The notes beneath the pieces are model-generated. The model was not told the origin of the DNA, made no database searches, and saw nothing but the letters and a program-made list of their open reading frames with translations. The position numbers and the translations under genes were made by a program. Source: Planctomycetota bacterium (lineage in GTDB: Bacteria; Planctomycetota; Planctomycetia; Planctomycetales; Planctomycetaceae). From it: 64,000 nt of DNA. Shown here in pieces: positions 1 through 64,000 of the stretch; the first letter of the stretch is position 1; each line of letters starts with the position of its first letter. The stretch covers positions 62,001 to 126,000 of the forward strand of contig QQVO01000006.1 in the NCBI GenBank assembly GCA_003388505.1, in the 5' to 3' direction.

Positions 1-82
1 GGTGGGAAGCAAGTCTGCTTTGGAATCGGCGGCTGTCGGCTGATTGCGGTGTGCATCACTGTTGAACTGGGATTCATTCGCT

Positions 83-1174
83 TCACTCCAACTGCGCGTG
101 GTTTCTCCTGAGAACCGCGCGAAACACGCCGGTGGCAAGCGTAATCACGGTGAGCGGAACGACGAACCCGAGCATCGCCGTACCGAACGTGCGGGTCCAT
201 TCGGATGCTGTTGCCGACAGGATGAGATAGCCAATGTACGCAACGTAATAGGCAACAAACACACCGCCTTCCCAGCGCGCGATCACGTGTCCAGTGAAGA
301 ATATCGGCAGGCAGGCAACGGCGGCGGCGATCATCACGGGAAAGTCGAGTCGAAACGCCGTCTCGGAAACCGCCACGCCGTCTGCCGCGAGGAGGCTGCA
401 CGTTCCGACAACGCCCATCATGTTGAACAGGTTGCTGCCAATGACATTGGCCACGGCGATATCCCGCTCACCGCGGAGCGCCGCCGTGATCGAAGTCGCC
501 ACCTCGGGGAGCGACGTTCCCGCAGCGACGATCGTCAAGCCGATGACCAATTCGGAGACGCCCAAATAGCGTGCCATCGTGATCGCCGACTCGACAAACC
601 AGTGAGAGCCGAGGATCAGGCAGCCGAGGCCGGCGATTATGAAGCTTCCGTTCCGCAGCGCCTGCCCAGTCATTCCGGTCTGCGGGTCGACTCGGAACGC
701 GGCTTGAACTTCGCTCGAAATTCCCGCTGGTACTTTTCGGCCCTTGTTGACAACCCACACGGTGTAGATCAACAGTCCCGCTGTGAGGAATGCCCCATCG
801 AGTCGGCCGAGGCGACCGTCGATCGAAAACCCCATCAGTACGATCGAAAGGGCAACCATCAGAGGCACGTCTGCTTGCAGAATCTGCTGCGAAACCCGGA
901 GCGGGATAATCACCGCAGAGATTCCAAGGATCACCAACACGTTGAAGATATTGCTGCCAATGACGTTCGCGAGGGCGACATCAGGCTGTCCGGCAAGCGT
1001 CGACTGGACGCTGACGACGAATTCCGGCGCACTGGTGCCGTACGCCACGACCGTCAGACCGACGACCAAGGGGGACAACCCGAGGGTGACCGCCAATCGG
1101 GACGCTCCCCGGACCAGCAGTTCAGCTCCGATGAAGAGAGCCGCCAGTCCAAAAATCAGAAGCACAAGAACCAT
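83..1174 (-). CDS. Calcium/sodium antiporter, CaCA family (YrbG-like)
   Basis: Inner-membrane cation:Ca2+ exchanger of 363 residues, a normal length for the bacterial YrbG-type branch. Two homologous halves are visible. Each has the alpha-repeat signature: AYGTSAPEFVVSV followed by GSNIFNVLVILG in the first, and AAGTSLPEVATSI followed by GSNLFNMMGVVG in the second. The conserved acidic residue of each GTS-x-PE motif would bind Ca2+. About ten hydrophobic segments span the chain. The ATG start is preceded by a weak purine stretch. It lies 72 bp downstream of the small TPR gene on the same strand, so the two may be co-transcribed. The family assignment is firm; the ion preference is inferred from the family. 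Confidence 0.93.
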   Translation of the reverse strand: MVLVLLIFGLAALFIGAELLVRGASRLAVTLGLSPLVVGLTVVAYGTSAPEFVVSVQSTLAGQPDVALANVIGSNIFNVLVILGISAVIIPLRVSQQILQADVPLMVALSIVLMGFSIDGRLGRLDGAFLTAGLLIYTVWVVNKGRKVPAGISSEVQAAFRVDPQTGMTGQALRNGSFIIAGLGCLILGSHWFVESAITMARYLGVSELVIGLTIVAAGTSLPEVATSITAALRGERDIAVANVIGSNLFNMMGVVGTCSLLAADGVAVSETAFRLDFPVMIAAAVACLPIFFTGHVIARWEGGVFVAYYVAYIGYLILSATASEWTRTFGTAMLGFVVPLTVITLATGVFRAVLRRNHAQLE

Positions 1175-1246
1175 CTCAGTCTTCGAGCTTGTGGTCGTTC
1201 GAATGAAATCGCCACTGCCGGGGAGTGCCCGGGCGGATTCGATGAG

Positions 1247-1816
1247 TCAGGCAGCTTCGCGCAAAGGTGGAGTTTCGGGAGTCGTGGTGTCAGGTCGCAT
1301 CGACGGATCTTCGACTTCGCCGGGGGCGTAGTCGATCTGAACCGGAACGGAGGGTTCCAGGCCGAGTTTCCAAGCCATCCAGTGATGCCATGAAAGGCCG
1401 GCGACCCACTCCTCCAGCGTTCTCTTCAGACGGATGACAGATGGATGATCGCGTTCGGAGACTTCCCGGAGGACGTCAAGGCATCCGGCGGGATGGTTCG
1501 TGAGAAGGAGAATCGTGGCGAAATTCGTGCGGTAGATGACCGGCAAGTCCGGCTTCATCCACATGCAGCCGGGAGCCAGGACCAGCGACCGGAACAGCCG
1601 CAATGCATCATCGAGCCTCGTCAGTCGCATCAGACAGACGCCGCGGGCGTTAACAAACGCGGGGGAATTCAGGTTCGATCGGTCAAGCAACGCCAGTGCC
1701 TGTGCCGGCTGGCCTTCGCTGAGGAGTTGAGCAACTTTGTGCAACAAGCCATCTGACTTCGAGTCTTGACGGTCAACGGGCGACGGGGAGACCTTGTGCG
1801 AATCACGTGGTTTCAT
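1247..1816 (-). CDS. Small tetratricopeptide-like protein, function unknown
   Basis: A 189-residue soluble protein. The middle part looks like degenerate TPR helices (AQLLSEGQPAQALALLDRS, then DALRLFRSLV and a third helical pair). It has no signal peptide. The chain ends in a polar, Pro/Thr-rich tail. The open frame extends about 43 codons further upstream, but the ATG chosen here (MKPRDSHK) has an AAGG about 10 bases before it, and the upstream part looks non-coding. It precedes the antiporter gene on the same strand. Role unknown; TPR-like folds usually mediate protein contacts. Confidence 0.7.
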   Translation of the reverse strand: MKPRDSHKVSPSPVDRQDSKSDGLLHKVAQLLSEGQPAQALALLDRSNLNSPAFVNARGVCLMRLTRLDDALRLFRSLVLAPGCMWMKPDLPVIYRTNFATILLLTNHPAGCLDVLREVSERDHPSVIRLKRTLEEWVAGLSWHHWMAWKLGLEPSVPVQIDYAPGEVEDPSMRPDTTTPETPPLREAA

Positions 1817-2600
1817 AGTGACATCTACCTTAGAAAATGGGGCCGTCAGCACGACCTCATGTGGCTGGAGAGAATGCCGGGCCAACACACACTGAGCACG
1901 GCTGAAACAAAGCAGCGAACCACACAACCGCGAGCGGCTCTTCACGAGTTGCTCACAGCTCCGTCAGCCGCTTCATGATCGCAGATGGAAAGCAAGAGCG
2001 ACCTGGGAGCGTGTGCTGGCGCGTGCACCGGAAGAGAGGCACCGCCGGTCACCAATAATCGTCGGACTCGACCTCGCTGCCGTCGGGTGACCTGGATTGG
2101 AAAGAAAATGGGTCGGGTGAAACGGCTTCGCGGGACCCGGGTCAAAGCCCATTGACTTGCTGAGGCATCCAATTCTCGCGGCTTCGCCCGAAGCGTCCGA
2201 TGGTGCCTGCGAAATTGATTCACCACGGCTGTTGTCGGGCCAAAGTACACCTACGTCGCGGGACGCGAATGTCGATAAGCCGAGCAGGGCGACGTAGAGC
2301 AGTCGCCCAACAACGCACACGATGCTCAACTGGGCTCCCATCCGCGCAGCACTCGAACGGAAGTCATCGGCAGCGTGACGTCGGGAGCGTAAACGACGCC
2401 ATCGCGGCAACAGCGGCAATCGAAGAAAGTGACGCAGGTAGAGCACTGCTGTGCCATTACGCCAGGAGCCGAAGACTGATTTCACCTCCACGCCGGTGTG
2501 GATGAGAGGTCGTCGTTCCAACTCCCCGACCAGATTCTTGCAACAACGTTGTGTTCGTCAAGTGGATGAAAACGCGATGGCGAGGACCAAGGCAAAGTCG
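1817..2600. other. Intergenic stretch of 784 bp with no convincing gene
   Basis: This lies between the 5' end of the small TPR gene and the 3' end of the large PSCyt gene, both on the minus strand. Open frames here are short and Arg/Ser-rich on both strands, as expected for non-coding high-GC DNA. I see no strong hairpin, RNA gene or promoter. It must contain the promoter of the TPR gene. Confidence 0.5.
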
Positions 2601-5600
2601 TCAGTCGACGAAGAGGAATTCGTTTGAGCAGAGCAGGACCTGGGCGAGTTGTTCGAGGGGGGTGAGTCGCTGGACGTCGTTGGGGGAGAAATCGGCCTTT
2701 GAGTTCCAGACGACGGGCTCCGAATCGGCTCCGGCTGCGGTGATTGTGGCTTCCCAGCGGTATTGGTCGCTGTTGAGGACGTCGCCGATGTCGACGAGGA
2801 AGTCGATTGTTTCGCCGGGGGCGACGTTGAGCCATTCGACGTTCAGGTCGGCCGACTGTTGATGGACGGTCGCGGAGGCCAAGAGGCCCGCGCGGGAACT
2901 GATGACGAACGCGCGGATGCCGTCTCCGGGGGGGGCTTCGTGGACGAGATGCGAGGAGATGGTGACCGTCATCGGGCGGGGGGCGGTCCAGCGGCGGATG
3001 CAGGCGTGTGCGCGATCGTTGCCCGGGTGTCCGCCGGCGGCGGTCAACTGGACCCAGCCGAGCGCGGGATCGGGCCAAGCCGGTCCGCCCTGCCACGCCT
3101 GGCCGGTGAAATGGGGCAGCGGGGTGAACTCCGGCACTCGCTGGTCGTCTTCCGCGTACAGGCCGTAACCGTAGCTCCAGTCGGCGGCCGTGGCGATTCG
3201 CGGTTTCGCATCAGCCGGTTGGGAGGCGTGCAGAAACTCGATCGCCCACTGCCGCTCTTCGTGAGTCGGTTCTCGCTGGTAGGCGGAACGGAACAGAGTG
3301 CGGATCGCGTCGGGTGCGGATGATTCGTCCGGGATCTGGGCGGCTGCGGCGCGGGCGCGATCGAGCATCAGCGGATCGTTCATGACGAAGAGCGCCTGCT
3401 GGGGGACGATCGTTTCGTTGCGCTGCGGGATGTGCAGGTCGGGATTGGCGAAGTCGAACATCCGCAGCGTGCTGGGCAGGAATTGTCGGTCGATAAGGCC
3501 GTAGAGCGTGCGGCGGGTGGGGAACGGGGCTTTGAACAATTCGCTCGGTTTTCCGCCGACGGATCGATCGAGCTGTCCCGAGGCGGCGAGCAGTGAATCG
3601 CGAAATTCCTCGAAGGAGAGCCGCCGCGGGTTCATCCGCCACAGGAGTCGGTTGTCCGGGTCGATGTCCTTCGCCCGGGCGGCGGTGGGATTTGTGGAAG
3701 CGAACGACGACTGTCGAAACGTCGAAGAGAGGACGATCCAGCGGTGGAGTTGCTTGAGGCTCCAGCCTTCCTCGATGAAGCGGGCGGCGAGCCAATCGAG
3801 CAGCGTGGGATGCGAGGGAGTCTCCGCGCGGGCGCCGAAGTCGCTGGGTGTGTCGACGAGGCCGGTTCCGAAGTGGTGCGTCCAGACGCGGTTGACGATG
3901 ACGCGGGCGGTGAGCGGATTGGACGGATCGATGATGGCCTGCGCCAGTTCCAGTCGGCCGCTGCCGTGTTCAAACGGCGTGCGTTCTTCTCCGGCGATGA
4001 CGGAGAGCATCTGCCGCGGCACGTCGTCTCCCGGAGTGGTGGGGTTGCCGCGGCGGAAGATGACGGGTTCCGAGGGGACGTCCCGGTCGGCCAGGGTGAG
4101 GGCGAAGGGCACTTCGAGCGGGGAGTTGATGATCCAGCGGTCGACTTCGCCTTGCAGGTTCCAGATTTCGGTGCAGGTGGCGGAGTCGAAATCGTCTTCG
4201 GTATGCACGATGGGCTCGTTGGGAACGACGCAGGGTGCGCCGGGGCCGTAGAGCACTCGCCGCAACTGTTCTGCGGCCGGTTCGTCGAGTTGCGTGGGAG
4301 GTTCTTCGCCGGCTGCGGCCGCCGCTTCAAGTTGCGACTTCCATTGGGCGTTGATGCGAGCGAAGAGCGCTGCATAGCGGTCGACGACTTCGGCGAACGA
4401 GTTCGGCGGAGTCGTGAATTCCGCGGCGACGAGCGGATTGGTTTGCTCCGTCGCGGATTGAAGGTTCCGGGTGACGTCGGCTGCCTGGGCGGCGAACGAT
4501 TCTTCAGGGATATCGCGGTAGGCGTGCCACGCGGCGAAGATCGGATCGTTCGTGCGCCGGGCGTCTCTCAGGTAGGCCTGCCAGCGACGGACGAAGGCGG
4601 GGAGAATGTCGGACTTTTCGAGAACCTGGTCAAACCCCTGGGGGGGGTATTCGTGCAGTTCGAGTTGGGCGCGGAGGTAGTCTCCGACCCGCTCGCGAAC
4701 CCGGTCGGACCATTCCGCGCGGGCGGCGGCGAGGCGAGTCTGGAGCGCTTCGCGGCGCTTGGCCAGTTCGCTTTCAAACGCTTCGTCGCCGCTCGGTTCG
4801 GGTTCGAGCCGGACGTACTCTTCGCGGCTGCTGTCGAAGACGCCGTAGAGGGAATAGTAGTCGGCGGTGGGAATCGGATCGTATTTGTGGTCGTGGCACC
4901 GCGCGCAGGCGACGGAGAGTCCCATTGTTCCGCGCGTGACGACGTCGATGCGGTCGTCGATGATGTCGCGTTCCACGCCGAGGAACCGCCGGCCGACCGT
5001 GAGGAATCCCATTGCGGCGAGGTCGGTGAGTCGTCGATCTTCCACCTGGTCGGCGGCGATCTGCAGGAGGAGGAAGCGGTCGTAGGGCATGTCGTCGTTG
5101 AGCGCGTTGACGACCCAGTCTCTGTAGGTCCAGGCGTGGACCCAGAAGCGCTCCTCGCGGGCGTAGACGTAGCCTTTGGTGTCGGAGTAGCGGGCGACGT
5201 CGAGCCAGTGCCGCGCCCATTGCTCGCCGTAGTGGGGGGAATCGAGCAGCCGTTCGACGAGTTGCTCGTAGGCGTGCGGGTCGTCGGTGGAGACGAATGC
5301 GTCGACATCTTCGGGGGTGGGAGGCAGGCCGGTCAGTGAGTAGGTCAAACGCCGGATCAATGTTCGCCGATCGGCCTCGGGGGAGTGCGCGAGTCCGGCT
5401 TCCTGCAGGCGGGCCAGTACGAATGCGTCGACCGGTGTGCGGACCCATTGGTCATCCGCGGTGGGCGGCAGGTCCGGCTTGACGACCGGCTGAAACGCCC
5501 AGTGGCCCGCGCCTTTGTCTGCGGTGGAAGAGGAGATCTGTGCAGACGATTCCGGCCAGTAGGCGTTCAGTTCGACCCAGCGACTGAGGGCTGCGATCTG

Positions 5601-5963
5601 GGCTTTGCTGAGGGGTTCGTCGGGCGGCATCTCGAGGTCGCCTTCGCGGCGGACTGCTTTGAGCAGGAGGCTCTCATCGGGTTTTCCGGGAACGAGGGCC
5701 GGTCCGGCGTCGCCTCCGTTGAGGATTGCTTCGCGCGAGTCGAGCCTGAGTCCGTTCGACTGCTCCTGTTCGCCGTGGCATTCGACACACCGCTCGGCGA
5801 GGACGGGGCGGATTTCGGTTTCGAAGAATCGCTCCAGTTCGTCATCGTCCGCGGCGGCGGGCGAGGCGGACGGCGATGCAACGAGAATGAGGAGGCACGC
5901 CTGGCCGGCCAGGAGGACGTTTCGCATGGCGCGCTGGGTGAACAATCCGTGGCTCATCGACAT
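2601..5963 (-). CDS. PSCyt protein: cytochrome c-like, DUF1549 and DUF1553 domains, with an extra beta-type insert
   Basis: A very large secreted protein of 1120 residues with an N-terminal signal segment (hydrophobic stretch near residues 15-37). A haem-binding motif CVECH lies at about 59-63, followed by an MPP motif, as in planctomycete cytochrome-like domains. DUF1549 follows (DAFVLARLQEAGL to the DDMPYDRFLL region), with a second CxxCH motif in CARCHDHKYDP. DUF1553 follows (NPLTARVIVNRVW, DFGARAETPSHP). Between DUF1553 and the usual C-terminal LAQVLLCSNEFLFVD there are about 150 extra residues rich in Trp, Gly and beta-type pattern, absent from the related protein at 43408-46002. Two ATGs (5963, 5957) are possible behind GGGAG. 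Family members usually pair with DUF1501 proteins; none is adjacent here. The biochemical role is not established. Confidence 0.9.
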   Translation of the reverse strand: MSMSHGLFTQRAMRNVLLAGQACLLILVASPSASPAAADDDELERFFETEIRPVLAERCVECHGEQEQSNGLRLDSREAILNGGDAGPALVPGKPDESLLLKAVRREGDLEMPPDEPLSKAQIAALSRWVELNAYWPESSAQISSSTADKGAGHWAFQPVVKPDLPPTADDQWVRTPVDAFVLARLQEAGLAHSPEADRRTLIRRLTYSLTGLPPTPEDVDAFVSTDDPHAYEQLVERLLDSPHYGEQWARHWLDVARYSDTKGYVYAREERFWVHAWTYRDWVVNALNDDMPYDRFLLLQIAADQVEDRRLTDLAAMGFLTVGRRFLGVERDIIDDRIDVVTRGTMGLSVACARCHDHKYDPIPTADYYSLYGVFDSSREEYVRLEPEPSGDEAFESELAKRREALQTRLAAARAEWSDRVRERVGDYLRAQLELHEYPPQGFDQVLEKSDILPAFVRRWQAYLRDARRTNDPIFAAWHAYRDIPEESFAAQAADVTRNLQSATEQTNPLVAAEFTTPPNSFAEVVDRYAALFARINAQWKSQLEAAAAAGEEPPTQLDEPAAEQLRRVLYGPGAPCVVPNEPIVHTEDDFDSATCTEIWNLQGEVDRWIINSPLEVPFALTLADRDVPSEPVIFRRGNPTTPGDDVPRQMLSVIAGEERTPFEHGSGRLELAQAIIDPSNPLTARVIVNRVWTHHFGTGLVDTPSDFGARAETPSHPTLLDWLAARFIEEGWSLKQLHRWIVLSSTFRQSSFASTNPTAARAKDIDPDNRLLWRMNPRRLSFEEFRDSLLAASGQLDRSVGGKPSELFKAPFPTRRTLYGLIDRQFLPSTLRMFDFANPDLHIPQRNETIVPQQALFVMNDPLMLDRARAAAAQIPDESSAPDAIRTLFRSAYQREPTHEERQWAIEFLHASQPADAKPRIATAADWSYGYGLYAEDDQRVPEFTPLPHFTGQAWQGGPAWPDPALGWVQLTAAGGHPGNDRAHACIRRWTAPRPMTVTISSHLVHEAPPGDGIRAFVISSRAGLLASATVHQQSADLNVEWLNVAPGETIDFLVDIGDVLNSDQYRWEATITAAGADSEPVVWNSKADFSPNDVQRLTPLEQLAQVLLCSNEFLFVD

Positions 5964-6349
5964 TCCGCTCCCGAGGGATGCTGGGGATGTGCATTTTCCG
6001 TTTCGAGGCCCGATGTTCCATTTTGTGCGACGGGGGGTCGGTTTTCCAACCATGCTCTCCGTACTCGGCGTCTGCATGCGTTTTCCACGGTCAAGTCGGG
6101 TCCGTTTTGGAGCGGTTTGAAATTCGCGCGTGTGTTCCACCGCGGACCCTACGTTTGTGAAAACAGTGAATCTGGCGGGGCCTTTGCGCCGATACCGGTT
6201 GTAACGGTTGTGCGGCCGGTGGAGGACCGGCGTGCGCGAGCCGGGCAGGGTCCGCTGTGCGGACCGATGTGCGGTGATTGAATATTGCGGGGCGGTCCGC
6301 GCAGCGGACCCTGCGTTTTGCTGTCAGTCGACCAGGACACGGACGTCTT
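5964..6349. other. Divergent intergenic region with hairpin repeats
   Basis: This lies between the PSCyt gene (minus) and the TolC-like gene (plus), so it should hold both promoters. Between 6141 and 6315 the word GCGGACCCT(A/G)CG recurs, and there are two short palindromes: GGTCCGC-tgt-GCGGACC (6249-6265) and GGTCCGC-gca-GCGGACC (6294-6310). They resemble the REP-like hairpins found elsewhere in this window. Confidence 0.55.
6141..6315. repeat. REP-like palindrome cluster (GGTCCGC/GCGGACC)
   Basis: Two 7-bp perfect inverted repeats with 3-base loops lie at 6249-6265 and 6294-6310, and a half copy ending in CTACG lies near 6141-6153. The copy at 6294 ends in CTGCG, one change from the CTAC that follows other hairpins in this window. 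It lies in front of the TolC-like gene and could form RNA hairpins in its leader. Confidence 0.5.
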
Positions 6350-8710
6350 ATGCTTCCGGCGAAATGGCGCAAAATCTGCCGACAGGCGGTGTGGGGAGCG
6401 ATGGTTTCGGCCGTCGCCGGATGCGCGTTTGAGCAGCCCAAGATCCACTACTTCGGCAAAGGCGATCATCGCTACTACCGCAATTACGCCACCGAGATCG
6501 AATACCCGGTGGTGGCGACGGAGACCGCGCCCGAGCTGGCGGCCTCCGCGCCGCCGCACACGATCCGCGACCTCGAGCGGTGCGAGATCCGCGAGTTGCT
6601 GCTGGCCGAGGCGGTCCACACGGCGCTGATCAACAGCGAGATCATCCGCCGCAACGCCGACTTCCTCTCGCCGGGCAACTCGCTGCTGGTCTCGCCCGAG
6701 TCGGCGCCGAGCGTGTTCGATCCGGCGATTCAGGAATCGGGCGTGCTGTTCGGGAACCGGGGGGTGGAAGCGGCGCTGTCGGACTTCGACGCGCAGCTCA
6801 CGACACAGATGATCTGGGGGCGGGAGGAGACGCTGCAGAACAACCCGTTCTTCGGCGGCGGCGTGGGGGGCGGCGGCGCGCTGGTCAACGACACGGCGAT
6901 GTACCAGTCCTCGCTGTCGAAGTCCTTTGCCAACGGCGGCACGGTGCAGTTCAACCACAACGTGGACTATCTCTGGTCGAGCGCCTTCAGCGGTCCGGCT
7001 TCGCTGTTCAACTCGGTCTACACCGGCAATATCGAAGTCCTTTACCAGCAGCCGCTGCTGGCGGGGGCCGGCACCGAGTTCACCCGCACGGCGGGGCCGA
7101 TCGCGCGGAGCTTCGGCGGGATCACGGGCGTTTCGCAGGGGGTGCTGATCGCCCGCATCAACAACGACATCGAGATCGCCGCCTTTGAACGCAGCGTGCA
7201 GAACCTGGTGCTCGACGTGGAGAACGCGTACTGGGACCTCTACCTCGCCTATCGCACCTACGACACGGCGGTCGAAGCGCGGGACTCCGCCCTGGAGACC
7301 TGGCGGCTGACCGAAAAGCAGGCGGGCGAAGTGCTGATCCCGGCCGACGAAGCGCAGGCCCGCGGCGCCCTGCACGCGGCGGAAGCGGCCGCCCAGACCG
7401 CCCTCTCCAACATCTACACGGCCGAGACCCGGCTCCGCAGATTGATGGCGGTCGAGGTCAACGACAATACGATCTTCCGCCCGGCCTCGACCCCGGTCAC
7501 CGCCGAACTGATCCCCGACTGGTACAGCGACCTCACCCAGGCGCTCACCCACCGGGTCGACCTGCGGCAGCAGAAGTGGCGGATCAAGAGCCTCGACCTG
7601 CAGCTCAAGGCGGCCAGGAGCCTCACGCAGCCGCGACTCGACTTCCTCGCCGGCTACCGCGTCAATGCGTTCGGCGACAACCTCATCGACTATGACGGCC
7701 CCTCGATCAACAGCTACGCCCAGACGCTGACGGCCAACAACCACACCGGCTGGAACCTGGGCTTTCAGATGAACTGGCCGATCGGGTTCCGCTCGGCGCA
7801 TGCGCAGGTCCGCAGTTACGAGTTGCGGCTGCTCAAGGCGCAGGAGGCGCTCGCCCAGCAGGAACTGGAGATCGGCCACGAACTGGCCGCCTCGTACCAG
7901 GAACTGGCCCGCGCGTTCGCCACGTTGCAGTCGAACCGGCTGCGGTATGAGGCGACGCGGGAGAACGTCCGCGGCCTCGAACCGCGGGTGCTGACGGAGG
8001 ACAACGTCGACGTCATCCTCCGCGCCTACCAGCGGCGGGCGGAGGCCGAGCAGGCCTACTATGCGAGCCTGGTCGATTACAACAAGGCGCTGGCCGACCT
8101 GCAGTACCGCAAAGGGACGGCGCTGGCCTACAACAACGTGCACCTGATGGAGGGCCCGTGGGTTCCCGAAGCGTACGACGACGCCGATCGGCACGGCCGG
8201 GCGCGGGCCTACGCACACCCCGCGAAACATGTCGACGACGCGCCGGAACCGTTTGTGTCCGACGCACCGGTGGGCCGGGTGACGTTCACCTCGGAAGCAG
8301 CGGTGAACGGCGGCAACGGCGCGATTGTCCCGGTCCCCGACGCCCCCCCACCAGCGCCTCCCGCCGAATTCGACGACGGCTCAGACGTCGTCCCTCCGCC
8401 ACCCCCGGCGACTGAAGACCCATTCCCGGTCAAGCCCGGCAGCGCAGCCGTTCCATTCCCGGCCACACCCCGCCCGTTCCCCGCCGAACCTGGCAGCGCG
8501 GCGGTTCCGCCGATGGCCCCGGCCGAGCCGGTCCAGCCGGCCGCCTGGCGGCCGTTTCGTGAGCCGGGCGCGGACTCTCAGCCGCCCCGCACCGACAACC
8601 CGACCGCCAGCCGCAACATCGGCAACCAACTCCAGATGCCGACCCGCACCTCGCCCCCGGAGCGGCCCACCGAGAGAGTCTACGAACTGTTCGACCGGCT
8701 GCCGGAATAA
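6350..8710 (+). CDS. TolC-family outer-membrane efflux lipoprotein with a long proline-rich tail
   Basis: 786 residues. The start chosen gives a lipoprotein leader ending in SAVAGC, with the lipidated Cys at about residue 25. The middle contains the two repeats of the outer membrane efflux (OEP/TolC) family: long helical segments such as the VQNLVLDVENAYWDLYLAY region and RAYQRRAEAEQAYYASLVDY. The C-terminal 150 or so residues are low-complexity Pro/Ala/Val and look disordered. The protein is much longer than usual TolC (430-500 residues). No membrane-fusion or inner-membrane pump gene is adjacent, so the partner is unknown. The frame is open further upstream, but only with a TTG and no leader. 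Confidence 0.88.
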   Translation: MLPAKWRKICRQAVWGAMVSAVAGCAFEQPKIHYFGKGDHRYYRNYATEIEYPVVATETAPELAASAPPHTIRDLERCEIRELLLAEAVHTALINSEIIRRNADFLSPGNSLLVSPESAPSVFDPAIQESGVLFGNRGVEAALSDFDAQLTTQMIWGREETLQNNPFFGGGVGGGGALVNDTAMYQSSLSKSFANGGTVQFNHNVDYLWSSAFSGPASLFNSVYTGNIEVLYQQPLLAGAGTEFTRTAGPIARSFGGITGVSQGVLIARINNDIEIAAFERSVQNLVLDVENAYWDLYLAYRTYDTAVEARDSALETWRLTEKQAGEVLIPADEAQARGALHAAEAAAQTALSNIYTAETRLRRLMAVEVNDNTIFRPASTPVTAELIPDWYSDLTQALTHRVDLRQQKWRIKSLDLQLKAARSLTQPRLDFLAGYRVNAFGDNLIDYDGPSINSYAQTLTANNHTGWNLGFQMNWPIGFRSAHAQVRSYELRLLKAQEALAQQELEIGHELAASYQELARAFATLQSNRLRYEATRENVRGLEPRVLTEDNVDVILRAYQRRAEAEQAYYASLVDYNKALADLQYRKGTALAYNNVHLMEGPWVPEAYDDADRHGRARAYAHPAKHVDDAPEPFVSDAPVGRVTFTSEAAVNGGNGAIVPVPDAPPPAPPAEFDDGSDVVPPPPPATEDPFPVKPGSAAVPFPATPRPFPAEPGSAAVPPMAPAEPVQPAAWRPFREPGADSQPPRTDNPTASRNIGNQLQMPTRTSPPERPTERVYELFDRLPE

Positions 8711-9020
8711 TTGGCACCACGGAGTCACGGAGGAGGAGTTTTCCATGAGCTTGCGCTCACGGTTACATGCTTGCGCGGCTTCGTCGCTCAGTTCTGGTTT
8801 GCCTCCGGTTGGGTTGTGGGCGAGGGCGGCGACGCCAGAACCGCTGTGGTTCAATGAAGTAGGCTCTAACGGTGGAGAGTTTCGCGTCGAGCGCAGACTT
8901 GGCGTGCGACAGACTCCACGTCGTGGACATCCGACTCGGCGGAGCGAGTCGGTTACATTGGTTGCGGCCGGAGGCTGGCGCTGAGTTCTCTGTGGTGCAA
9001 TGCTTGATGAATACTCCGCT
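8711..9020. repeat. Composite intergenic repeat (modules A and B), 310 bp, no gene
   Basis: This gap is almost wholly repetitive. Module A (about 8738-8820) starts with a hairpin around GAGCTTGCGCTCACGG and shares the words ACATGC, GCGCGGCTTCG and GGTTGGGTTGTG with copies at 21388 and about 51630. Module B (about 8919-8998) contains CCGACTCG-gcggag-CGAGTCGG at 8931-8952 followed by TTAC, then CATTGGTTGCGGCCGGAGGC. The outer ends GGCACCACGGAGTCACGG (8712-8729) and CTCTGTGGTGCA (8988-8999) are imperfect inverted repeats of each other. Confidence 0.7.
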
Positions 9021-10166
9021 CTAGTCGCGAAGTGCGGCGAGGTGGCGGCGGAAGGCGGCGTCGACGGCGTCGCTGCCGGAGAGAGCTCCCTCAGGCAGCG
9101 GATGTTCCTCGGAGAAGACCTGCATCTGCTCGGGCGTCTCGATGGTGATCGCACTGAGGTCTTCGGGAAGGAGCTTGAACGAGTTTGACTCGGCCGAGAG
9201 GTGCTTCCCGAAAAACTCGTAAACGAGTTCGCGTTTGGACGGGCCGAAGTCGTGTCCTTCGTCGGGGAAGTGAGCGCTCTGGACCACTTCGGAGGCGCCG
9301 GCGACGCGGTACATGTGTTCGATGAACGGGTAGCCAAATTCGGGGAACCGCTCGGTCGGGTCGTTGCCGACCGAGATGATGAGTTGGGCCCTTGGCGACA
9401 CGGCGGCAGCGAGTTCGATGGCGTTCGTCTCCGCTTCCTGCATGACGGGGAGTCCTCCTTCGCAGAGGCAGCCTTCCGGGGCGGCCCAGTGATAGACGAT
9501 GACCAAGGGGGCGGACACCTTGATCCGGTCGTCGATCAGCGCCAGAAAGAACGCCTGCGTTCCCCCGCCGGACGCCCCGGTGATGCCGACCCGCTCGGGA
9601 TCGACGGTATCGAGTGCGGTGAGGTAGTCGACGATGCGGAGGCTGTTCCAGGTCTGTAGCGCGAGGACGAGGGGATCATCGTGGGTGGTCTGCTGGGAAT
9701 CCTGCCAGCCGACCATGCTGTAAGAGAAGACGGTCGCCCCCATGCGGGCGAAGTGGGCGCAGCGGATCTGATGGTTCTCGCGAAACCGGCCGAGGGGACG
9801 GAAATGACCGTGCGGGCAGAGGATAGCGGGGCCGGGGGTCTGCTGGTCGAGCGGACGGTAGAGGTTGCCGGTGCAATAGAAACCGGGGACGGTCTCGAGC
9901 GCGACGTTCTCAACCGAGTAGCCGTCGTATTCGCGGCGGCTGTGGACGAGGGCCTGCACGTCGGGCCGTTCCGTCAGCGGCCACAGGCCGGCTCCTTTCA
10001 GGAACTCTTCGCGCAATTCGGCGCGCCGCTCGGCCCAGGCGTCGGCGGTGTCGTAGCGCGTTCGCGACTGGACGAGTTGCTCGCGGACGGCGGCTTCTTC
10101 GGCGGCGCCGGTGTGAGCGATGGTGAGGATCAGGATGACGGCGCTGCAGCGGAGGATGGTGGTCAT
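9021..10166 (-). CDS. Secreted alpha/beta-hydrolase, acetyl-xylan-esterase / dienelactone-hydrolase type
   Basis: 381 residues with a signal peptide (MTTILRCSAVILILTIAHTGAAEE). The nucleophile elbow is GASGGG, with Ser as nucleophile. The catalytic His is likely the one in DEGHDFG near residue 320, and an acidic residue between them completes the triad. An oxyanion-type motif CPHGHF lies earlier. Such planctomycete enzymes are often annotated as acetyl xylan esterases acting on acylated polysaccharides. The substrate is not shown by sequence. Downstream repeats separate it from the TolC-like gene. A fragment of a second hydrolase of similar type lies just upstream (10248-10503). Confidence 0.86.
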   Translation of the reverse strand: MTTILRCSAVILILTIAHTGAAEEAAVREQLVQSRTRYDTADAWAERRAELREEFLKGAGLWPLTERPDVQALVHSRREYDGYSVENVALETVPGFYCTGNLYRPLDQQTPGPAILCPHGHFRPLGRFRENHQIRCAHFARMGATVFSYSMVGWQDSQQTTHDDPLVLALQTWNSLRIVDYLTALDTVDPERVGITGASGGGTQAFFLALIDDRIKVSAPLVIVYHWAAPEGCLCEGGLPVMQEAETNAIELAAAVSPRAQLIISVGNDPTERFPEFGYPFIEHMYRVAGASEVVQSAHFPDEGHDFGPSKRELVYEFFGKHLSAESNSFKLLPEDLSAITIETPEQMQVFSEEHPLPEGALSGSDAVDAAFRRHLAALRD

Positions 10167-10227
10167 GGTGAAGTTTTTAACCGGTTGACGACGTTGTGAG
10201 GTTTTGAGGCGTTCTGTCGCTGTTCAT

Positions 10228-10251
10228 CCGAAGTCTCACGACTTCGGCTAC
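10228..10251 (-). repeat. REP-like hairpin with GTAG flank
   Basis: CCGAAGT-ctcacg-ACTTCGG (10228-10247) is followed directly by CTAC. On the minus strand it therefore reads GTAG followed by a hairpin, the canonical arrangement of REP sequences. It lies at the end of the hydrolase remnant, in the 81-bp gap before the esterase gene. Confidence 0.6.
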
Positions 10252-10503
10252 GGGGTATTGCGGCCGCTCCACTCGTGGCCTCCCGCAAAGCGATCGAAGT
10301 GCAGATTACCGGGCGCGCGGGCGGCGGCATAGGCGCGGGGCAGCCGCTGGCGGAACAGATCGTCCCACAGTGGCACGATCAGCCCGTCCTCGGAGCCTGT
10401 TTCTCGGACGCAGGGCATCGGGGCGATGAGCGATGCAATTTCGGAATAGTCTCCGTACTTCACGAGCCGGGGATCATTTGCGACCCGCAACTGTGCCGGA
10501 GCG
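10248..10503 (-). pseudogene. Remnant of a hydrolase gene (C-terminal fragment only)
   Basis: About 80 codons read YGDYSEIASLIAP then ETGSEDGLIVP then FDRFAGGHEWSGR. This matches, from family knowledge, the C-terminal end of planctomycete dienelactone-hydrolase-like esterases, where the last motif carries the catalytic His. No nucleophile half is present: the frame runs upstream into the S1-domain gene (10504-10800), which is read in another frame on the same strand. I see no start or ribosome site. It is most simply a decayed leftover of a gene replaced or deleted at its 5' side. Confidence 0.6.
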
Positions 10504-10800
10504 TCATTCCGCGCCAGCCAGTTGACTCGGTTTCGTACCCAGCCATATCTGTCGGTTGTGTTCCTTGAATCCGAGCACCACGGCTTCAATCTCCGATCCT
10601 ACTTCCGGAAACTCTGCGACGCTCACCGGGTGAGCGTCAGCAACGTCCGTGATCTGCACCAAGCCATCGAACACAACGCCAGGAACATCGACAAACATTC
10701 CAAATGCCTTGTGTTCTCGTACAACTCCTCGAACGCGCGTACCGACCTTAAGGGCCGACTTAAGTTGATCCCATTCGCTTTCAGAAGCCGCGGGGTTCAA
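10504..10800 (-). CDS. Small S1 RNA-binding domain protein
   Basis: 98 residues. One S1/OB domain fills most of the chain: the segment VGTRVRGVVREHKAFGMFVD, then GLVQITDV, and near the end AVVLGFKEHNRQIWLGTKPSQL. These are the beta strands and the QIWLG ending seen in S1 repeats. The start appears to be TTG, with only a weak ribosome site. Stand-alone S1 proteins of this type may bind RNA or ribosomes; the role is not known. It sits directly against the hydrolase remnant, so the remnant could be mistaken for its 3' extension. Confidence 0.78.
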   Translation of the reverse strand: MNPAASESEWDQLKSALKVGTRVRGVVREHKAFGMFVDVPGVVFDGLVQITDVADAHPVSVAEFPEVGSEIEAVVLGFKEHNRQIWLGTKPSQLAGAE

Positions 10801-10821
10801 TGGACTGCTTTAGTTGAGCAG

Positions 10822-10894
10822 AGCCGGCTGTACCGGCCGGAGATGGAGAGCAGAACTGCAAACACGGCCCGTCGGCCGGCACAGCCGGCCCTAC
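10822..10894. repeat. Inverted pair of GC-rich hairpins (BIME-like)
   Basis: GGCCGGC-aca-GCCGGCC (10874-10890) is followed by CTAC. An inverted, slightly degenerate copy, GCCGGCTGTACCGGCC, lies near 10823-10838. The pair sits between the DUF1501 gene's 3' end and the S1 gene and could act as a transcription barrier on the minus strand. Confidence 0.5.
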
Positions 10895-10899
10895 TTAGC

Positions 10900-12138
10900 T
10901 CAGGTTGAGACGAAATTGAGCTTGGGGAATTGCTTGCCAAGCACCGGTTCGGCGGGGATCTGGAGCCAGTTTTCGAGGAGGGTGGCGTAGACGGAGCGGA
11001 AGTCGGTGTGGTGTTTGAGGTCGCCCTGAGTGAGGTCGTTGAGGCTGGGGTGTTCGCCGACGAGGCCGCCGTTTGTGTCTGGCCCCATGACGAACATCTG
11101 CGACGCGGCGCCGTGGTCGGTGCCGAGGCTGCCGTTCTCGTGGACGCGGCGGCCGAACTCGGAGAAGGTGACGAGCAGCACGCGTTCGTCGAGATGCTGC
11201 TGCTCAAGGTCCTGGAAGAAGGCGTTGACCGCGCCGGATAGTTCGGCCAGCAATCCCTGATGCGCCCCCTGCTGTTGCGAATGGGTATCGAACCCGCCGA
11301 GGGAGACGAAGAAGATTCTGGTGCCGAGATCGCTCGCGATGACGCGCGAGACGGCGTGCAGTTTCTGACCCAGACCGGTGGCCGGATACTTGATGTTGCC
11401 GGCGCCGCGCGCGAGCACCTCTTCGATCTTTCGGGCAGACTGCAATGCGGTGCGGGTCGTTCGCCTGAGAAACTCCAGGTCCGATCCCTGCGGAGCCTGC
11501 TGATCGGCGAGTTGCCCCAGGACGCGCTGCCGCGCCGCAGCGCGTTCGGCGTCCGCTGCGCCCGGTTGCAGGCGGTACTCCTCGAGACTCTGCACGTTGG
11601 GCACGTTCACGTCGTAGGCGGTGACGGCGAGGGGCCGCTCCTGAGAACCGATCGCCAGTGCCGGCATTTCCCCTGACCGGCGCTGGGCGTCGTGATCGAG
11701 CGCGGCGCCGAGCCACCCGATCTGGGGGGATTCGTTTTCCGGCTGGGCGGAGTGCCAGATGTCCATCGACCGGAAGTGCGACCGGTCGGGATTGGGATAC
11801 CCGACCCCCTGCACGATCGCCACGGAGCCGTTGTCGTAGCGATCCTTCAACTCCCGCAGCGAGGGGTGCAGACCGAGGTAGTCGTCGATTCGGAGGAGGT
11901 TTGTTTGCGGGATCGCGATTCCGGGTCGCGACCGGTGGTAGATGTCGTCGCCGTAGGGGATGACGGTGTTGAGCCCGTCGTTTCCGCCGGCCAGTTCGAC
12001 GACGACGAGGATTCGATCGTTCGCCGAGTTCTCGCCCGCCCGGGCCATACGTGACAGCAATGCCGGGGGAGCGACTCCGAGCGACAACAATCCGCAGGCG
12101 CCGGCCTGTTCGAGAAAGAGCCGTCGATTCAAACGCAT
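10900..12138 (-). CDS. DUF1501 family protein (sulfatase-like secreted protein)
   Basis: 412 residues. The N-terminus MRLNRRLFLEQAGACGLLSLG has the RR motif and hydrophobic stretch of a twin-arginine leader. The body carries DUF1501 landmarks: VVVELAGGNDGLNTVIPYGD, GVGYPNPDRSHFRSMDIWHS, FFVSLGGFDTHSQQ, and LLVTFSEFGRRVHENGSLGTDHG. These resemble metal-binding motifs of the alkaline phosphatase fold. The ATG at 12138 has AAGGAG six bases upstream. It is the third gene of a minus-strand operon after DUF1800, from which it is separated by 18 bp; DUF1800 and DUF1501 pair very often in bacteria. The substrate is unknown. Confidence 0.92.
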   Translation of the reverse strand: MRLNRRLFLEQAGACGLLSLGVAPPALLSRMARAGENSANDRILVVVELAGGNDGLNTVIPYGDDIYHRSRPGIAIPQTNLLRIDDYLGLHPSLRELKDRYDNGSVAIVQGVGYPNPDRSHFRSMDIWHSAQPENESPQIGWLGAALDHDAQRRSGEMPALAIGSQERPLAVTAYDVNVPNVQSLEEYRLQPGAADAERAAARQRVLGQLADQQAPQGSDLEFLRRTTRTALQSARKIEEVLARGAGNIKYPATGLGQKLHAVSRVIASDLGTRIFFVSLGGFDTHSQQQGAHQGLLAELSGAVNAFFQDLEQQHLDERVLLVTFSEFGRRVHENGSLGTDHGAASQMFVMGPDTNGGLVGEHPSLNDLTQGDLKHHTDFRSVYATLLENWLQIPAEPVLGKQFPKLNFVST

Positions 12139-12156
12139 CACTCACTCCTTCATCGC

Positions 12157-13506
12157 TCAGGTGAGTTGGTAATCGGGCGTCGACAAGACGATCTGCAGGA
12201 GGCTGCGAATACGCGCGGTGCGATCTCCGCCGGCCTGCTGATACGCCGCCGCGAGTTCGTGCGTCTCTTCCGTCGCCGGTTCGCGTCCCAGCAGAAAGGC
12301 GGCGATCTGCGTAACGACTTCTTCGCGCGAACCGGCGCCCAACTGCCGCGCGAGTGCAGCGGGGTGGGGCATCTCGCCGAACCGTTCCCCGCCGGCAAGT
12401 TCGGTGGCGAAGTTGATCCTCAGAATCATTGTCGTGGTGCTGATCCAGTCTCTGCCTCCGTCCCAGCCCTTGACGGTCGGCGGCTGGAACAGATCCTGGC
12501 CGAGTTTTTCCAGTGCCTCAGCGCTCGCATTCAGGTTGGAGCGGACCTCCAGCGATCTTTGCGAGCCGACGACGAGGTCGACAGGGCTCTTGATGAGTGC
12601 CAGTCGCGACGACTCCGCCCAGAACGCGCGGGAGCGGAACAGTTCTCCGAGGACTGGCGTTATCTGGAAGTTGTGCGCCTGAATGCGATCTGCCAGGGCG
12701 GCGATCAGTTCCTCCTGCGGCTCCGGTTGCACGAAGTAGCGCAGGAGTTTGACGGCGATGAACCGCGGGCAGGCGGGCTGTTCGAGACAGAGTTCGATGA
12801 CGTCGTCACCGTTGAGATTTCCCGTGCGGCCGAAGACGGTTTTCTCGCCGGTGTCGTGTTGGAGTTCGTTGAACCAGAACTCTCCTTTACGGACATGCCA
12901 TCCGCTGAAGGCGCGGGCCGCCTCGATGATGTCGGCTTCGGTGTAGTTGCCGATGCCGAGGCTGAAGAGTTCCATCACCTCGCGGGCGAAGTTTTCGTTG
13001 GGATGCCGTTTGCGGTTGGCGTTCCCGTCCAGCCAGACGAGCATTGCGACGTCGCGGGACATTTCGTGCAACAGTTCTCGAAAATCGCCCAGCGCATGCC
13101 GGCGGAAAGCGTCGTTCTGGGCGGCCATCTGCTTGACCGACTGCACTTTGCCGTAGGACGTGGCGAAGTGATCGTGCCAGAGGAGCGCCATCCGCTCGAC
13201 CAGCGAATTGGCGGTGTACCGCATGCGGTAGAACCACCAGGCCTTGAGGTCGCCGATGGAACCGGTCTGATGGGCGGTATTCCGCAGCAACCGGGCGACC
13301 TGATCGAACTCCTCCGACTCCGGCTGGGGGGCGAGTCGCCGCTGGAGCGTGGCCTCCAGACCCTCGTCGACGGCCCGGTCGATCTCCGTGACGGTTGCTC
13401 CGAATCCGGTTCGCCGGAGCAGGTGGGCCGCGTCGTGCCGGGTCCAGGAACGGTTTGCCGGTTCGGCCGGCGCCAGCGGATCGTCCGTGCGCAGCTTGAG
13501 ATTCAC
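12157..13506 (-). CDS. DUF1800 family protein
   Basis: 449 residues, typical DUF1800 length. Landmarks are the N-terminal AAHLLRRTGFGAT, RMALLWHDHFATS, the HPNENFAREVMELFSLGIGN motif and the C-terminal KGWDGGRDWIST. The most likely start is a GTG at 13506 that overlaps the stop codon of the upstream gene in a GTGA overlap, with GGGAG six bases before it. An in-frame TTG at 13512 is an alternative. The overlap implies translational coupling. The family is associated with DUF1501 partners in many phyla, but its biochemical role is unproven. Confidence 0.92.
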   Translation of the reverse strand: MNLKLRTDDPLAPAEPANRSWTRHDAAHLLRRTGFGATVTEIDRAVDEGLEATLQRRLAPQPESEEFDQVARLLRNTAHQTGSIGDLKAWWFYRMRYTANSLVERMALLWHDHFATSYGKVQSVKQMAAQNDAFRRHALGDFRELLHEMSRDVAMLVWLDGNANRKRHPNENFAREVMELFSLGIGNYTEADIIEAARAFSGWHVRKGEFWFNELQHDTGEKTVFGRTGNLNGDDVIELCLEQPACPRFIAVKLLRYFVQPEPQEELIAALADRIQAHNFQITPVLGELFRSRAFWAESSRLALIKSPVDLVVGSQRSLEVRSNLNASAEALEKLGQDLFQPPTVKGWDGGRDWISTTTMILRINFATELAGGERFGEMPHPAALARQLGAGSREEVVTQIAAFLLGREPATEETHELAAAYQQAGGDRTARIRSLLQIVLSTPDYQLT

Positions 13507-15272
13507 TTCCAACTCCCCTGCAGCCTCAATTCGTACGTTCCCTCACCGGCGGACGTCGTCAGTTGCAGACCCTGCATCATGCGGATCAACTCCAGTAGCG
13601 CCGCGACATCCTCACTCGCCCGCTCTGGCTCAGTTCCGTCCTGAATGGCGCGCGCTTCCAGCACGGTGCGGTTCTTCTCGAACGCGTCGGCGAGAGTGGC
13701 GGCGTGGAGTTCCAGATCGAAGCAGCGACTTGAACCGGCGGTTGCGTCGGCCGGGGTCTGTGCGGCGTCAATCAGTTCGCGGCAGAGATCGACCGACGAA
13801 CAGAGGAGAAACTGGTTGCCGACCAGAGCGGAGGCGGGTTGAAAATTGAACACGACCGGCAGCGAGTCGCCCTCCGGCGTGCTGAGATAGCGGCCGTAAG
13901 AGATGTGCGCTCCGCCGTAGGACTCCGAATCCATGATCCACGGTTCGCGTCCTTGCGCGCTGGCCTGGAGATTGAGCACGGCGGTGAGCGTCTGAAAGAA
14001 GAGCCGCAGCGTGTCGGCGCCTTCCTCGGGGTCGGCGAGTTCGATGACGGCCGCGAACCCGGGGAGTTTCAAGCCGGGTTCGCCTTCGAGATGATCGAAG
14101 TTCTGCAGGGCGGCCAGAAATGTCATGCGATCGCCGAGCAGGGGCAGCACGTCTTCGCCGATATCCCGGCCGGGCAGCAGGTTGCCGATGTTGGTCTCGA
14201 ACTGGTCGAAGCCCGGCAGCGCTTCGGGCTGCAGGTAGGTTTCGCGCTGCCTGTACCACTGATCGAGGTTCCGGTACCAGGCGAAACCCCCGATCAGCCC
14301 TTCGACCTGTGGGATCGCCGGGGCGCCCGCATCACCGGGTGACGGGAAAAAGACGTGATGGGACTCGTCCAACTCGTGTGCGGCGCCTGCCACCGAGGCG
14401 GCAACCGCGAAGCCATTTTCCTCGACATCGACCGTGACGCCGGCGTACGGGCTGTGGGCCACGAGTTCGAGCAGTCCGCTGAACAGCAACGACGCGAGGG
14501 GATTGTCGAGTTTCTCGGGGATGCCCATCCGGCCGTCCGTGGCGGCCCCGATGGCGTGTGAATCGACGAAGAGGCGCAGCTCGTGGCCGTCTCCGAGCTG
14601 GTCGGCCATCGCGACAAAACGCTCGTCAGTGGCGAGGCTGGCGGCGGACGGATCGGATTCGGGATCACTGCCGGACTGGAGTTGTTCGAGCAGATCCCGC
14701 GTCGAGGCGGCGAAGACGGTCTCTCCGGCAATGACGACATACAATTTGCCGTCGAGTGCGAACCCGGGCGTGCCGGCGGGAGTCTCGAAGCGCTCCACGC
14801 GGTCGCCGGCCAGATCGAGGAACGGATCGATTCGCTCTTGAATGAGAGCCAGCAGTTCGGCGTCGGTCGCTTCAATCAGAACGGCCAGATGCGGCTGCTG
14901 GGGCTGGTCGCCGGGATAAAGGGCGGCGATCCATCTTCCTCCCAGCACTTTCTCGAACAGGGTCCAGAGGTCGGTCCTGAGTTGGGCTTCGAGGATCTGC
15001 CGGCCGGCCTGTTGCTGCTGATACTGGTCTGTTTTGCGGTACTGCTGGTACTGCGGCGAGGCGAGAATCCGTTCCAACAGGGCGGATTCCTGCAATTGCC
15101 GAGCGACGGGTCCGAGGCCTTCGGCTTCGAGACAGGCGAAGGCGCCGGAGGGGAATCTCTCGGCGAGGGGTCGAGGTTCTGGGTCTTCCGCGAACGCGAC
15201 GGAAACCGAGCAGAAAGTGAGACTCGCCAGCAGCAGCGAGTGACGGAAGAAGCGGGGCGGGCAGCGGAGCAT
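13503..15272 (-). CDS. Secreted protein of unknown function, first gene of the DUF1800/DUF1501 operon
   Basis: 589 residues with a clear signal peptide (RHSLLLASLTFCSVSVAFAEDP). The mature part is acidic, rich in Leu, Glu and Asp, with a Gln-rich helix near residues 75-95. Several segments look like paired alpha/beta units (HLAVLIEATDAELLALI, LYVVIAGETVFAASTRDLLEQL), reminiscent of DUF3352-type secreted proteins. I do not recognise an enzyme motif. The stop codon overlaps the DUF1800 start, so it is probably expressed together with it. Confidence 0.82.
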   Translation of the reverse strand: MLRCPPRFFRHSLLLASLTFCSVSVAFAEDPEPRPLAERFPSGAFACLEAEGLGPVARQLQESALLERILASPQYQQYRKTDQYQQQQAGRQILEAQLRTDLWTLFEKVLGGRWIAALYPGDQPQQPHLAVLIEATDAELLALIQERIDPFLDLAGDRVERFETPAGTPGFALDGKLYVVIAGETVFAASTRDLLEQLQSGSDPESDPSAASLATDERFVAMADQLGDGHELRLFVDSHAIGAATDGRMGIPEKLDNPLASLLFSGLLELVAHSPYAGVTVDVEENGFAVAASVAGAAHELDESHHVFFPSPGDAGAPAIPQVEGLIGGFAWYRNLDQWYRQRETYLQPEALPGFDQFETNIGNLLPGRDIGEDVLPLLGDRMTFLAALQNFDHLEGEPGLKLPGFAAVIELADPEEGADTLRLFFQTLTAVLNLQASAQGREPWIMDSESYGGAHISYGRYLSTPEGDSLPVVFNFQPASALVGNQFLLCSSVDLCRELIDAAQTPADATAGSSRCFDLELHAATLADAFEKNRTVLEARAIQDGTEPERASEDVAALLELIRMMQGLQLTTSAGEGTYELRLQGSWK

Positions 15273-15736
15273 GAACAGGTCTCGTTCGGCCGGGGAGGGA
15301 ATCGGCGATTCGGAGCGTCGCGGCGGAACCGCATCAAACAGGATCGGACCATCGGCTGCGACGGCGGAGACTTCCGCTATCTTGCGGTTCGTCGCAGAGG
15401 GTTACCAGCCCGGAGCGGGTCCGGTTTCAAAGAAGGCGGGTCCGGTTTCAAAGAAGTTAGAGCAAATTGCTCGACCATGTGTCCGCGTCGAGCGGTGTCT
15501 GGATCGTCGAGGACGAGAATCCGCGAGACAGATCGCCAACACTGATTTGCAAAGCGCAATCGCCGACCTGGCTCAAGAAGTCAGCGAAAGCGGCCGATTC
15601 ACTCCGTCGAGTCGGCCTCATGAATTGCTGGGGCGCGGCCGAGCGCCGTGGCAGGGTTCGACTTGTGGGTTGCTTGATGAGCTCAATCCGCCTTGGGGGG
15701 ACGGAAGTCGGGCTCTGGATGACGACTCGCGCGAAG
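15273..15736. other. Intergenic stretch with a 21-bp tandem repeat
   Basis: This is the 464 bp between the operon's first gene and the metallothionein gene. It holds two perfect copies of a 21-bp unit, GCGGGTCCGGTTTCAAAGAAG, at 15415-15456. The word CGAGTCGGCC at about 15607 recalls a half hairpin of repeat module B. No gene is apparent. The operon's promoter should lie here, reading leftward. Confidence 0.5.
15415..15456. repeat. Two tandem copies of a 21-bp unit
   Basis: The unit GCGGGTCCGGTTTCAAAGAAG occurs twice, head to tail, without mismatch. A direct pair upstream of an operon could be an operator or a replication-slippage product; nothing else in the sequence decides. Confidence 0.6.
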
Positions 15737-15907
15737 TCAGCTCTTGTTGCAATCACAATTCGGATTTTCGCAGCCTGTGCCGTCTGCGCAGCCCTGGCAG
15801 CAGTAGTTCTTGCCGTCCTTGACCACGCCTTGGCCGGGATCGACGAGACAGTTGCACCCCTGATGCGCGCACACCTGATCAACGGAACTTGCTTCAACGT
15901 GAAACAT
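15737..15907 (-). CDS. Bacterial metallothionein
   Basis: 56 residues with nine Cys (13, 18, 20, 36, 37, 40, 46, 51, 53) and His at 3 and 15. The pattern CAHQGCNC, a central DGKNYCCQGCADG and the ending CENPNCDC fit the SmtA/BmtA family, whose members fold around a Zn4 cluster and also bind Cd and Cu. The start has GGAGG about five bases upstream. The family normally begins with a short polar leader, as here. It is likely cytosolic and involved in metal storage or detoxification. No SmtB-type repressor gene is adjacent, so its control is unknown. Confidence 0.9.
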   Translation of the reverse strand: MFHVEASSVDQVCAHQGCNCLVDPGQGVVKDGKNYCCQGCADGTGCENPNCDCNKS

Positions 15908-16421
15908 TGACTCCTCCCGTACCCTGAAAATCGAAAATCTATCGTTACAAAAACTACCGGACGGGCTCCGCCGCGGGGGGCTGGTCGCTCGATCCTGCGG
16001 TGTTCGCCGTTGAGACACAGACCCCAGCCGGCGTTCTCCCTGCATCCGAATGGTTACACGAACTCCGCCAGGAGCGCTTAGAGGCGGTTACTGAATCGCT
16101 TTTGGGGGATCACCTGAAGAAAACGCCCGGATTCATTCGTCATTTTCGGTCGCAGGCTGCTTCAACCCATGAATCCAACTTGATCGCCGACCGGTCGTGC
16201 TGGCGGCTGATTGACCAGCCGTGCGGTTCAAGGGGCGATCGCGGGTTTTCGCCGAATTTCCGCGACTTGACCGGCTTACCGCAGTCGATTTCGCGGACTG
16301 TTGCCGAATTCCGGCGCAATGACCTGTTCCGGATGCAAAGCGGGGGCCAATCGGAACGGTAGATGCTGAATCGATACGCGGGAAATTTGCGACCGGAATC
16401 GTGACAGGCAGGAGTTGACCG
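15908..16421. other. Intergenic region between metallothionein and YihY genes
   Basis: 514 bp between divergent genes, so both promoters should lie here. The first 50 bases upstream of the metallothionein gene are unusually AT-rich (CGAAAATCTATCGTTACAAAAAC), a likely promoter site reading leftward. A 120-codon open frame exists on the plus strand (16000-16362), but it has no ribosome site or recognisable motif and I do not call it. Confidence 0.45.
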
Positions 16422-17363
16422 ATGTTTCAACTGATCAAGCAGGCATTCGCCGAGTTCTCGGAAGACAAGTGCATGCGGATGGCGGCGGCGCTGGCGTATT
16501 ACACCGTCTTCTCGCTCGCGCCGCTGATGATCATCGTGATGATGATCTGCGGCCTGATCTGGGATCCGTCGGATGTGGAAGGCCTGGTGCAGCAGGAGAT
16601 CCGCAGCGTCGTGGGGGAGAACGGCGCGGAGCAGGTTCGGACAATGCTGAGAAACGCGAGTCAATCGGATCGCGGAATTCTCGCGTCGGTGTTGAGCGGC
16701 GTGATGCTGCTGGTGGGGGCGACGGGCCTTGTGGGGCAGCTTCAGGGGGCGCTGAATGACGCCTGGGAAGTGAAGCCGGACCCCGAACAGGGCGGCCTCT
16801 GGAACTTCGTGACGAAGCGACTGCTGTCGTTCGGGATGATTTGCGGCATCGCCTTTTTGCTGCTGGTCTCCCTGATCGCCAGTTCTGTGCTGGCTGCCGC
16901 GGGAGACACGATTGCCGGCTGGCTCCCGCAGGACGTTTCTCAGGGAGTTCTAATGGCGATCAATCTGGTGGTGTCGCTGGCGGTGATCGTGGTTCTCTTC
17001 GGGGCGATGTTCAAGTTTCTGCCCGACGCAAAGGTCGCGTGGTCGGACGTTGCATTCGGGGCGGCTGTGACCGGCGTGCTGTTCGTGGTCGGGAAGTTCG
17101 CAATCGGCGCTTACCTGGGCAGCAAGAACATGGAAAGCACTTACGGCGCGGCGGGATCGCTGGCGCTGATTCTCATCTGGGTGTACTACTCGTCCATGAT
17201 CTTCCTGTTCGGAGCGGAGTTGACGCAGGTGTGGGCGAAACAAAGAGGCTCGGGCGTGTGGCCGGCGGAGGGAGCGGTGCGAGTGGTTGAGAAATCGGTC
17301 CGGGCCGACGGGGCCGAGGAGACATCGAAGCAAAGGGAACGAGATCGGGCCTTGACGGGGTAG
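16422..17363 (+). CDS. YihY/virulence factor BrkB family membrane protein
   Basis: 313 residues. The N-terminal RMAAALAYYTVFSLAPLMI motif is diagnostic of the family, and about six transmembrane segments follow. The C-terminal core contains AAGSLALILIWVYYSSMIFLFGAELTQVWA, where the family ends with YYSaqIfllGAE. A short charged cytosolic tail follows. The family was once called ribonuclease BN, but that activity belongs to another protein; the transport role is unresolved. The ATG is preceded by AGGAG at a good distance. Confidence 0.93.
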   Translation: MFQLIKQAFAEFSEDKCMRMAAALAYYTVFSLAPLMIIVMMICGLIWDPSDVEGLVQQEIRSVVGENGAEQVRTMLRNASQSDRGILASVLSGVMLLVGATGLVGQLQGALNDAWEVKPDPEQGGLWNFVTKRLLSFGMICGIAFLLLVSLIASSVLAAAGDTIAGWLPQDVSQGVLMAINLVVSLAVIVVLFGAMFKFLPDAKVAWSDVAFGAAVTGVLFVVGKFAIGAYLGSKNMESTYGAAGSLALILIWVYYSSMIFLFGAELTQVWAKQRGSGVWPAEGAVRVVEKSVRADGAEETSKQRERDRALTG

Positions 17364-17786
17364 GGCCCTGTCAGGGGCAGGGGCTTGTTTCTCGGGTTGC
17401 CTCAACTGCGAATCCACACGAAACCCGGCGGGATTCGTGCTTTCGCGCGAATCACTCTCCCGACACTCTTGTCAGGCTTCAATGGACGGACCGCTCGTCG
17501 TCTGTAGATCGCCCTGGCATAGCCAGTGGCTGCCAGCGTCCTCATTTGATCGGTCGAATTCGGTCTCTCATGCCCGCCTGCCGCGAGGGGGTTGCTTGAG
17601 CCTTCCTGTTTTTCGGCGGTGCGGCCAACTTTTTCCACTTATTTGCGATTTTCCGCAAATGGAAAACGCCCGAAAATTGGAAAAGCACGGCCATCTTCCA
17701 ATAATTGGACGTTATCCGTGCCTGGAAAACCATGCCATTCTGGAAAAGGCCGTGCTTCGTCTGATGAGAGGCAGGAGAAGCAGAGC
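17364..17786. other. Upstream region of the AbiE-like pair, AT-rich with palindromes
   Basis: 423 bp. The last 150 bases are clearly more AT-rich than their surroundings, and the word TGGAAAA recurs several times. Three inverted repeats lie there and are listed as a regulatory site. The first part (17364-17630) shows nothing notable. Confidence 0.5.
17641..17757 (+). promoter_or_regulatory. Candidate operator/promoter region of the toxin-antitoxin pair
   Basis: Three inverted repeats lie within 117 bp: ATTTGCG-attttc-CGCAAAT (17641-17660), CCAAT-a-ATTGG (17698-17708), and a widely spaced 10-bp pair AAGCACGGCC (17683-17692) / GGCCGTGCTT (17748-17757). TGGAAAA repeats lie between them. AbiEi antitoxins are known to bind inverted repeats in their own promoter and repress it, so this is a plausible autoregulatory site. 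The binding itself is inference. The region ends 29 bp before the start codon. Confidence 0.5.
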
Positions 17787-18830
17787 ATGCTCAACGAAAC
17801 TGAAATGCTTTCGAAGTTGGAGCGTGGGATTGATTTTCCACCACTCTCGATCAGCACGAACCGCGCAATCTCGGTGTTGCGGGAGACGGGCGTCGATGCC
17901 ATTCTTGACATCCGCTACGGCGATGAGACCTTCGAGTTTGCCGCCCAACTGAACAGCCGGAGTACACCGCGCGCGGTTGAGGATGCCTCGCGCCAAATCC
18001 AGCAAGCAGTTGAGGACACTTCATACTACCCGATCATCGTCGTACCGTATCTCCGTGAGGCGCAGCTCGAAGAGCTTCAGCGTCAACAACTGAGCGGTAT
18101 CGACCTTTCGGGAAACGGCGTCGTCAACATACCCGATCGGTTGCTCGTCTTTCGCACTGGAAATCCGAACAAGTATCCCGATTCGGCTCCAGCCAAGTAC
18201 GCGTACCGGGGCACCACTTCGCTTGTCGCTCGCACCCTTCTCTGCCGGACCACATTCGAATCCCTGGCCGACATTGAGGACGAAGTTGAGCAGCGGGGAG
18301 GGAGCATCGCCCTCTCGACCATCTCGAAAGCCCTCAAACGATTCGAATCCGACCTGATCGTCGACCGCACGGCCGACGAAATCCGGCTGCGGCAAGCCGA
18401 CAAGCTGCTGGAAAAACTCTCAGCCAGCTACCAGGAAGCGAAAGTCACCCGGACATTCACCTGCTCCTCATCAGAGCCCATCGAAAAACTCGTGGCAGCC
18501 GTTCCCGGCAGGAGCAACCTCGTGCTGACGGGACGAAGTTCGACCGACGCATATGCGGTCATGGGGCGAGACGAATGGCCCGTCTTCTACACGCGAGACA
18601 TCGACCGCTTGCTCGAAGCATGGAGCAGCAAGATGGAACAAACGACACGCTTCATTGATCTGGAGTTGCGCCAAACGGACGACCCGACGGTTTACTTCGA
18701 TGCCCGCTTCAAAGAAGACCTGCCCTATGCCTCTCCGGTTCAAGTTTTTCTGGAGCTGTCGGCTGGAGACAAGCGCGAGCGCGAGGCCGCCGCGCAGGTA
18801 AGAGACTTCATCTTGCGAGAACTCAACTGA
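17787..18830 (+). CDS. AbiEi-like antitoxin (AbiEi_2 / DUF2186 type) with extra N-terminal domain
   Basis: 347 residues; AGGAG lies about ten bases before the ATG. Three parts are visible. Residues 30-140 (VDAILDIRYGDETFEF, YPIIVVPYLREAQLEELQ, GIDLSGNGVV) resemble a degenerate restriction-nuclease-like fold; a catalytic Lys is not evident. Residues 140-212 look like a winged helix (LADIEDEVEQRGGSIALSTI SKALKRFESDLIV) suited to DNA binding. Residues 225-345 match the C-terminal AbiEi_2 domain (DAYAVMG, FYTRDIDRLL, DPTVYFDARF, ASPVQVFLELSAGDKREREA). In type IV systems the AbiEi protein represses the operon and counteracts the toxin without binding it. It is followed after 19 bp by a nucleotidyltransferase toxin gene. 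Confidence 0.75.
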   Translation: MLNETEMLSKLERGIDFPPLSISTNRAISVLRETGVDAILDIRYGDETFEFAAQLNSRSTPRAVEDASRQIQQAVEDTSYYPIIVVPYLREAQLEELQRQQLSGIDLSGNGVVNIPDRLLVFRTGNPNKYPDSAPAKYAYRGTTSLVARTLLCRTTFESLADIEDEVEQRGGSIALSTISKALKRFESDLIVDRTADEIRLRQADKLLEKLSASYQEAKVTRTFTCSSSEPIEKLVAAVPGRSNLVLTGRSSTDAYAVMGRDEWPVFYTRDIDRLLEAWSSKMEQTTRFIDLELRQTDDPTVYFDARFKEDLPYASPVQVFLELSAGDKREREAAAQVRDFILRELN

Positions 18831-18849
18831 TGGCTCTCGGCTAAACGGC

Positions 18850-19704
18850 ATGTCGCGCGAACCGCTACTGACGACACTCCTGGATCTCGATGCTGCACTT
18901 CCCAGCCGTGAGCTGATCGTCGGTGGGGGCTACGGCCTGTATCTCAAGCAGCTCTACCTCAAAGATAATCCAGAGATTCGCACTCTGTTTTCTCCAAGGT
19001 TCCTGCCGTCCGCGCGTACTACCGAAGACATTGACCTGATCCTGCGGGCCGAAGTTGTGACCGACTCTGAGTCGATGAAGGAGATTCGGCAAGTTCTGGA
19101 TGCCCTTGATTTCCAGGTCGTGGAAGCGGCGAAATACATGCAGTTCGTTCGCGATATGAAACCGGGGCAGGTCAAGATCGACTTCTTAGCGGCACCATTG
19201 GGAAAGCTCGCCGAACGCGTCAAGAAGGATGTCCGGCGTGTCCGTCCAAAACCGAGCGTCAAGCTGCATGCGAGCAAACTTGAAGAAGCCGTCGGCGTTG
19301 AACGGGACACACTGCGCATTCCGATATCAGGAGAACTCTCCACAGGAGAACCACGCCAGACAGAAGTGCTTATTCCCCAGGCCTTCACGTACGTGTTGAC
19401 GAAACTGTGCGCGTTTCGGGATCGGATGGACGATGACAACAAAGACCTGGGACGGCATCATGCACTCGATGTCTACCGCATCATCGCGCTCCTCACCGAG
19501 GACGAGGATTCTGCCGTCCACAACCTCAGCGAAGAGTTTGCATCACATCCGGTTGTGGTGGATGCCAGAGAGATTGCTGCGACGTACTTCGTGATGAAGA
19601 ACGGAATCGGTCAACTGCGGATCAGGGAACATACCCTTTATTCGGACTCGTTCGACCTCGATCGCTTTGCATCGGAATTACAACGATTGCTTGCCGCACC
19701 ATGA
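18850..19704 (+). CDS. Nucleotidyltransferase toxin, AbiEii/AbiGii-like
   Basis: 284 residues. Motifs of the minimal nucleotidyltransferase fold are present: GGGYGLY (25-31), the metal-binding pair in TTEDIDLIL (Asp60, Asp62), and a third acidic residue in KIDFL (Asp111). Later motifs LTKLCAFRDR (Lys185) and NKDLGRHHALDVY match the AbiEii C-terminal half. Known members block growth by nucleotide transfer to tRNA or other targets; the target here is unknown. Catalytic residues look intact, so the toxin is probably active. It is co-directional with the antitoxin gene, and the ribosome site is weak, which is common for toxins. Confidence 0.78.
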   Translation: MSREPLLTTLLDLDAALPSRELIVGGGYGLYLKQLYLKDNPEIRTLFSPRFLPSARTTEDIDLILRAEVVTDSESMKEIRQVLDALDFQVVEAAKYMQFVRDMKPGQVKIDFLAAPLGKLAERVKKDVRRVRPKPSVKLHASKLEEAVGVERDTLRIPISGELSTGEPRQTEVLIPQAFTYVLTKLCAFRDRMDDDNKDLGRHHALDVYRIIALLTEDEDSAVHNLSEEFASHPVVVDAREIAATYFVMKNGIGQLRIREHTLYSDSFDLDRFASELQRLLAAP

Positions 19705-19833
19705 TGCGCAAGTCGACGTATCGGCGTGGCACGGAATCGCCGCCCACGGCAGTCGCACGTTGGTGATGGGTTTGGTCTCAGGAATGCATGGTCTGTGTGG
19801 AAGTCATTCGGCGTGTGTCTGCTTCACGGGCGC

Positions 19834-20910
19834 TTACCAGGGCGGAGGGGGCAAGCTGCCGGAGGCGATGGCAACGAGTTGCGGCTGAGTGTATGGCGAA
19901 GCGGTGACGTTCGGATCGAGGTGCCGCGTGCGGAACAGATTGACGACATATCCCATTCGTTCACGGAGCCTCGTCCAGTCCCGCGCCCGTGTGTTCGCCA
20001 ACGTTCCCCGCCCCGGATCCCAGCCGTGCGGGCCGTTGAGGAACTCGTTCAACTCTTTGTTCTGCAGGTCTTTCAGAGTGGCGGGAAACGGTTCCCCAGC
20101 AAGCGGCGGCACGTCCTCGTGAACGGCCAGTTGTTTTTTCCCGACGCTGTAGGTCATCAACCGCTCGGTGACGCATTTCTTGATGAGAAACGGCAGCGAC
20201 CGGCTGATGTAGGGCTGCAACCGGATGTGTTCGTGCAGCACAGCCAGACAGTTCGCAAAATAGTTGGCCTCATGCCGGACCTTGGGGTCGCTGCTGCGGC
20301 GGGCCGCCTCGTATTGCTCGAACGCCCGTCGCAATAAGTCCTGCCCTCCTTCGTCGGTCGGTCCGGGGGTGAACTTCGCGAGAAACTCGTCGAAGTCCGC
20401 GCTGCTCGGCTGTGGAACGGCTGCGGCGTACGCCAGATAGCGCGCAGTCAGTCGGCCGATGTCGTCCAGAACGGTGCGGTTGCCCTCCAGAATCGATCGC
20501 GACGCAGCGTTGCGCGTGTACGCCGCGAGCAACCGGCCACAGCCGCCTCCCGCCAGGGTTCCGGCGGGAACCCAAAGGCCCATTGCGGCCGTGATGGACC
20601 AGCCTGCGGTCGATGCCGTCAGCCAGCCGACAATCGCTCCCACCGCTCCTCCAACAACGCCTGCGACGATCATTGCATCGCGCGAGGCCTGGTCCTTGTC
20701 GGCTTTGCGAATCGTGATGCCCGCCTTTCGAGATCCCCACACCGCCCAGCTATGGAAATTCGCTCCGGCATCCGGGCCGACCGCTTCCTGCAGAGCCGTC
20801 GACAACAGGTAGTGCACGCGGGTGATGCGGAAGTTCGAGAGCACCGCGTCGGGCGTCTCGATCGCCTCGGTAATGAGCGTGTCCCAGTCGACTGTCGCCG
20901 CCTCGGTCAT
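19834..20910 (-). CDS. Glycine-zipper protein of unknown function
   Basis: 358 residues. Residues 24-68 contain a segment (LSNFRITRVHYLLSTALQEA, then NFHSWAVWGSRKAGITIR) that resembles, from memory, actinobacterial proteins of unknown function with the motif ANWCTFATWASRQAGQTIR. Residues 78-130 are a Gly/Ala-rich hydrophobic stretch (VAGVVGGAVGAIVGW, AGTLAGGGCGRLLAAY) typical of glycine zippers that pack or insert in membranes. The remainder is helical and charged, with a C-terminal Pro cluster. AGGAAG lies eight bases before the ATG. It is convergent with the toxin gene and 129 bp from it. Confidence 0.72.
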   Translation of the reverse strand: MTEAATVDWDTLITEAIETPDAVLSNFRITRVHYLLSTALQEAVGPDAGANFHSWAVWGSRKAGITIRKADKDQASRDAMIVAGVVGGAVGAIVGWLTASTAGWSITAAMGLWVPAGTLAGGGCGRLLAAYTRNAASRSILEGNRTVLDDIGRLTARYLAYAAAVPQPSSADFDEFLAKFTPGPTDEGGQDLLRRAFEQYEAARRSSDPKVRHEANYFANCLAVLHEHIRLQPYISRSLPFLIKKCVTERLMTYSVGKKQLAVHEDVPPLAGEPFPATLKDLQNKELNEFLNGPHGWDPGRGTLANTRARDWTRLRERMGYVVNLFRTRHLDPNVTASPYTQPQLVAIASGSLPPPPW

Positions 20911-21203
20911 TTCTATGGCTTCCTGCGCGTGACGAGTTCACCGGACCGGATGCTCATCCTGTCTCGTCGCGGCTGCAAGTCAACCGTCCGGATGAGTTGG
21001 CTGTGCCCGTGGTGGTCGTCGCGCGCGTCTGAACGCATGAGTCAGCCACAACTCGCTTGGGTGGTGCGTAAATTCTGCCAGCCGGTTTTGCATTCGAGTG
21101 CTCAATTGGACGACCACAAAGACACAAAGAACACCAAGAAGTGCCCGGGACAGGGAATCTCGAGGTCCGACAGGTTGCAGGACTGACTTACCTGGATGGT
21201 TGG

Positions 21204-21350
21204 CTTCGTACTACTAACGTGCAGAATCTTGTTGTCCTGCGCAAATTCCTGCGTTGGCCCGTAGCGCACGCTGCTAGCGTGCGCCACCCACCTCTGCGAT
21301 CAGCGGGACGCACGCAAGGCTGCGTGCGCTACGTGGTTGGGTTGCTGTCA
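21204..21350 (-). repeat. Repeat module C, left copy (inverted relative to 23114-23293)
   Basis: Two hairpins face each other: GTAG followed by CGCACGC-tgcta-GCGTGCG (21261-21283), and GACGCACGC-aaggct-GCGTGCGC followed by CTAC (about 21307-21331). The outward flank GTGCAGAATCTTGTTGTCCT matches the reverse complement of 23260-23279. Two GTAG hairpins in opposite orientation form a BIME-type unit. Confidence 0.7.
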
Positions 21351-21612
21351 CCGCGTTCGCGGCTCACTTCATTTGTGAGCGTCATGTTTTCCATGAGCTT
21401 GCGCTCACGGCTACATGCTGGCGCGGCTTCGCCGCTGCCGGCCAATTCGATTTCGGTTGGGTTGTGCGTACGGCCCGCGCCGGGTTTCTTTGTGGCCTGT
21501 TTCCGTGCTAGCAACGGGAAGAATCTTCGTGTGGTGCGCAGATTTCGTGGGCAGCAGATTCCGTGTCGTGGACATCCGACTCGGCGGAGCGAGTCGGCTA
21601 CAACAGGGGATC
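21351..21612. repeat. Repeat modules A and B, second copy
   Basis: Module A: GCTTGCGCTCACGGCTACAT near 21396-21415, then GCGCGGCTTCGCCGC and GGTTGGGTTGTG, as at 8740 and 51600. Module B: CCGACTCG-gcggag-CGAGTCGG at 21576-21597 followed by CTAC. Order and spacing match the other composite copies, but the sequence between modules differs. Confidence 0.65.
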
Positions 21613-21783
21613 GGATTGCAGAATGCGGCACATGGTTTTTCGTGCCCCACGGGACGCGGCCCGTGGGCTTTGAGAGGGCGGGTGCCTCGGACCGGTATGA
21701 GGCGACGCCGCACGCGTGCGTGTTACACTCGTGTGAGACCGTCAAGCACATATCGCTTTTCAACAGCAACAGCGGAGCAACCG

Positions 21784-23016
21784 ATGAACAGCGTCACGTC
21801 TCATGTCCCGACCGCAGCGGTTTCGTTTCTGGTGCTTGTCATTTCTCTGACGCCCGGGTTCTGCAGCGGTGCGCAAGAGGAAGGGGGCTTCGACGTGCGG
21901 GCGTACGGCGCGGCGTGCGACGGCGTGACGGACGACACGGCCGCGATCAATCGGGCGATCGAAGCCATATCGGCCGAGGGCGGCAGCCTGCTCTTTCCGG
22001 CGGGAACCACGTGTCTCACGGCGGGGGGACATTTGTTGCCGAGCAACACGACGATTCGCGCCAGCGGCGCGGTGATTCGCAAGCTCGCCGATCCGCCGCC
22101 TGCTGAGGGTGAGTTGGCCCACCTGTTCATGGCGCTCGACGGCACCGAGAACCTGCACGTGCGAGGGGGCACCTTCGACCTCAACCGCGATGCATTTCAG
22201 GATCGCGAACGGGACGGGCTCACGCTGTCGGCCTTCTTCCTCAGACGGCACCGCGGCGCGAACTTCGTCGACGTGACGATCCGGAACGGGCCGGAAAACG
22301 CGCTGAAGTTCTGGAACACGCGCGACGTCTCGCTGACGAATTGCCGTTTCGAAAACTTCTTCAACATCATCATCGAGTTCAACAATCCTGAAGTGGACGG
22401 CGCTCCGGAGGGGATCGAGGCTCCAGCGAGCGGCAACTACAACATCAGCGAGTGCTACTTTCAGGACGTAGACGACTTCCTCAACGGCGCGGGCAACGGG
22501 TGCGGGATCGCCGTGGCGGGCACCAGACTGCAACCGCACGAGGTCGTGGTCATCGAAAACAACACGTTCGTCGGCTGCAATCGCGCCATCTGGTTCGAGG
22601 CGGAAGGCGAGGGGATGGAGGCGACCGACGTGAAAGTCAGCCACAACACCATCATCGGCAGCGTTACCGGCACGGAAACGCTGCACGGGATCGGGCTCGT
22701 CGGCGTCCGGAACGGGACGATTGAACACAATGTCATCCTGAACGTCGGCAGCACCTCGGAGACGGTCAGCGAGCCGGCGGGCATCACCGTCTCAGGCTCC
22801 GCGACGGTCGAAAGCGCCGACCTTTCCGTTCGCTACAACATCATCCGCGACCTGCGCGCGGCGCCGGGAAATCACACTCGTTACGGCCTGCTGCTGACCC
22901 GCGGCGTGAGGTTGATGGTGACCGACAACTTCGTTTCGGGAGCGAACGAGAAGCAGATCGAAGTCCGAGCGGGTGTAAGAGAGTCTGCGATTGAGCGAAA
23001 CGACACGCTCGACTGA
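21784..23016 (+). CDS. Secreted right-handed beta-helix protein (pectate-lyase / polygalacturonase-like fold)
   Basis: 410 residues with a signal peptide (AAVSFLVLVISLTPGFCSGAQ). The N-terminal FDVRAYGAACDGVTDDTAAINRAIEA is the classic entry strand of the pectate-lyase-3 superfamily, where DGxTDDTxAI is diagnostic. Repeated beta-helix coils follow (VTIRNGPENALKFWNTRDVS, HNTIIGSVTGT, VIENNTFVGCNRAIWF). It probably binds or cleaves a polysaccharide outside the cell. I cannot name the catalytic residues or polymer. The gene lies between inverted copies of module C (21204-21350 and 23114-23293), which could have moved with it. GGAG precedes the ATG by six bases. Confidence 0.85.
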   Translation: MNSVTSHVPTAAVSFLVLVISLTPGFCSGAQEEGGFDVRAYGAACDGVTDDTAAINRAIEAISAEGGSLLFPAGTTCLTAGGHLLPSNTTIRASGAVIRKLADPPPAEGELAHLFMALDGTENLHVRGGTFDLNRDAFQDRERDGLTLSAFFLRRHRGANFVDVTIRNGPENALKFWNTRDVSLTNCRFENFFNIIIEFNNPEVDGAPEGIEAPASGNYNISECYFQDVDDFLNGAGNGCGIAVAGTRLQPHEVVVIENNTFVGCNRAIWFEAEGEGMEATDVKVSHNTIIGSVTGTETLHGIGLVGVRNGTIEHNVILNVGSTSETVSEPAGITVSGSATVESADLSVRYNIIRDLRAAPGNHTRYGLLLTRGVRLMVTDNFVSGANEKQIEVRAGVRESAIERNDTLD

Positions 23017-23113
23017 GCGGCCATGCGACAGCAGAACCAGTTGGCGAGGGGCGGGGGGCGAGTCGCTGTTTCTGTAGAAGCCGATGCTTGTGCTCCCGGC
23101 GCTCGAAAAGTTG

Positions 23114-23293
23114 ACCACAACGGCACGAAGGGCCCGGCGCGGGCTTCGCGCGCAACCAAAGCACGTAGCGCACGCAGCCTTGCGTGCGTCCCGTTGATTG
23201 CAGAGGCGGCTGGCGCACGCTGGCAGCGTGCGCTACGGTCCATCGCAAGAATTCGCGCAGGACAACAAGATTCTGCACGTCAGTCGTACGAAG
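23114..23293 (+). repeat. Repeat module C with terminal motif, right copy
   Basis: It begins ACCACAACGGCACGAAGG, then GTAG with hairpin CGCACGCA-gcct-TGCGTGCG, then GGCGCACGC-tggca-GCGTGCGC followed by CTAC, then GCGCAGGACAACAAGATTCT and GTACGAAG. It aligns over about 180 bp with 51386-51565, and in inverted orientation with 21204-21350. Confidence 0.72.
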
Positions 23294-23560
23294 ACGAGGC
23301 AGCGGAATTGAAACCCGAGAACGGGAGAAACGGTACGTGAAGTTGCAGACTCGGCATCGCAATTCCGTGCAGAGAGAGCAGTTGGAGTGCGGGGTGTTGT
23401 TTTGCGTCGCGTGGAGATGTTTCCGTCCGGGGCGGGGATATCCACACGTTCTGCACACCCGCAGGCGGGAGGCCGGACGATCGTGGGTGAGTTTTCCGCA
23501 GAGAAGCGCATCCCGCCGATCAAGTTTTCGCGCCGCGTTAAGAAATGATGTCCTTTTCAT

Positions 23561-23588
23561 TTGACGTCCGGCGGACTGACGATAGGAT
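23561..23588 (+). promoter_or_regulatory. Candidate sigma70-type promoter upstream of dnaA
   Basis: TTGACG (23561-23566) and TAGGAT (23583-23588) are separated by 16 bases, close to the -35/-10 consensus (TTGACA, TATAAT). It points towards dnaA, whose start lies about 340 bases further, which would give a long leader. The call rests on consensus match only. Confidence 0.4.
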
Positions 23589-23936
23589 CGCTCGCACTGA
23601 GTGATCGTGGGCCGCAGGGCATCTGAACGAGTCGGCTGTCGTGCACAGGCTGATTCCGGTTGATTTTTCGCAGTCGAGGGCCGCCTGTTGGTGGAACAGG
23701 TTCGACGGCGAGGCAGACCGGAACCGTCGGCGGGCGTGGGCGATTCATCGGGGCCAACGGCTCTTCCCTATCGGTGCGGCGAGTCCGCGCCGATCCTTCC
23801 CTGTTCATTTCGTGGACAACGCGTCCCTTTCCGGTCTATTCCGCAGGGAGTAGCAACGGAGTGCTGTCGCGGTGGTGCTGCAACGGCCACAGCACCGCAA
23901 CAGGAGGGGTGCGCGCACCTGGCTGGGGGTTGCAAG

Positions 23937-25334
23937 ATGCCGCCCGTAACGGACGTTGATCGCGCCGGCCTCGCGCAGGAAGCCCGGCGGATTCTGATCG
24001 AAGCGTTGGAGGAACGGCGATACCTCCATTGGTTTGAAGGCAAGACCCGATTTCACGCCGACGGCGACGAGTTGATCGTGAACGTCGCCAATCCGTACCT
24101 GCTGAACTGGATTCAAAAGCAGTTTCGCGAGGCTCTCGGGGAAGCGGCGTTGCAACTCCTCGGCAAGGGGGCGCGGTTGCGTTTTGAAGTCGACGCAACG
24201 ATTGCCGCCGATGGGGCGCGCCCTGCCAAGTCTCCGACGCAGACCTCCGTCTATCGCAAGACGTCGAGGCCTGGAGGAACCAGCAAGGCGGCGGCGCGGC
24301 AGTACGCCGACCTCCGCAGTTTCGTCGCGGGACGCTGCAACGAACTTGCGCATCTTGCGGCCATTCAGGTCGCTGAAGCGCCGGGCGCGCGATACACGCC
24401 GCTCTACCTCTACGGCGGAGTGGGGAACGGCAAGACGCACCTGCTGGAAGGAATTTACCGCCGGATCCGCAAGGACTACCCCGCCCTGCAGGTGCTTCTG
24501 CTGACCGGGGAAAACTTCGGCAACTACTTTTCGCAGGCGCTCTCGGAACGCACGCTGCCGAGCTTCCGGCAGAAGTTTCGCAACGTCGACGTGCTGCTGC
24601 TCGACGACGCGGACTTTCTCGACGGCAAGCGGGCCTTCCAGGAAGAGTTTCTGAACACGATCAAGAAGCTCGAACGGGAGGACCGGCAGATCGTCGTGAC
24701 GGCCGACCGGCACCCCCGGTTGCTCACGCGGTCGTCGGACGAATTGGTGTCGCGGTTGTTGTCGGGACTCGTTTGCCGGATCGAAGCGCCCGACTCCGAC
24801 ACCCGGTTGACGATTGTCAGGCAGCAGGCCGCCGCGATGAAACTGGATGTCGATGACGCAGTGCTGAAGTTCGTTGCGGACCGCTTTGTGAACAACGTGC
24901 GGGAACTCGAAGGCGCGCTCAACTGTCTGCAGACGCTGCACGTGATGACGGGCAAGCGAATCAGCGTGGCTTCGGCCCGCCGAATCCTGTCGGGACTCGA
25001 ACGCGACTGCCTGCGCATCGTGCGGATCGCCGACGTCGAAGCGGCGGTGTGCAAGCTGTTTCGCGTATCGAGCGACGAGTTGAAGTCCGCCTGCCGGACG
25101 CGAACCGTCACGCAGCCGCGGATGCTGGCGATGTATCTGGCGCGGCGGTTGACGCAATCGGCCTACAGCGAGATCGGCGAATACTTCGGCGGACGCAACC
25201 ACGCCACCGTGATGTCGGCCGAACGAAAAATCTCCCGCCTCGTCGAAGAGGGAGAGTGCGTGCGGGTGGCGTCCGAATCATGGCCGATGCACGATCTGGT
25301 GGCATCCCTGGAGCAGCAAATCCTGGCAGGCTGA
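23937..25334 (+). CDS. dnaA: Chromosomal replication initiator protein DnaA
   Basis: 465 residues, a normal length. Domain I is residues 15-85. The AAA+ core has Walker A GGVGNGKTH (161-169), Walker B VDVLLLDDAD (218-227), sensor 1 region TADRHP and sensor 2 region NNVRELEGALN (319-329). Domain IV carries the DNA-binding signature QPRMLAMYLARRLTQ and FGGRNHATVMSA (417-428). In E. coli that second motif is GGRDHTTVLHA, where Asp, Thr and the last His contact the DnaA box; all three differ here (Asn, Ala, Ser). The ATG chosen has a GGGGG stretch before it; the frame is open upstream, but that part is not DnaA-like. The usual neighbour dnaN is absent. Confidence 0.93.
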   Translation: MPPVTDVDRAGLAQEARRILIEALEERRYLHWFEGKTRFHADGDELIVNVANPYLLNWIQKQFREALGEAALQLLGKGARLRFEVDATIAADGARPAKSPTQTSVYRKTSRPGGTSKAAARQYADLRSFVAGRCNELAHLAAIQVAEAPGARYTPLYLYGGVGNGKTHLLEGIYRRIRKDYPALQVLLLTGENFGNYFSQALSERTLPSFRQKFRNVDVLLLDDADFLDGKRAFQEEFLNTIKKLEREDRQIVVTADRHPRLLTRSSDELVSRLLSGLVCRIEAPDSDTRLTIVRQQAAAMKLDVDDAVLKFVADRFVNNVRELEGALNCLQTLHVMTGKRISVASARRILSGLERDCLRIVRIADVEAAVCKLFRVSSDELKSACRTRTVTQPRMLAMYLARRLTQSAYSEIGEYFGGRNHATVMSAERKISRLVEEGECVRVASESWPMHDLVASLEQQILAG

Positions 25335-25356
25335 GAAGTCTTCCTCGCTGAGAGAA

Positions 25357-27564
25357 TCAGCGCGATCCGGGAATAATCACCGGTCCCGAGTAGGCCGAGG
25401 TCTGACTGCTACTGTGGGACCAGGCTGACGGTCCCGCCGAAAGCGGGGCGGTGTTGGCCGGCGCTGCGGTATAGGGGGGCGGCACGACATAGCCGTCGCC
25501 GGTTGTCCGGTCCGGCGATCCATACGGCGGCTGGGCTGTTGCGTTGTTTTGGTGTGGTTGCACGGTCGTGCCGGGAACTTCGACGGTTCGCCCCGGCCAA
25601 GGCTCGCCCGTGGCGGGATTCACGGGGGGGGCCGCGTAGTTCTCGCCCCGGTAGGGATATTGCTGAACCTGGTGGACCGGCGCCGGAATCAGCCTCGTTG
25701 GAGTTCCCACGAAATCGGCCGGCGATTCTCCGTAAACCTGCTCCGCAGATCGATTCCGCAGTTCGTCGTGTTGGGCGATGCGTTGCGAATAACCGGCGAG
25801 CGGGTCGACCGGCGTCTGCAGGGAGGCCGCGTCCACGTTCGGGGGGGCCGGCATCCCCGGCAGGTTCCGCTCCGGTTGCGGGAAGTGATGTCCGTTCAGC
25901 GCGGAACCGGTTCCTGGAGAGGCGACCGGCGCCAGGCGAGGGACCGGAAACGGATGCTGCCCTCCGATGTCGAGGCCGATTTCCGCCGCTTCTTCGGCCT
26001 CGTCGGCCTTTGGCTTCGTGGTCTGAGGACCGGAATCGACTTGCGGGGCCGGCAGCTGTTTCGAGGCGGGCTGCGGGAGCGGTTGGTCGTTGGAACGCGG
26101 CCAGGTCACCATGCGTGAGTTGCCGGGTCCGTAGGAGTAACTGGCTTCGCTCGATTCGGGCCGCCTGACCGGCGGGCGGGCGGGAGACTCTTGCACCTGG
26201 TCGGAGACCGGGGCAGACCGCTGGGGCGGGGAGGGGTTGTTCGCCGCAGGGCGATTCATCAGGTGAATCACGCCGCTGCGAGGCTGGTTTGATGCGTGGG
26301 AGGGTAGGCCGGTTGTCGAGGAAGGACGGCCGCCGGAAGCCCCGGACAGTTTGGGGGACTGGGGCGGCCAGGTCGTGGGCGGCCAGTTGCGATTAGCGCG
26401 GCTCGGCTGTTGATGCTCCACGGGTGTGACCGGCTGCACGTCGGGGAGTTGGCGTTCGGCGATCGCCATTGCCGGCGCGACGGCTCGTACTTCAGGTTGC
26501 CTCGTCGTTCCGTGCGGGGGGTGGAGCGCGCCTTGAGGTGCGGAAACGGATCCAGACGCATCCGGAGTCGGTGCGGCGCGGTGATAGGATCGATCGATCG
26601 CCGCGAGTTCGGAGGCGATGCGTGCGTATTCGGGATCGGCCGGTTGTGGTTGAGACTGGAGCTGATGCGGGACGTATGCACCGGAGGGACCGGAGGGGTG
26701 CGGCGTCTGCGTTTCCGCCTGGTACTGCATTGCCATCGCCTGGGAGAGGCGTTGCCGTTCAGCCGCCTGCCGTGCTGCGTCGCGTTGTTGACGTTCCAGA
26801 ATGCTCTGCTGAGCGGCGGCGTCCATGCGGGCCTTCAGATCGCGCGTCGGATCGGAAACGGAAGATGGGTCGCTGCCGTCCGCCAACTGGGCGGAGGGAC
26901 CGGCGTCGGCGGAAGGAGCGAATCCCGGGGGGAACAACTGAGAGAGGGTCCGCTCGACCTCCTGGGGCGGAAGAATCTGTTCCAGCGCCTGACGCGCGGC
27001 GTGGTAATCTCCGCGTTTGCTGTACAGCAGCGCGAGGTTCCGCGAAGCGTTGGTATGGGATGGATCGAGGGCGCGGGCCTGAGTCAGATATTGTTCGGCG
27101 AGGTCATATCGTTCCTGAAGCAGATAGGAATAGCCGAGGTCGCCGATGACGGCCGCATTCCCGACGTCGGCCTGCAGCGCCGCGTGGTAATGCTGTTCGG
27201 CGCTTGCGAATTGATGCTGGAGATCGGCAATCACAGCCAGCATGTGGTGGGCCCGCGGATGGGTCGGCTGTTGCCGCAGCACCGCCTGGAACTGCTGACG
27301 CGCTTCGTCGAGTCGGCCGGCGTTAAGAGCCCTCTCGCCCTGCTCGATATGGTCCGAAACAGGAAGCAATACTGGCGGAGAACCGGGCGTTGACGGCCCG
27401 GTCTGGGCCGCAACGGCATCGTGCCGGCTCACCGAGTGCGACGTGGGAATCGCATCAATTTGTGAATCACCAATGGCGTCCGCCCGCGACGTGCTCCAGG
27501 GCGTGCGGCATCCGGGGAGAGTCCCGGCGACAACGAGAAGTGCGAGCCAAATTGACCGTTGCAC
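25357..27564 (-). CDS. TPR-repeat lipoprotein with long Pro/Gln-rich tail
   Basis: 735 residues. The start chosen is a GTG behind AGGAAGG, giving a short leader (QRSIWLALLVVAGTLPGC) with lipobox Cys near residue 19; in-frame GTGs at 27573 and 27588 would lengthen it. About four TPRs occupy residues 70-200 (HIEQGERALNAGRLDEARQQ, LGYSYLLQERYDLAEQYL, NLALLYSKRGDYHAARQALE). The rest is low complexity, rich in Pro, Gln and Ser, probably disordered. It likely sits in an envelope membrane as a scaffold; no partner is evident. It converges with dnaA, 22 bp away. Confidence 0.82.
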   Translation of the reverse strand: MQRSIWLALLVVAGTLPGCRTPWSTSRADAIGDSQIDAIPTSHSVSRHDAVAAQTGPSTPGSPPVLLPVSDHIEQGERALNAGRLDEARQQFQAVLRQQPTHPRAHHMLAVIADLQHQFASAEQHYHAALQADVGNAAVIGDLGYSYLLQERYDLAEQYLTQARALDPSHTNASRNLALLYSKRGDYHAARQALEQILPPQEVERTLSQLFPPGFAPSADAGPSAQLADGSDPSSVSDPTRDLKARMDAAAQQSILERQQRDAARQAAERQRLSQAMAMQYQAETQTPHPSGPSGAYVPHQLQSQPQPADPEYARIASELAAIDRSYHRAAPTPDASGSVSAPQGALHPPHGTTRQPEVRAVAPAMAIAERQLPDVQPVTPVEHQQPSRANRNWPPTTWPPQSPKLSGASGGRPSSTTGLPSHASNQPRSGVIHLMNRPAANNPSPPQRSAPVSDQVQESPARPPVRRPESSEASYSYGPGNSRMVTWPRSNDQPLPQPASKQLPAPQVDSGPQTTKPKADEAEEAAEIGLDIGGQHPFPVPRLAPVASPGTGSALNGHHFPQPERNLPGMPAPPNVDAASLQTPVDPLAGYSQRIAQHDELRNRSAEQVYGESPADFVGTPTRLIPAPVHQVQQYPYRGENYAAPPVNPATGEPWPGRTVEVPGTTVQPHQNNATAQPPYGSPDRTTGDGYVVPPPYTAAPANTAPLSAGPSAWSHSSSQTSAYSGPVIIPGSR

Positions 27565-27869
27565 TGCATCCACCTTCCTGATGTTCACACGGCGAAGTCG
27601 TTCCGCCGCTGCAGTGATCCATCAACTCGTACGCTCGGTCCAGCAGCCAACAGTCTGGCGACTACCGGCGCCGTCCGACGACGAGACGACATGTGTTCGG
27701 GATGATTCCGGTTCGCAGGTCCGCGCACCGGGGGCGAGAAATGAGGAGCGGGACTATAGGCTGGACGCGGGCGGAGTGTCGAGACGGACTCCTGCCAACA
27801 TGGAGCATCGGCTGCGGGGAAACCGGCAGATTTCACCGGAACCGGGATCTGGCGGCGGACGGACCGGCC
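27565..27869. other. Intergenic region, 305 bp, nothing recognised
   Basis: This lies between the 3' end of folK and the 5' end of the TPR lipoprotein gene, both on the minus strand. It must hold the lipoprotein gene's promoter unless it is read through from folK. I see no hairpin or repeat of note. Confidence 0.4.
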
Positions 27870-28610
27870 TCAATCCGCCGGCCGGGGTTCGTCCGTCATG
27901 GCGGTCAGCACGGCGAAGACGGCGTCGGTCACCGGTCCGTCGATTTGGTCGATGCGCACGCTGATTTCGCTTCCAGGCGGTTGCGTGACCGTGTTTTCCG
28001 TCATGGGGTCTTCTATACGGATGACCGTTGGGTCCGCCGATTCGTGAGGCGAAGAAGTGCAAATCGAGCCGGAGAAGTGCTCCGCGATGAGGGCGGAGAT
28101 CTGTTCGCGGTCATCGTCCGTTCCATCGGCAAGAATGACCGGAATCGGACGCACTTTGAGTCTCGCCAGCAGTTCCGCAATTGTGCGGCCGCAGCCCGGA
28201 TGTTTGAGATCGGCTGCGATCTCATTCAGCGGGTCGAGAACGAACCGCCTGTACACCACTCCCGGATGAGGGATCCGCAATTCAGGGTGGTCCCGCAATA
28301 CGTCGTCGTACAGGAGGAGATCGATGTCGATCTTTCGGGAACCCCAGTGTCGATCCCGGATGCGCCCGAGACGCTCTTCCGCACGGTGGAGCGTGTGGAG
28401 CAGGTCGTGCGGAGAGCGGTCGGTTGCGACATGCAGTGCGGCATTGAGAAAGGGCTCCTCTCCCGCCGCCGTCCCGACCGGTTGAGTGAGCCACATCCGG
28501 CTCCGGCCGACAATCCGGATCTCCTGTGATTCAAGGAGCCGACAGGCTTCTTCAATCGACTTCCGGACGTCTCCGAGATTTCCGCCGATGCCGAGCCAGC
28601 CGTCCGCCAT
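27870..28610 (-). CDS. folK: 2-amino-4-hydroxy-6-hydroxymethyldihydropteridine pyrophosphokinase, extended C-terminus
   Basis: 246 residues. HPPK transfers pyrophosphate from ATP to the pterin in folate synthesis. The start MADGWLGIGGNLGD matches the family's N-terminus. Diagnostic motifs are FLNAALHV and WGSRKIDIDLLLYD, where the Asp pair binds Mg-ATP. A possible earlier ATG lies at 28664, giving 18 more residues; neither has a good ribosome site. After about residue 150 the chain runs on for about 90 residues not found in usual HPPK (about 160 residues long), including an acidic Thr/Pro-rich end. No other folate gene is adjacent. Confidence 0.88.
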   Translation of the reverse strand: MADGWLGIGGNLGDVRKSIEEACRLLESQEIRIVGRSRMWLTQPVGTAAGEEPFLNAALHVATDRSPHDLLHTLHRAEERLGRIRDRHWGSRKIDIDLLLYDDVLRDHPELRIPHPGVVYRRFVLDPLNEIAADLKHPGCGRTIAELLARLKVRPIPVILADGTDDDREQISALIAEHFSGSICTSSPHESADPTVIRIEDPMTENTVTQPPGSEISVRIDQIDGPVTDAVFAVLTAMTDEPRPAD

Positions 28611-28912
28611 TGTGGAAAGGTCCGCTGAGTTTCGGTCCGCCGTCCACGACCCCGGATTGTTCATGACGAGGGCCCGGTTCACTATAAGTGTTTGCCAACC
28701 AACAGGTTGTCGAACAGTTGCCCAGAGCGCGGCGATTTTCGAACGGATTCGCCCCGATGTCACGTCGATGGTGACGCAGCCTGGCAGCGTGCGCTACGAA
28801 TTATCCGGCCTCCACCGCTTATGACGAACGCGGCCGCAACCGGCAAGCGGACGTGCGAGGTCTTCGCGGATTCTTGTTTGGAGGATCTGCGGCGGACGGC
28901 AATGCGGGAACG
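28611..28912. other. Intergenic region, 302 bp, with a half REP hairpin
   Basis: It contains GGCAGCGTGCGCTACG (28783-28798), identical to the right half of module C, preceded by CGCAGCCT, so a truncated repeat copy. Nothing else is apparent. It includes the folK promoter region. Confidence 0.45.
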
Positions 28913-28942
28913 AAAAAAGCCCCGATCGGTTTCGATCGGGGC
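28913..28942 (-). terminator. Rho-independent terminator of the Flp pilin gene
   Basis: On the minus strand the order is GCCCCGATCG, loop AAACC-type bases, CGATCGGGGC, then TTTTTT. The stem is about 10 bp and GC-rich with a six-T tract, which fits an intrinsic terminator. It lies 30 bp past the pilin stop codon. Confidence 0.85.
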
Positions 28943-28971
28943 CGGTTCGGACAATTCGGAAAATGTGTCAG

Positions 28972-29145
28972 TCAGAAGCCGTTGGCTTTGAGTTGCGAGT
29001 AGTTGTTGCCCCACATCCCATCACTCGAGTCGCCGAGCACCTTGATGGCGCCGACGCACGCGAGGAGGATCAGGGCAAGCATCACGGCATACTCAACAGC
29101 CGTGGCCCCTGCTTCCTCTTTCAGGAACTTCAGCAAGCAAACCAT
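28972..29145 (-). CDS. Flp-family type IVb pilin
   Basis: 57 residues. The sequence FLKEEAGATAVEYAVMLALILLACVGA is the standard Flp/Fap pilin: a short leader, the prepilin peptidase site before the G/A-TAVEYA motif, and a single hydrophobic helix. The conserved Glu of the motif is present. The start at 29145 is chosen over 29169 because the leader length is then normal; a weak AGG lies before it. No secretion (tad) gene is nearby, so this is an orphan pilin of the kind scattered through planctomycete genomes. A strong terminator follows. Confidence 0.88.
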   Translation of the reverse strand: MVCLLKFLKEEAGATAVEYAVMLALILLACVGAIKVLGDSSDGMWGNNYSQLKANGF

Positions 29146-29376
29146 CGGTGCATACCTGACTGCGGACAATTACCATGAGTCGAGACAATCGGAACGCGGG
29201 TTAGTTGACTCTATGTCGCCGAAGGGCGCGGTCAACTGATTCGTCGGTCGAATCCGGAAAAAACGGTACAGGTTGCCTCCCGACAACATGACGGGGCGTC
29301 CGTTGTTGCAAAACAGCCACATGTCGGTCTGGAAGCGCCGCCATTGACGTCGAGGCCCCCTACCCCGAATGCTGAG

Positions 29377-30330
29377 ATGACGAGCTATTCCGAACGGTTG
29401 AACGCGGCGATTCGTGAGAAACGGACTCCGGCGCTGGTTGGGCTGGACCCTCGATGGGATGCGTTGCCTGCGGAAGTGCGCGGGCGGCGCCCGGACGGTG
29501 AACGGGGCAGTTACAGTGACCGGGCGGAGGCCTTCCGGGAGTTCTGTTGCCGGATCATTGACGTGGTGGCTCCGCTGGTCCCGGCGGTCAAGCCGCAAGC
29601 CGCGTTCTTCGAGGAGTGCGGCCACTGGGGTGCGGCGGCCCTGGCCCACGTGATCGGGCATGCCAGACAAGCGGGGTTGATCGTGATCTGCGACGCCAAG
29701 CGAGGCGACATCGGCTCGACGGCCGAGGCCTATGCACGAGCGTATCTCGCGGGGGACAAACCGGAAGCCGCGCCCTGGGGAGCGGATGCGCTGACGGTCA
29801 ATCCGTACCTGGGCGCCGACACGCTGCAACCGTTCGTCAGTACGGCCGTCGCCCGAGGCGCCGGGATTTACGTGCTCGTTCGGACGAGCAATCCGGGGGC
29901 GGGACACTTCCAGGACCGGCGAACGGAGGGCGAGGCGCTCTTCGAGTGCGTCGCGCAGACGGTGGAAGAACTCGCCCGGGGCGACGCGACGGGAGATGAC
30001 TTTGGACCGGTGGGAGCCGTCGTGGGGGCCACCTATCCCGAAGAACTTGCGGCGCTGCGCCTACAGATGCCGCACGTTCCGCTGCTGATTCCCGGCTACG
30101 GCAGCCAGGGGGGGACGGCGGCCGACGTCGCCGGCGGCTTTCGAGAGGATGGGCTGGGAGCGGTGGTCAACAGTTCCCGCGGCATTATCTTCGCCTATCA
30201 CCGCGCTCCGTATGAGGACCGCTTCCCGGCGAAGGACTGGGAGCGAGCGGTCGAAGCAGCGACCCACGACATGATCCAGGATCTGGCCGACCACACGCCT
30301 GCCGGAGCGCTGCGGCGCGGCTGCCCGTAG
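29377..30330 (+). CDS. pyrF: Orotidine 5'-phosphate decarboxylase, type 2
   Basis: 317 residues. It converts OMP to UMP in pyrimidine synthesis. Motifs of the PyrF type-2 subfamily are present: [24 protein letters not shown], the catalytic [16 protein letters not shown] (Asp-Lys-Asp), [20 protein letters not shown] and the phosphate-binding IPGYGSQGG. The type-2 form is longer (about 280-320) than the usual 230 and is common in planctomycetes and actinobacteria. A TTG start 11 codons upstream is possible. The gene is alone, not in a pyr operon. Confidence 0.95.
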
Positions 30331-30356
30331 CGTACGCTGTCGGGATGCGACCGAAC

Positions 30357-30893
30357 TCACTCCAGCGGAGCTGAGATCTCCAGCAGATCAATCGCGGGTT
30401 TCTCGTTGCAGAAGATCGTCGCGACGCGTCCGTAGGTCACGCCTCCTTCGGGCATCTGCAGGGCTTCCGCCAGACCGGGTCCGGCGGTCACCTTGAGGAT
30501 CGCATTCAGATCGACGTGGCGGAGCACATTGTGGTTGATCAGGACGCGCCCGAGCGGAATCGCTTCGCTGACGATCTCGTCCCGCACCTGGTCGTCGACG
30601 TACTGAAAGTCGAACCGCACGAGCCCGAACTGGATGACCTTGTCGGTTCCGGTTTTGGTGAGCGTGATCTTGCGGCTGTAGAGGTCGTGGTCCCGCCGCC
30701 GTTCGAGCACGTGCACGTCGACGGGGCAGCCATGGTACTGTTCCATGGTGACCGTCATGTGCTTGTCGTGCACGAGGAGGCTCTTGTACGGCTCGGGGGT
30801 CGCCGAGGCGGGGATGTATTCCACCTTCTCGACGAGCGGCACAGGTTGCGGAAACAGCGCGGTCAGACTGTTGTATTCTTCAATCGGGTTCAC
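30357..30893 (-). CDS. Chorismate-lyase-like protein (DUF98 family)
   Basis: 178 residues. [40 protein letters not shown] and [14 protein letters not shown] follow the order of conserved segments of the UbiC/DUF98 chorismate lyase fold: the M-T near the middle, the S-R-x-I strand, and an I-P-L-G-R motif before the C-terminal part. Members cleave chorismate to 4-hydroxybenzoate and pyruvate. No ubiquinone gene is nearby, and planctomycetes usually make menaquinone, so the substrate may differ. The start is GTG with no strong ribosome site. It is convergent with pyrF. Confidence 0.65.
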
Positions 30894-31130
30894 GGGTCAA
30901 GCCGTCGATCGGATCGTGGTGCTTTGGTTGCCGGACGGCCGGGGGTTCCGGGGCCGTGCGGGAGACGATAGCAGAAATGCGTTTAATTTTCCGCAATGGT
31001 CGCCGCAGCGAGTTGTGTGGGGCGGAGGGTTTCCTGAATCGGCGGCAAATCGCGTACAATGGAACATCTGGAAGACTGCGTCGACGATTTTCAGAGGTGA
31101 GGGCCACGGGAATTGAAAGCACAAGCCGAC

Positions 31131-31337
31131 ATGACTGACGACATTCAGGAACAGTTGCCGCGGCTGATGGAACAAAGATCCGAAGCCGGTCGATCGATGC
31201 GGAACACAGAACAGGAAAGACAGGAGGCGGCCCGGATTGCCAATGCGATACTCGACGGAGACCGGGACGTTATGAGTGACAACATGGTTGAGTACGAGGG
31301 TGATCTGCGGGCGCTGCTGAAGAAACTCGCAAGATGA
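31131..31337 (+). CDS. Small hypothetical protein
   Basis: 68 residues from an ATG; a TTG at 31113 is an alternative. It is charged and probably helical (EQERQEAARIANAILDGDRD, EYEGDLRALLKKLAR). It has no membrane segment or recognisable motif. Codon third positions are GC-rich, as in neighbours, which modestly supports coding. It precedes the DUF1501 gene on the same strand by 153 bp. Confidence 0.45.
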   Translation: MTDDIQEQLPRLMEQRSEAGRSMRNTEQERQEAARIANAILDGDRDVMSDNMVEYEGDLRALLKKLAR

Positions 31338-31490
31338 TTTTCTCAGTCGTTGGCTGACGGCGCACATTTTTCGATCTGCATTGTTCACGGAATCGACTTG
31401 CGCCTCACCGGGAACTGCTTGCATTTCGCGAATTCGTCACCACCGCCTGTCAGCCCGCCGCTTTCGACATCGAGGCTGGAAGGATGCCCA

Positions 31491-32948
31491 ATGAACCATC
31501 CCCCCACCCGTCGCAGGTTTCTTTCTCAGTCCGCCCACGGTTTCGGTGGGCTCGCTTTGGCCGCGATGCTGGCTGACGACATGCAGGCGGAAGGCGGGGG
31601 AGCGGTCTCGGTGCTGCACTCTCCCCCCAAGGCCAAGCGCGTGGTGCAACTCTTCATGGCGGGTGCGGCCAGCCCGATTGACACGTTTGACTACAAGCCG
31701 GCGCTGGAACAGCATCACGGCGAAGAGTCCGACTTCGGAGAACATGTCGAGGCGTTTCAGGACGGGCTTGGGCCGTGGATGAAGTCTCCCTTTGCGTTCG
31801 CGCCCTACGGTGAATGCGGCAAGCCGCTCAGCGAGGTGGTGGCCGATCTGGGCGCTGTCGTGGACGACATGGCGTTTGTGCACAACATCGTCGGCAAGAC
31901 CGGCGTGCACAGCGCAGCGACGTTTCTGCAGGCGACTGGATTCGACCGGCCCGGGTTTCCCGGCGCGGGCTGCTGGGTCAGCTATGCGCTGGGCTCGATG
32001 AACGAGAATCTGCCCACGTTCGTTGTGCTGCCCGATCACCGCGGCTACGCCTCCAACGGCCCCAAGAACTGGGACTCGGCCTTCCTGCCGACGCAGCATC
32101 AGGGGACGGCCATCTTTCCTGAACGGGAAACGCCGATTGCCGATCTCTTTCCCTCCGACAACACATTCATTAGCACCGGCAGTGAAACCGAGACGCTCGA
32201 CTTGCTCGCTCAATTAAACCGCCGCCACGCTAAACAGCGCGCGACAGACGATCGTCTGGACGCCAGGATTCGCAGCTATGAACTGGCTGCCCGGATGCAA
32301 CTCTCCGCCCCGGAAGCGCTCGATATCTCAGGAGAGCCGGAACACGTCTTGAAGATGTACGGACTCGACCACATCCCCTCCGAGTTCCCGGACGAGATCA
32401 ACCCGGTTGAGGAGACAGTCTACTTCTCGCGGAAGTGTCTCACTGCGAGGAGACTGCTGGAGCGGGGCGTGCGGTTCATCCAGATCTGGTCCGGAAACGA
32501 CAACGGTTTCCCGCGGCGCAACTGGGACTCGCACGAAGACATCGAACGCGACCACGGCCCCCTGGCCGTCGGGATGGCGCGCGGTGCGTCGGCCCTGATC
32601 CAGGACCTTAAGCAACGGGGGATGCTTGATGACACGTTGATCCTCTGGACGACCGAGTTCGGGAGAATGCCGTCCACCCAGGGGTCGAAGGGTCGCGACC
32701 ACAATCCGTATTGCTTTACCAACTGGCTGGCCGGCGGGGGGATCAAGGGGGGCGTCTCCTACGGCCCCAGCGATGAGTGGGGCTACAAGCCGCTCGACCG
32801 CGAGCATCCCTCGACCGTCTATGACATTCACGCCACGATCCTGCGGTTACTCGGTCTCGATCACGAAAAGCTGACCGTGCGCCACAACGGGATCGACCGG
32901 AGACTGACCGACGTGCACGGGCACGTGATCGAGGAACTGCTGGCGTAG
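31491..32948 (+). CDS. DUF1501 family protein with twin-arginine leader
   Basis: 485 residues. The leader contains RRRFLSQSAHGFGGLALAAM. Domain landmarks are VVQLFMAGAASPIDTFDYKP, GAVVDDMAFVHNIVGKTGVH, GCWVSYALGS, WTTEFGRMPSTQGSKGRDHN and WLAGGGIKGG, giving the large planctomycete form of DUF1501. It is exported folded if the leader works as predicted. In many planctomycetes it follows a DUF1549/DUF1553 gene; here no such partner is adjacent. AAGGA lies seven bases before the ATG. The reaction is unknown; metal binding is likely from its alkaline-phosphatase-like fold. Confidence 0.92.
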   Translation: MNHPPTRRRFLSQSAHGFGGLALAAMLADDMQAEGGGAVSVLHSPPKAKRVVQLFMAGAASPIDTFDYKPALEQHHGEESDFGEHVEAFQDGLGPWMKSPFAFAPYGECGKPLSEVVADLGAVVDDMAFVHNIVGKTGVHSAATFLQATGFDRPGFPGAGCWVSYALGSMNENLPTFVVLPDHRGYASNGPKNWDSAFLPTQHQGTAIFPERETPIADLFPSDNTFISTGSETETLDLLAQLNRRHAKQRATDDRLDARIRSYELAARMQLSAPEALDISGEPEHVLKMYGLDHIPSEFPDEINPVEETVYFSRKCLTARRLLERGVRFIQIWSGNDNGFPRRNWDSHEDIERDHGPLAVGMARGASALIQDLKQRGMLDDTLILWTTEFGRMPSTQGSKGRDHNPYCFTNWLAGGGIKGGVSYGPSDEWGYKPLDREHPSTVYDIHATILRLLGLDHEKLTVRHNGIDRRLTDVHGHVIEELLA

Positions 32949-33024
32949 CTTGGTGACGGCCCGCCGTTCGCGTCCTGGGGCGGTTGAAGAGGCGGCGGGG
33001 CGTGTTCGGGTTCGCCGCGTCGCC

Positions 33025-33255
33025 TCACTGGTCAGCGGGCGCCGATGATTGATTCTCCGACGCCGATTCGCCGGGCATCGCCGCTGTGGTGCGTTGAATT
33101 GTCCGCTGTTTCCGGTGCGCGATCGGTCGGCCTGACGCCTCAAGCCTCACCTGTGCATCGCGGAGGTACGCGACCGTGTCGCCGCCGTAATCGGCAAGAA
33201 GTTTACGACGGGCCGCGTGCAGTTCGTCGAGTATTGCGTTACGAGTCATCGCCAT
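33025..33255 (-). CDS. Small conserved protein (MTRN-ILDELHAAR type), possible antitoxin-like
   Basis: 76 residues. MTRNAILDELHAARRKLLAD and VAYLRDAQVRLEASGRPIAH follow a pattern I recall from many small bacterial proteins of unknown function that occur beside toxin-antitoxin genes. The C-terminal part is polar and Ser/Pro-rich. The start may be at 33255 or 33249. It lies 50 bp downstream of a PF09720-type antitoxin gene on the same strand, but is not itself a RelE-like toxin. Confidence 0.65.
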   Translation of the reverse strand: MAMTRNAILDELHAARRKLLADYGGDTVAYLRDAQVRLEASGRPIAHRKQRTIQRTTAAMPGESASENQSSAPADQ

Positions 33256-33305
33256 AGACAGTATCCATTACATGACTTCAGCGCGGCGAACGGTATCGTA
33301 CCGAT

Positions 33306-33530
33306 CTAGCCATTGCGTGATTTGTCAATTCGCTTCCACGCTTCGTCGTGCGTGATCCCGAGCTTGGGGTCGGTCAACATCTCATCGCGCCGCCGGGTCG
33401 CCTCCGTCACTGCCCAGTCGGGCAACGGAAGAGGCGTTTCTTCGAGGGCCAGGTCGTCCCAGATTTGCTCAACGAGCCGCAGTTTGTCTGCAGGCCGGAG
33501 ATCGCGAATTGTGTCGGTGTAGGTGTCCAT
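33306..33530 (-). CDS. Addiction-module antitoxin, PF09720 type, without toxin
   Basis: 74 residues. RDLRPADKLRLVEQIWDDLA, then PLPDWAVTEATRRRDEMLTDP, then DEAWKRIDK is the standard pattern of the PF09720 unstable antitoxins that pair with RelE/ParE toxins. The usual toxin gene would follow immediately on the same strand; instead there is the small protein at 33025-33255. It is thus an orphan or one member of a changed pair. An AGG precedes the ATG by five bases. Confidence 0.75.
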   Translation of the reverse strand: MDTYTDTIRDLRPADKLRLVEQIWDDLALEETPLPLPDWAVTEATRRRDEMLTDPKLGITHDEAWKRIDKSRNG

Positions 33531-33634
33531 CTTGCCTGGCTCCGTGTCGAATCAAAATACAACCGAATCCTTCGATCGGCTTGATCAGGTCGCAGCGTTT
33601 TAACGTTGTACCGATGAACTCTGCACCGGTCTGG

Positions 33635-35206
33635 TCAATAGTCGCGAATCGTCGAGAGGTCGGTGATGTCGACGACCCTTCGTGCGGCTTCGACGCTGCG
33701 GCGTGCGAAGCGGATGGCGACGCCGTGGTCCGGGTAGATCCAGAACTCTGTAATCCCGTTTCGTGCGGCCATCCGCAGCACTGATTCCGGCCGCCCTCCC
33801 AACGCCGCGCGGACCTGATCGTCGGTCATATCGCGGCGGACGATGCCCCGGCGGATCGCATCGGCGACGGGATCGTCGTTGTCAGCGTCGGCCTTGACCC
33901 ATTCCTCGTCGATGTATTCGTAACCGAGTTGCACAAGACGTTCGCGGCCGAGTTCAACGCCGGCCGGATCGCGATAAATCTCCCGGTAGATGTCGGCCGC
34001 GCGGTCTTCATCCCCCAGCAGGGCGATGGACTCTTCGGCCAGTTCGAGCAATCCCCGCAGTCCGCGTTCGCGGAAAGTCTCCTCGCGGGCGTTGAGCCAG
34101 CGCAGTTTCACCTCTTCGGCGCGGGCCTGCTGGTCCCGTTCTTCGAGCCGGGTGACGAGCGTGAGCAGTTCCGCCCGCGGCAGGTCGGCCGCCTGTTCCA
34201 ACTGATAATCGATTTCGCGACGGCGATAGCTCTCCGCCAGTTCGGTGAATTCCGGTATCGTTTCTTCGATCCGCTTCGCGATTTCGAAACCGTTGCGGCC
34301 GTCCTCGGCGGCGCCGCTCTCGATTGATTCGAGGGCGGCTTCGGCGTAGAGCATGCGGTTGAGCACTCGCCTCACGGGCGGCTTCGCCGATTCATACACG
34401 GTCAGCGGGTCGTTCTGATATGCCTCGCGCAATCGAACCGTCTCTTCGTCGAGCGTCAGCGGCCGGTCGCTGCCGGGAAGATGCTCCAGCGCGTGGGTCA
34501 AGACTCCGGGGTACTCGTCGGCCTTGCGTTTGCGCGCGGCGTTCAACTCTCTCCGCACCGCCTCGTGCAGAAACTCTTCGCGCAACTCGACCGGCAATTC
34601 CAGTTCGATGATTCTGTCCGCCAGTTCATACAGCCCGTCGACGTCGTTCGCCGGCAGACGGCGGTGTTCGGCCTGCACGCCCTGCCGGTACAAGGCGATC
34701 GCTTCGGCCGCGAGTTCGTCGTCCTCGTAGAATTCGGCGCGATTGCTCGTCCAATCGGCCAGGCGATACCAGCTCTCGGCGTCGTTCAGCTTGATCTCGC
34801 CGCGCCACACGCGCACCTGTTCCAGGTCTTCCAGCCGCATCCGCAGTCGAGTGACGCGGAACACGAGCTTGGTTCCGCGGGTGTCAAACGTTCCGGTCAC
34901 TTCGACATTGCGGGACTTCTTCGTCGGGATATTGACGGAATCGTCGAGCAGAAAGATCAGATCGTCGCAGTTGGTCAGCAGCAACCGGGACTCATTGAGG
35001 ATTGACCACCGCCCCTCGATCTGCAGTTCCGTCCCCTTGTATTTGCTCCAGTCGTCGCGCTTCGACAGCAGCGTCTCGACCGAGATCGGCTCCGCCTCGG
35101 CTGTTGAGAGGCCGCCTGCAAAGAGCAAGCAGAAGGCGACCGCCATCCGGAGGCTGCACGGACTGCGGCGTTGAAGGCGCTGATGCTGATACGGTGAAAG
35201 TCTCAA
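33635..35206 (-). CDS. Secreted protein of unknown function
   Basis: 523 residues with a leader (AVAFCLLFAGGLSTAEAEP) and a long basic n-region if translation starts at the TTG, which overlaps the stop codon of the upstream gene in a TTGA. An ATG at 35146 would give a cleaner leader. The first 120 residues look like an OB-like beta domain (TELQIEGRWSILNESRLLLT, VEVTGTFDTRGTKLVFRVTR). Then comes a long Glu/Arg-rich helical region with TPR-like spacing. The last 80 residues contain RRDMTDDQVRAALGGRPESV and WIYPDHGVAIRF, reminiscent of SmpA/OmlA-type segments. Probably an envelope or periplasmic protein; function unknown. Confidence 0.78.
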   Translation of the reverse strand: MRLSPYQHQRLQRRSPCSLRMAVAFCLLFAGGLSTAEAEPISVETLLSKRDDWSKYKGTELQIEGRWSILNESRLLLTNCDDLIFLLDDSVNIPTKKSRNVEVTGTFDTRGTKLVFRVTRLRMRLEDLEQVRVWRGEIKLNDAESWYRLADWTSNRAEFYEDDELAAEAIALYRQGVQAEHRRLPANDVDGLYELADRIIELELPVELREEFLHEAVRRELNAARKRKADEYPGVLTHALEHLPGSDRPLTLDEETVRLREAYQNDPLTVYESAKPPVRRVLNRMLYAEAALESIESGAAEDGRNGFEIAKRIEETIPEFTELAESYRRREIDYQLEQAADLPRAELLTLVTRLEERDQQARAEEVKLRWLNAREETFRERGLRGLLELAEESIALLGDEDRAADIYREIYRDPAGVELGRERLVQLGYEYIDEEWVKADADNDDPVADAIRRGIVRRDMTDDQVRAALGGRPESVLRMAARNGITEFWIYPDHGVAIRFARRSVEAARRVVDITDLSTIRDY

Positions 35207-36369
35207 GGCTCAAGTCCCATCAGCCGGGTTTGCCGAGTGAGAACGTCGCGGACCTGTTGTTCGGTCTCTTCGTCGTCGAAGGAGAAGCCGAGCGCCAGGT
35301 AGTTCTCGGGACTGCTCCACAGAAACGCCGATTCGGAATCGAGACGGAGCGTCCATTTGCGACGGTCGCTCGAAAGCTCGCAGGCTTCGATCCGTCCGGC
35401 CAGAATGACCGATTTCGGACCATCGCCGATCTTCAGCTTGTGCAGCACGTCCAGCGACACTTCGACCGACGTTCTGCGATTCGAATCTCCGACGAGAAAC
35501 GGGATGTCGAACACGAACCGGCCGGCCTGCGAACCGGCGCCGCGCCGAATGCCTCCGTCCAGAACCATCCAGCGTCCGCGATACCTGGCGTCGAGCGCGT
35601 TCGTCTCGGCGTCCGCAGTTTTGTCATCGTAGGCACGATCGGTTTCCGCCACGATTTCCAAAGGAGAGATCGGGACAATGCCGGTCATGGCGGCCGTTTC
35701 CCGCTGCAGTTGGCGGATTTCCCGCGCCAGGGGGTCGGTCGTGCGCTTGAGGAGATCGAGCGCCGCGACCGCACGGGTGAACTCCGAGTGCGCGAGCGGC
35801 AGATCCCCGCCGGCCAACGCCTCCCGGCCTGCTTCGTTCGCGACTTTCAGATCCCGCACTGCTTCGGCCGACCGATCCATTGAGGTCGACCACCAGACCG
35901 TGCCAAGAACGGCGATCACAATCCCCAGGACCACCAGCCGAAACGGTTTCCAGAACGAGACGAACCCCTTGCCCGCTTTCGTCGCGCCGCTCGTCAGCCC
36001 GGCGCCGATTCTGGCAGCGCCTTCGCCCACCTTCGCCGAGGCGGCCGCGACCGAGGCCGCTGGTTTCGTGCTCTTCTCCCGGTTGCTCTGCGGTTTGTCA
36101 GCGGAAGGGGAACGGGCGGGTCGCCGTTGTTTGGTCTTCGATTTCGACTTCCGCTTTTTCCTGGGAGGCGGCGCCAAGGGGACCGGGTACGGGTCGCGGG
36201 GCAGCACGAACAGCGACGTTCCGCAGGACCGGCAGACGATTCGCTGCGCGCGACGGCGACGCAGGCCGGAGTGCTGCAGTCCGCACGCGCAGGTGACGTT
36301 GAACGGTTGCGGCTCTTCCGGCTCTTCGCGGCGCAGGGCGCCGGTCGCTTTGGCCAGCCAGCCGGACAT
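35203..36369 (-). CDS. Zinc-ribbon membrane protein of unknown function
   Basis: 388 residues. Residues 20-60 hold two Cys pairs (VTCACGLQ, IVCRSCGTS), a zinc ribbon. A basic Lys/Arg-rich linker follows (PPRKKRKSKSKTKQRRP), then one membrane helix (VVLGIVIAVLGTVWW), then an outside region of about 240 residues with a helical segment and a beta-rich C-terminal half. The chosen ATG follows GGAAT. The stop codon overlaps the next gene's TTG start, so the two are likely translated together. The pair may form one complex at the membrane; the role is unknown. Confidence 0.76.
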   Translation of the reverse strand: MSGWLAKATGALRREEPEEPQPFNVTCACGLQHSGLRRRRAQRIVCRSCGTSLFVLPRDPYPVPLAPPPRKKRKSKSKTKQRRPARSPSADKPQSNREKSTKPAASVAAASAKVGEGAARIGAGLTSGATKAGKGFVSFWKPFRLVVLGIVIAVLGTVWWSTSMDRSAEAVRDLKVANEAGREALAGGDLPLAHSEFTRAVAALDLLKRTTDPLAREIRQLQRETAAMTGIVPISPLEIVAETDRAYDDKTADAETNALDARYRGRWMVLDGGIRRGAGSQAGRFVFDIPFLVGDSNRRTSVEVSLDVLHKLKIGDGPKSVILAGRIEACELSSDRRKWTLRLDSESAFLWSSPENYLALGFSFDDEETEQQVRDVLTRQTRLMGLEP

Positions 36370-36552
36370 CAGAGATTCCTGCACAAACAAGCGGGCGTTC
36401 CAGAACGGAACGCCCGGCAGTCAACGGGACGAGTCAGAACGAATGCTGTGTTCGATTATCCGGCCGCAACCGGAACCGGTCAACGCGGAATACCGCGCGC
36501 AGCGTTTTTGGCGCGGCCCACTGCGGAGCGGCTCCCGACGGACCATCGTCCC

Positions 36553-38394
36553 TTACTCGTCGTTCGCAAGCTGCTCGTCAATCCACACCAGCAGTGCCGC
36601 GCTCAGATCCGAATTCAGGGACTCTGAAGCCGTTTTCACTGCCGGCAGCGAATCAGCGGCCCCGCATGACGCCCGCTGAAACAGGTAGAACTTGATCTTC
36701 GGCTCCGTCCCGGACGGCCGTACGGCGATCCGCACATGTGGATCGGCGTCGGAGGCCGTCTCAAGCATCAGCAGGTTTCCACTCGGATCCGCCAGATCCT
36801 CGGACTTCCTGTTCCCCGGCAGGCTTCGCACTTCATGCCGCTGGTAGTCCCGCACAAGCGAAAATGAGACGCCGCCGACGTCGGTCGGAGGCGTCTCGCG
36901 AAACGCTGCCATGAGCTGCTCGATCTGCCGGCTACCTTCAGAGCCGGTGCAGACCTTTGAGAGCTGTGACTCCAGATAATAGCCGTGCTCCACGTACAAT
37001 TCGTCGAGTCGATCGAGCAACGACCTGTCCGATTCGCGCAGCTCCGCCGCACACTCGGCCAGATACAGGGCGGCAATGCCGGCGTCCTTGTCCCGTGCAT
37101 AGGTTCCGGCCAGATAACCGAGCGACTCTTCGCATCCGAAGACGAACCGCTCCGGTCCCTCGTCGTCGATCGTCTGCCCGATGTATTTGAATCCGACGAG
37201 CAGGTCGTCGATGATCCGCACGCCGTGGGCACGGGCCAGGTCGCCGATCAATCGCGACGTCACGAGGGTCTCGACAACGTAGTGTTCCGGAGAGAGGTCT
37301 CCCCGCTCTGTCCGCTTGCGGAGCACGAAGTCGGTCAAAAGCGCTCCGATCTGGTTTCCGGTCAGGTGCACGTATTCGCCGCCTGAGTTCCTCACGCAGG
37401 CAGCGAGCCGGTCGGCGTCCGGGTCAGAGGCGAGCAGGATTTCCGCGCCCCGCTGCCGCGCCTCGTCAAACATCGGCACGAACACCGCCGGTCGCTCCGG
37501 ATTGGGAAATTGATCGGGGACGTTCGGGAAGTTTCCGTCCGGTTCACAATGCGGCTCAAACAGCGCCAAGCCTTCAAAGCCGGCCCGCTCCAGAACCTGC
37601 CAGCAATTCGTCGCCCCGACACCGTGCAACGGCGAATAGAGGCCGACCAATTCGCGACTTTGCAAGAGACTCATGCCAAGCACGGCGTCGAGATAAGCGT
37701 CGTCGACCTCCGACCCGACGATCTCGATCCGCCCCGCCTCAATCGCATCCGCCAGCGCGATCTGTGGAATCTCTCCCGACTCCTGGACGCACTTGATGAT
37801 GCCCCCGTCGTGAGGCGGCAGCACCTGGCCGCCCGTGTTCCAGTAGGCTTTGATCCCGTTGTCTGACGGCGGATTGTGCGACGCCGAGATCATCGCTCCC
37901 ATGTCACACTTCAGATGCCGCACGGCGAACGACAGCTCAGGCGTGGAACGGAAGGTTTCGAACAGGAAGACCTTGATCCCGTGCGCCGCGAGCGTTGTCG
38001 CCACCAGTTCTGCGTATTTCTGAGAACGGTTCCGCGTGTCGCAGGCGACGACCGCCCTTCCGTCGTCGTTTCCGGTGGCCTGTTTGAGATAGACGGCCAT
38101 GCCGTTCGCCGACTCGGCGATCGTCCGTTCGTTGATCGTGGCGGATCCGTACTCGGCCATCTGCCCCCGCCTTCCCCCGGTTCCGAACGGGATCTGCTGC
38201 CAGAACAGGTCTTCCAGTTCCTTGAAGTCGCCTGCGTCGACGCGCGCGGCGATGTCCTCGAAGTAGTCGCGGTATTCCTTGCGGCTCAGCCAGATCGTCA
38301 GGTTCTCGGCCGTCGGCGGCGAGATCAGGCCCTCGCGCTCCGCCTGCGTGACCCTGGAAACGACCTCAGAGATCCGTTCGTCTGGAATGTCCAT
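36553..38394 (-). CDS. Phosphoglucomutase / phosphomannomutase family protein
   Basis: 613 residues, longer than the usual 450-580. The catalytic phosphoserine lies in GAMISASHNPPSDNGIKAYW (Ser172), the Mg-binding loop is SDPDADRL (Asp324, 326, 328), and the sugar-binding region ends with GCEESLGYLAGTYARDKDAG. The C-terminal phosphate-binding IAVRPSGTEPKIKFYLF is intact. The enzyme interconverts 1- and 6-phosphosugars. Specificity for glucose or mannose cannot be read from the sequence, but length and the GCEES loop favour the PgcA-type group. The ATG at 38394 is preferred to a TTG two codons earlier. Confidence 0.94.
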   Translation of the reverse strand: MDIPDERISEVVSRVTQAEREGLISPPTAENLTIWLSRKEYRDYFEDIAARVDAGDFKELEDLFWQQIPFGTGGRRGQMAEYGSATINERTIAESANGMAVYLKQATGNDDGRAVVACDTRNRSQKYAELVATTLAAHGIKVFLFETFRSTPELSFAVRHLKCDMGAMISASHNPPSDNGIKAYWNTGGQVLPPHDGGIIKCVQESGEIPQIALADAIEAGRIEIVGSEVDDAYLDAVLGMSLLQSRELVGLYSPLHGVGATNCWQVLERAGFEGLALFEPHCEPDGNFPNVPDQFPNPERPAVFVPMFDEARQRGAEILLASDPDADRLAACVRNSGGEYVHLTGNQIGALLTDFVLRKRTERGDLSPEHYVVETLVTSRLIGDLARAHGVRIIDDLLVGFKYIGQTIDDEGPERFVFGCEESLGYLAGTYARDKDAGIAALYLAECAAELRESDRSLLDRLDELYVEHGYYLESQLSKVCTGSEGSRQIEQLMAAFRETPPTDVGGVSFSLVRDYQRHEVRSLPGNRKSEDLADPSGNLLMLETASDADPHVRIAVRPSGTEPKIKFYLFQRASCGAADSLPAVKTASESLNSDLSAALLVWIDEQLANDE

Positions 38395-39066
38395 GGTCAA
38401 GCTCTGCTCGCCGTATGGTGATGACTGGTGCTGGTTTGTCCGTGACAGATTCGTCCAGACTGCTTTTCATCGGAGCACAACTGCGCTCCATTGCGTGCGG
38501 TTCGCCCAGCGTGGCTGGTTTGCCACAACCAAAGAGAGTCAAATGACGTTCGTAACGCATGCGCGCCAGTTGCGCGATCGTTGATTCGAAAGACTCAATT
38601 CAGGAATCGATGAAGGAAGCCCCGGCAGGGCGCTGGTGTGAGCCTATTCGCGCTCGCGGTGACCGGCAAGTGCCCGAGTGGTCGCATGCGGCCGGGCGGT
38701 GGCCCTGGTGGCTCATCCAGGCTGGATTGACGGGCGCATCTGGCTCCGCCAGTGTGAACCAGAATGGACGTCGACTCCGCGATGCACTGACAAAGCCAGT
38801 GGCACCCAACCCGTCAATTCAGATTGAACTGTGACGGCTGTTCGTATTCTCCCGTCCGAGTGAGCGGCGTCCCGCTCGAACCGGCAGTTTTCGCCGAATG
38901 TGCTTGACGCCGCTCGACGGTCTGACGATGCTAGTGATTGCAGCTTTCTGCTGCGGCGCATCCTTTTTGCGCCCGGTTCCGGACTCAGGTTCCGCAAGGA
39001 CGCCTCATTCGATTTCACCCGGACATTCGCTCCAACAACGCGCCTCCATCGCACTGGGAGACGGAC
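38395..39066. other. Intergenic region with a MITE-like element, 672 bp
   Basis: It lies between divergent genes. The middle is occupied by a 121-bp repeat (38710-38830) with terminal inverted repeats. No gene is convincing; the short frames that cross the repeat occur identically at its second copy. Promoters of both flanking genes should lie here. Confidence 0.55.
38710..38830. repeat. MITE-like element, copy 1
   Basis: About 121 bp, roughly 85% identical to 52808-52927. It starts GGCTCATCCAGGCTG, then ATTGACGGGCGC...CTGGCTCCGCCAGTG, then CGACTCCGCGATGCACTG, then AAAGCCAGTGGCACCC and CGTCAATTCA. The ends are inverted repeats (TGGATTGACG / CGTCAATTCA) with a second inner inverted pair (CTGGC / GCCAGTGGCACCC). 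No coding capacity. Confidence 0.75.
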
Positions 39067-40803
39067 ATGACGAACGCAACCTTTTCAATGCAGCTACTCT
39101 CTCAGCGGCGGCTCCCTGGATTACTCGCAGCCGCTGCGTGTTGCGTCGTCCTGTGCGGACAAGTCAGCGCGGACGATGCCGCCGTCCGAGCGCATCTGGC
39201 AGCCGGCGAATTCGGGCCCGCCATGGAGGCGGCCAACCAGATCGAAGACGCTGACGTCCGAAACCAGTTGATTCAGCAAGTCGTCACCGCGCAGTTGCGG
39301 GCAGGAGACTTCGACGCCGCGCGAGTGGCGTCCCGGCAGATCGCCGAGGTGGAAGATCGGGGAGCCGCCCGAACCCAGATTGCGCAGGAAGAGGCCCTCG
39401 CCGGAGGATTCGGGGCCGACTTCGAACCGCTGATGGACCTCATCCTCAACCAGACGTCCGGTCCGTGGTTCGACCTGGACGGCGTGGGTGGCACGATGGA
39501 GGAGTTCGAGAGCGGTGTGCGGGTCGATCCGCACGGCTTGCTGTTCCGGGTGAGTGAAAAGGATCTCAGCGGTGAACTGGCGGCGCTGGGTCTGCGGGCT
39601 CGCGAAGCCGATCTCAACGAGGATATGGCGCGGCCTTCGATGCTCCGCATGGTCTCCCTCACAAGACTCGAGCGTGAAGTGGCCCGACGGCTTGAGGCGG
39701 GCGAAACGGTCACCGAGTCGATGAAGCAACTCGCCGGGCTCTCGCAGATTCAGTACGTGTTCGTCTATCCGGACGAGGGCGAAATCGTGATCGCCGGGCC
39801 GGCCGAAGGCTGGCGCTACAACGACTACGGCATGCCGGTCGGCCGCGAATCGGGACGGCCCACGCTGCAACTCGACGACCTCGTCACCGTGATGCGGACC
39901 TTCTCGCCGAACGGCGAGCGGATCTTCGGCTGCTCGATCGATCCGCGTCCCGAGGGCCTCAAGGCGATTCGTGAGTTTGCGGAAGCCTCGCAGAAGCAGG
40001 GACCGTTGAGCCCCAATAAAGTGCGTCGCTGGGCGCAGCAACTCGGCGAAGAACTCGGCCGACAGGACGTCACCGTATACGGCGTCCCGGGCGACTCGCG
40101 AGTCGCGCGGGTCATCGTGGAAGCCGACTACCGCATGAAGCTGATCGGCATCGGCAAGATGGACGCCGGCCCGCACGTCGGCAGTTACTTCGACCTGCTC
40201 GCCAGGAACCCCGAACTCGCGTCCGGCAGCCTCGACGCCCTTCGCTGGTGGCTGACCATGCAGTACGGTTCCGTGCTGCACAGCGAAGACCGGAACGCTT
40301 TCGAGATTCGCGGTTCCTCAGTCAAGTGCCAGTCGGAAAACCAGTTCCTCACCGACCAGGGTGAACGGGTCAACACCGGCAAGTCCGAACCGGTCAACCA
40401 GCAGTTCGCGGCCGCCTTCAGTGAGCACTACGCCGACCTCGCCGAACGTGACCCGATTTTTGCCGACCTGCAAGGCGTGTTCGACCTGGCTCTCGTGGCA
40501 GCGATGATTCAGCACGACGGCCTCGATCAGCGACTCGACTGGGACCGCGGCGTGTTCGCGGTCAACGGCGCTTACCTGCCCGCCAGCTACGCCGTGCCGC
40601 GTGAGACCGAATCGGTCGTCAATCACCGCGTGTTCAACGGCAAGGACATCGTGGTGCAGGTGGCCGGCGGCGTCCGTGCCGACCTGATGTCGGTCCTGAC
40701 GAATCCCGAACTGCGGCAGCAGTCGCCCCGCCTGGCGAACGTCGCCGAAGACAGCAAACCCGCGCAACTCCCCGAAGGCCGCTGGTGGTGGGACGCCCGC
40801 TGA
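39067..40803 (+). CDS. DUF1598 family secreted protein
   Basis: 578 residues with a signal peptide (LPGLLAAAACCVVLCGQVSAD). The first 120 residues are Ala/Glu-rich helices with a TPR-like pattern (AGEFGPAMEAANQIEDADVR, AGDFDAARVASRQIAEVEDR). The rest follows the planctomycete DUF1598 pattern: FVYPDEGEIVIAGPAEGWRY, IDPRPEGLKAIREFAE, VTVYGVPGDSRVARVIVEAD, YRMKLIGIGKM and RWWLTMQYGSV. The function is unknown and the family is nearly planctomycete-specific. GGAGACGG precedes the ATG. It ends in a good intrinsic terminator at 40845-40872. Confidence 0.85.
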   Translation: MTNATFSMQLLSQRRLPGLLAAAACCVVLCGQVSADDAAVRAHLAAGEFGPAMEAANQIEDADVRNQLIQQVVTAQLRAGDFDAARVASRQIAEVEDRGAARTQIAQEEALAGGFGADFEPLMDLILNQTSGPWFDLDGVGGTMEEFESGVRVDPHGLLFRVSEKDLSGELAALGLRAREADLNEDMARPSMLRMVSLTRLEREVARRLEAGETVTESMKQLAGLSQIQYVFVYPDEGEIVIAGPAEGWRYNDYGMPVGRESGRPTLQLDDLVTVMRTFSPNGERIFGCSIDPRPEGLKAIREFAEASQKQGPLSPNKVRRWAQQLGEELGRQDVTVYGVPGDSRVARVIVEADYRMKLIGIGKMDAGPHVGSYFDLLARNPELASGSLDALRWWLTMQYGSVLHSEDRNAFEIRGSSVKCQSENQFLTDQGERVNTGKSEPVNQQFAAAFSEHYADLAERDPIFADLQGVFDLALVAAMIQHDGLDQRLDWDRGVFAVNGAYLPASYAVPRETESVVNHRVFNGKDIVVQVAGGVRADLMSVLTNPELRQQSPRLANVAEDSKPAQLPEGRWWWDAR

Positions 40804-41457
40804 AATCGCGTCTGCCATCCACAACGCATCACATTGACAAAAGAACCCCCGATCTCCGGTCGGGGGTTTTTTGTTGGAATCTCAGATCGTGACAGCAATA
40901 CAAGGTCCGCCGTCCAGTCGGAATGAATCCCTGCGAAGCGAGAATGCACAATCGGTGCGCAGTTTATCCGGCCCGAAGTCGTTGGAGCGCCCCCGTCGTC
41001 GGGAATTCACAAGACTGTGAATCACCCGGAAAAGTGTGGTCTACGCGAGCATTAGTTCGTTCCCCGTGCTGTGCGTTCGTTGATTTCAATCGCTGGCACG
41101 AAGATTGCAAATCGGGGTCGGTCGTGTCGATGACACGCGCGAAGAGCGCTCGCACAAATGCTTACGATTGGGGATATCTTCAACCGTTAAGTCGGGGACG
41201 GTCGCCCTGTTGTCCGGCAGTGGTCGACCCACATGCACGATCCCACTTTCGCCGCTGAATGCCTGCTCGCAAACGGTGGCCTACCCACGAGCGCCGATTC
41301 ACGACCGCAGACGCTGACTCACAGTTCGGTTGTCTTGATGTGATCGCGCCGGCTGCGCTTCCCGGTTGATCATTTGAAGAGACGTCAGCCGTCCCCATCG
41401 CGCCACATGACACCACAGCGCTCGCTTATCAGCACACGAAACGTAAAGGAATGGCAG
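40804..41457. other. Intergenic region, 654 bp: terminator, otherwise empty
   Basis: Apart from the terminator at its left end I find no repeat, hairpin or coding frame that convinces. The HAD gene's promoter should lie in the last 150 bp. Confidence 0.4.
40845..40872 (+). terminator. Rho-independent terminator after the DUF1598 gene
   Basis: ACCCCCGA-tctccgg-TCGGGGGT followed by TTTTT. The 8-bp GC-rich stem and T-tract fit an intrinsic terminator, 42 bp past the stop codon. Confidence 0.87.
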
Positions 41458-42246
41458 ATGCCTGCAGGATTTCTGATCGACATGGATGGCGTAATCTACC
41501 GCGGCAGCGAACTCATACCGGGAGCAGACCTGTTCATCCGCAGGCTCCGCGAACTGGAGGTCCCGTTTCTATTCCTCACGAACAACAGCCAGCGAACCCG
41601 TCGCGACGTGGCGACAAAGCTGTGTCGCATGGGGATCGACGTTGAGGAACGGCACATCTTCACCTGTGCAATGGCGACCGCGCGGTTCCTCGCGGCCCAG
41701 CGGCCGCACGGCACAGCCTACGTCATCGGCGAGGGAGGATTGCTGCAGGCGCTGCATGCAAACGGATATTCCGTGGTCGACCACGATCCAGATTACGTCG
41801 TGGTCGGCGAGGGACGTTCGCACAACTTCGAGATGATCGAAACCGCCGTGCAAATGGTCGAAGCCGGCGCCCGGCTCATCGCGACCAACCTGGACCCGAA
41901 CTGCCCGACGCAAAACGGCCTCAGACCCGGTTGCGGCGCGATCGTCGCCATGCTCGAAGCGGCCACCGGTCGCAAGGCGTTCAGCGTCGGCAAGCCGAGC
42001 CCCGTCATGATGCGCGCCGCTCGCAAGGAACTCGGCCTCACCACGGGCGAGATTACCGTCATCGGTGACACGATGGAGACCGACATCCTCGGCGGCGTGC
42101 AGATGGGCTACCGCACCGTTCTCGTCCTGTCCGGCAGCACCAAGGTCGACGACCTCCAGTCCTACGCCTACCGGCCGGACCTCGTCGCCGACTCGATCGC
42201 CGATCTCTGCTCGAACTCACGGTTCGAACAAGTCATCGCCGCATGA
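41458..42246 (+). CDS. HAD-IIA family hydrolase (NagD-like)
   Basis: 262 residues, typical for NagD. Motif I is FLIDMDGVIYRG (nucleophile Asp and general acid Asp), motif II FLTNNSQRTR (Thr), and motifs III and IV are VGKPSPVMMRAA and VIGDTMETDILGG. The C2a cap sits between motifs II and III. NagD-like enzymes dephosphorylate nucleotides or sugar phosphates; the substrate here is not resolved. AAAGGA lies eight bases before the ATG; a second ATG at 41451 is out of frame. A palindrome follows the stop codon. Confidence 0.92.
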   Translation: MPAGFLIDMDGVIYRGSELIPGADLFIRRLRELEVPFLFLTNNSQRTRRDVATKLCRMGIDVEERHIFTCAMATARFLAAQRPHGTAYVIGEGGLLQALHANGYSVVDHDPDYVVVGEGRSHNFEMIETAVQMVEAGARLIATNLDPNCPTQNGLRPGCGAIVAMLEAATGRKAFSVGKPSPVMMRAARKELGLTTGEITVIGDTMETDILGGVQMGYRTVLVLSGSTKVDDLQSYAYRPDLVADSIADLCSNSRFEQVIAA

Positions 42247-42251
42247 ACAAA

Positions 42252-42278
42252 ATAGCCGACTCGCTCCGCCGAGTCGGC
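42252..42278. repeat. REP-like hairpin after the HAD gene
   Basis: ATAG followed by CCGACTCG-ctccgc-CGAGTCGG lies just past the stop codon at 42246. The stem is the same as in module B (8931, 21576, 51884), in the opposite orientation. It may help terminate transcription, but no T-tract follows. Confidence 0.6.
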
Positions 42279-42428
42279 CGCCGAACGCTCGCGATGATCA
42301 GTCCAACACATCAAAACGGCACAACAATTTCAGACGACGCACACCCCGGTTGACTCCTGCCAGCGACGCTCCAATCATGCTATCCTGAATTCAGGAGTCA
42401 ATGGCGTCACTGTGACAGGAGAGGCCGC

Positions 42429-43415
42429 ATGCCGGCAGATCGAATGACCCGACGAGGGTTTCTCGCCGCGGGAACCGCAGCCGCGTCGTCTGCGTTGATG
42501 TCCCGCGGAGTCGCGGCCCGCGCGCCGCGCAAGGTCCGCTACATCGATATCCATACCCACCTGGGAGCCTTCTATCCGGGACGCGAGCTGACCGCCGAAC
42601 TGCTCGTCGATTTTATGGACGAGCACGGTATTGAGAAGGCGTGTGTCCTGCCGCTGATCTCTCCGGAGTCGGCCCCGATCCCGCAGCCGGTTTCCAACGC
42701 GATCGAAGCCTGCGAGAAGTTCCCGGACCGCATCATCCCGTTCTGCTCGGTCGACCCGCGGATTCTCACCGTCCCCCCTCAGCGGCCGGGGCACGTGGGC
42801 GGCATCAAAGGCCTGATCGACATCCTGAAGCGCTATCAGGACCAGGGTTGTCGCGGGCTCGGAGAGCACAAGACCGGCATGCTCTTCGACTCGAAGCAGA
42901 ACATGTACCTCTACGAGGCCTGCGCCGAAGTCGGCCTGCCGATCCTGTATCACCTGGACGACATCCGCAACATCGACGGTCCCGACCTGCCGCGTGTGGA
43001 GCGGGTGTTGCAGGCCTTTCCGGAATTGCCGCTTATCGGCCACGCCGCCGGCTTCTGGGCGTCGATCTCCGGCGACGCCACGATCGAAGACTTCGGCCGT
43101 TATCCCGAGATACCGACCCCTGTCGCCCCTGGTGGCGCACTCGACCGGTTGATGCAGAAGTATCCCAACATGTACGGAGACCTCTCGGAGCCGGGAGGAC
43201 ACCGCGCCATCGCCCGTGATCTGGAATTCGGCCGCGAGTTCATCATCCGCAACGCCGATCAACTCCTCTTCGGCACGGACGTCCTGATGCCCGAGCAGGA
43301 GATCCCGCAATTCGAGCTGTTCGATTCGCTCGACCTCCCCGAGGACGTGCAGGCGAAAGTCTATCGCGGCAACGCTGCCCGGCTGCTCAAACTTGATGAC
43401 GAGTCCGATGTCTGA
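42429..43415 (+). CDS. Amidohydrolase-family protein (amidohydrolase 2) with twin-arginine leader
   Basis: 328 residues. The leader has MTRRGFLAAGTAAASSALMS. The metal-binding HxH is in YIDIHTHLG near residue 41. Later His and Asp ligands are likely in ILYHLDDI, LIGHAAGFW and LFGTDVLMPEQE. The fold is the TIM-barrel amidohydrolase/decarboxylase family. The substrate is unknown. The stop codon overlaps the next gene's start region by 8 bases, so it is translated with the PSCyt gene 43408-46002. AGAGG precedes the first ATG. Confidence 0.88.
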   Translation: MPADRMTRRGFLAAGTAAASSALMSRGVAARAPRKVRYIDIHTHLGAFYPGRELTAELLVDFMDEHGIEKACVLPLISPESAPIPQPVSNAIEACEKFPDRIIPFCSVDPRILTVPPQRPGHVGGIKGLIDILKRYQDQGCRGLGEHKTGMLFDSKQNMYLYEACAEVGLPILYHLDDIRNIDGPDLPRVERVLQAFPELPLIGHAAGFWASISGDATIEDFGRYPEIPTPVAPGGALDRLMQKYPNMYGDLSEPGGHRAIARDLEFGREFIIRNADQLLFGTDVLMPEQEIPQFELFDSLDLPEDVQAKVYRGNAARLLKLDDESDV

Positions 43416-46002
43416 TCGATTTGCTTTGCGTTACGCATTGGCGATGACCGTGCTGCTGCTCGGCTGGCGTCCCGTGCGCGGCGATGTCGACTTCGAGAAA
43501 GACGTCGCTCCCGTCCTCCAGGAACATTGTCTTTCCTGTCACGGACCGGAGCGTGCGGAAGGCTCCCTCCGGCTCGACAGCGAAGCGCATGTGCTGAAGG
43601 GGGGAGATTCCGGAGTGATTGTGACTCCAGCCGCGAGCGCGGAGAGCGAACTGATTCGCAGGCTGAAAACCGACGACGCTTCCGAACGCATGCCGCTTGA
43701 CCGGCCGGCACTCGATGAGCAGGCCATTGCGGCGCTCGAAAGCTGGATCGACGCCGGCGCGAACTGGCCTGAGCGTTTTGTGATTCAATCACCCGACGCC
43801 ATCCGCCTCGCCCGGGCGGCGACGCACTGGTCGTTTCAGCCGATCGAGAGGCCGACCGTTCCCGATGCATCAGACGGTCATGCCTTGAGCGGCATCGACC
43901 GGTTCATTCGAGATCGACTCCGGCAGGCAGGCATCACGCCGTCTCCCGAGGCGGACCGGGAGACTCTCATCCGCCGTGTCACGCTCGATCTGATCGGCCT
44001 GCCCCCCACACCCGAGGAGGTCGATGCGTTCCTCGCCGACGATCACCCCGACGCCTACGAGCGGCTTGTTGACCGGTTGCTGGCCTCCCCTCACTACGGC
44101 GAACGCTGGGCGCGGCCGTGGCTCGACCTGTGCCACTACGCAGACACCGACGGTTATCTCACCGATCAACAACGCCCCGTCGCCTGGCGCTACCGGCAGT
44201 GGCTCGTCGATGCCCTCAACGCGAACATGCCGTTCGACCGGTTCACCATCGAGCAACTGGCAGGAGACCTGCTTCCCGATGCCACGATGAACCAGCGGAT
44301 CGCAACCGGCTTCCTGCGGCAGACGCTCAGCAACCGCGAAGGAGGCGCGGACCTCGAAGAGTTCCGGGTCAAACAGATCCTCGACCGGTCGCAGATGGTC
44401 GGCACGATCTGGCTGGGGCTCACGGTCGGCTGCGCGCAGTGTCACGACCACAAGTACGACCCGCTCTCACAGCAGGAGTTCTACGAATTCTACGCCTGTC
44501 TCAATAACGCGGACGAAATCAACGTCGATGCACCGCTTCCCGAGGAAGCGGACGCCTACTTCGCCAGCCGGGAGGAGTACAACGCGCGTCGGCAGGAGTT
44601 GATCGCGCCGCTCGCGACGGAACTCGAAGAACTGCAGCGGCGGTGGGAAGAGAAGCTGCTCTATGCCTGGAAGCATCCCGGCGAAGACCACGTCTGGGAC
44701 CGGCAGTGGGAATTGCTCGGCCTCGTGTGGGGCGGCAATCTGGGAGAAGGGCAGCTCGAAGGCATTGAAATCGTCAAGCTCGATTGGGAGGAACGAACGC
44801 CGCGGCAGAAAGACGACCTGCTCGACTACTTCCTCCAGAGCGGATCGGTCATCGACGCCGACCGCTTCGCGGAATTGAAGCTAGGCGCGCTCAAAGCGGA
44901 ACTCGATGCGCTGCGGCAACAATACCCGCGGGCGACGCGGGCTCCGATGATGCAGGCCGCGCTGACACCACGCCAGACGTATATTTTCGGGCGCGGCGAC
45001 TTCCGCGACCGGGGAGACGACGTCGACCCCGATTTGCCCGACTGGCTGCCGGACTGGGAAGACACGAATGACCCGTCGCGGCTTCGATTGGCGAATTGGC
45101 TTATTTCCCGCGAGAACCCGCTCACGGCCCGCGTCACCGTCAACCGCATGTGGCAGGCATTCTTCGGTCAGGGACTCGTCACCACGCCCGAAGACTTCGG
45201 CGCCCGCGGCGCGAAACCCTCCCATCCGGACCTGCTCGACTGGCTGGCCGTTGAGTTCATCGACTCCGGCTGGGATGTCAAAGAAATGCACAGGCGGATC
45301 GTGACGTCGGCGACTTATCGCCAGTCGTCCGCAGCACGCCAAGACGTAAAGGCCCGCGATCCGCAGAACGTTCTGCTGGCCCGGCAGTCGTCTCTGCGAG
45401 TGCCGGCGGAGGTCGTGCGGGATCAGGCGCTGGCGGCCAGCGGCCTGCTGTCACGAACAATCGGCGGCCCCAGCGTGAAACCTCCGCAGCCCGAGCGGGT
45501 GACGATGGAGGCGTTCGGTTACAACGACTGGCAAGTCAGCCCCGCGCCGGATCGCTACCGGCGCAGCGTTTATACGTTCGTCATCCGCACAGCGCCGTTC
45601 GCGCAAGGGATCATCTTCGACGCGCCGAATCCCAACGAGATCTGCACCCGCCGCGTGCGGTCCAACACACCGCTGCAGGCGCTGACCTTGTTGAACGACC
45701 CGATGTTCTTCGAGATGGCCTGCGCGATGGCCGGCCGCGTCCTGACGGAACGCAACGAAGACGACGCGAGGATTGCTTACGCGTTCCGGCTGGCCGTCGC
45801 CCGCCATCCCGCACCGGCCGAAGCGGAGCGATTGCAGCGTTTTCTGGAGGAACAGCGGAAGGCATTCGAGTCTCAACCCACACTGGCGGACGAGTGGCCG
45901 ACAGACGCCGTCCCGGCGAATGTCTCGTCGCAGGAGTTCGCCGCGTGGTGCAACCTGTGCAGCGCACTGCTCAATCTGCACGAATTCGTGACGCGCGACT
46001 GA
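43408..46002 (+). CDS. PSCyt protein: cytochrome c-like, DUF1549 and DUF1553 domains
   Basis: 864 residues. The leader (ALAMTVLLLGWRPVRGD) is followed by the haem motif CLSCH (41-45) and a SERMPLDRP motif. Then DUF1549 (IDRFIRDRLRQAGITPSPEA, NANMPFDRFTIEQLAGDLLP) and a second CxxCH in VGCAQCHDHKYDPL. DUF1553 follows (ENPLTARVTVNRMWQAFFGQ, FGARGAKPSHPDLLDWLA) with the usual ending LLNLHEFVTRD. It lacks the 150-residue insert of the protein at 2601-5963. The start at 43408 (MSDRF) is chosen; 43396 is possible. It is followed 201 bp later by a DUF1501 gene, the standard planctomycete pair. Confidence 0.93.
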   Translation: MSDRFALRYALAMTVLLLGWRPVRGDVDFEKDVAPVLQEHCLSCHGPERAEGSLRLDSEAHVLKGGDSGVIVTPAASAESELIRRLKTDDASERMPLDRPALDEQAIAALESWIDAGANWPERFVIQSPDAIRLARAATHWSFQPIERPTVPDASDGHALSGIDRFIRDRLRQAGITPSPEADRETLIRRVTLDLIGLPPTPEEVDAFLADDHPDAYERLVDRLLASPHYGERWARPWLDLCHYADTDGYLTDQQRPVAWRYRQWLVDALNANMPFDRFTIEQLAGDLLPDATMNQRIATGFLRQTLSNREGGADLEEFRVKQILDRSQMVGTIWLGLTVGCAQCHDHKYDPLSQQEFYEFYACLNNADEINVDAPLPEEADAYFASREEYNARRQELIAPLATELEELQRRWEEKLLYAWKHPGEDHVWDRQWELLGLVWGGNLGEGQLEGIEIVKLDWEERTPRQKDDLLDYFLQSGSVIDADRFAELKLGALKAELDALRQQYPRATRAPMMQAALTPRQTYIFGRGDFRDRGDDVDPDLPDWLPDWEDTNDPSRLRLANWLISRENPLTARVTVNRMWQAFFGQGLVTTPEDFGARGAKPSHPDLLDWLAVEFIDSGWDVKEMHRRIVTSATYRQSSAARQDVKARDPQNVLLARQSSLRVPAEVVRDQALAASGLLSRTIGGPSVKPPQPERVTMEAFGYNDWQVSPAPDRYRRSVYTFVIRTAPFAQGIIFDAPNPNEICTRRVRSNTPLQALTLLNDPMFFEMACAMAGRVLTERNEDDARIAYAFRLAVARHPAPAEAERLQRFLEEQRKAFESQPTLADEWPTDAVPANVSSQEFAAWCNLCSALLNLHEFVTRD

Positions 46003-46049
46003 TGCGAGAATCGGAGACACAGAAGGGAATGAAGAGAAGTAAGTCAAGC

Positions 46050-46096
46050 AGGCCGGATCAAGGAGCGCAGCGACGCCGCTCCGCCTGGTCCGGCCT
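46050..46096. repeat. Hairpin between PSCyt and DUF1501 genes
   Basis: AGGCCGGATC (46050-46059) and GGTCCGGCCT (46087-46096), with an inner GGAGCG/CGCTCC, form a 47-base imperfect hairpin. It lies inside the likely operon and could terminate or stabilise the upstream transcript and change the ratio of the two proteins. Confidence 0.55.
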
Positions 46097-46203
46097 AAGC
46101 GGGGCGACTGCTGGGACTGACACAGAAGGGAACGAAGGCAAGGAAGAGGATGGAGAAGGTTGTCCGGGGATCAGTGTGTCAGGTGGAATTGTGAGGTGGG
46201 AAG

Positions 46204-47646
46204 ATGATTGAGCAGAGTTTTTCGCAGTGGAGGCGTCGGCATTTTCTGCGGGACACGGCTTGCGGACTGGGAGGGATCGCGCTGGCGGACCTCTTGGCCC
46301 GCGATCTTCCGGCCGGTGTCGAAGACAACTCGTCGCGGCCGCTGGCGCCAAAGCCGCCGCACCACGCGCCGACGGCGAAGAACGTCATCTTTCTGTTCAT
46401 GGCGGGAGCGCCCAGCCAGTTGGATCTCTTCGATCCGAAACCGGCCCTGGTGAAACACCACGGCGAGCCCGTGCCGGAGTCGTATCTCAGCGGCCTTAAG
46501 GATTCCCTCATCAAGGGGAGCGCGCGACTGTTCGGATCGCCGCGGACGTTCAACAAGCACGGCGAATGCGGGATGGACTTCTCCGATTTCCTGCCCAACC
46601 TCGCCACCTGTGCGGACGACCTCTGCATGATCCGCTCCGTGCATACCGACATCAGCAACCATCACCCGGCGCAGCTCATGATGAACTGCGGCGTCCCCCG
46701 CTTCGGCCTGCCGAGCATGGGCTCCTGGGCGACCTATGGACTCGGAAGCGAATCAGACGATCTCCCCGGCTTCGTCGTGATGCTCTCGCAGAACGGCGAC
46801 GGCGACATCGGCGGGGCGGCGCTGTGGGACAGCGCATTCCTTCCCTCCACGCATCGCGGCGTCACGTTCCGCAGTCACGGTGATCCGATTCTGCACCTCT
46901 CCAGCCCGCCGGGCGTCACCTCGCAGTTGCAACGCGACAAACTCGATCTGCTCGGAGACCTGAACCGGATGCGTTTCGAGCAGCACAACGATCCGGAGAT
47001 CGCCTCCCGCATCGCCGCCTACGAACTCGCTTTCCGCATGCAGACGACCGGACCGGAGTTGATCGACTTCTCGGACGAAACACAGCAGACCCTCGACGCC
47101 TACGGCGTCGGCGACGAACTGAAAAACGCCTTCGGCAGCAACTGCCTGCTGGCCCGCCGGATGGTCGAGCGCGGCGTGCGGTTCGTCCAGTTGTATCACT
47201 TCACCTGGGACGACCACTCCGATCTCAACAACAAGCTGGCCGACAACTGCCGGCGGACCGAACAGGGCGTCGCGGCCCTCATCAAGGATCTCCGCCAGAG
47301 AGGACTCCTGGATGACACGCTCATCGTATGGGGCGGCGAATTCGGACGCACGCCGATGAACGAAGTCCGCCGCGGCATCAACCCCGGCAAGGAAGGCCGC
47401 GACCATCACCCGTTCGCCTTCACGATGCTCATGGCCGGCGGCGGCGTGAAGTCCGGATACATCCACGGCCGGACAGACGAACTCGGTTACCACGCCGCCG
47501 AGGATCCGGTGCACGTGCACGACATGCAGGCGACGATTCTGCACTGCCTGGGGATCGACCATACCCGGCTGACCTACCGACATCAGGGGCGCGACTTCCG
47601 GCTGACGGACGTCGCCGGGCGGGTGATTGAGCCGATTCTGGCGTGA
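46204..47646 (+). CDS. DUF1501 family protein
   Basis: 480 residues. The N-terminus WRRRHFLRDTACGLGGIALA has a twin-arginine motif. Body landmarks are FLFMAGAPSQLDLFDPKPAL, MIRSVHTDISNHHPAQLMMN, MGSWATYGLGS, LIVWGGEFGRTPMNEVRRG, GREGRDHHPFAFTM-type metal site (KEGRDHHPFAF) and MAGGGVKSGYIHGRTDE. It is the large planctomycete form, found directly downstream of a PSCyt gene as here. Both are presumably exported and act on the same unknown substrate. Confidence 0.94.
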   Translation: MIEQSFSQWRRRHFLRDTACGLGGIALADLLARDLPAGVEDNSSRPLAPKPPHHAPTAKNVIFLFMAGAPSQLDLFDPKPALVKHHGEPVPESYLSGLKDSLIKGSARLFGSPRTFNKHGECGMDFSDFLPNLATCADDLCMIRSVHTDISNHHPAQLMMNCGVPRFGLPSMGSWATYGLGSESDDLPGFVVMLSQNGDGDIGGAALWDSAFLPSTHRGVTFRSHGDPILHLSSPPGVTSQLQRDKLDLLGDLNRMRFEQHNDPEIASRIAAYELAFRMQTTGPELIDFSDETQQTLDAYGVGDELKNAFGSNCLLARRMVERGVRFVQLYHFTWDDHSDLNNKLADNCRRTEQGVAALIKDLRQRGLLDDTLIVWGGEFGRTPMNEVRRGINPGKEGRDHHPFAFTMLMAGGGVKSGYIHGRTDELGYHAAEDPVHVHDMQATILHCLGIDHTRLTYRHQGRDFRLTDVAGRVIEPILA

Positions 47647-47742
47647 TGTGTTCTCACGTGATTTAAGGGCTGTCCACGGGGATTCAACCTTGCACTTTTC
47701 GAAGGTCGGTGCGCACGATTTCCAACTGACCGGGGCCCGTGC

Positions 47743-48240
47743 ATGATCGTCAGTGGATTCTACCGATTGCTGCTAAGGATAGCGGCCGTCGCACTGGTCG
47801 TTGTTCTGATTCCTGTCGTAATTGTCGTATTCATCGTCTCGATCCCTTGGATTCTGGTTTCCTCGTTCTACGAGACTCTGGACTTCCGCCGCTTTCGGCG
47901 TCGTCACGCCGGTCGCAATTATCTCGTCTGGTCGTCTCGACATGGTTGGCGGAACTTCATCGTGAATAATGTGATTCCCGCACTCCCGCGCGGAACTCAA
48001 GCCTTCCGGTTGTGCAGTATTCGCGACACTGCGGAAGAGGAACGTGCGCTGCGGACGTATCTCTACTCGCGCAACCATTCGCGTCCATATCTCGCCTGCG
48101 TGCGAGCTGATAAGATCACGTTCGTTCCGCTCCACTACGCGTTGTTGCCGCATCGATCCCGTGCGGCGCGCGACGAAAACGTGCAGCGGATCACCGCGAA
48201 AGTCGTCCACCACGCGATTCAAGCGGGACAGTTCGGGTGA
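47743..48240 (+). CDS. Small membrane protein of unknown function
   Basis: 165 residues. One long hydrophobic segment (VALVVVLIPVVIVVFIVSIP) near residues 15-40 anchors it. The rest is basic and soluble, with repeated Arg-rich stretches (YETLDFRRFRRRHAGRNYLV), and is likely cytosolic. I do not recognise the family. Confidence 0.6.
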   Translation: MIVSGFYRLLLRIAAVALVVVLIPVVIVVFIVSIPWILVSSFYETLDFRRFRRRHAGRNYLVWSSRHGWRNFIVNNVIPALPRGTQAFRLCSIRDTAEEERALRTYLYSRNHSRPYLACVRADKITFVPLHYALLPHRSRAARDENVQRITAKVVHHAIQAGQFG

Positions 48241-48296
48241 CTTCCACCTGACGAAGTCCACACGCGAACCCCAACGGAGTTCCACAACCAATGTAG

Positions 48297-48317
48297 GCGA
48301 CTCGCTCCGCGAGTCGC
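48297..48317. repeat. GTAG hairpin (REP-like)
   Basis: GTAG at 48293-48296 is followed directly by GCGACTCG-ctccg-CGAGTCGC. The layout matches REP sequences of RAYT systems. It lies 56 bp past the membrane-protein stop codon. Confidence 0.65.
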
Positions 48318-48368
48318 GTGTGCGTTCGGTCGTTCAGCGATCGCGGCTGCCAAGGAACTCAGCATCGC

Positions 48369-48441
48369 GGGAGGGCGAGGCTCTGCCGAGCCGCAATTGC
48401 GAGACGACGTCGAATCGGCTCAGCAGGAGCTTCGCCCTCCC
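48369..48441. repeat. Long inverted repeat, GGGAGGGCGA family
   Basis: GGGAGGGCGA (48369-48378) and TCGCCCTCCC (48432-48441) enclose two inner pairs: GGCTC-tgcc-GAGCC and GGCTCAGCAGGAGC. Read on the minus strand the right half encodes the peptide REGEAPAEP, which I recall as a frequent spurious word in planctomycete protein predictions. A half copy occurs at 52745-52771. It sits in the 250-bp gap before the MoxR gene. Confidence 0.65.
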
Positions 48442-48490
48442 TGCGTGTGTTGTCAGCTATTTCATCCTCAATCCCTGTCAGCGACCCGTC

Positions 48491-49507
<1,017 letters not shown>

Positions 49508-49511
49508 GTCT

Positions 49512-50366
49512 GTGACTTCATCGACGACCAAGCAGCGGTTGCCGGTCTGGGTTCGGCGGATCGGCGTGTGCCTCGCGCTGGTGATGATCTTGGTCATCAT
49601 CGTGAATTGGATACGCCCACCAGATCTGACTTCGGCCGTCAACCAGGCCGGGGGAGCGATTTCATGGCAAGAGAGAGCATCGTTCACGCAACGACTGGGC
49701 AACTGGGTGTTTGGTGAAGTGACAGGTGGAATCGGCGTCAACCTGAACGACACCAAGGTCGACGATGAGTGGCTCAGGCGATACAAGCGAAGTCTGCGAG
49801 CCCAATACGGCGAGGTCGAACTTGCACTTGGCGGAACGAATGTCACCGACGAAGGCCTGTCTCATCTGCGGGACGTCGAGAATCTCACGTTCTTGTGGCT
49901 GTCGAACACTGAAATCACCGGTCGGGGACTCGATTATCTCGTGCGTTTGCCGCGTCTGAATGGAGTCGTAATCCACGGGACGCGCATCACTGACGATGAC
50001 CTGAAGAAGATCGCGGCGTTTCCCAGTCTGGAATTGGTCGGACTGGACTCGAGCCAGTTCACTCAGACAGGTGCGGATCATCTTCGCGCGTGCGGCCAGC
50101 TTGACCGGCTGACGATCAGAAATGCCGATGAGGAATCAGTCGCCCGCCTGCAAGGATTCACGCAGCTTTCATTTCTTTATCTCGACGGAGAGGAGGTAAC
50201 CGACCGCAGCGTCCCCGTCCTTTCACAGCTCACCGGACTACAAGGCCTCACTCTTCTTGATTCTCAACTCTCGAAAGAAGGCCTGGATTCTCTGCAGAAG
50301 TCACTGCCTGGATGTCTGATTTCCCCGCTCACTTCAGAAGAGCTTCAGGCGACTGCGTCCCCATAG
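49512..50366 (+). CDS. Membrane-anchored leucine-rich-repeat protein
   Basis: 284 residues from a GTG 4 bases past the MoxR stop codon, with GGTGG seven bases before it; the frame also runs back into MoxR, with a GTG at 49500. One N-terminal membrane helix (VCLALVMILVIIVNWI) is followed by at least five LRR units (LGGTNVTDEGLSHLRDVENL, LSNTEITGRGLDYLVRLPRL, IHGTRITDDDLKKIAAFPSL, LDGEEVTDRSVPVLSQL). It is anchored in the membrane with the LRR solenoid outside. It is unusual between MoxR and DUF58. Confidence 0.78.
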   Translation: MTSSTTKQRLPVWVRRIGVCLALVMILVIIVNWIRPPDLTSAVNQAGGAISWQERASFTQRLGNWVFGEVTGGIGVNLNDTKVDDEWLRRYKRSLRAQYGEVELALGGTNVTDEGLSHLRDVENLTFLWLSNTEITGRGLDYLVRLPRLNGVVIHGTRITDDDLKKIAAFPSLELVGLDSSQFTQTGADHLRACGQLDRLTIRNADEESVARLQGFTQLSFLYLDGEEVTDRSVPVLSQLTGLQGLTLLDSQLSKEGLDSLQKSLPGCLISPLTSEELQATASP

Positions 50367-50410
50367 GGAGGTCTTTCCCCCCGCCATCATTCATCGACAA
50401 ACCTCACGAT

Positions 50411-51367
50411 ATGGCAGCGAAGTCTCCTTCAACCGCCCCCACCGCTTCCTACATCGACCCCGCAGCACTGATGCAGGTCCGCTCGCTGGAGTTGCGGGCC
50501 AAGGCGGTCGTCGAGGGGTTCTTTACCGGACTCCACCGCTCCCCCTATCACGGGTTCTCCGTCGAGTTCACCGAATACCGCCAGTACGTCCCCGGGGACG
50601 ACCCCCGTTATCTCGACTGGCGGCTGTATGCCCGGAGCGATCGGTATTACGTCAAGCGGTTTGAGGATGAGACCAATCTCCGTTGTCACCTGCTGCTCGA
50701 CACCAGCCGGTCGATGAGTTTTGGTTCGCTCGCCTACACCAAGGCGGACTACGCGAGAACGCTCGCCGCCACGCTTGGCTATTTTCTGTATTCGCAGCGC
50801 GATGCCGTGGGACTGGTCCGCTTCGACGAGCGGATCGACGACTTTATTCCGGCCCGCTATCGCGTCGGTCAACTGCGGCGCATGATGCACGCGCTCGAAA
50901 AGCCGGCCGAAGGCCGGGCCACCAACCTCGCCGTCCCGCTGGACCAGATCGCCGAGCGCGTCCACAAGCGCGGATTGCTGGTGTTGATTTCCGATCTGCT
51001 CGCCCCCCTTGACGAACTGGAGACAAAGCTCAGCTACTTCCGGGCTCGCGGCCACGAAGTGGTCATCTTCCAGACACTCGACCCGGCCGAACTGTCGCTC
51101 GACTTCGACGAACCGGCCTTGTTCGAGGACATCGAATCAGGCCGGGAAGTCTACGTCGACCCGGAACTGGCGCGGGAGTCGTATCAGCAGAAGCTTGAGC
51201 GGCATCTCGATCAGGTCAGCGAAATCTGCGCCAAACTCGGCATCGACGCCTGGCGGGTGATGACCGACGTGCCGCTGGAGGTGCACCTCGGGGAGTTCCT
51301 GCGCAGCCGGCAGCGGACGATTTCGCGGGCGGCGACCCGCCGGACGGGGGCAACACAGAGACACTGA
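50411..51367 (+). CDS. DUF58 domain protein
   Basis: 318 residues. The family signature is the segment SVEFTEYRQYVPGDDPRYLDW, then ARSDRYYVKRFEDETNL. A von Willebrand A-type core follows with a MIDAS-like LLLDTSRSMSFG. It works with MoxR in an unknown assembly or quality-control process. It has no membrane segment. The final 30 residues are basic and Arg/Thr-rich. The open frame extends 33 codons upstream into the LRR gene, but the chosen ATG fits the family's start. Confidence 0.92.
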   Translation: MAAKSPSTAPTASYIDPAALMQVRSLELRAKAVVEGFFTGLHRSPYHGFSVEFTEYRQYVPGDDPRYLDWRLYARSDRYYVKRFEDETNLRCHLLLDTSRSMSFGSLAYTKADYARTLAATLGYFLYSQRDAVGLVRFDERIDDFIPARYRVGQLRRMMHALEKPAEGRATNLAVPLDQIAERVHKRGLLVLISDLLAPLDELETKLSYFRARGHEVVIFQTLDPAELSLDFDEPALFEDIESGREVYVDPELARESYQQKLERHLDQVSEICAKLGIDAWRVMTDVPLEVHLGEFLRSRQRTISRAATRRTGATQRH

Positions 51368-51385
51368 GGCGGCAGTCAATTGGAG

Positions 51386-51956
51386 ACCACCAAGGCACGA
51401 AGGATCCAGCCCGAGCGTCGCCCGCAACCCCACAACGTAGCGCACGCAGCTTTGCGTGCGTCCCGCTGATTGCAGAGGCGGTTGACGCACGCTGGCAGCG
51501 TGCGCTACGGACGAACGCGACAATTTGCGCAGGACGACAAACTTTCGCTGGTGAGTAGCACGAAGTCACACTGCGTGAGCATGCTGTCGCCGCGTTCGCG
51601 GCTCGCCGTTGGTGATGGCTTGCGGTCAGCGGGCTGGCGCCCGCTGCTACATGCTTGCGCGGCTTCGCCGCTGGCTCTGGTTTCGCCACTCCGTGATATA
51701 CAGAGGGTGTCTGCGACGAGTTCCCCTCTTTCCCAAACTTCTGTTTGAGAACGCGCCCCTCGACTCACCGTCTCTGTGCCCAAACGGAAGTTTGGGCACA
51801 AGGAGATTCTTCGTGCTACGAACGGTGGGAATTTTCGCGTGGTGCGCAAATGTCGCGTGCAACAAGTTCCGCGTCACGGACATCCGACTCGGCGGAGCGA
51901 GTCGGCTACATTGGTTGCGGACGGAGGCCGCGCTGGATCCTTCGTGCCTTTGTGGT
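51386..51956. repeat. Composite element of 571 bp with terminal inverted repeats (modules C, A, B)
   Basis: The left end ACCACCAAGGCACGAAGGA and the reverse complement of the right end, ACCACAAAGGCACGAAGGA, agree in 18 of 19 bases. Similarity continues inward through TCCAGC and CGCAACC to GTAG, giving about 45 bp of imperfect terminal repeat. Inside are module C (51386-51565, two GTAG hairpins), module A (about 51590-51690), a pair of CCCAAAC hairpins (51733-51797) and module B (hairpin 51884-51905 with CTAC). No transposase is encoded. Confidence 0.75.
51733..51797. repeat. CCCAAAC/GTTTGGG hairpin pair
   Basis: A perfect 10-bp palindrome GTGCCCAAAC-ggaa-GTTTGGGCAC (about 51776-51799) is preceded by a related hairpin CCAAACttctGTTTGAG. 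A similar hairpin, GTTCGCAAAC-ttcc-GTTTGAGAAC, lies at 52779-52802. Confidence 0.6.
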
Positions 51957-52053
51957 TTCACCAGGTCCGGCGTGTTCATCTCGACGTGTTTTCGAGAGAC
52001 CGGTAGGATGCGGTCTGCGAATTCGGTCACGACGGCAGGGACGCGCCGCGGTC

Positions 52054-52731
52054 ATGGAAACGACGCTGCATCGACAGTTGAAGGAGCGCTACGCCGCCGA
52101 GGAAGAACGGCGGGAGGTGACTGTTGACGGATTCCGGATCGACGCCGTGGTCGATGACCGGCTGGTCGAAGTCCAGTCGGCTTCACTCTCGGCGATCCGA
52201 GACAAAATCCGGGATCTGGTGCAGCGACACGACGTGCTGGTCGTGAAGCCGCTGGCCGCGCGCAAGCTGCTGGTGAAGTACAAGCGCCGCGGCGGGAAGG
52301 TCGCTTCGCGACGGTACAGCCCCAAGTCCGAGTCGGTTTACGACCTGTTCCTGGAACTGGTGCATTTCGTCCCGCTGTTTCCCCACCCCCGCCTCACGCT
52401 GCAGGTTCTGCTGACCGAACAGGAGGAACACCGCGTTCCGCGCAGACGCCGGCGATGGAACGGTCCTGACTTTCGCGTTCAGGACCGCGCGTTGCTCGAT
52501 GTGGTCGAGGAGTTCGAATTCCGCACCGCGGCCGACCTCTGCGAACTCCTTCCGCCCGGCCTCCCCGCAGAGTTCACGACCGCGGACGTCGCCAGGCAGA
52601 CCAAAATCCCCCGCTGGCTCGCCCAGAAAATGGCATACTGCCTCCGCAAGACCGGCGCCGCCGAAGTCGTCGGCAAGCAGGGCAACTCGATTGTCTATGC
52701 GCTCAGCCAGCGCCGCGCAGACGCCGCGTGA
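52054..52731 (+). CDS. Conserved nuclease-like/winged-helix protein of unknown function
   Basis: 225 residues. The N-terminal part (GFRIDAVVDDRLVEVQSASL, then RHDVLVVKPLAARKLLVKY) has the order Asp30...Glu39-Val-Gln41...Lys66, like PD-(D/E)XK nucleases of the E-x-Q type. A family-specific middle follows (VHFVPLFPHPRLTLQVLLTE). The C-terminal 85 residues (FEFRTAADLCELLPPGLPAE, TTADVARQTKIPRWLAQKMA YCLRKTG) look like a winged helix. I recall close relatives of this length in other bacteria, but not a function. Repeat elements lie on both sides (51386-51956 and 52745-52927). Confidence 0.78.
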   Translation: METTLHRQLKERYAAEEERREVTVDGFRIDAVVDDRLVEVQSASLSAIRDKIRDLVQRHDVLVVKPLAARKLLVKYKRRGGKVASRRYSPKSESVYDLFLELVHFVPLFPHPRLTLQVLLTEQEEHRVPRRRRRWNGPDFRVQDRALLDVVEEFEFRTAADLCELLPPGLPAEFTTADVARQTKIPRWLAQKMAYCLRKTGAAEVVGKQGNSIVYALSQRRADAA

Positions 52732-52778
52732 GGATCGGCGACAAGGGAGGGCGAGACTCCCGCCGAGCGAGACATCCT

Positions 52779-52802
52779 CGTTCGCAAACTTCCGTTTGAG
52801 AA
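52779..52802. repeat. Short hairpin (GCAAAC/GTTTGAG family)
   Basis: GTTCGCAAAC-ttcc-GTTTGAGAAC, related to the palindromes at 51733-51797, lies between a half copy of the GGGAGGGCGA repeat (52745-52771) and the MITE-like element. Confidence 0.5.
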
Positions 52803-52807
52803 CGACT

Positions 52808-52927
52808 GGCTCATCCAGGCTGAATTGACGGGTGCCACTGGCTCCGCCAGTGCGAACCAAAAAAAACGTCTACTCCGCGATGCACTGGCAAAGCCAGTGG
52901 CACCCAACGCGTCAATTCAGGATCGAA
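52808..52927. repeat. MITE-like element, copy 2
   Basis: About 120 bp, the better-preserved copy. The ends are TGAATTGACGGGTGCCACTGGC-type and its inverted counterpart GCCAGTGGCACCC-aacg-CGTCAATTCA, that is, two nested inverted pairs of 10 and 12 bp with a small interruption. The element ends a few bases before the MlaD stop codon (52934). Copy 1 is at 38710-38830. Confidence 0.78.
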
Positions 52928-52933
52928 CAACCA

Positions 52934-54073
52934 CTACTCCCGCGTCCCGCCCGTTTGAAGAATGCTGCGGCCCGGCTTCTGTTCCGAGACGTCCTTCAGG
53001 CCGCTGCTGCCGCGCAGCGCGCCGCTCACGCCCAATAGCTCCGGATGCCGCGCGACCTTGTCGGTAAACACCCGCACGTCGCGCAGAATCGGATCCAGAC
53101 TCTGCACGAGACTCGACAGTGCAGCCGCGGAGAGATTCAGGTTCTCGTACAACTCCGGATCGCTCGCAAAGCGCCGCATTGAACCGTCTTCCGAGTTCAT
53201 CATCGTGGCGAATGCGTTAAGTTCGGTCAGCAACGACTCAAGCTGGCCCAGGCTCCCGTCGAGTTTGACGACCATCGATCGACTGTGATCGGCCAGCGGA
53301 TCGGTCGCCTGGCTCAGGTTGTCGAGGTTGTCGCTGATCTTCTGCACAGACGTTCTCGCGGCCGTAATCGTCGCCCGCGTCTCATTCACCATCTGGGGCA
53401 GCGCAGCGACGGTCTCCTTGAGATTCGCCTGCACTTCCGGATCGGAGAGGAGCTGGTTCGCCTCCGTGAGCGTGGTGTCGGCCGTCTGCATCGTCTGCGT
53501 GAACTGGTGCAGCGCCAGCGCGGCCCGCTCGACCACCTGATCCAGATCGCCCTGTTGCGTCTCAACCAGCGAGTTCACGTTCCGTGCCAGATGCTGCCAC
53601 TCGCGACTCGTCTCTTCGAACGCGACCAGCGTCGTCGATACGTTCTGCTCCAGCCGCTGCACAATCTCCATCGGGTCAGCCGGAGCGATGCCGTCAACCT
53701 TGGTATTCGGCGGCAGACTCTCTCGGCTCACGCCGGCGGTGAACTCGATGCTCGCGTCGCCGAGCAGTGTCCGCACCAGTGCCGGGCGCGAGTCCCGCCG
53801 CAGCGTGCGATCGGCCTGAATCTCCACCACCACCAGCACTCCCCCGTCCTGCTCATCCAGCAACACGTCCGTGACCGATCCGATGTTGATGCCGTTCTGC
53901 CGGACCGGCGTCCCCTTCGTCAGACCCGGAGTCGAGTCAAAGTGGATGCCGATCTGATACGTCTTCCGCCAGTATTTCTGCACGTCTCCGAATTGGATGA
54001 CGAGCACCGTGCAGATCGCCAGGGAGAACAGCACAAACAGGCCGACGCGGAACTGAATCTGTCGCTCGGTCAT
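52934..54073 (-). CDS. MlaD/MCE-domain lipid transporter substrate-binding protein
   Basis: 379 residues. One N-terminal membrane helix (GLFVLFSLAICTVLVIQFG) anchors an MCE domain (YQIGIHFDSTPGLTKGTPVR, NGINIGSVTDV). A long helical region (150-310) with coiled-coil pattern follows (LARNVNSLVETQQGDLDQVV). MCE proteins form hexameric rings that carry phospholipids between membranes. It is the last gene of the MlaE-MlaF-MlaD set on the minus strand. MlaB and MlaC genes are absent here. Confidence 0.9.
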   Translation of the reverse strand: MTERQIQFRVGLFVLFSLAICTVLVIQFGDVQKYWRKTYQIGIHFDSTPGLTKGTPVRQNGINIGSVTDVLLDEQDGGVLVVVEIQADRTLRRDSRPALVRTLLGDASIEFTAGVSRESLPPNTKVDGIAPADPMEIVQRLEQNVSTTLVAFEETSREWQHLARNVNSLVETQQGDLDQVVERAALALHQFTQTMQTADTTLTEANQLLSDPEVQANLKETVAALPQMVNETRATITAARTSVQKISDNLDNLSQATDPLADHSRSMVVKLDGSLGQLESLLTELNAFATMMNSEDGSMRRFASDPELYENLNLSAAALSSLVQSLDPILRDVRVFTDKVARHPELLGVSGALRGSSGLKDVSEQKPGRSILQTGGTRE

Positions 54074-54115
54074 AGGAGAGCTGAGGGGTAAGAGTTGAGA
54101 GCTGAGAGTAGAAAT

Positions 54116-54907
54116 CTACGCGGCGGCGATCTCGGTGAGGCGTTCGCCCGCTTCGCCGCGGACGAACTGGTAGACGCGGGGATCGTCGCAATCGAATGTT
54201 TCCTCGGCCGTCCCCTGAAAAATGATCTGCGGCTCGTCCGGTTCGAGGCGCGGCAGCGGGTAGAGCATCACCACGCGGTCGGCCACCTTCCGCACAGTGT
54301 GCATGTCGTGCGTCACAACGATGCTGGTCACGTTCCGCGTCCGGCTAGTCTGCAGGATCAGTTCGTTGATCACGTCGCTCATGATCGGGTCAAGCCCCGT
54401 GGTCGGTTCGTCATACAGGACGACCTCCGGGTCCATCGCCAGCGCGCGGGCCAAACCCACGCGCTTTCTCATGCCGCCGGAAAGTTGAGCCGGCTTTTTC
54501 TCGCACACGTTCGCGTTCAGCCCGACGTCGCGCAGCCTGTCGACCGCAACCTGCCGCACGCGCTCCTCCGGCCACTTGCGGTTCTGCCTGATCCCGAACA
54601 CCACGTTCTCATACACGGTCATGCTGTCGAACAGCGCTGCCATCTGGAACACGTATCCGAACCGCAGCCTTTCCTGCGTGATTTCCTTTTCCGAGCGGTC
54701 GCGCACGCTGCGTCCGTCCCACAGCACGTCCCCCCGATCGGGCTGAAGCAGGTCCATCATCAGTTTCATCGTGACGCTCTTCCCGCAGCCGCTCTCGCCG
54801 ATCAGCACCAGCGTCTCTCCCCGCTCAACGGGAATCGAAATCTCCCGCAAAATGTCGTGCTGACCGAATCCCTTCGAAGCGCGGCGAAGTTCAATCAACG
54901 GAGACAT
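54116..54907 (-). CDS. ABC transporter ATP-binding protein, MlaF-type
   Basis: 263 residues. Walker A is [12 protein letters not shown], the Q-loop region includes [15 protein letters not shown], the signature is [15 protein letters not shown], Walker [14 protein letters not shown], and the switch His is in VVTHDMHTV. The set order (permease, ATPase, MCE protein) and the [11 protein letters not shown] motif fit MlaF-type importers of lipids. It lies 99 bp downstream of the permease gene and 42 bp upstream of the MCE gene. Confidence 0.94.
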
Positions 54908-55006
54908 GCGACTGGCCTATGGCTGATCGCCAATAGCGGATGGCGGACTGACTCACGAACATTCAGTAACGATCGAACGCAAATAACCGACAACCGAAAA
55001 CTCCCC

Positions 55007-55846
55007 TCACATCAACGTGATCGGGGCCGGCCAGAGGACGTAGTACAGCCGCAACAGAATCGTCCCCAGCAGAAAATCCAGGAACAGGATCGCAACAAAC
55101 GAGTAAACGAACGCTCCGGTCGCCGCCTTCCCGACGCCCTCAGCGCCGGCTCCGGAATGAAACCCGCGATGACACGCCACCAGCGCGATCGCCGCGCCGA
55201 AGAACACGCTCTTCACCACGCCGCTCATCACGTCCCAGGGCATGACGAAATTCCGCGAGTGATACCAGTAGTGAAAACTGTTGATGCCGAGCACCTTCGT
55301 GCTGAACAGCCAGCCCGACAGGATTCCGACGCCGTCCGCGAACAGGGTGAGCATCGGAATCAGCAGAAAGCAGGCCAGGAAGCGGGGCACCACCAGATGG
55401 TGGATCGGATTGGCCCCGAGCGCCGCCAGCGCGTCGATCTGCTCCGTCACCCGCATCGTCCCCAGTTCGGCCGCCATCGCGCTCCCTACGCGACCCGCCA
55501 GCATCACGGCCGCGAGCACCGGACCCAGTTCCTTTACGAGCGTGACGTTGATCACGGCCCCCAGTTGCGATTCCATGTGCATCATCGCGAACTGATCGTA
55601 CGCCTGAACGGCCAGCACCATCCCGATGAATCCGCCCGTCACCAGAATCACCGGCAGACTCTTGATGCCCACTTCGTACATGATCGGCCACAACACCCGG
55701 CCGCGCGGCAACCGGGTCAGCATCCACCGCAACATGCTCAGCGCAAACAGCGCCAGATCACCCAGCAGGCTGACGAACTGAATCGTCATCCGGCCGATCA
55801 CATGGACGATCGTTTCGCGCGGTGGGCGGATCGTTGCAGCCGACAT
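55007..55846 (-). CDS. ABC transporter permease, MlaE family
   Basis: 279 residues. Motifs of the MlaE family are [60 protein letters not shown] and [20 protein letters not shown]. About five to six membrane helices are seen. It forms the inner-membrane channel of the lipid transporter with the ATPase and MCE proteins downstream. The start ATG (MSAATIRPP) is chosen over a TTG five codons earlier. Confidence 0.94.
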
Positions 55847-56072
55847 GGGACAAGCAATCAAAGGACGCGGAGTCCCCCATCAATGAGGTCGACCCCGCAG
55901 GCAGGAGGGGGGCGGAACTTTATCGCATCAGGCGATCTGGATCGAGGCCAGTTTTGCCGGCACAACACGTTGAGGCAAAATGATTTGCGATGGCCGCACG
56001 ACATCCGCCGGACGTGAATTCCCCGCCAATTCGCGTTACGATCCCGGAGTTCTTGAAACTCAGACGCTCGCG

Positions 56073-57698
56073 ATGCTTATGTCACCGGGAAAACTGCCGG
56101 TTGTCTGCACGTTCGCCGTCGCCGCGGCGTGCATGTCGTCCGCTGCGCGCGGTGATGCGACACTGACCTGCCGCGTACTCGACGCCGACACCGGCCGGCC
56201 GCTGGAATGTCGGGTCTCGATCGAATCCACCGACGGCGAGTTCCACTTCGTCGAGTCAGCCGAACCGGACGGCAGCGCCGTTCGCTACGACGTGTCCCGG
56301 TCCCCGCAGAGCGTCGAAAGACACACAACCGTCTCCCCCCACCCATTTACCGTCGAACTGCCTGCAGGCGAGTACACGCTGCGAGTCGAACGCGGCAAGG
56401 AATATCACCCCGCCACCCTGAATTTCGAGATCGGCGAGACTCCTGTTGAGCGGACGGTCCAACTGCGACGATGGATCAACCTCGCCGAGCGAGGCTGGTA
56501 CTCGGGAGACACCCACGTGCACCGCACAATCGAAGAACTCCCGAACGTGATGCTGGCGGAAGACCTCAACGTGGCGCTGCCGCTCTCGTACTGGGTGCGG
56601 ACCGCCTACACGCCTCCTGCCCAGGGAGACGAGACAACGGCCGTGAGCGGCGCACTGATCCAGATCGACGACACGCACGTCATCTGGCCGATGAACACCG
56701 AGTACGAAATCTTCACCGTCAACGGAAAACCGCACACGCTGGGAGCCGTCTTCGTATTGAACCACCAGCAGCCGCTGAAGCCGGCTGCTCCACCGGTCGG
56801 GCCGATTGCCGCCGTCGCGCGGGAACAGGGTGCGATTCTCGACCTCGATAAGCATTCGTGGCCCTGGTCGATGATGCTGGTTCCCGTCATGGACGTCGAT
56901 CTGTTTGAACTCTCGAACAACCACGTCTGGCAAACCGAATTCTTCTTCAAGCAGTGGACGATCGAGCAGTTGCCGCCGCAATGGCGGATTCAGACCGACG
57001 AAGATGGCTTCACCGAATGGGGCTGGATCGACTTCGGTTTCAAGACCTACTACGCGCTGCTCAATTGCGGGTTCCGCATGCGGCCGACGGCAGGCACCGC
57101 TTCCGGCGTCCATCCCGTCCCGCTCGGATTCGGCCGTGTTTACGTCCAGCTCCCCGACGGATTCAGTTACGACGCATGGATGGACGGCCTCGACGCCGGA
57201 CGCAGCTTTGTCACGACCGGGCCGATGCTGTTTGCCGAATTCGGCGGCGAACCGCCCGGTGCGGCCATCGAGGCGCAACCCGGCGATGAGGTGAGGGTTG
57301 CCGGAACGGTGGAGAGCGCCCAGCCGTTAAGCCGGATCGAGATCGTCCGCAACGGCCAGGTCGTCGAGATTCTGCATCCCGCGCTCGTGCCGGGAGAAGA
57401 CGGACGACACGTCAGCCGCTTCGACAGGCAGATCCCCGTAGCGAGATCCTCATGGATCGCGGTGCGAGCCTTCGCAGGGGAACCGGGCCGGGAGAGAATT
57501 CGCTTTGCACACTCGGCGCCGGTCTTCGTGGAGGTGGCAGACAAACCGCTCCGTCCGAAACAGCACGAGGTGCAGTTCCTCGTAAACCGGATGGAACGGG
57601 AACTTGAGCGAAATCAGGGCGTGCTGAGTGAGGATGAACTGGCCGAGTACGAACAGGCGCTACGAATCTACCGTGAGATCGCAGAACAGGCCGAGTGA
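56073..57698 (+). CDS. CehA/McbA-type metallohydrolase (PHP domain), secreted
   Basis: 541 residues. The leader (LPVVCTFAVAAACMSSAARG) is followed by a beta-type domain of about 100 residues (TCRVLDADTGRPLECRVSIE, PAGEYTLRVERGKEYHP), as in peptidase-associated Ig-like domains. A PHP-type metal site begins at WYSGDTHVH. The CehA family hydrolyses esters and carbamates such as carbaryl, but natural substrates are unknown. The stop codon is separated by one base from the YkgJ-type gene's ATG. Confidence 0.86.
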   Translation: MLMSPGKLPVVCTFAVAAACMSSAARGDATLTCRVLDADTGRPLECRVSIESTDGEFHFVESAEPDGSAVRYDVSRSPQSVERHTTVSPHPFTVELPAGEYTLRVERGKEYHPATLNFEIGETPVERTVQLRRWINLAERGWYSGDTHVHRTIEELPNVMLAEDLNVALPLSYWVRTAYTPPAQGDETTAVSGALIQIDDTHVIWPMNTEYEIFTVNGKPHTLGAVFVLNHQQPLKPAAPPVGPIAAVAREQGAILDLDKHSWPWSMMLVPVMDVDLFELSNNHVWQTEFFFKQWTIEQLPPQWRIQTDEDGFTEWGWIDFGFKTYYALLNCGFRMRPTAGTASGVHPVPLGFGRVYVQLPDGFSYDAWMDGLDAGRSFVTTGPMLFAEFGGEPPGAAIEAQPGDEVRVAGTVESAQPLSRIEIVRNGQVVEILHPALVPGEDGRHVSRFDRQIPVARSSWIAVRAFAGEPGRERIRFAHSAPVFVEVADKPLRPKQHEVQFLVNRMERELERNQGVLSEDELAEYEQALRIYREIAEQAE

Positions 57699-57699
57699 C

Positions 57700-58086
57700 A
57701 TGACGCAACTGCCGGTCGTCACCGAACCCGCCTCCTGCGACGACTGCGGTCTGTGCTGCCAGGGAATCGGTTCGCCGGTGTTGATCTATCAGTCGCGGCC
57801 GCGCTCGGCGGGACGGCATCCCGCGCGTCCGGCGGACCTTCCGCAAAACCTGATCGACGAGATCGACGAGCACTTTCTCGGACTGGCCCGCGGCGAGGAA
57901 CCTCAGGAGCAATGTCTGTGGTACGATGCCGCGCGAAAACAATGCCGGCACTACGAATTTCGGCCGCCGATCTGCCGGGATTACGAACGCGGCGGCCGGG
58001 ACTGCCTGAATCTGAGAACCGTGTTACACCTCCACACGAGCGACCGACAGACTGCACAGACGCAAGCGACGCCTTGCGACGACTGA
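57700..58086 (+). CDS. YkgJ-family Cys-cluster protein
   Basis: 128 residues. Cys-rich sites are CDDCGLCCQG near the start and CRHYEFRPPICRDYERGGRD later, which are the typical metal-binding Cys of the YkgJ family (formerly UPF0153). The last 25 residues are polar. A metal or Fe-S ligand role is inferred from the family. It is directly coupled to the CehA-type gene before it. Confidence 0.86.
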   Translation: MTQLPVVTEPASCDDCGLCCQGIGSPVLIYQSRPRSAGRHPARPADLPQNLIDEIDEHFLGLARGEEPQEQCLWYDAARKQCRHYEFRPPICRDYERGGRDCLNLRTVLHLHTSDRQTAQTQATPCDD

Positions 58087-58230
58087 AGACCGCAACCTCG
58101 GCGACCCGTACGGCCTCAGCCCGCGGTTTCTCCGGATTCCGGGCGCCGCGACAGGCACGACGGTCCTGTCGCCGGGGACGATTCTCCAAGCGTGACTGAC
58201 GCCAACCATCACTCCATGAGCTGAGACACC

Positions 58231-59577
58231 ATGACCACCGAACTGGAAGAACAGTTCTACGAAACCGATCGCGCGCGGCTGGTGCGCTGGCTTCCGTGGT
58301 TGCACATGTTTCGCGCCTTCCGAATCGCGCTCGACGCACGCAAGCTGCTGCTTGCGGCAGCGGCCCTCCTCTTGATCTCCGGCGGAGGACGCCTGATCGA
58401 CAGCGCTCCGTTCTCTCCGATGTCCAGAGGCGAAGAGAGCGCCGCCGGCGCCAACTGGCCCTGGCAGAAGCCTCTCATCGTGACCGACTCCGAAGCGCCG
58501 CTGCTCGCCGGCGCGGCGACCGATCCGGCCCTATTGCTGAAGGATGCCGTGTCTCACACCTCCCTCGTTGTCAGCCCGTTCCGGGACATTCTCGATCCGG
58601 GCTCGGAGTTGTTCCGAATCGGCAATCGCTGGTCGGACGTCGCCTATGCCTGGACCCGTCTGTTATGGGCGCTGGCGATCTGGGCGCTCTTCGGCGGCGC
58701 CATCGCGCGGCTGGCGGCGCTGCAGTTCGCCGATTCGCGCGACGTCGGACTGCGCGCCGCCGTGAACTACTCGGCTCAACGGTTCCTCTCCTACTTCTCG
58801 GCCCCGCTGCTGCCGCTGGTGTTTATCGCCTTCTTCTGGTTGTTGTGTCTCCTCGTGGGTCTCGTAGCGCGAATTCCGGCCGTCGGCGAGATCGTCGCCG
58901 GAGTGCTGTGGTTCGTGCCGTTGCTGTGCGGACTGGCGATTTCGATCATCGTCCTGTGCGTCGCCGCCGGTTGGCCGCTGATGATCAGCACCGTCAGCGT
59001 GGAAGGTTCTGACTCCTTCGACGGACTCAGCCGGTCGTACGACTATCTCCTGCACCGCCCGTTGTATGCGCTGTGGCTCGTGCTGCTGGCGATGGTCTAC
59101 GGTTCACTGGTCCTGTTTTTCGCAGTGGGCGTGGTGCAGTTCGCGACGCATACGGCCGTTTGGGCCGCCGCCGCAGGAGGCGGCGTGGACCGGATCGCAG
59201 CCTTGTCGGGAGCGGTCGACGCGTCCGAATCGGTCCGCCTGGGCGACACGTCCTTCACCGCCCGCACGGTGTTCGCGATGTGGACGCAACTGATCGCAGT
59301 CCTCCTGTGGGCGTTGGTCTACAGCTTCTTCTGGTCGTCGGCCGTGATCGTCTACACCCTCCTCCGCAAGAGTCTGGACGCCACGCCGCTCACCCACGTC
59401 TACGTGCCGCGATCAAAATCGGACGGAGACTCGCTGCCGCTGGTCGGCGTACCGGCCGCCGAAACGCGCGAAGCCGCCGAGGCGACCCAGGACGGCGCGG
59501 AGGTTTCTTCGGGCGCGGAAACGCCCGCAGGCAGCGAATCGAGTGAATCGTCGAAGCCGCCTGGCGAGAGCGAATGA
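58231..59577 (+). CDS. Multi-spanning membrane protein of unknown function
   Basis: 448 residues. At least six hydrophobic segments are visible, for example LLLAAAALLLISGG, LLWALAIWALFGGAIA, FIAFFWLLCLLVGLVARIP and LWLVLLAMVYGSLVLFFAVG. The C-terminal 60 residues are acidic and Ser/Glu/Pro-rich. I recall similar planctomycete proteins of this length without function. No ribosome site is obvious apart from weak purines. Confidence 0.8.
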   Translation: MTTELEEQFYETDRARLVRWLPWLHMFRAFRIALDARKLLLAAAALLLISGGGRLIDSAPFSPMSRGEESAAGANWPWQKPLIVTDSEAPLLAGAATDPALLLKDAVSHTSLVVSPFRDILDPGSELFRIGNRWSDVAYAWTRLLWALAIWALFGGAIARLAALQFADSRDVGLRAAVNYSAQRFLSYFSAPLLPLVFIAFFWLLCLLVGLVARIPAVGEIVAGVLWFVPLLCGLAISIIVLCVAAGWPLMISTVSVEGSDSFDGLSRSYDYLLHRPLYALWLVLLAMVYGSLVLFFAVGVVQFATHTAVWAAAAGGGVDRIAALSGAVDASESVRLGDTSFTARTVFAMWTQLIAVLLWALVYSFFWSSAVIVYTLLRKSLDATPLTHVYVPRSKSDGDSLPLVGVPAAETREAAEATQDGAEVSSGAETPAGSESSESSKPPGESE

Positions 59578-59599
59578 CCGTTGCTCGCCCGCGTCGCGA

Positions 59600-60664
59600 T
59601 CACCAGTGGAAGAGCGTGGTGCCCCACGACAGCCCGGCGCCGAATCCGCACATCAGCACCGTGTCGCCCCGGTTGATGCGTCCGGCCCGGATCGCCTCGT
59701 CCAGCACGAGCGGCACGGAACCGCCGGCCGTATTGCCGTAACGCTGCAGGTTGTTGAACACCTTCTCCGGCGGGATGCCGAGTTGTTCGGCCGCCGAACT
59801 GATAATGCGGACGTTCGCCTGATGGTACAGATAGAGCGAGACGTCATGGATCCCCAGGCCGGTCTTGTCCAGCATCAACTCCGTGGTGTCGGTCAGCAGT
59901 CGGACAGCCCATTTGAACACGCTGCGGCCGTCCATCTTCAGATAGTGTCGCCCGGCGTCGAGCGTCTCGTGAGTCAACGGCTGTTTGGTCCCTCCGGCGG
60001 GGCGATCCAGCAGCGGGCCGCCGCTTCCGTCGGACCCCATCTGGTAGCACATGAAGCCCTGGTGCGGTTCGCCGCGAGTGAGCAACACGGCTCCCGCTCC
60101 GTCGCCGAACAGCGGGAAAGTCCGTTGGTCGTTGGGATTGATAATCCGGCTGTTACAATCAGCCCCGATGACCAGAGCGTACTTGGCGTTCCCCGTGGCG
60201 ATGAACTGCGCGGCGGTCACGAACGCATACATGAAGCCGGCGCATGCCGCCGCCGCGTCGAACGCGGGACAGTCCAGGCCCAGCCGGTCCTGCACCAGAC
60301 AGGCGGTGGACGGGCATTGAAAATCGGGCGTGAACGTCCCGACGATCAGCAGATCGATTTCCTGGGGGTTCACTCCGGCCGCCTGAATCGCTTCCCGGCC
60401 GGCCCGCACCGCCATGTCGCTCGTTGCCTCGCCCGGCGGGCAGTGCCGTCGTTCCAGAATGCCGGTGCGCTGCTCGACCCAGTCCGGATCGAATCCATAG
60501 CGAGCCTTCAGATCGCTGTTGGTCACAACGTTCTCAGGCACGTGGGAGCCGCAGGCGATCACCTGCACGCCCAGCAACGACGATGTTCTCCGCGTGAACA
60601 AGGTTCTACCGCTGTTGACTGGCGCCGGTTTCTGTTTGGAGCCTGTTTCGATTGCGATAGCCAA
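59600..60664 (-). CDS. fabH: 3-oxoacyl-[acyl-carrier-protein] synthase III
   Basis: 354 residues. It condenses acetyl-CoA with malonyl-ACP to start fatty acid synthesis. The triad is Cys141 (AAAACAGFMYA), His281 (YLYHQANVRI) and Asn311 (YGNTAGGSVP). CoA-binding surroundings such as DWVEQRTGILERRH are present. A TTG start with GGGAG eight bases upstream gives a 32-residue N-terminal extension before the usual GVQVIACGSHVPE; a GTG further in could be the true start. It is alone, not in the plsX/fab cluster, so it may be a second copy or serve a branched product. Confidence 0.92.
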   Translation of the reverse strand: MAIAIETGSKQKPAPVNSGRTLFTRRTSSLLGVQVIACGSHVPENVVTNSDLKARYGFDPDWVEQRTGILERRHCPPGEATSDMAVRAGREAIQAAGVNPQEIDLLIVGTFTPDFQCPSTACLVQDRLGLDCPAFDAAAACAGFMYAFVTAAQFIATGNAKYALVIGADCNSRIINPNDQRTFPLFGDGAGAVLLTRGEPHQGFMCYQMGSDGSGGPLLDRPAGGTKQPLTHETLDAGRHYLKMDGRSVFKWAVRLLTDTTELMLDKTGLGIHDVSLYLYHQANVRIISSAAEQLGIPPEKVFNNLQRYGNTAGGSVPLVLDEAIRAGRINRGDTVLMCGFGAGLSWGTTLFHW

Positions 60665-61520
60665 ACCGGCACTCCCTGTTCAATTCCGGAGGATCGCGTT
60701 CACAGGCCACTCTTGCGGGGTTGACGCTTAAACACAGAGAAGGGGACTGCAAGCAGCAGAGCGGCGGACCTTGCCGCGGATTCCCCGCCTCAGCGCGGTC
60801 TTGCCTCTCCCAAGGCAACAACATCGCTGTGAACGTCACTGGTGGCCATTGTGCCCATCCCTGGCGGAACGACACATGAATGGAAGAGCGTAAGTTCTTC
60901 CAGAATCAAGGATTCGGATTCTAGCCGGTTCCCCCCTGTCCCGCCACCCCCAAAAATCTGCATTTCACCCGCAGAGAGCAAGAATTCGGCCTCGAAGTCC
61001 GGTCAGGCAGACTGCTGGTGCGTCAGTTCTGACTTCACAGCTTGAGCGGTCCTCACGGAACAACGATTCCCGCAGGGTTCCGTTCTTCCACCACAGAGGC
61101 CCAGCGCGGCCTCCGGCCGCAACAATGTTGCCGACTTGCCGAGTCGGATGTCCAAGACGCTGTGAGTTACACACAACTCGACTGGGGCTCTCCCCGAGGT
61201 ACCGGGCTCAGGGGATTCTCGAATAGGACACAGATTCTCGCCGATTTGGCGGATCAGCACGGATTTCGCGGGGAGTTCCACGAAAGGCGGCAGCGCCGAG
61301 ATAGCATCGATTCAGGCGCGCAGGTCGTCGACACGCCAGAAAGCAATCAGCGAAAATCGGTCCCATCCGTGGTCATCCGCGTTCCATTCGAATCTCTAAG
61401 AGAGTTACTCGAACGAGCATCGCGAGATGTGTGTAAACGACATGTGCAAGACGTGGAGCCTTCTGCACGCGAAATTTGCGAGCGGCGTTCAGCAGACGCC
61501 GAGAACCGGCGGAACCAGAT
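60665..61520. other. Intergenic region of 856 bp with decayed repeats
   Basis: At 61087-61159 lies a degenerate, inverted copy of module B: the terminal motif CCACCACAGAGGC, then GCGGCCTCCGGCCGCAAC and a stem with a deletion (CCGACTTG-CCGAGTCGG). From about 61225 to 61385 the words CGGATCAGCACGGATT and ATCCGTGGTCATCCGCG appear, a further decayed repeat pair with inverted orientation. No gene is convincing. The acyltransferase gene ends at 61521. Confidence 0.5.
61087..61159 (-). repeat. Degenerate copy of module B
   Basis: The minus strand reads GTCTTGGACATCCGACTCGG, then a shortened loop, then CAACATTGTTGCGGCCGGAGG, then the terminal motif. Compared with 51860-51956 the hairpin has lost about four bases and the GTAG is GTTG, so it may no longer be active. 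Confidence 0.55.
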
Positions 61521-62507
61521 TCATGCCGCTTTGCCGGCCTTCTTGCGAACCGATCGCGCCCGGCGCGTCTCGCCGGGCGGCGTCTTCCAACGTCGGTGGA
61601 CCCAGAAATACTGCTCCGGCGCGCGGCGGATGGCCCGCTCCAGAGCCTCGGTGTACCGCTGCGTCACGGCCCGCACGGTGTCACGATCGAACTCAAAGTC
61701 ACGGGGGTCGATCACCTCTTCGCAACCGATTTCGTAGCGGACCCAGCGGGCGGTTGAGAAGTCATCCGGAAGGCGAATCCCGTACCCGACGACCAGCAAC
61801 GCGTCATATTCGAGGGCCATCAAGGCAATCGACTTGAACGTCGAGGCGGGACGTCCGAAAAAGTCGACGAAAACGCCGCGCCGGCCGGCGTCCTGATCGC
61901 ACAGCAGTCCCAGGTTGCCCCCCGCCCGCAGCAACTCCACCATGCCGTCCCAGCCGCCGCGCTTGTCGTACAGCCGGTGTCCGGTCTGCTGGCGGGATTC
62001 AAAGAACCACTTGTGCAGATAGGGGTTGTCGAGTTTCCTCGCCACGATTCCCATCGGAAACCCGAACAGGCCGAAGGTGGCCGTGCTGACCTCCCAGTTG
62101 CCGAAGTGTCCGCCGAGGATGAAGACGCGCCGGCCGGAACAGAGGGCCTCCAGCACCGGACGGCGGTTGCGGAAGACGATCACTTCGCGGCAGTTGGTGA
62201 GCGTCATCTTTCGAGGGAGCTGCACGACCTCAGCCACCAGACGAAAGAGGTGCACCCACATCCCGTGGATTATCGCGTCGATCTGCCCCTCCGTGTATTG
62301 ATCGCCGAATGAATTCCGGATGTTTTCCGCCGCGACCTCGTACCGGGACACACGGCGGATCGGCTTCCGCGTCAAGATCCACGCCATGCCCCGCGCGAAG
62401 CCCACGGTCTGCCGCACCGACATCACCCCCAGCACGCAGGCGAACAGCCGAAACAGACCGTACTCGAGCAGATGTCGAAGATTCGTCAAGGACATCCCGG
62501 AATCCAT
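61521..62507 (-). CDS. Lysophospholipid acyltransferase, LpxL/HtrB-type
   Basis: 328 residues. The catalytic motif is in LGGHFGNWEVSTATFG (His134, Glu139, H-x4-E/D type). A second block is GNLGLLCDQDAGRRGVFVDF FGRPAST. Family members transfer acyl chains to lipid A precursors or lysophospholipids at the inner membrane. The start may be at 62507 or 62495 (weak ribosome sites both). It follows the serine hydrolase gene after 41 bp on the same strand. The C-terminus is basic. Confidence 0.9.
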   Translation of the reverse strand: MDSGMSLTNLRHLLEYGLFRLFACVLGVMSVRQTVGFARGMAWILTRKPIRRVSRYEVAAENIRNSFGDQYTEGQIDAIIHGMWVHLFRLVAEVVQLPRKMTLTNCREVIVFRNRRPVLEALCSGRRVFILGGHFGNWEVSTATFGLFGFPMGIVARKLDNPYLHKWFFESRQQTGHRLYDKRGGWDGMVELLRAGGNLGLLCDQDAGRRGVFVDFFGRPASTFKSIALMALEYDALLVVGYGIRLPDDFSTARWVRYEIGCEEVIDPRDFEFDRDTVRAVTQRYTEALERAIRRAPEQYFWVHRRWKTPPGETRRARSVRKKAGKAA

Positions 62508-62548
62508 TCTTGGTGAGGCGGGAGTCTCGTGGGGGACCGGGTTTCGTG

Positions 62549-63745
62549 TCAATCTCGGATTGCCGCCGCGGCGACAGTGGCGATGCGGCCGGCGAGACGG
62601 TTGACGCTCCCCTTGCCGTCGGGATGAAGCCGGTTGCTCAGAAAGATGTAGAACAGGTCGAATTGCGGATCGATCCACATCGCGGTCCCGGTAAAGCCGC
62701 CGTGTCCGAAGGCGCGATCGGAGAAGAGGTCGCCGCGGTTGGATGAGTAGCCGGTGCGAACGTCCCATCCCAACGCCCGCTTTCCGCCGGCCGGCAGCGT
62801 GTGCGCGGCGGTCATCAGTTCGACGGTGTCCGGATTCAGAACGCGAATCCCCTCATACTGCCCTTCGCCCAGCAGCATCTGTGCGTAGATGGCCAGATCG
62901 GCAGCCGTTGAAAACAGTCCGGCATGCCCGGCAACGCCGCCGAGGTGGTGGGCGCGGGGATCATGGACTGAGCCCCGGATCCATTCGCCGTCCCGCTTTT
63001 CCGTTGGCGCCGCGCGCCGCCGCAATTCCTGATCGGGCAGATAGCCCGTCTCGGTCATTCCCAGCGGTTCGAAGATCTGCTGCTGCGAGAATTCATGCAC
63101 GCTCTGTCCGCTGATCCGCTCCACGAGTTCCCCCAGTACGATGAAGCCGACGTCGCTGTAAATGAACCGCGTCTCGGGTTCGGCCCGCAGAGTGAGTCGA
63201 TGAATCCGCTCCCACGCGGCTTCGGGACCGTCGAGATAGTCCCGCAGCGCGTTGTCGGCAATCAGTCCTCCCTGATGCGTGAGCAACTGACGAACCGTGA
63301 CGCCTGCCTTGCCGTTGGCGGCGAACTCGGGGATGTGCTCGGCGACCGCATCATCCAGGCTGATCGATTCGTCTTCGACGAGTTTCATGACGCTCGTCGC
63401 CGTCGCGACCGGCTTTGTCAGAGAGGCCAGGTCGAAAACGGTATCGACCGTCATCGATTCGACCGTCGGTTCCACTTGCCGGCGGCCGAACGCCTTGAGA
63501 TAGACCACGACCCCGCCGCGAGCGACCAGCACCACCGCGCCCGGCATCTCGCCGCGATCGATCCCCTCGGCGACGATCGCATCGATGGCGGCCAACCGCG
63601 CGGCATCCATTCCTGCGGCCGCCGGAGCGGCGTCGGGAAGCGGCGACGGCTCTCGTGCACAGACGACGGCCACGTTCGCCAATGCAGCGGCAACGATCGC
63701 CAGTGCGCCCGGCGAGACTCGACAAGACGCGAGCGATTTTCTCAT
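62549..63745 (-). CDS. Serine hydrolase, beta-lactamase family
   Basis: 398 residues with a leader (GALAIVAAALANVAVVCARE). The class C-type motifs are S-x-x-K in LASLTKPVA (Ser108, Lys111), YSD in RFIYSDVGF (Tyr196) and HGG in FGHGGFTGTAM. These enzymes are esterases or D-Ala-D-Ala peptidases rather than true beta-lactamases in most cases. It is probably periplasmic. The acyltransferase gene follows 41 bp later, possibly in an operon. Confidence 0.93.
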   Translation of the reverse strand: MRKSLASCRVSPGALAIVAAALANVAVVCAREPSPLPDAAPAAAGMDAARLAAIDAIVAEGIDRGEMPGAVVLVARGGVVVYLKAFGRRQVEPTVESMTVDTVFDLASLTKPVATATSVMKLVEDESISLDDAVAEHIPEFAANGKAGVTVRQLLTHQGGLIADNALRDYLDGPEAAWERIHRLTLRAEPETRFIYSDVGFIVLGELVERISGQSVHEFSQQQIFEPLGMTETGYLPDQELRRRAAPTEKRDGEWIRGSVHDPRAHHLGGVAGHAGLFSTAADLAIYAQMLLGEGQYEGIRVLNPDTVELMTAAHTLPAGGKRALGWDVRTGYSSNRGDLFSDRAFGHGGFTGTAMWIDPQFDLFYIFLSNRLHPDGKGSVNRLAGRIATVAAAAIRD

Positions 63746-63845
63746 GCGGCCGAGCGTAATCGCTGACCGCGGCCGGTGTCGACTGAAGGCCGGGAACGGC
63801 GTTCTGTGAACTCGCGGCTGGTGATTTCAAATGCCAGCGGTTGAA

Positions 63846-64000
63846 TCAGTTGCGAGCCGGCTCGGAGACGCTGCTCGGAGACCCCATGAGGATCGCAACC
63901 CAGCGGCTCTCCTCGTTGCCTTCGAGTGCGATCTTGACCGCCATCGTGAGGGGGACGGAGATGACCATGCCGACCGGGCCGAGCACCCAGCCCCAGAAGA
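63846..64000 (-). CDS. AI-2E family transporter, C-terminal part (cut by window end)
   Basis: The last 50 codons of a gene whose start lies beyond 64000. It reads [20 protein letters not shown] then [19 protein letters not shown], and this matches the well-known end of the PF01594 (YdiK/PerM/TqsA-like) permeases, which have about eight membrane helices. The stop codon is at 63846-63848. The substrate is unknown. Confidence 0.85.

Follow-up and report, generated by a model that had tools for sequence, protein, structure and literature searches.

Probable nested insertion in a composite repeat of a planctomycete genome: unit ends match a widespread and apparently undescribed bacterial transposon

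A 571-bp stretch (positions 51386 to 51956 of the window, i.e., of the 64,000 nucleotides analysed) in the genome of a Planctomycetota bacterium contains two miniature elements, unit A and unit B. The comparisons lead to the conclusions that: (i) the origin of the composite by nested insertion is well supported; (ii) there is good support for a common family that unites A, B and a gene-bearing element of other genomes; (iii) A and B are probably miniatures that carry REPINs and derive from an apparently new insertion-sequence family, whose candidate transposase is Rep_trans-like, the composite having arisen by independent insertions. Among the titles listed from the open-licence literature, none dealt with such a family. 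The window belongs to contig 3 of an assembly of 6.78 Mb. The 571-bp stretch is bordered by a DUF58 gene and by a gene without Pfam match. A DUF1501 protein was also identified, in keeping with a planctomycete.

The proposed course of events is as follows. An older inverted repeat, with arms ACCACNAAGGCACGAAGGA-CACGAAG, would have taken one miniature element in each arm, at the same point and in opposite orientation (A and B), with a presumed RAYT-type REP (module C) and another palindrome sitting between them. A and B would be non-autonomous derivatives of a full form of about 1.7 kb, in which a left hairpin and AACC(C)AA precede a gene of some 515 codons, and the right end has TAGTAG as its last bases, with YACR following. 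The encoded protein, a putative tyrosine endonuclease with the TBP fold of Rep_trans initiators and a C-terminal winged helix, would nick and rejoin one strand at the hairpin-bearing ends and join the element 5' of YACR without target duplication. The REP cores were probably introduced by RAYTs. The parts of the stretch are:

51386-51404, plus strand: left arm of the older inverted repeat, ACCACCAAGGCACGAAGGA, presumed part of the target of unit A; identical in 18 of 19 bases to 51938-51956
51405-51558, plus strand: unit A, a miniature element made of left end, REPIN and right end, the ends being decayed here; profile match at 51406-51561
51437-51508, plus strand: REPIN core of A, 72 bp, GTAG-hairpin ... 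hairpin-CTAC; direct reading and cores of other copies
51559-51565, plus strand: CACGAAG, inner part of the target repeat, directly 3' of A; sequence reading
51580-51674, minus strand: module C, a palindromic REP-type repeat with GTAG on the minus strand; recurs in the window and inside five units of the genome sample
51775-51800, no strand: palindrome TGTGCCCAAACGGAAGTTTGGGCACA; sequence reading and repeat comparison
51809-51815, minus strand: inner segment of the target repeat next to B, CTTCGTG on the plus strand and CACGAAG on the minus; sequence reading
51816-51937, minus strand: unit B, a miniature element with A-like ends and a single-palindrome core; profile match at 51812-51935 and matches of the end models R1 and R2
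51876-51909, minus strand: REP core of B, GTAGCCGACTCG...CGAGTCGG; sequence reading and alignment
51938-51956, minus strand: right-hand arm of the older repeat, with ACCACAAAGGCACGAAGGA as its minus-strand sequence; self-comparison

The boundaries of unit A were taken from the comparison of occupied and empty sites of other A copies. Since A stops between the left arm and CACGAAG, this arm would be part of its target. The sequence-only reading had described the 571 bp as one element with inverted ends of about 45 bp. The likeness of the outer ends is real, and the outer arms show 83% complementarity over 47 nt (51383-51429 with 51913-51959), but these ends are composed of the arms of the older repeat and of the left ends of two head-on units. 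Unit A (plus strand) and unit B (minus strand) face each other across the palindromic repeat C, each in its own arm of the older repeat and before CACGAAG, hence the inverted ends of the stretch. The pair of CCCAAAC palindromes was recovered by self-comparison of the window (51722-51752 and 51776-51806). Upstream, the last codons of the DUF58 gene lie inside a CACAGAGACACTGAGG-type repeat (51354-51371); the C-terminus of its product may be repeat-derived.

The composite as a whole has no second copy among the 40 places scored out of 409 candidates; it was thus rejected as a single mobile element, no other scored place spanning the whole stretch. On the contrary, most of unit A is matched at 37 or more other places of the genome and most of unit B at 5 or more (40 of 409 first-look candidates scored in each case), i.e., far above chance, in agreement with the composite build and with modules recurring in other combinations. 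The copies previously named near 23114, 21111, 8712-8999 and 61087 (inverted) are real. They were matched at 82-84%: 23113-23293 (82% over 181), 21201-21345 (84% over 145), 21504-21602 (83% over 99), 8868-8983 (83% over 116) and, inverted, 61101-61160 (83% over 66). A sample of 1.206 Mb (contigs C1, C2, C3, C7 and C11) contains 20 profile matches to A above 100 bits. Unit A consists of a left end (hairpin and AACCC), the 72-bp core and a right end closing in ...GTGAGTAG. Unit B has A-like but diverged ends and a different core, i.e., a single palindrome. A third form is represented by five sample units of about 250-420 bp, with ends of A/B type and a C-type palindrome inside. At 61095-61487 of the window, a block of sequence from the first target repeat splits a B-type unit; it is bordered by two similar 12-mers, ATGTCCAAGACG and ATGTGCAAGACG, and is possibly an insertion with duplication.

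The target was read from empty repeat copies elsewhere in the same genome, which serve as the empty-site comparison. The dispersed target repeat GGAACGCGGATGAC/CACGGAT is found in 22 empty copies and in 2 copies occupied by A in the 1.206 Mb. The occupied form is ...GAC[CCCAGCG...AGTAG]CACGGAT, with AGTAC in one of the two copies. No target-site duplication is present at the occupied copies. From this comparison, which gives the unit boundaries and the target, the insertion of A is exact and without target duplication, with an ambiguity of one base in the placement of the insertion point. Among units with a recognised right end, the right junction of A reads CAC in 28 of 34 and TAC in 4 of 34; the fourth base is a purine in 33 of 34 and the fifth in 34 of 34. 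The 4 of 38 A units that lack a recognised right end were dropped from these counts, and two of them show TAC at the junction. Dense dispersed repeats are seen as targets, as GGAACGCGGATGAC-CACGGATGGG with its 22 empty copies, and a second dispersed target repeat, GAGCACGAATCCCGCAGGGTTTCGTGC, has 38 places that span the junction of one query. A DUF58 gene adjoining the downstream gene was found at 0 of 29 family loci (1.5-kb flanks).

The sequence-only reading had preferred insertion, recombination or template switching to one simple transposon. Repeated insertion holds, given the empty targets and the junction without duplication; recombination or template switching is disfavoured as the sole cause. 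It is very improbable that the composites stem from exchanges between palindromic repeats and not from transposition of units, in view of the precise pairs of occupied and empty target copies and of the fixed YACRR junction. Two observations nevertheless point towards it: one A unit (C2:81836-81991, i.e., L095 1836-1991) keeps its frame (the ends surrounding the REP) unchanged around a 72-bp REPIN that is inverted with GTAG and CTAC as exact limits, and REPs abut the left-end motif at a near-identical place in unrelated cases, for which insertion alone is insufficient.

Each unit bears a GTAG-tagged REP or REPIN, and the core of A (51437-51508) has the features of such repeats, i.e., the GTAG tag, an imperfect palindrome and two inverse copies. 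Passages of PMC3733652 describe GTAG REPs and RAYTs in Planctomycetes. The domain search found 10 Y1_Tnp genes over the cut-off in the genome. One RAYT gene (L039) is preceded closely, and on this side only, by an exact A-type REP of 27 bp, and another RAYT gene is flanked on both sides by 29-nt inverted C-type REPs (97%, L031). B-type REPs near RAYT genes are weak (L032) or distant (L040). Outside the frames, B-type REPs gave 13 matches against 0 in the reversed control and A-type REPs 50 against 16, palindromes being counted on both strands; the C-type count is uninformative, with 11 against 8 in the reversed control.

It could be argued from the GTAG cores, the Y1_Tnp genes, the REPs beside L039 and L031 and the A- and B-type REPs outside frames that HUH transposases of the RAYT type moved A, B and C as nothing more than ordinary REP/REPIN clusters, with the outer frame as carried flanking DNA. 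Moreover, the window genome has RAYTs and no found copy of the ~515-codon gene. This explanation is unlikely: unrelated REPs are found in a single type of frame, both within one genome and in other genera; the boundary of insertion is that of the frame and not that of the REPIN; at RAYT loci no frame end gave a match below E 1; and models built from the flanks of the ~515-codon gene detect the frames. The units resemble the REP/REPIN and RAYT system (Y1 HUH of IS200/IS605 type) by their GTAG palindromes, the inverse pair in A and the adjoining RAYT genes, and differ from it by a larger inserting unit with conserved ends of its own and by unrelated REPs in one frame.

Other repeats surround Y1_Tnp genes: identical direct repeats of 72 bp at L032, direct repeats of 86 bp at L036, and repeats of the type GCACTGGC...GCCAGTGC at L035, L038 and L040. 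The Rfam family RF01687 (Acido-Lenti-1 RNA) matches module C (window 51627-51672), the RAYT-flanking REP of L031 (1297-1342, minus strand) and a C-type unit at L078 (14859-14904, minus strand). The likeness to this RNA lies in the matches to module C and to the REP of L031; the difference is that module C looks here like a DNA repeat, with no dedicated RNA gene. The RNA family may thus be a mobile REP repeat, and its match to a RAYT-flanking repeat bears on the reading of some predicted RNAs.

The frame ends are also found in other genera. Beyond the own genome, the A matches listed are of 23-33 bp and fall in the left end in all but two cases. The exact left-end pattern is present in 8 of 150 family genomes and in 4 of 58 genera (0 for the reversed control). 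Ends of A/B type surround a different REPIN in genome G108 (L149, L176) and another GTAG REPIN in G080 (L132). Bases 10-148 of the 158-bp unit of L176 are covered by at least 14 matches in G108, at least 3 in G117 and at least 2 in G034, 40 candidates being scored per genome; among the matches listed, many more are to the REPIN alone. In G080 the left end and the REPIN are joined at three places, and most other places match one of them alone. In L132, L149, L176 and the units of the window genome, no more than a few bases separate AACC(C)AA from the start of the REPIN.

In several phyla a gene of about 515 codons lies between frame ends. In G030 the left end is followed by the gene and by the right end before CACGGAT, i.e., a unit of about 1.7 kb; in G144 the gene copy between the left and the right end contains an in-frame stop, and TACTACGG follows the right end. 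The gene was found in 16 of 150 family genomes (11 of 58 genera). Genome searches gave no match in the window genome, such an empty answer alone being no proof of absence. Of the 8 genomes in which the exact left end occurs, G144 alone also has the gene, and 3 of the 4 genera with this left end have it in some member (P 0.019, kinship and sampling being ignored). An identical 127-bp right end occurs on three contigs of G030, two with different flanks and one that ends there, and a second subtype of the gene-bearing element occupies four places of the same genome. The scan (one genome per species) gave 115 relatives of the gene, with record titles from many phyla, and 80 were kept. None matched among phage records. 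Plasmids gave 9 records, with at most 31% identity.

Ends were counted at near-full-length loci, up to 280 nt upstream of the gene for the left end and up to 130 nt downstream for the right end. At loci with at least 30% identity, the left end is present in 17 of 33 (31 of 4636 control windows) and the right end in 11 of 32 (13 of 4636 control windows). Below 30% identity the values are 0 of 5 for both ends. The left-end count follows a strict rule, under which about half of the gene loci have no left end; near versions seen by eye in the failing loci were left out. For the TAGTA/TTGTG type of right end, the next bases are YAC and then a purine in all 12 cases, though the search pattern itself required most of YAC. 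End-to-end homology was obtained for 4 of 11 pairs (L222/L225, L222/L227, L225/L227 and L237/L256). Four loci (L237, L238, L239 and L256, by record title Thermoflexus, Zixiibacteriota, Chloroflexi and Anaerolineales) end in CTATA instead of TAGTAG and appear to be a branch with another right end. Many loci among L219-L268 have an inverted repeat of the type GGCGTTC...GAACGCC directly 5' of the start codon, perhaps a hairpin hiding the ribosome site.

The many left ends without gene, including all those of the window genome as far as found, might mean that the ends belong to a mobile element driven by a different enzyme, as yet unseen, with the gene as passenger or regulator. One distant relative on a plasmid carries the annotation of an ArsR-family regulator, and weak winged-helix matches alone recur among the proteins. 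This is quite improbable, even more so than movement by RAYTs alone, since the gene takes up the 1.7-kb unit of G030 between its ends as the sole long open frame, independent copies share homology from end to end in the pairs listed above, and nuclease-like residues are conserved.

Two end models were built solely from gene-bearing loci of other genomes, i.e., R1 for the left end (25 of the 29 extracted sequences, 4 base pairs in the model) and R2 for the right end (18 sequences). Covariation analysis predicted zero base pairs for the right end, and R2 is thus a sequence-only model. In the window, R1 matches 38500-38535, 61095-61127, 23128-23162, 8955-8990 and 51908-51942 (rough E values of 1e-5 to 1e-3), and R2 matches 21206-21248 (1.5e-5), 51811-51853 (0.006) and 21520-21545 (0.022), these E values being rough as well. 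Unit B is thus recognised at both ends (R1 51908-51942, E 9e-4; R2 51811-51853, E 6e-3). The A copy at 51405-51558 is matched by neither model; other A copies are. In the 1.2-Mb sample, 34 left-end and 16 right-end matches were obtained at E of 1 or lower. For 11 of these 16 right ends, a left end lies no more than 450 bp away with the correct order and strand, for an expectation of about 0.006 per match. The best R1 match of the window, 38500-38535 (E 1e-5), lies in a gene-poor stretch, has no right-end match and appears to be a solitary left end. The sharing of ends and their linkage with the gene are thus documented by comparison. The claim that the stretch has no transposase stands locally; it does not extend to the family, since the unit ends match those flanking the candidate transposase gene elsewhere and since RAYT genes adjoin A- and C-type REPs.

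The ~515-codon protein belongs to no family of Pfam, NCBIfam or PHROGs beyond weak winged-helix or chance-like matches. The alignment comprises 41 of the 80 loci, L235, L239, L249, L257, L264 and L266 being left out of alignments for in-frame stops. In these 41 proteins weak winged-helix matches are the sole recurring ones, and Y1_Tnp gives no match at E up to 1. Rep_trans (PF02486) is absent among the families matched at E up to 1 (25 of 27 listed), and no HUH motif is present among the invariant columns. Two PDB sequence matches to gastrotropin (E 0.77) were taken as chance. Foldseek gave nothing at E 0.001 or better against PDB and, against a viral library, 5 matches at this level, none of clear meaning. 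The AlphaFold2 models are confident, with a mean pLDDT of 90.9 over the full length and 94.0 over residues 1-390. With the full-length model, a winged-helix match (Z 9.4) and a match to TBP came out on top. With residues 1-390, the first 33 rows of the second-look alignment all bear titles of TBP or of complexes that contain it (best Z 8.8), and a phosphoglucomutase comes next (Z 7.2). The Rep_trans structures 4cwe (Z 7.1, 177 aligned, 4.7 A) and 4cij (Z 7.0, 185 aligned, 4.5 A) align at Z values below 8, which may reflect a common arrangement. The predicted model thus has a TBP-like fold, as in the catalytic domain of Rep_trans, the evidence from fold comparison being modest.

D20, E247, K321, R331 and E333 are invariant in the 41 proteins, and Y323 and K325 are conserved in at least 90%. 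In the model they are located on strands 12-28, 239-254, 318-325 and 329-336. With reference to the Rep_trans motifs as given in passages of PMC5714925, D20 corresponds to the D of motif N', Y323-x-K325 to the YxK of motif III and R331-x-E333 to the RxE of motif IV. The E of YxKxxE shows no conservation in the 41 proteins, and motif I (RxD) is absent among their conserved columns; E247, on strand 239-254, may be guessed to be its counterpart. In the Rep_trans proteins treated in parts of PMC4797284, the catalytic sheet shares the connectivity of TBP, and Y191, R189, K193, R212 and E214 are named; D46, D142 and E214 are the metal ligands in parts of PMC13107129. The order of strands and residues in the model is taken as matching that of Rep_trans. 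From the model and these residues we infer a Rep_trans-like protein, i.e., a plausible candidate transposase, for which endonuclease activity and a single-strand route would be expected.

IS200/IS605 elements have hairpins near their ends, one fixed flank and no target duplication. The units described here are alike in these three respects; they differ by a candidate transposase without Y1_Tnp match (41 members) or conserved HUH motif, the REP cores being considered apart. Like MITEs, they are short, non-coding and multicopy and share their ends with a gene-bearing form, though the A copy of the window goes undetected by the end models; unlike MITEs of the classical form, their left and right ends are not inverted copies and no target duplication is made. 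With Rep_trans initiators and the archaeal Rep-Arvir, the ~515-codon protein shares a TBP-like fold (model) and a tyrosine and acidic residues on comparable strands. The Rep-Arvir family also has a MarR-like winged helix, according to parts of PMC4797284 and PMC13107129. The differences from Rep_trans are the lack of a match to the Pfam family, the absence of motif I and the location of the gene in a 1.7-kb element with transposon-like ends. In the passages of PMC4797284, PMC13107129 and PMC5714925 bearing on the subject, the Rep_trans fold is linked with initiators of plasmids, phages, viruses and conjugative elements; rolling-circle transposition is ascribed there to HUH enzymes, e.g., that of IS91.

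A wider reading is possible and is put forward tentatively. The insertion-sequence family would extend across phyla and be moved by a TBP-fold, Rep_trans-like tyrosine transposase, and its ends would act as a chassis that repeatedly takes host REPINs in place of the gene. Two unrelated single-strand systems would then share one unit.

The ends of A and B match those of a widespread bacterial transposon that is apparently undescribed. If this is true, what looked like an orphan repeat of one genome would belong to a widespread transposon family unnamed by current annotation, Rep_trans-type chemistry would be extended to transposition, and the presence of unrelated REPs in identical frames would be explained.
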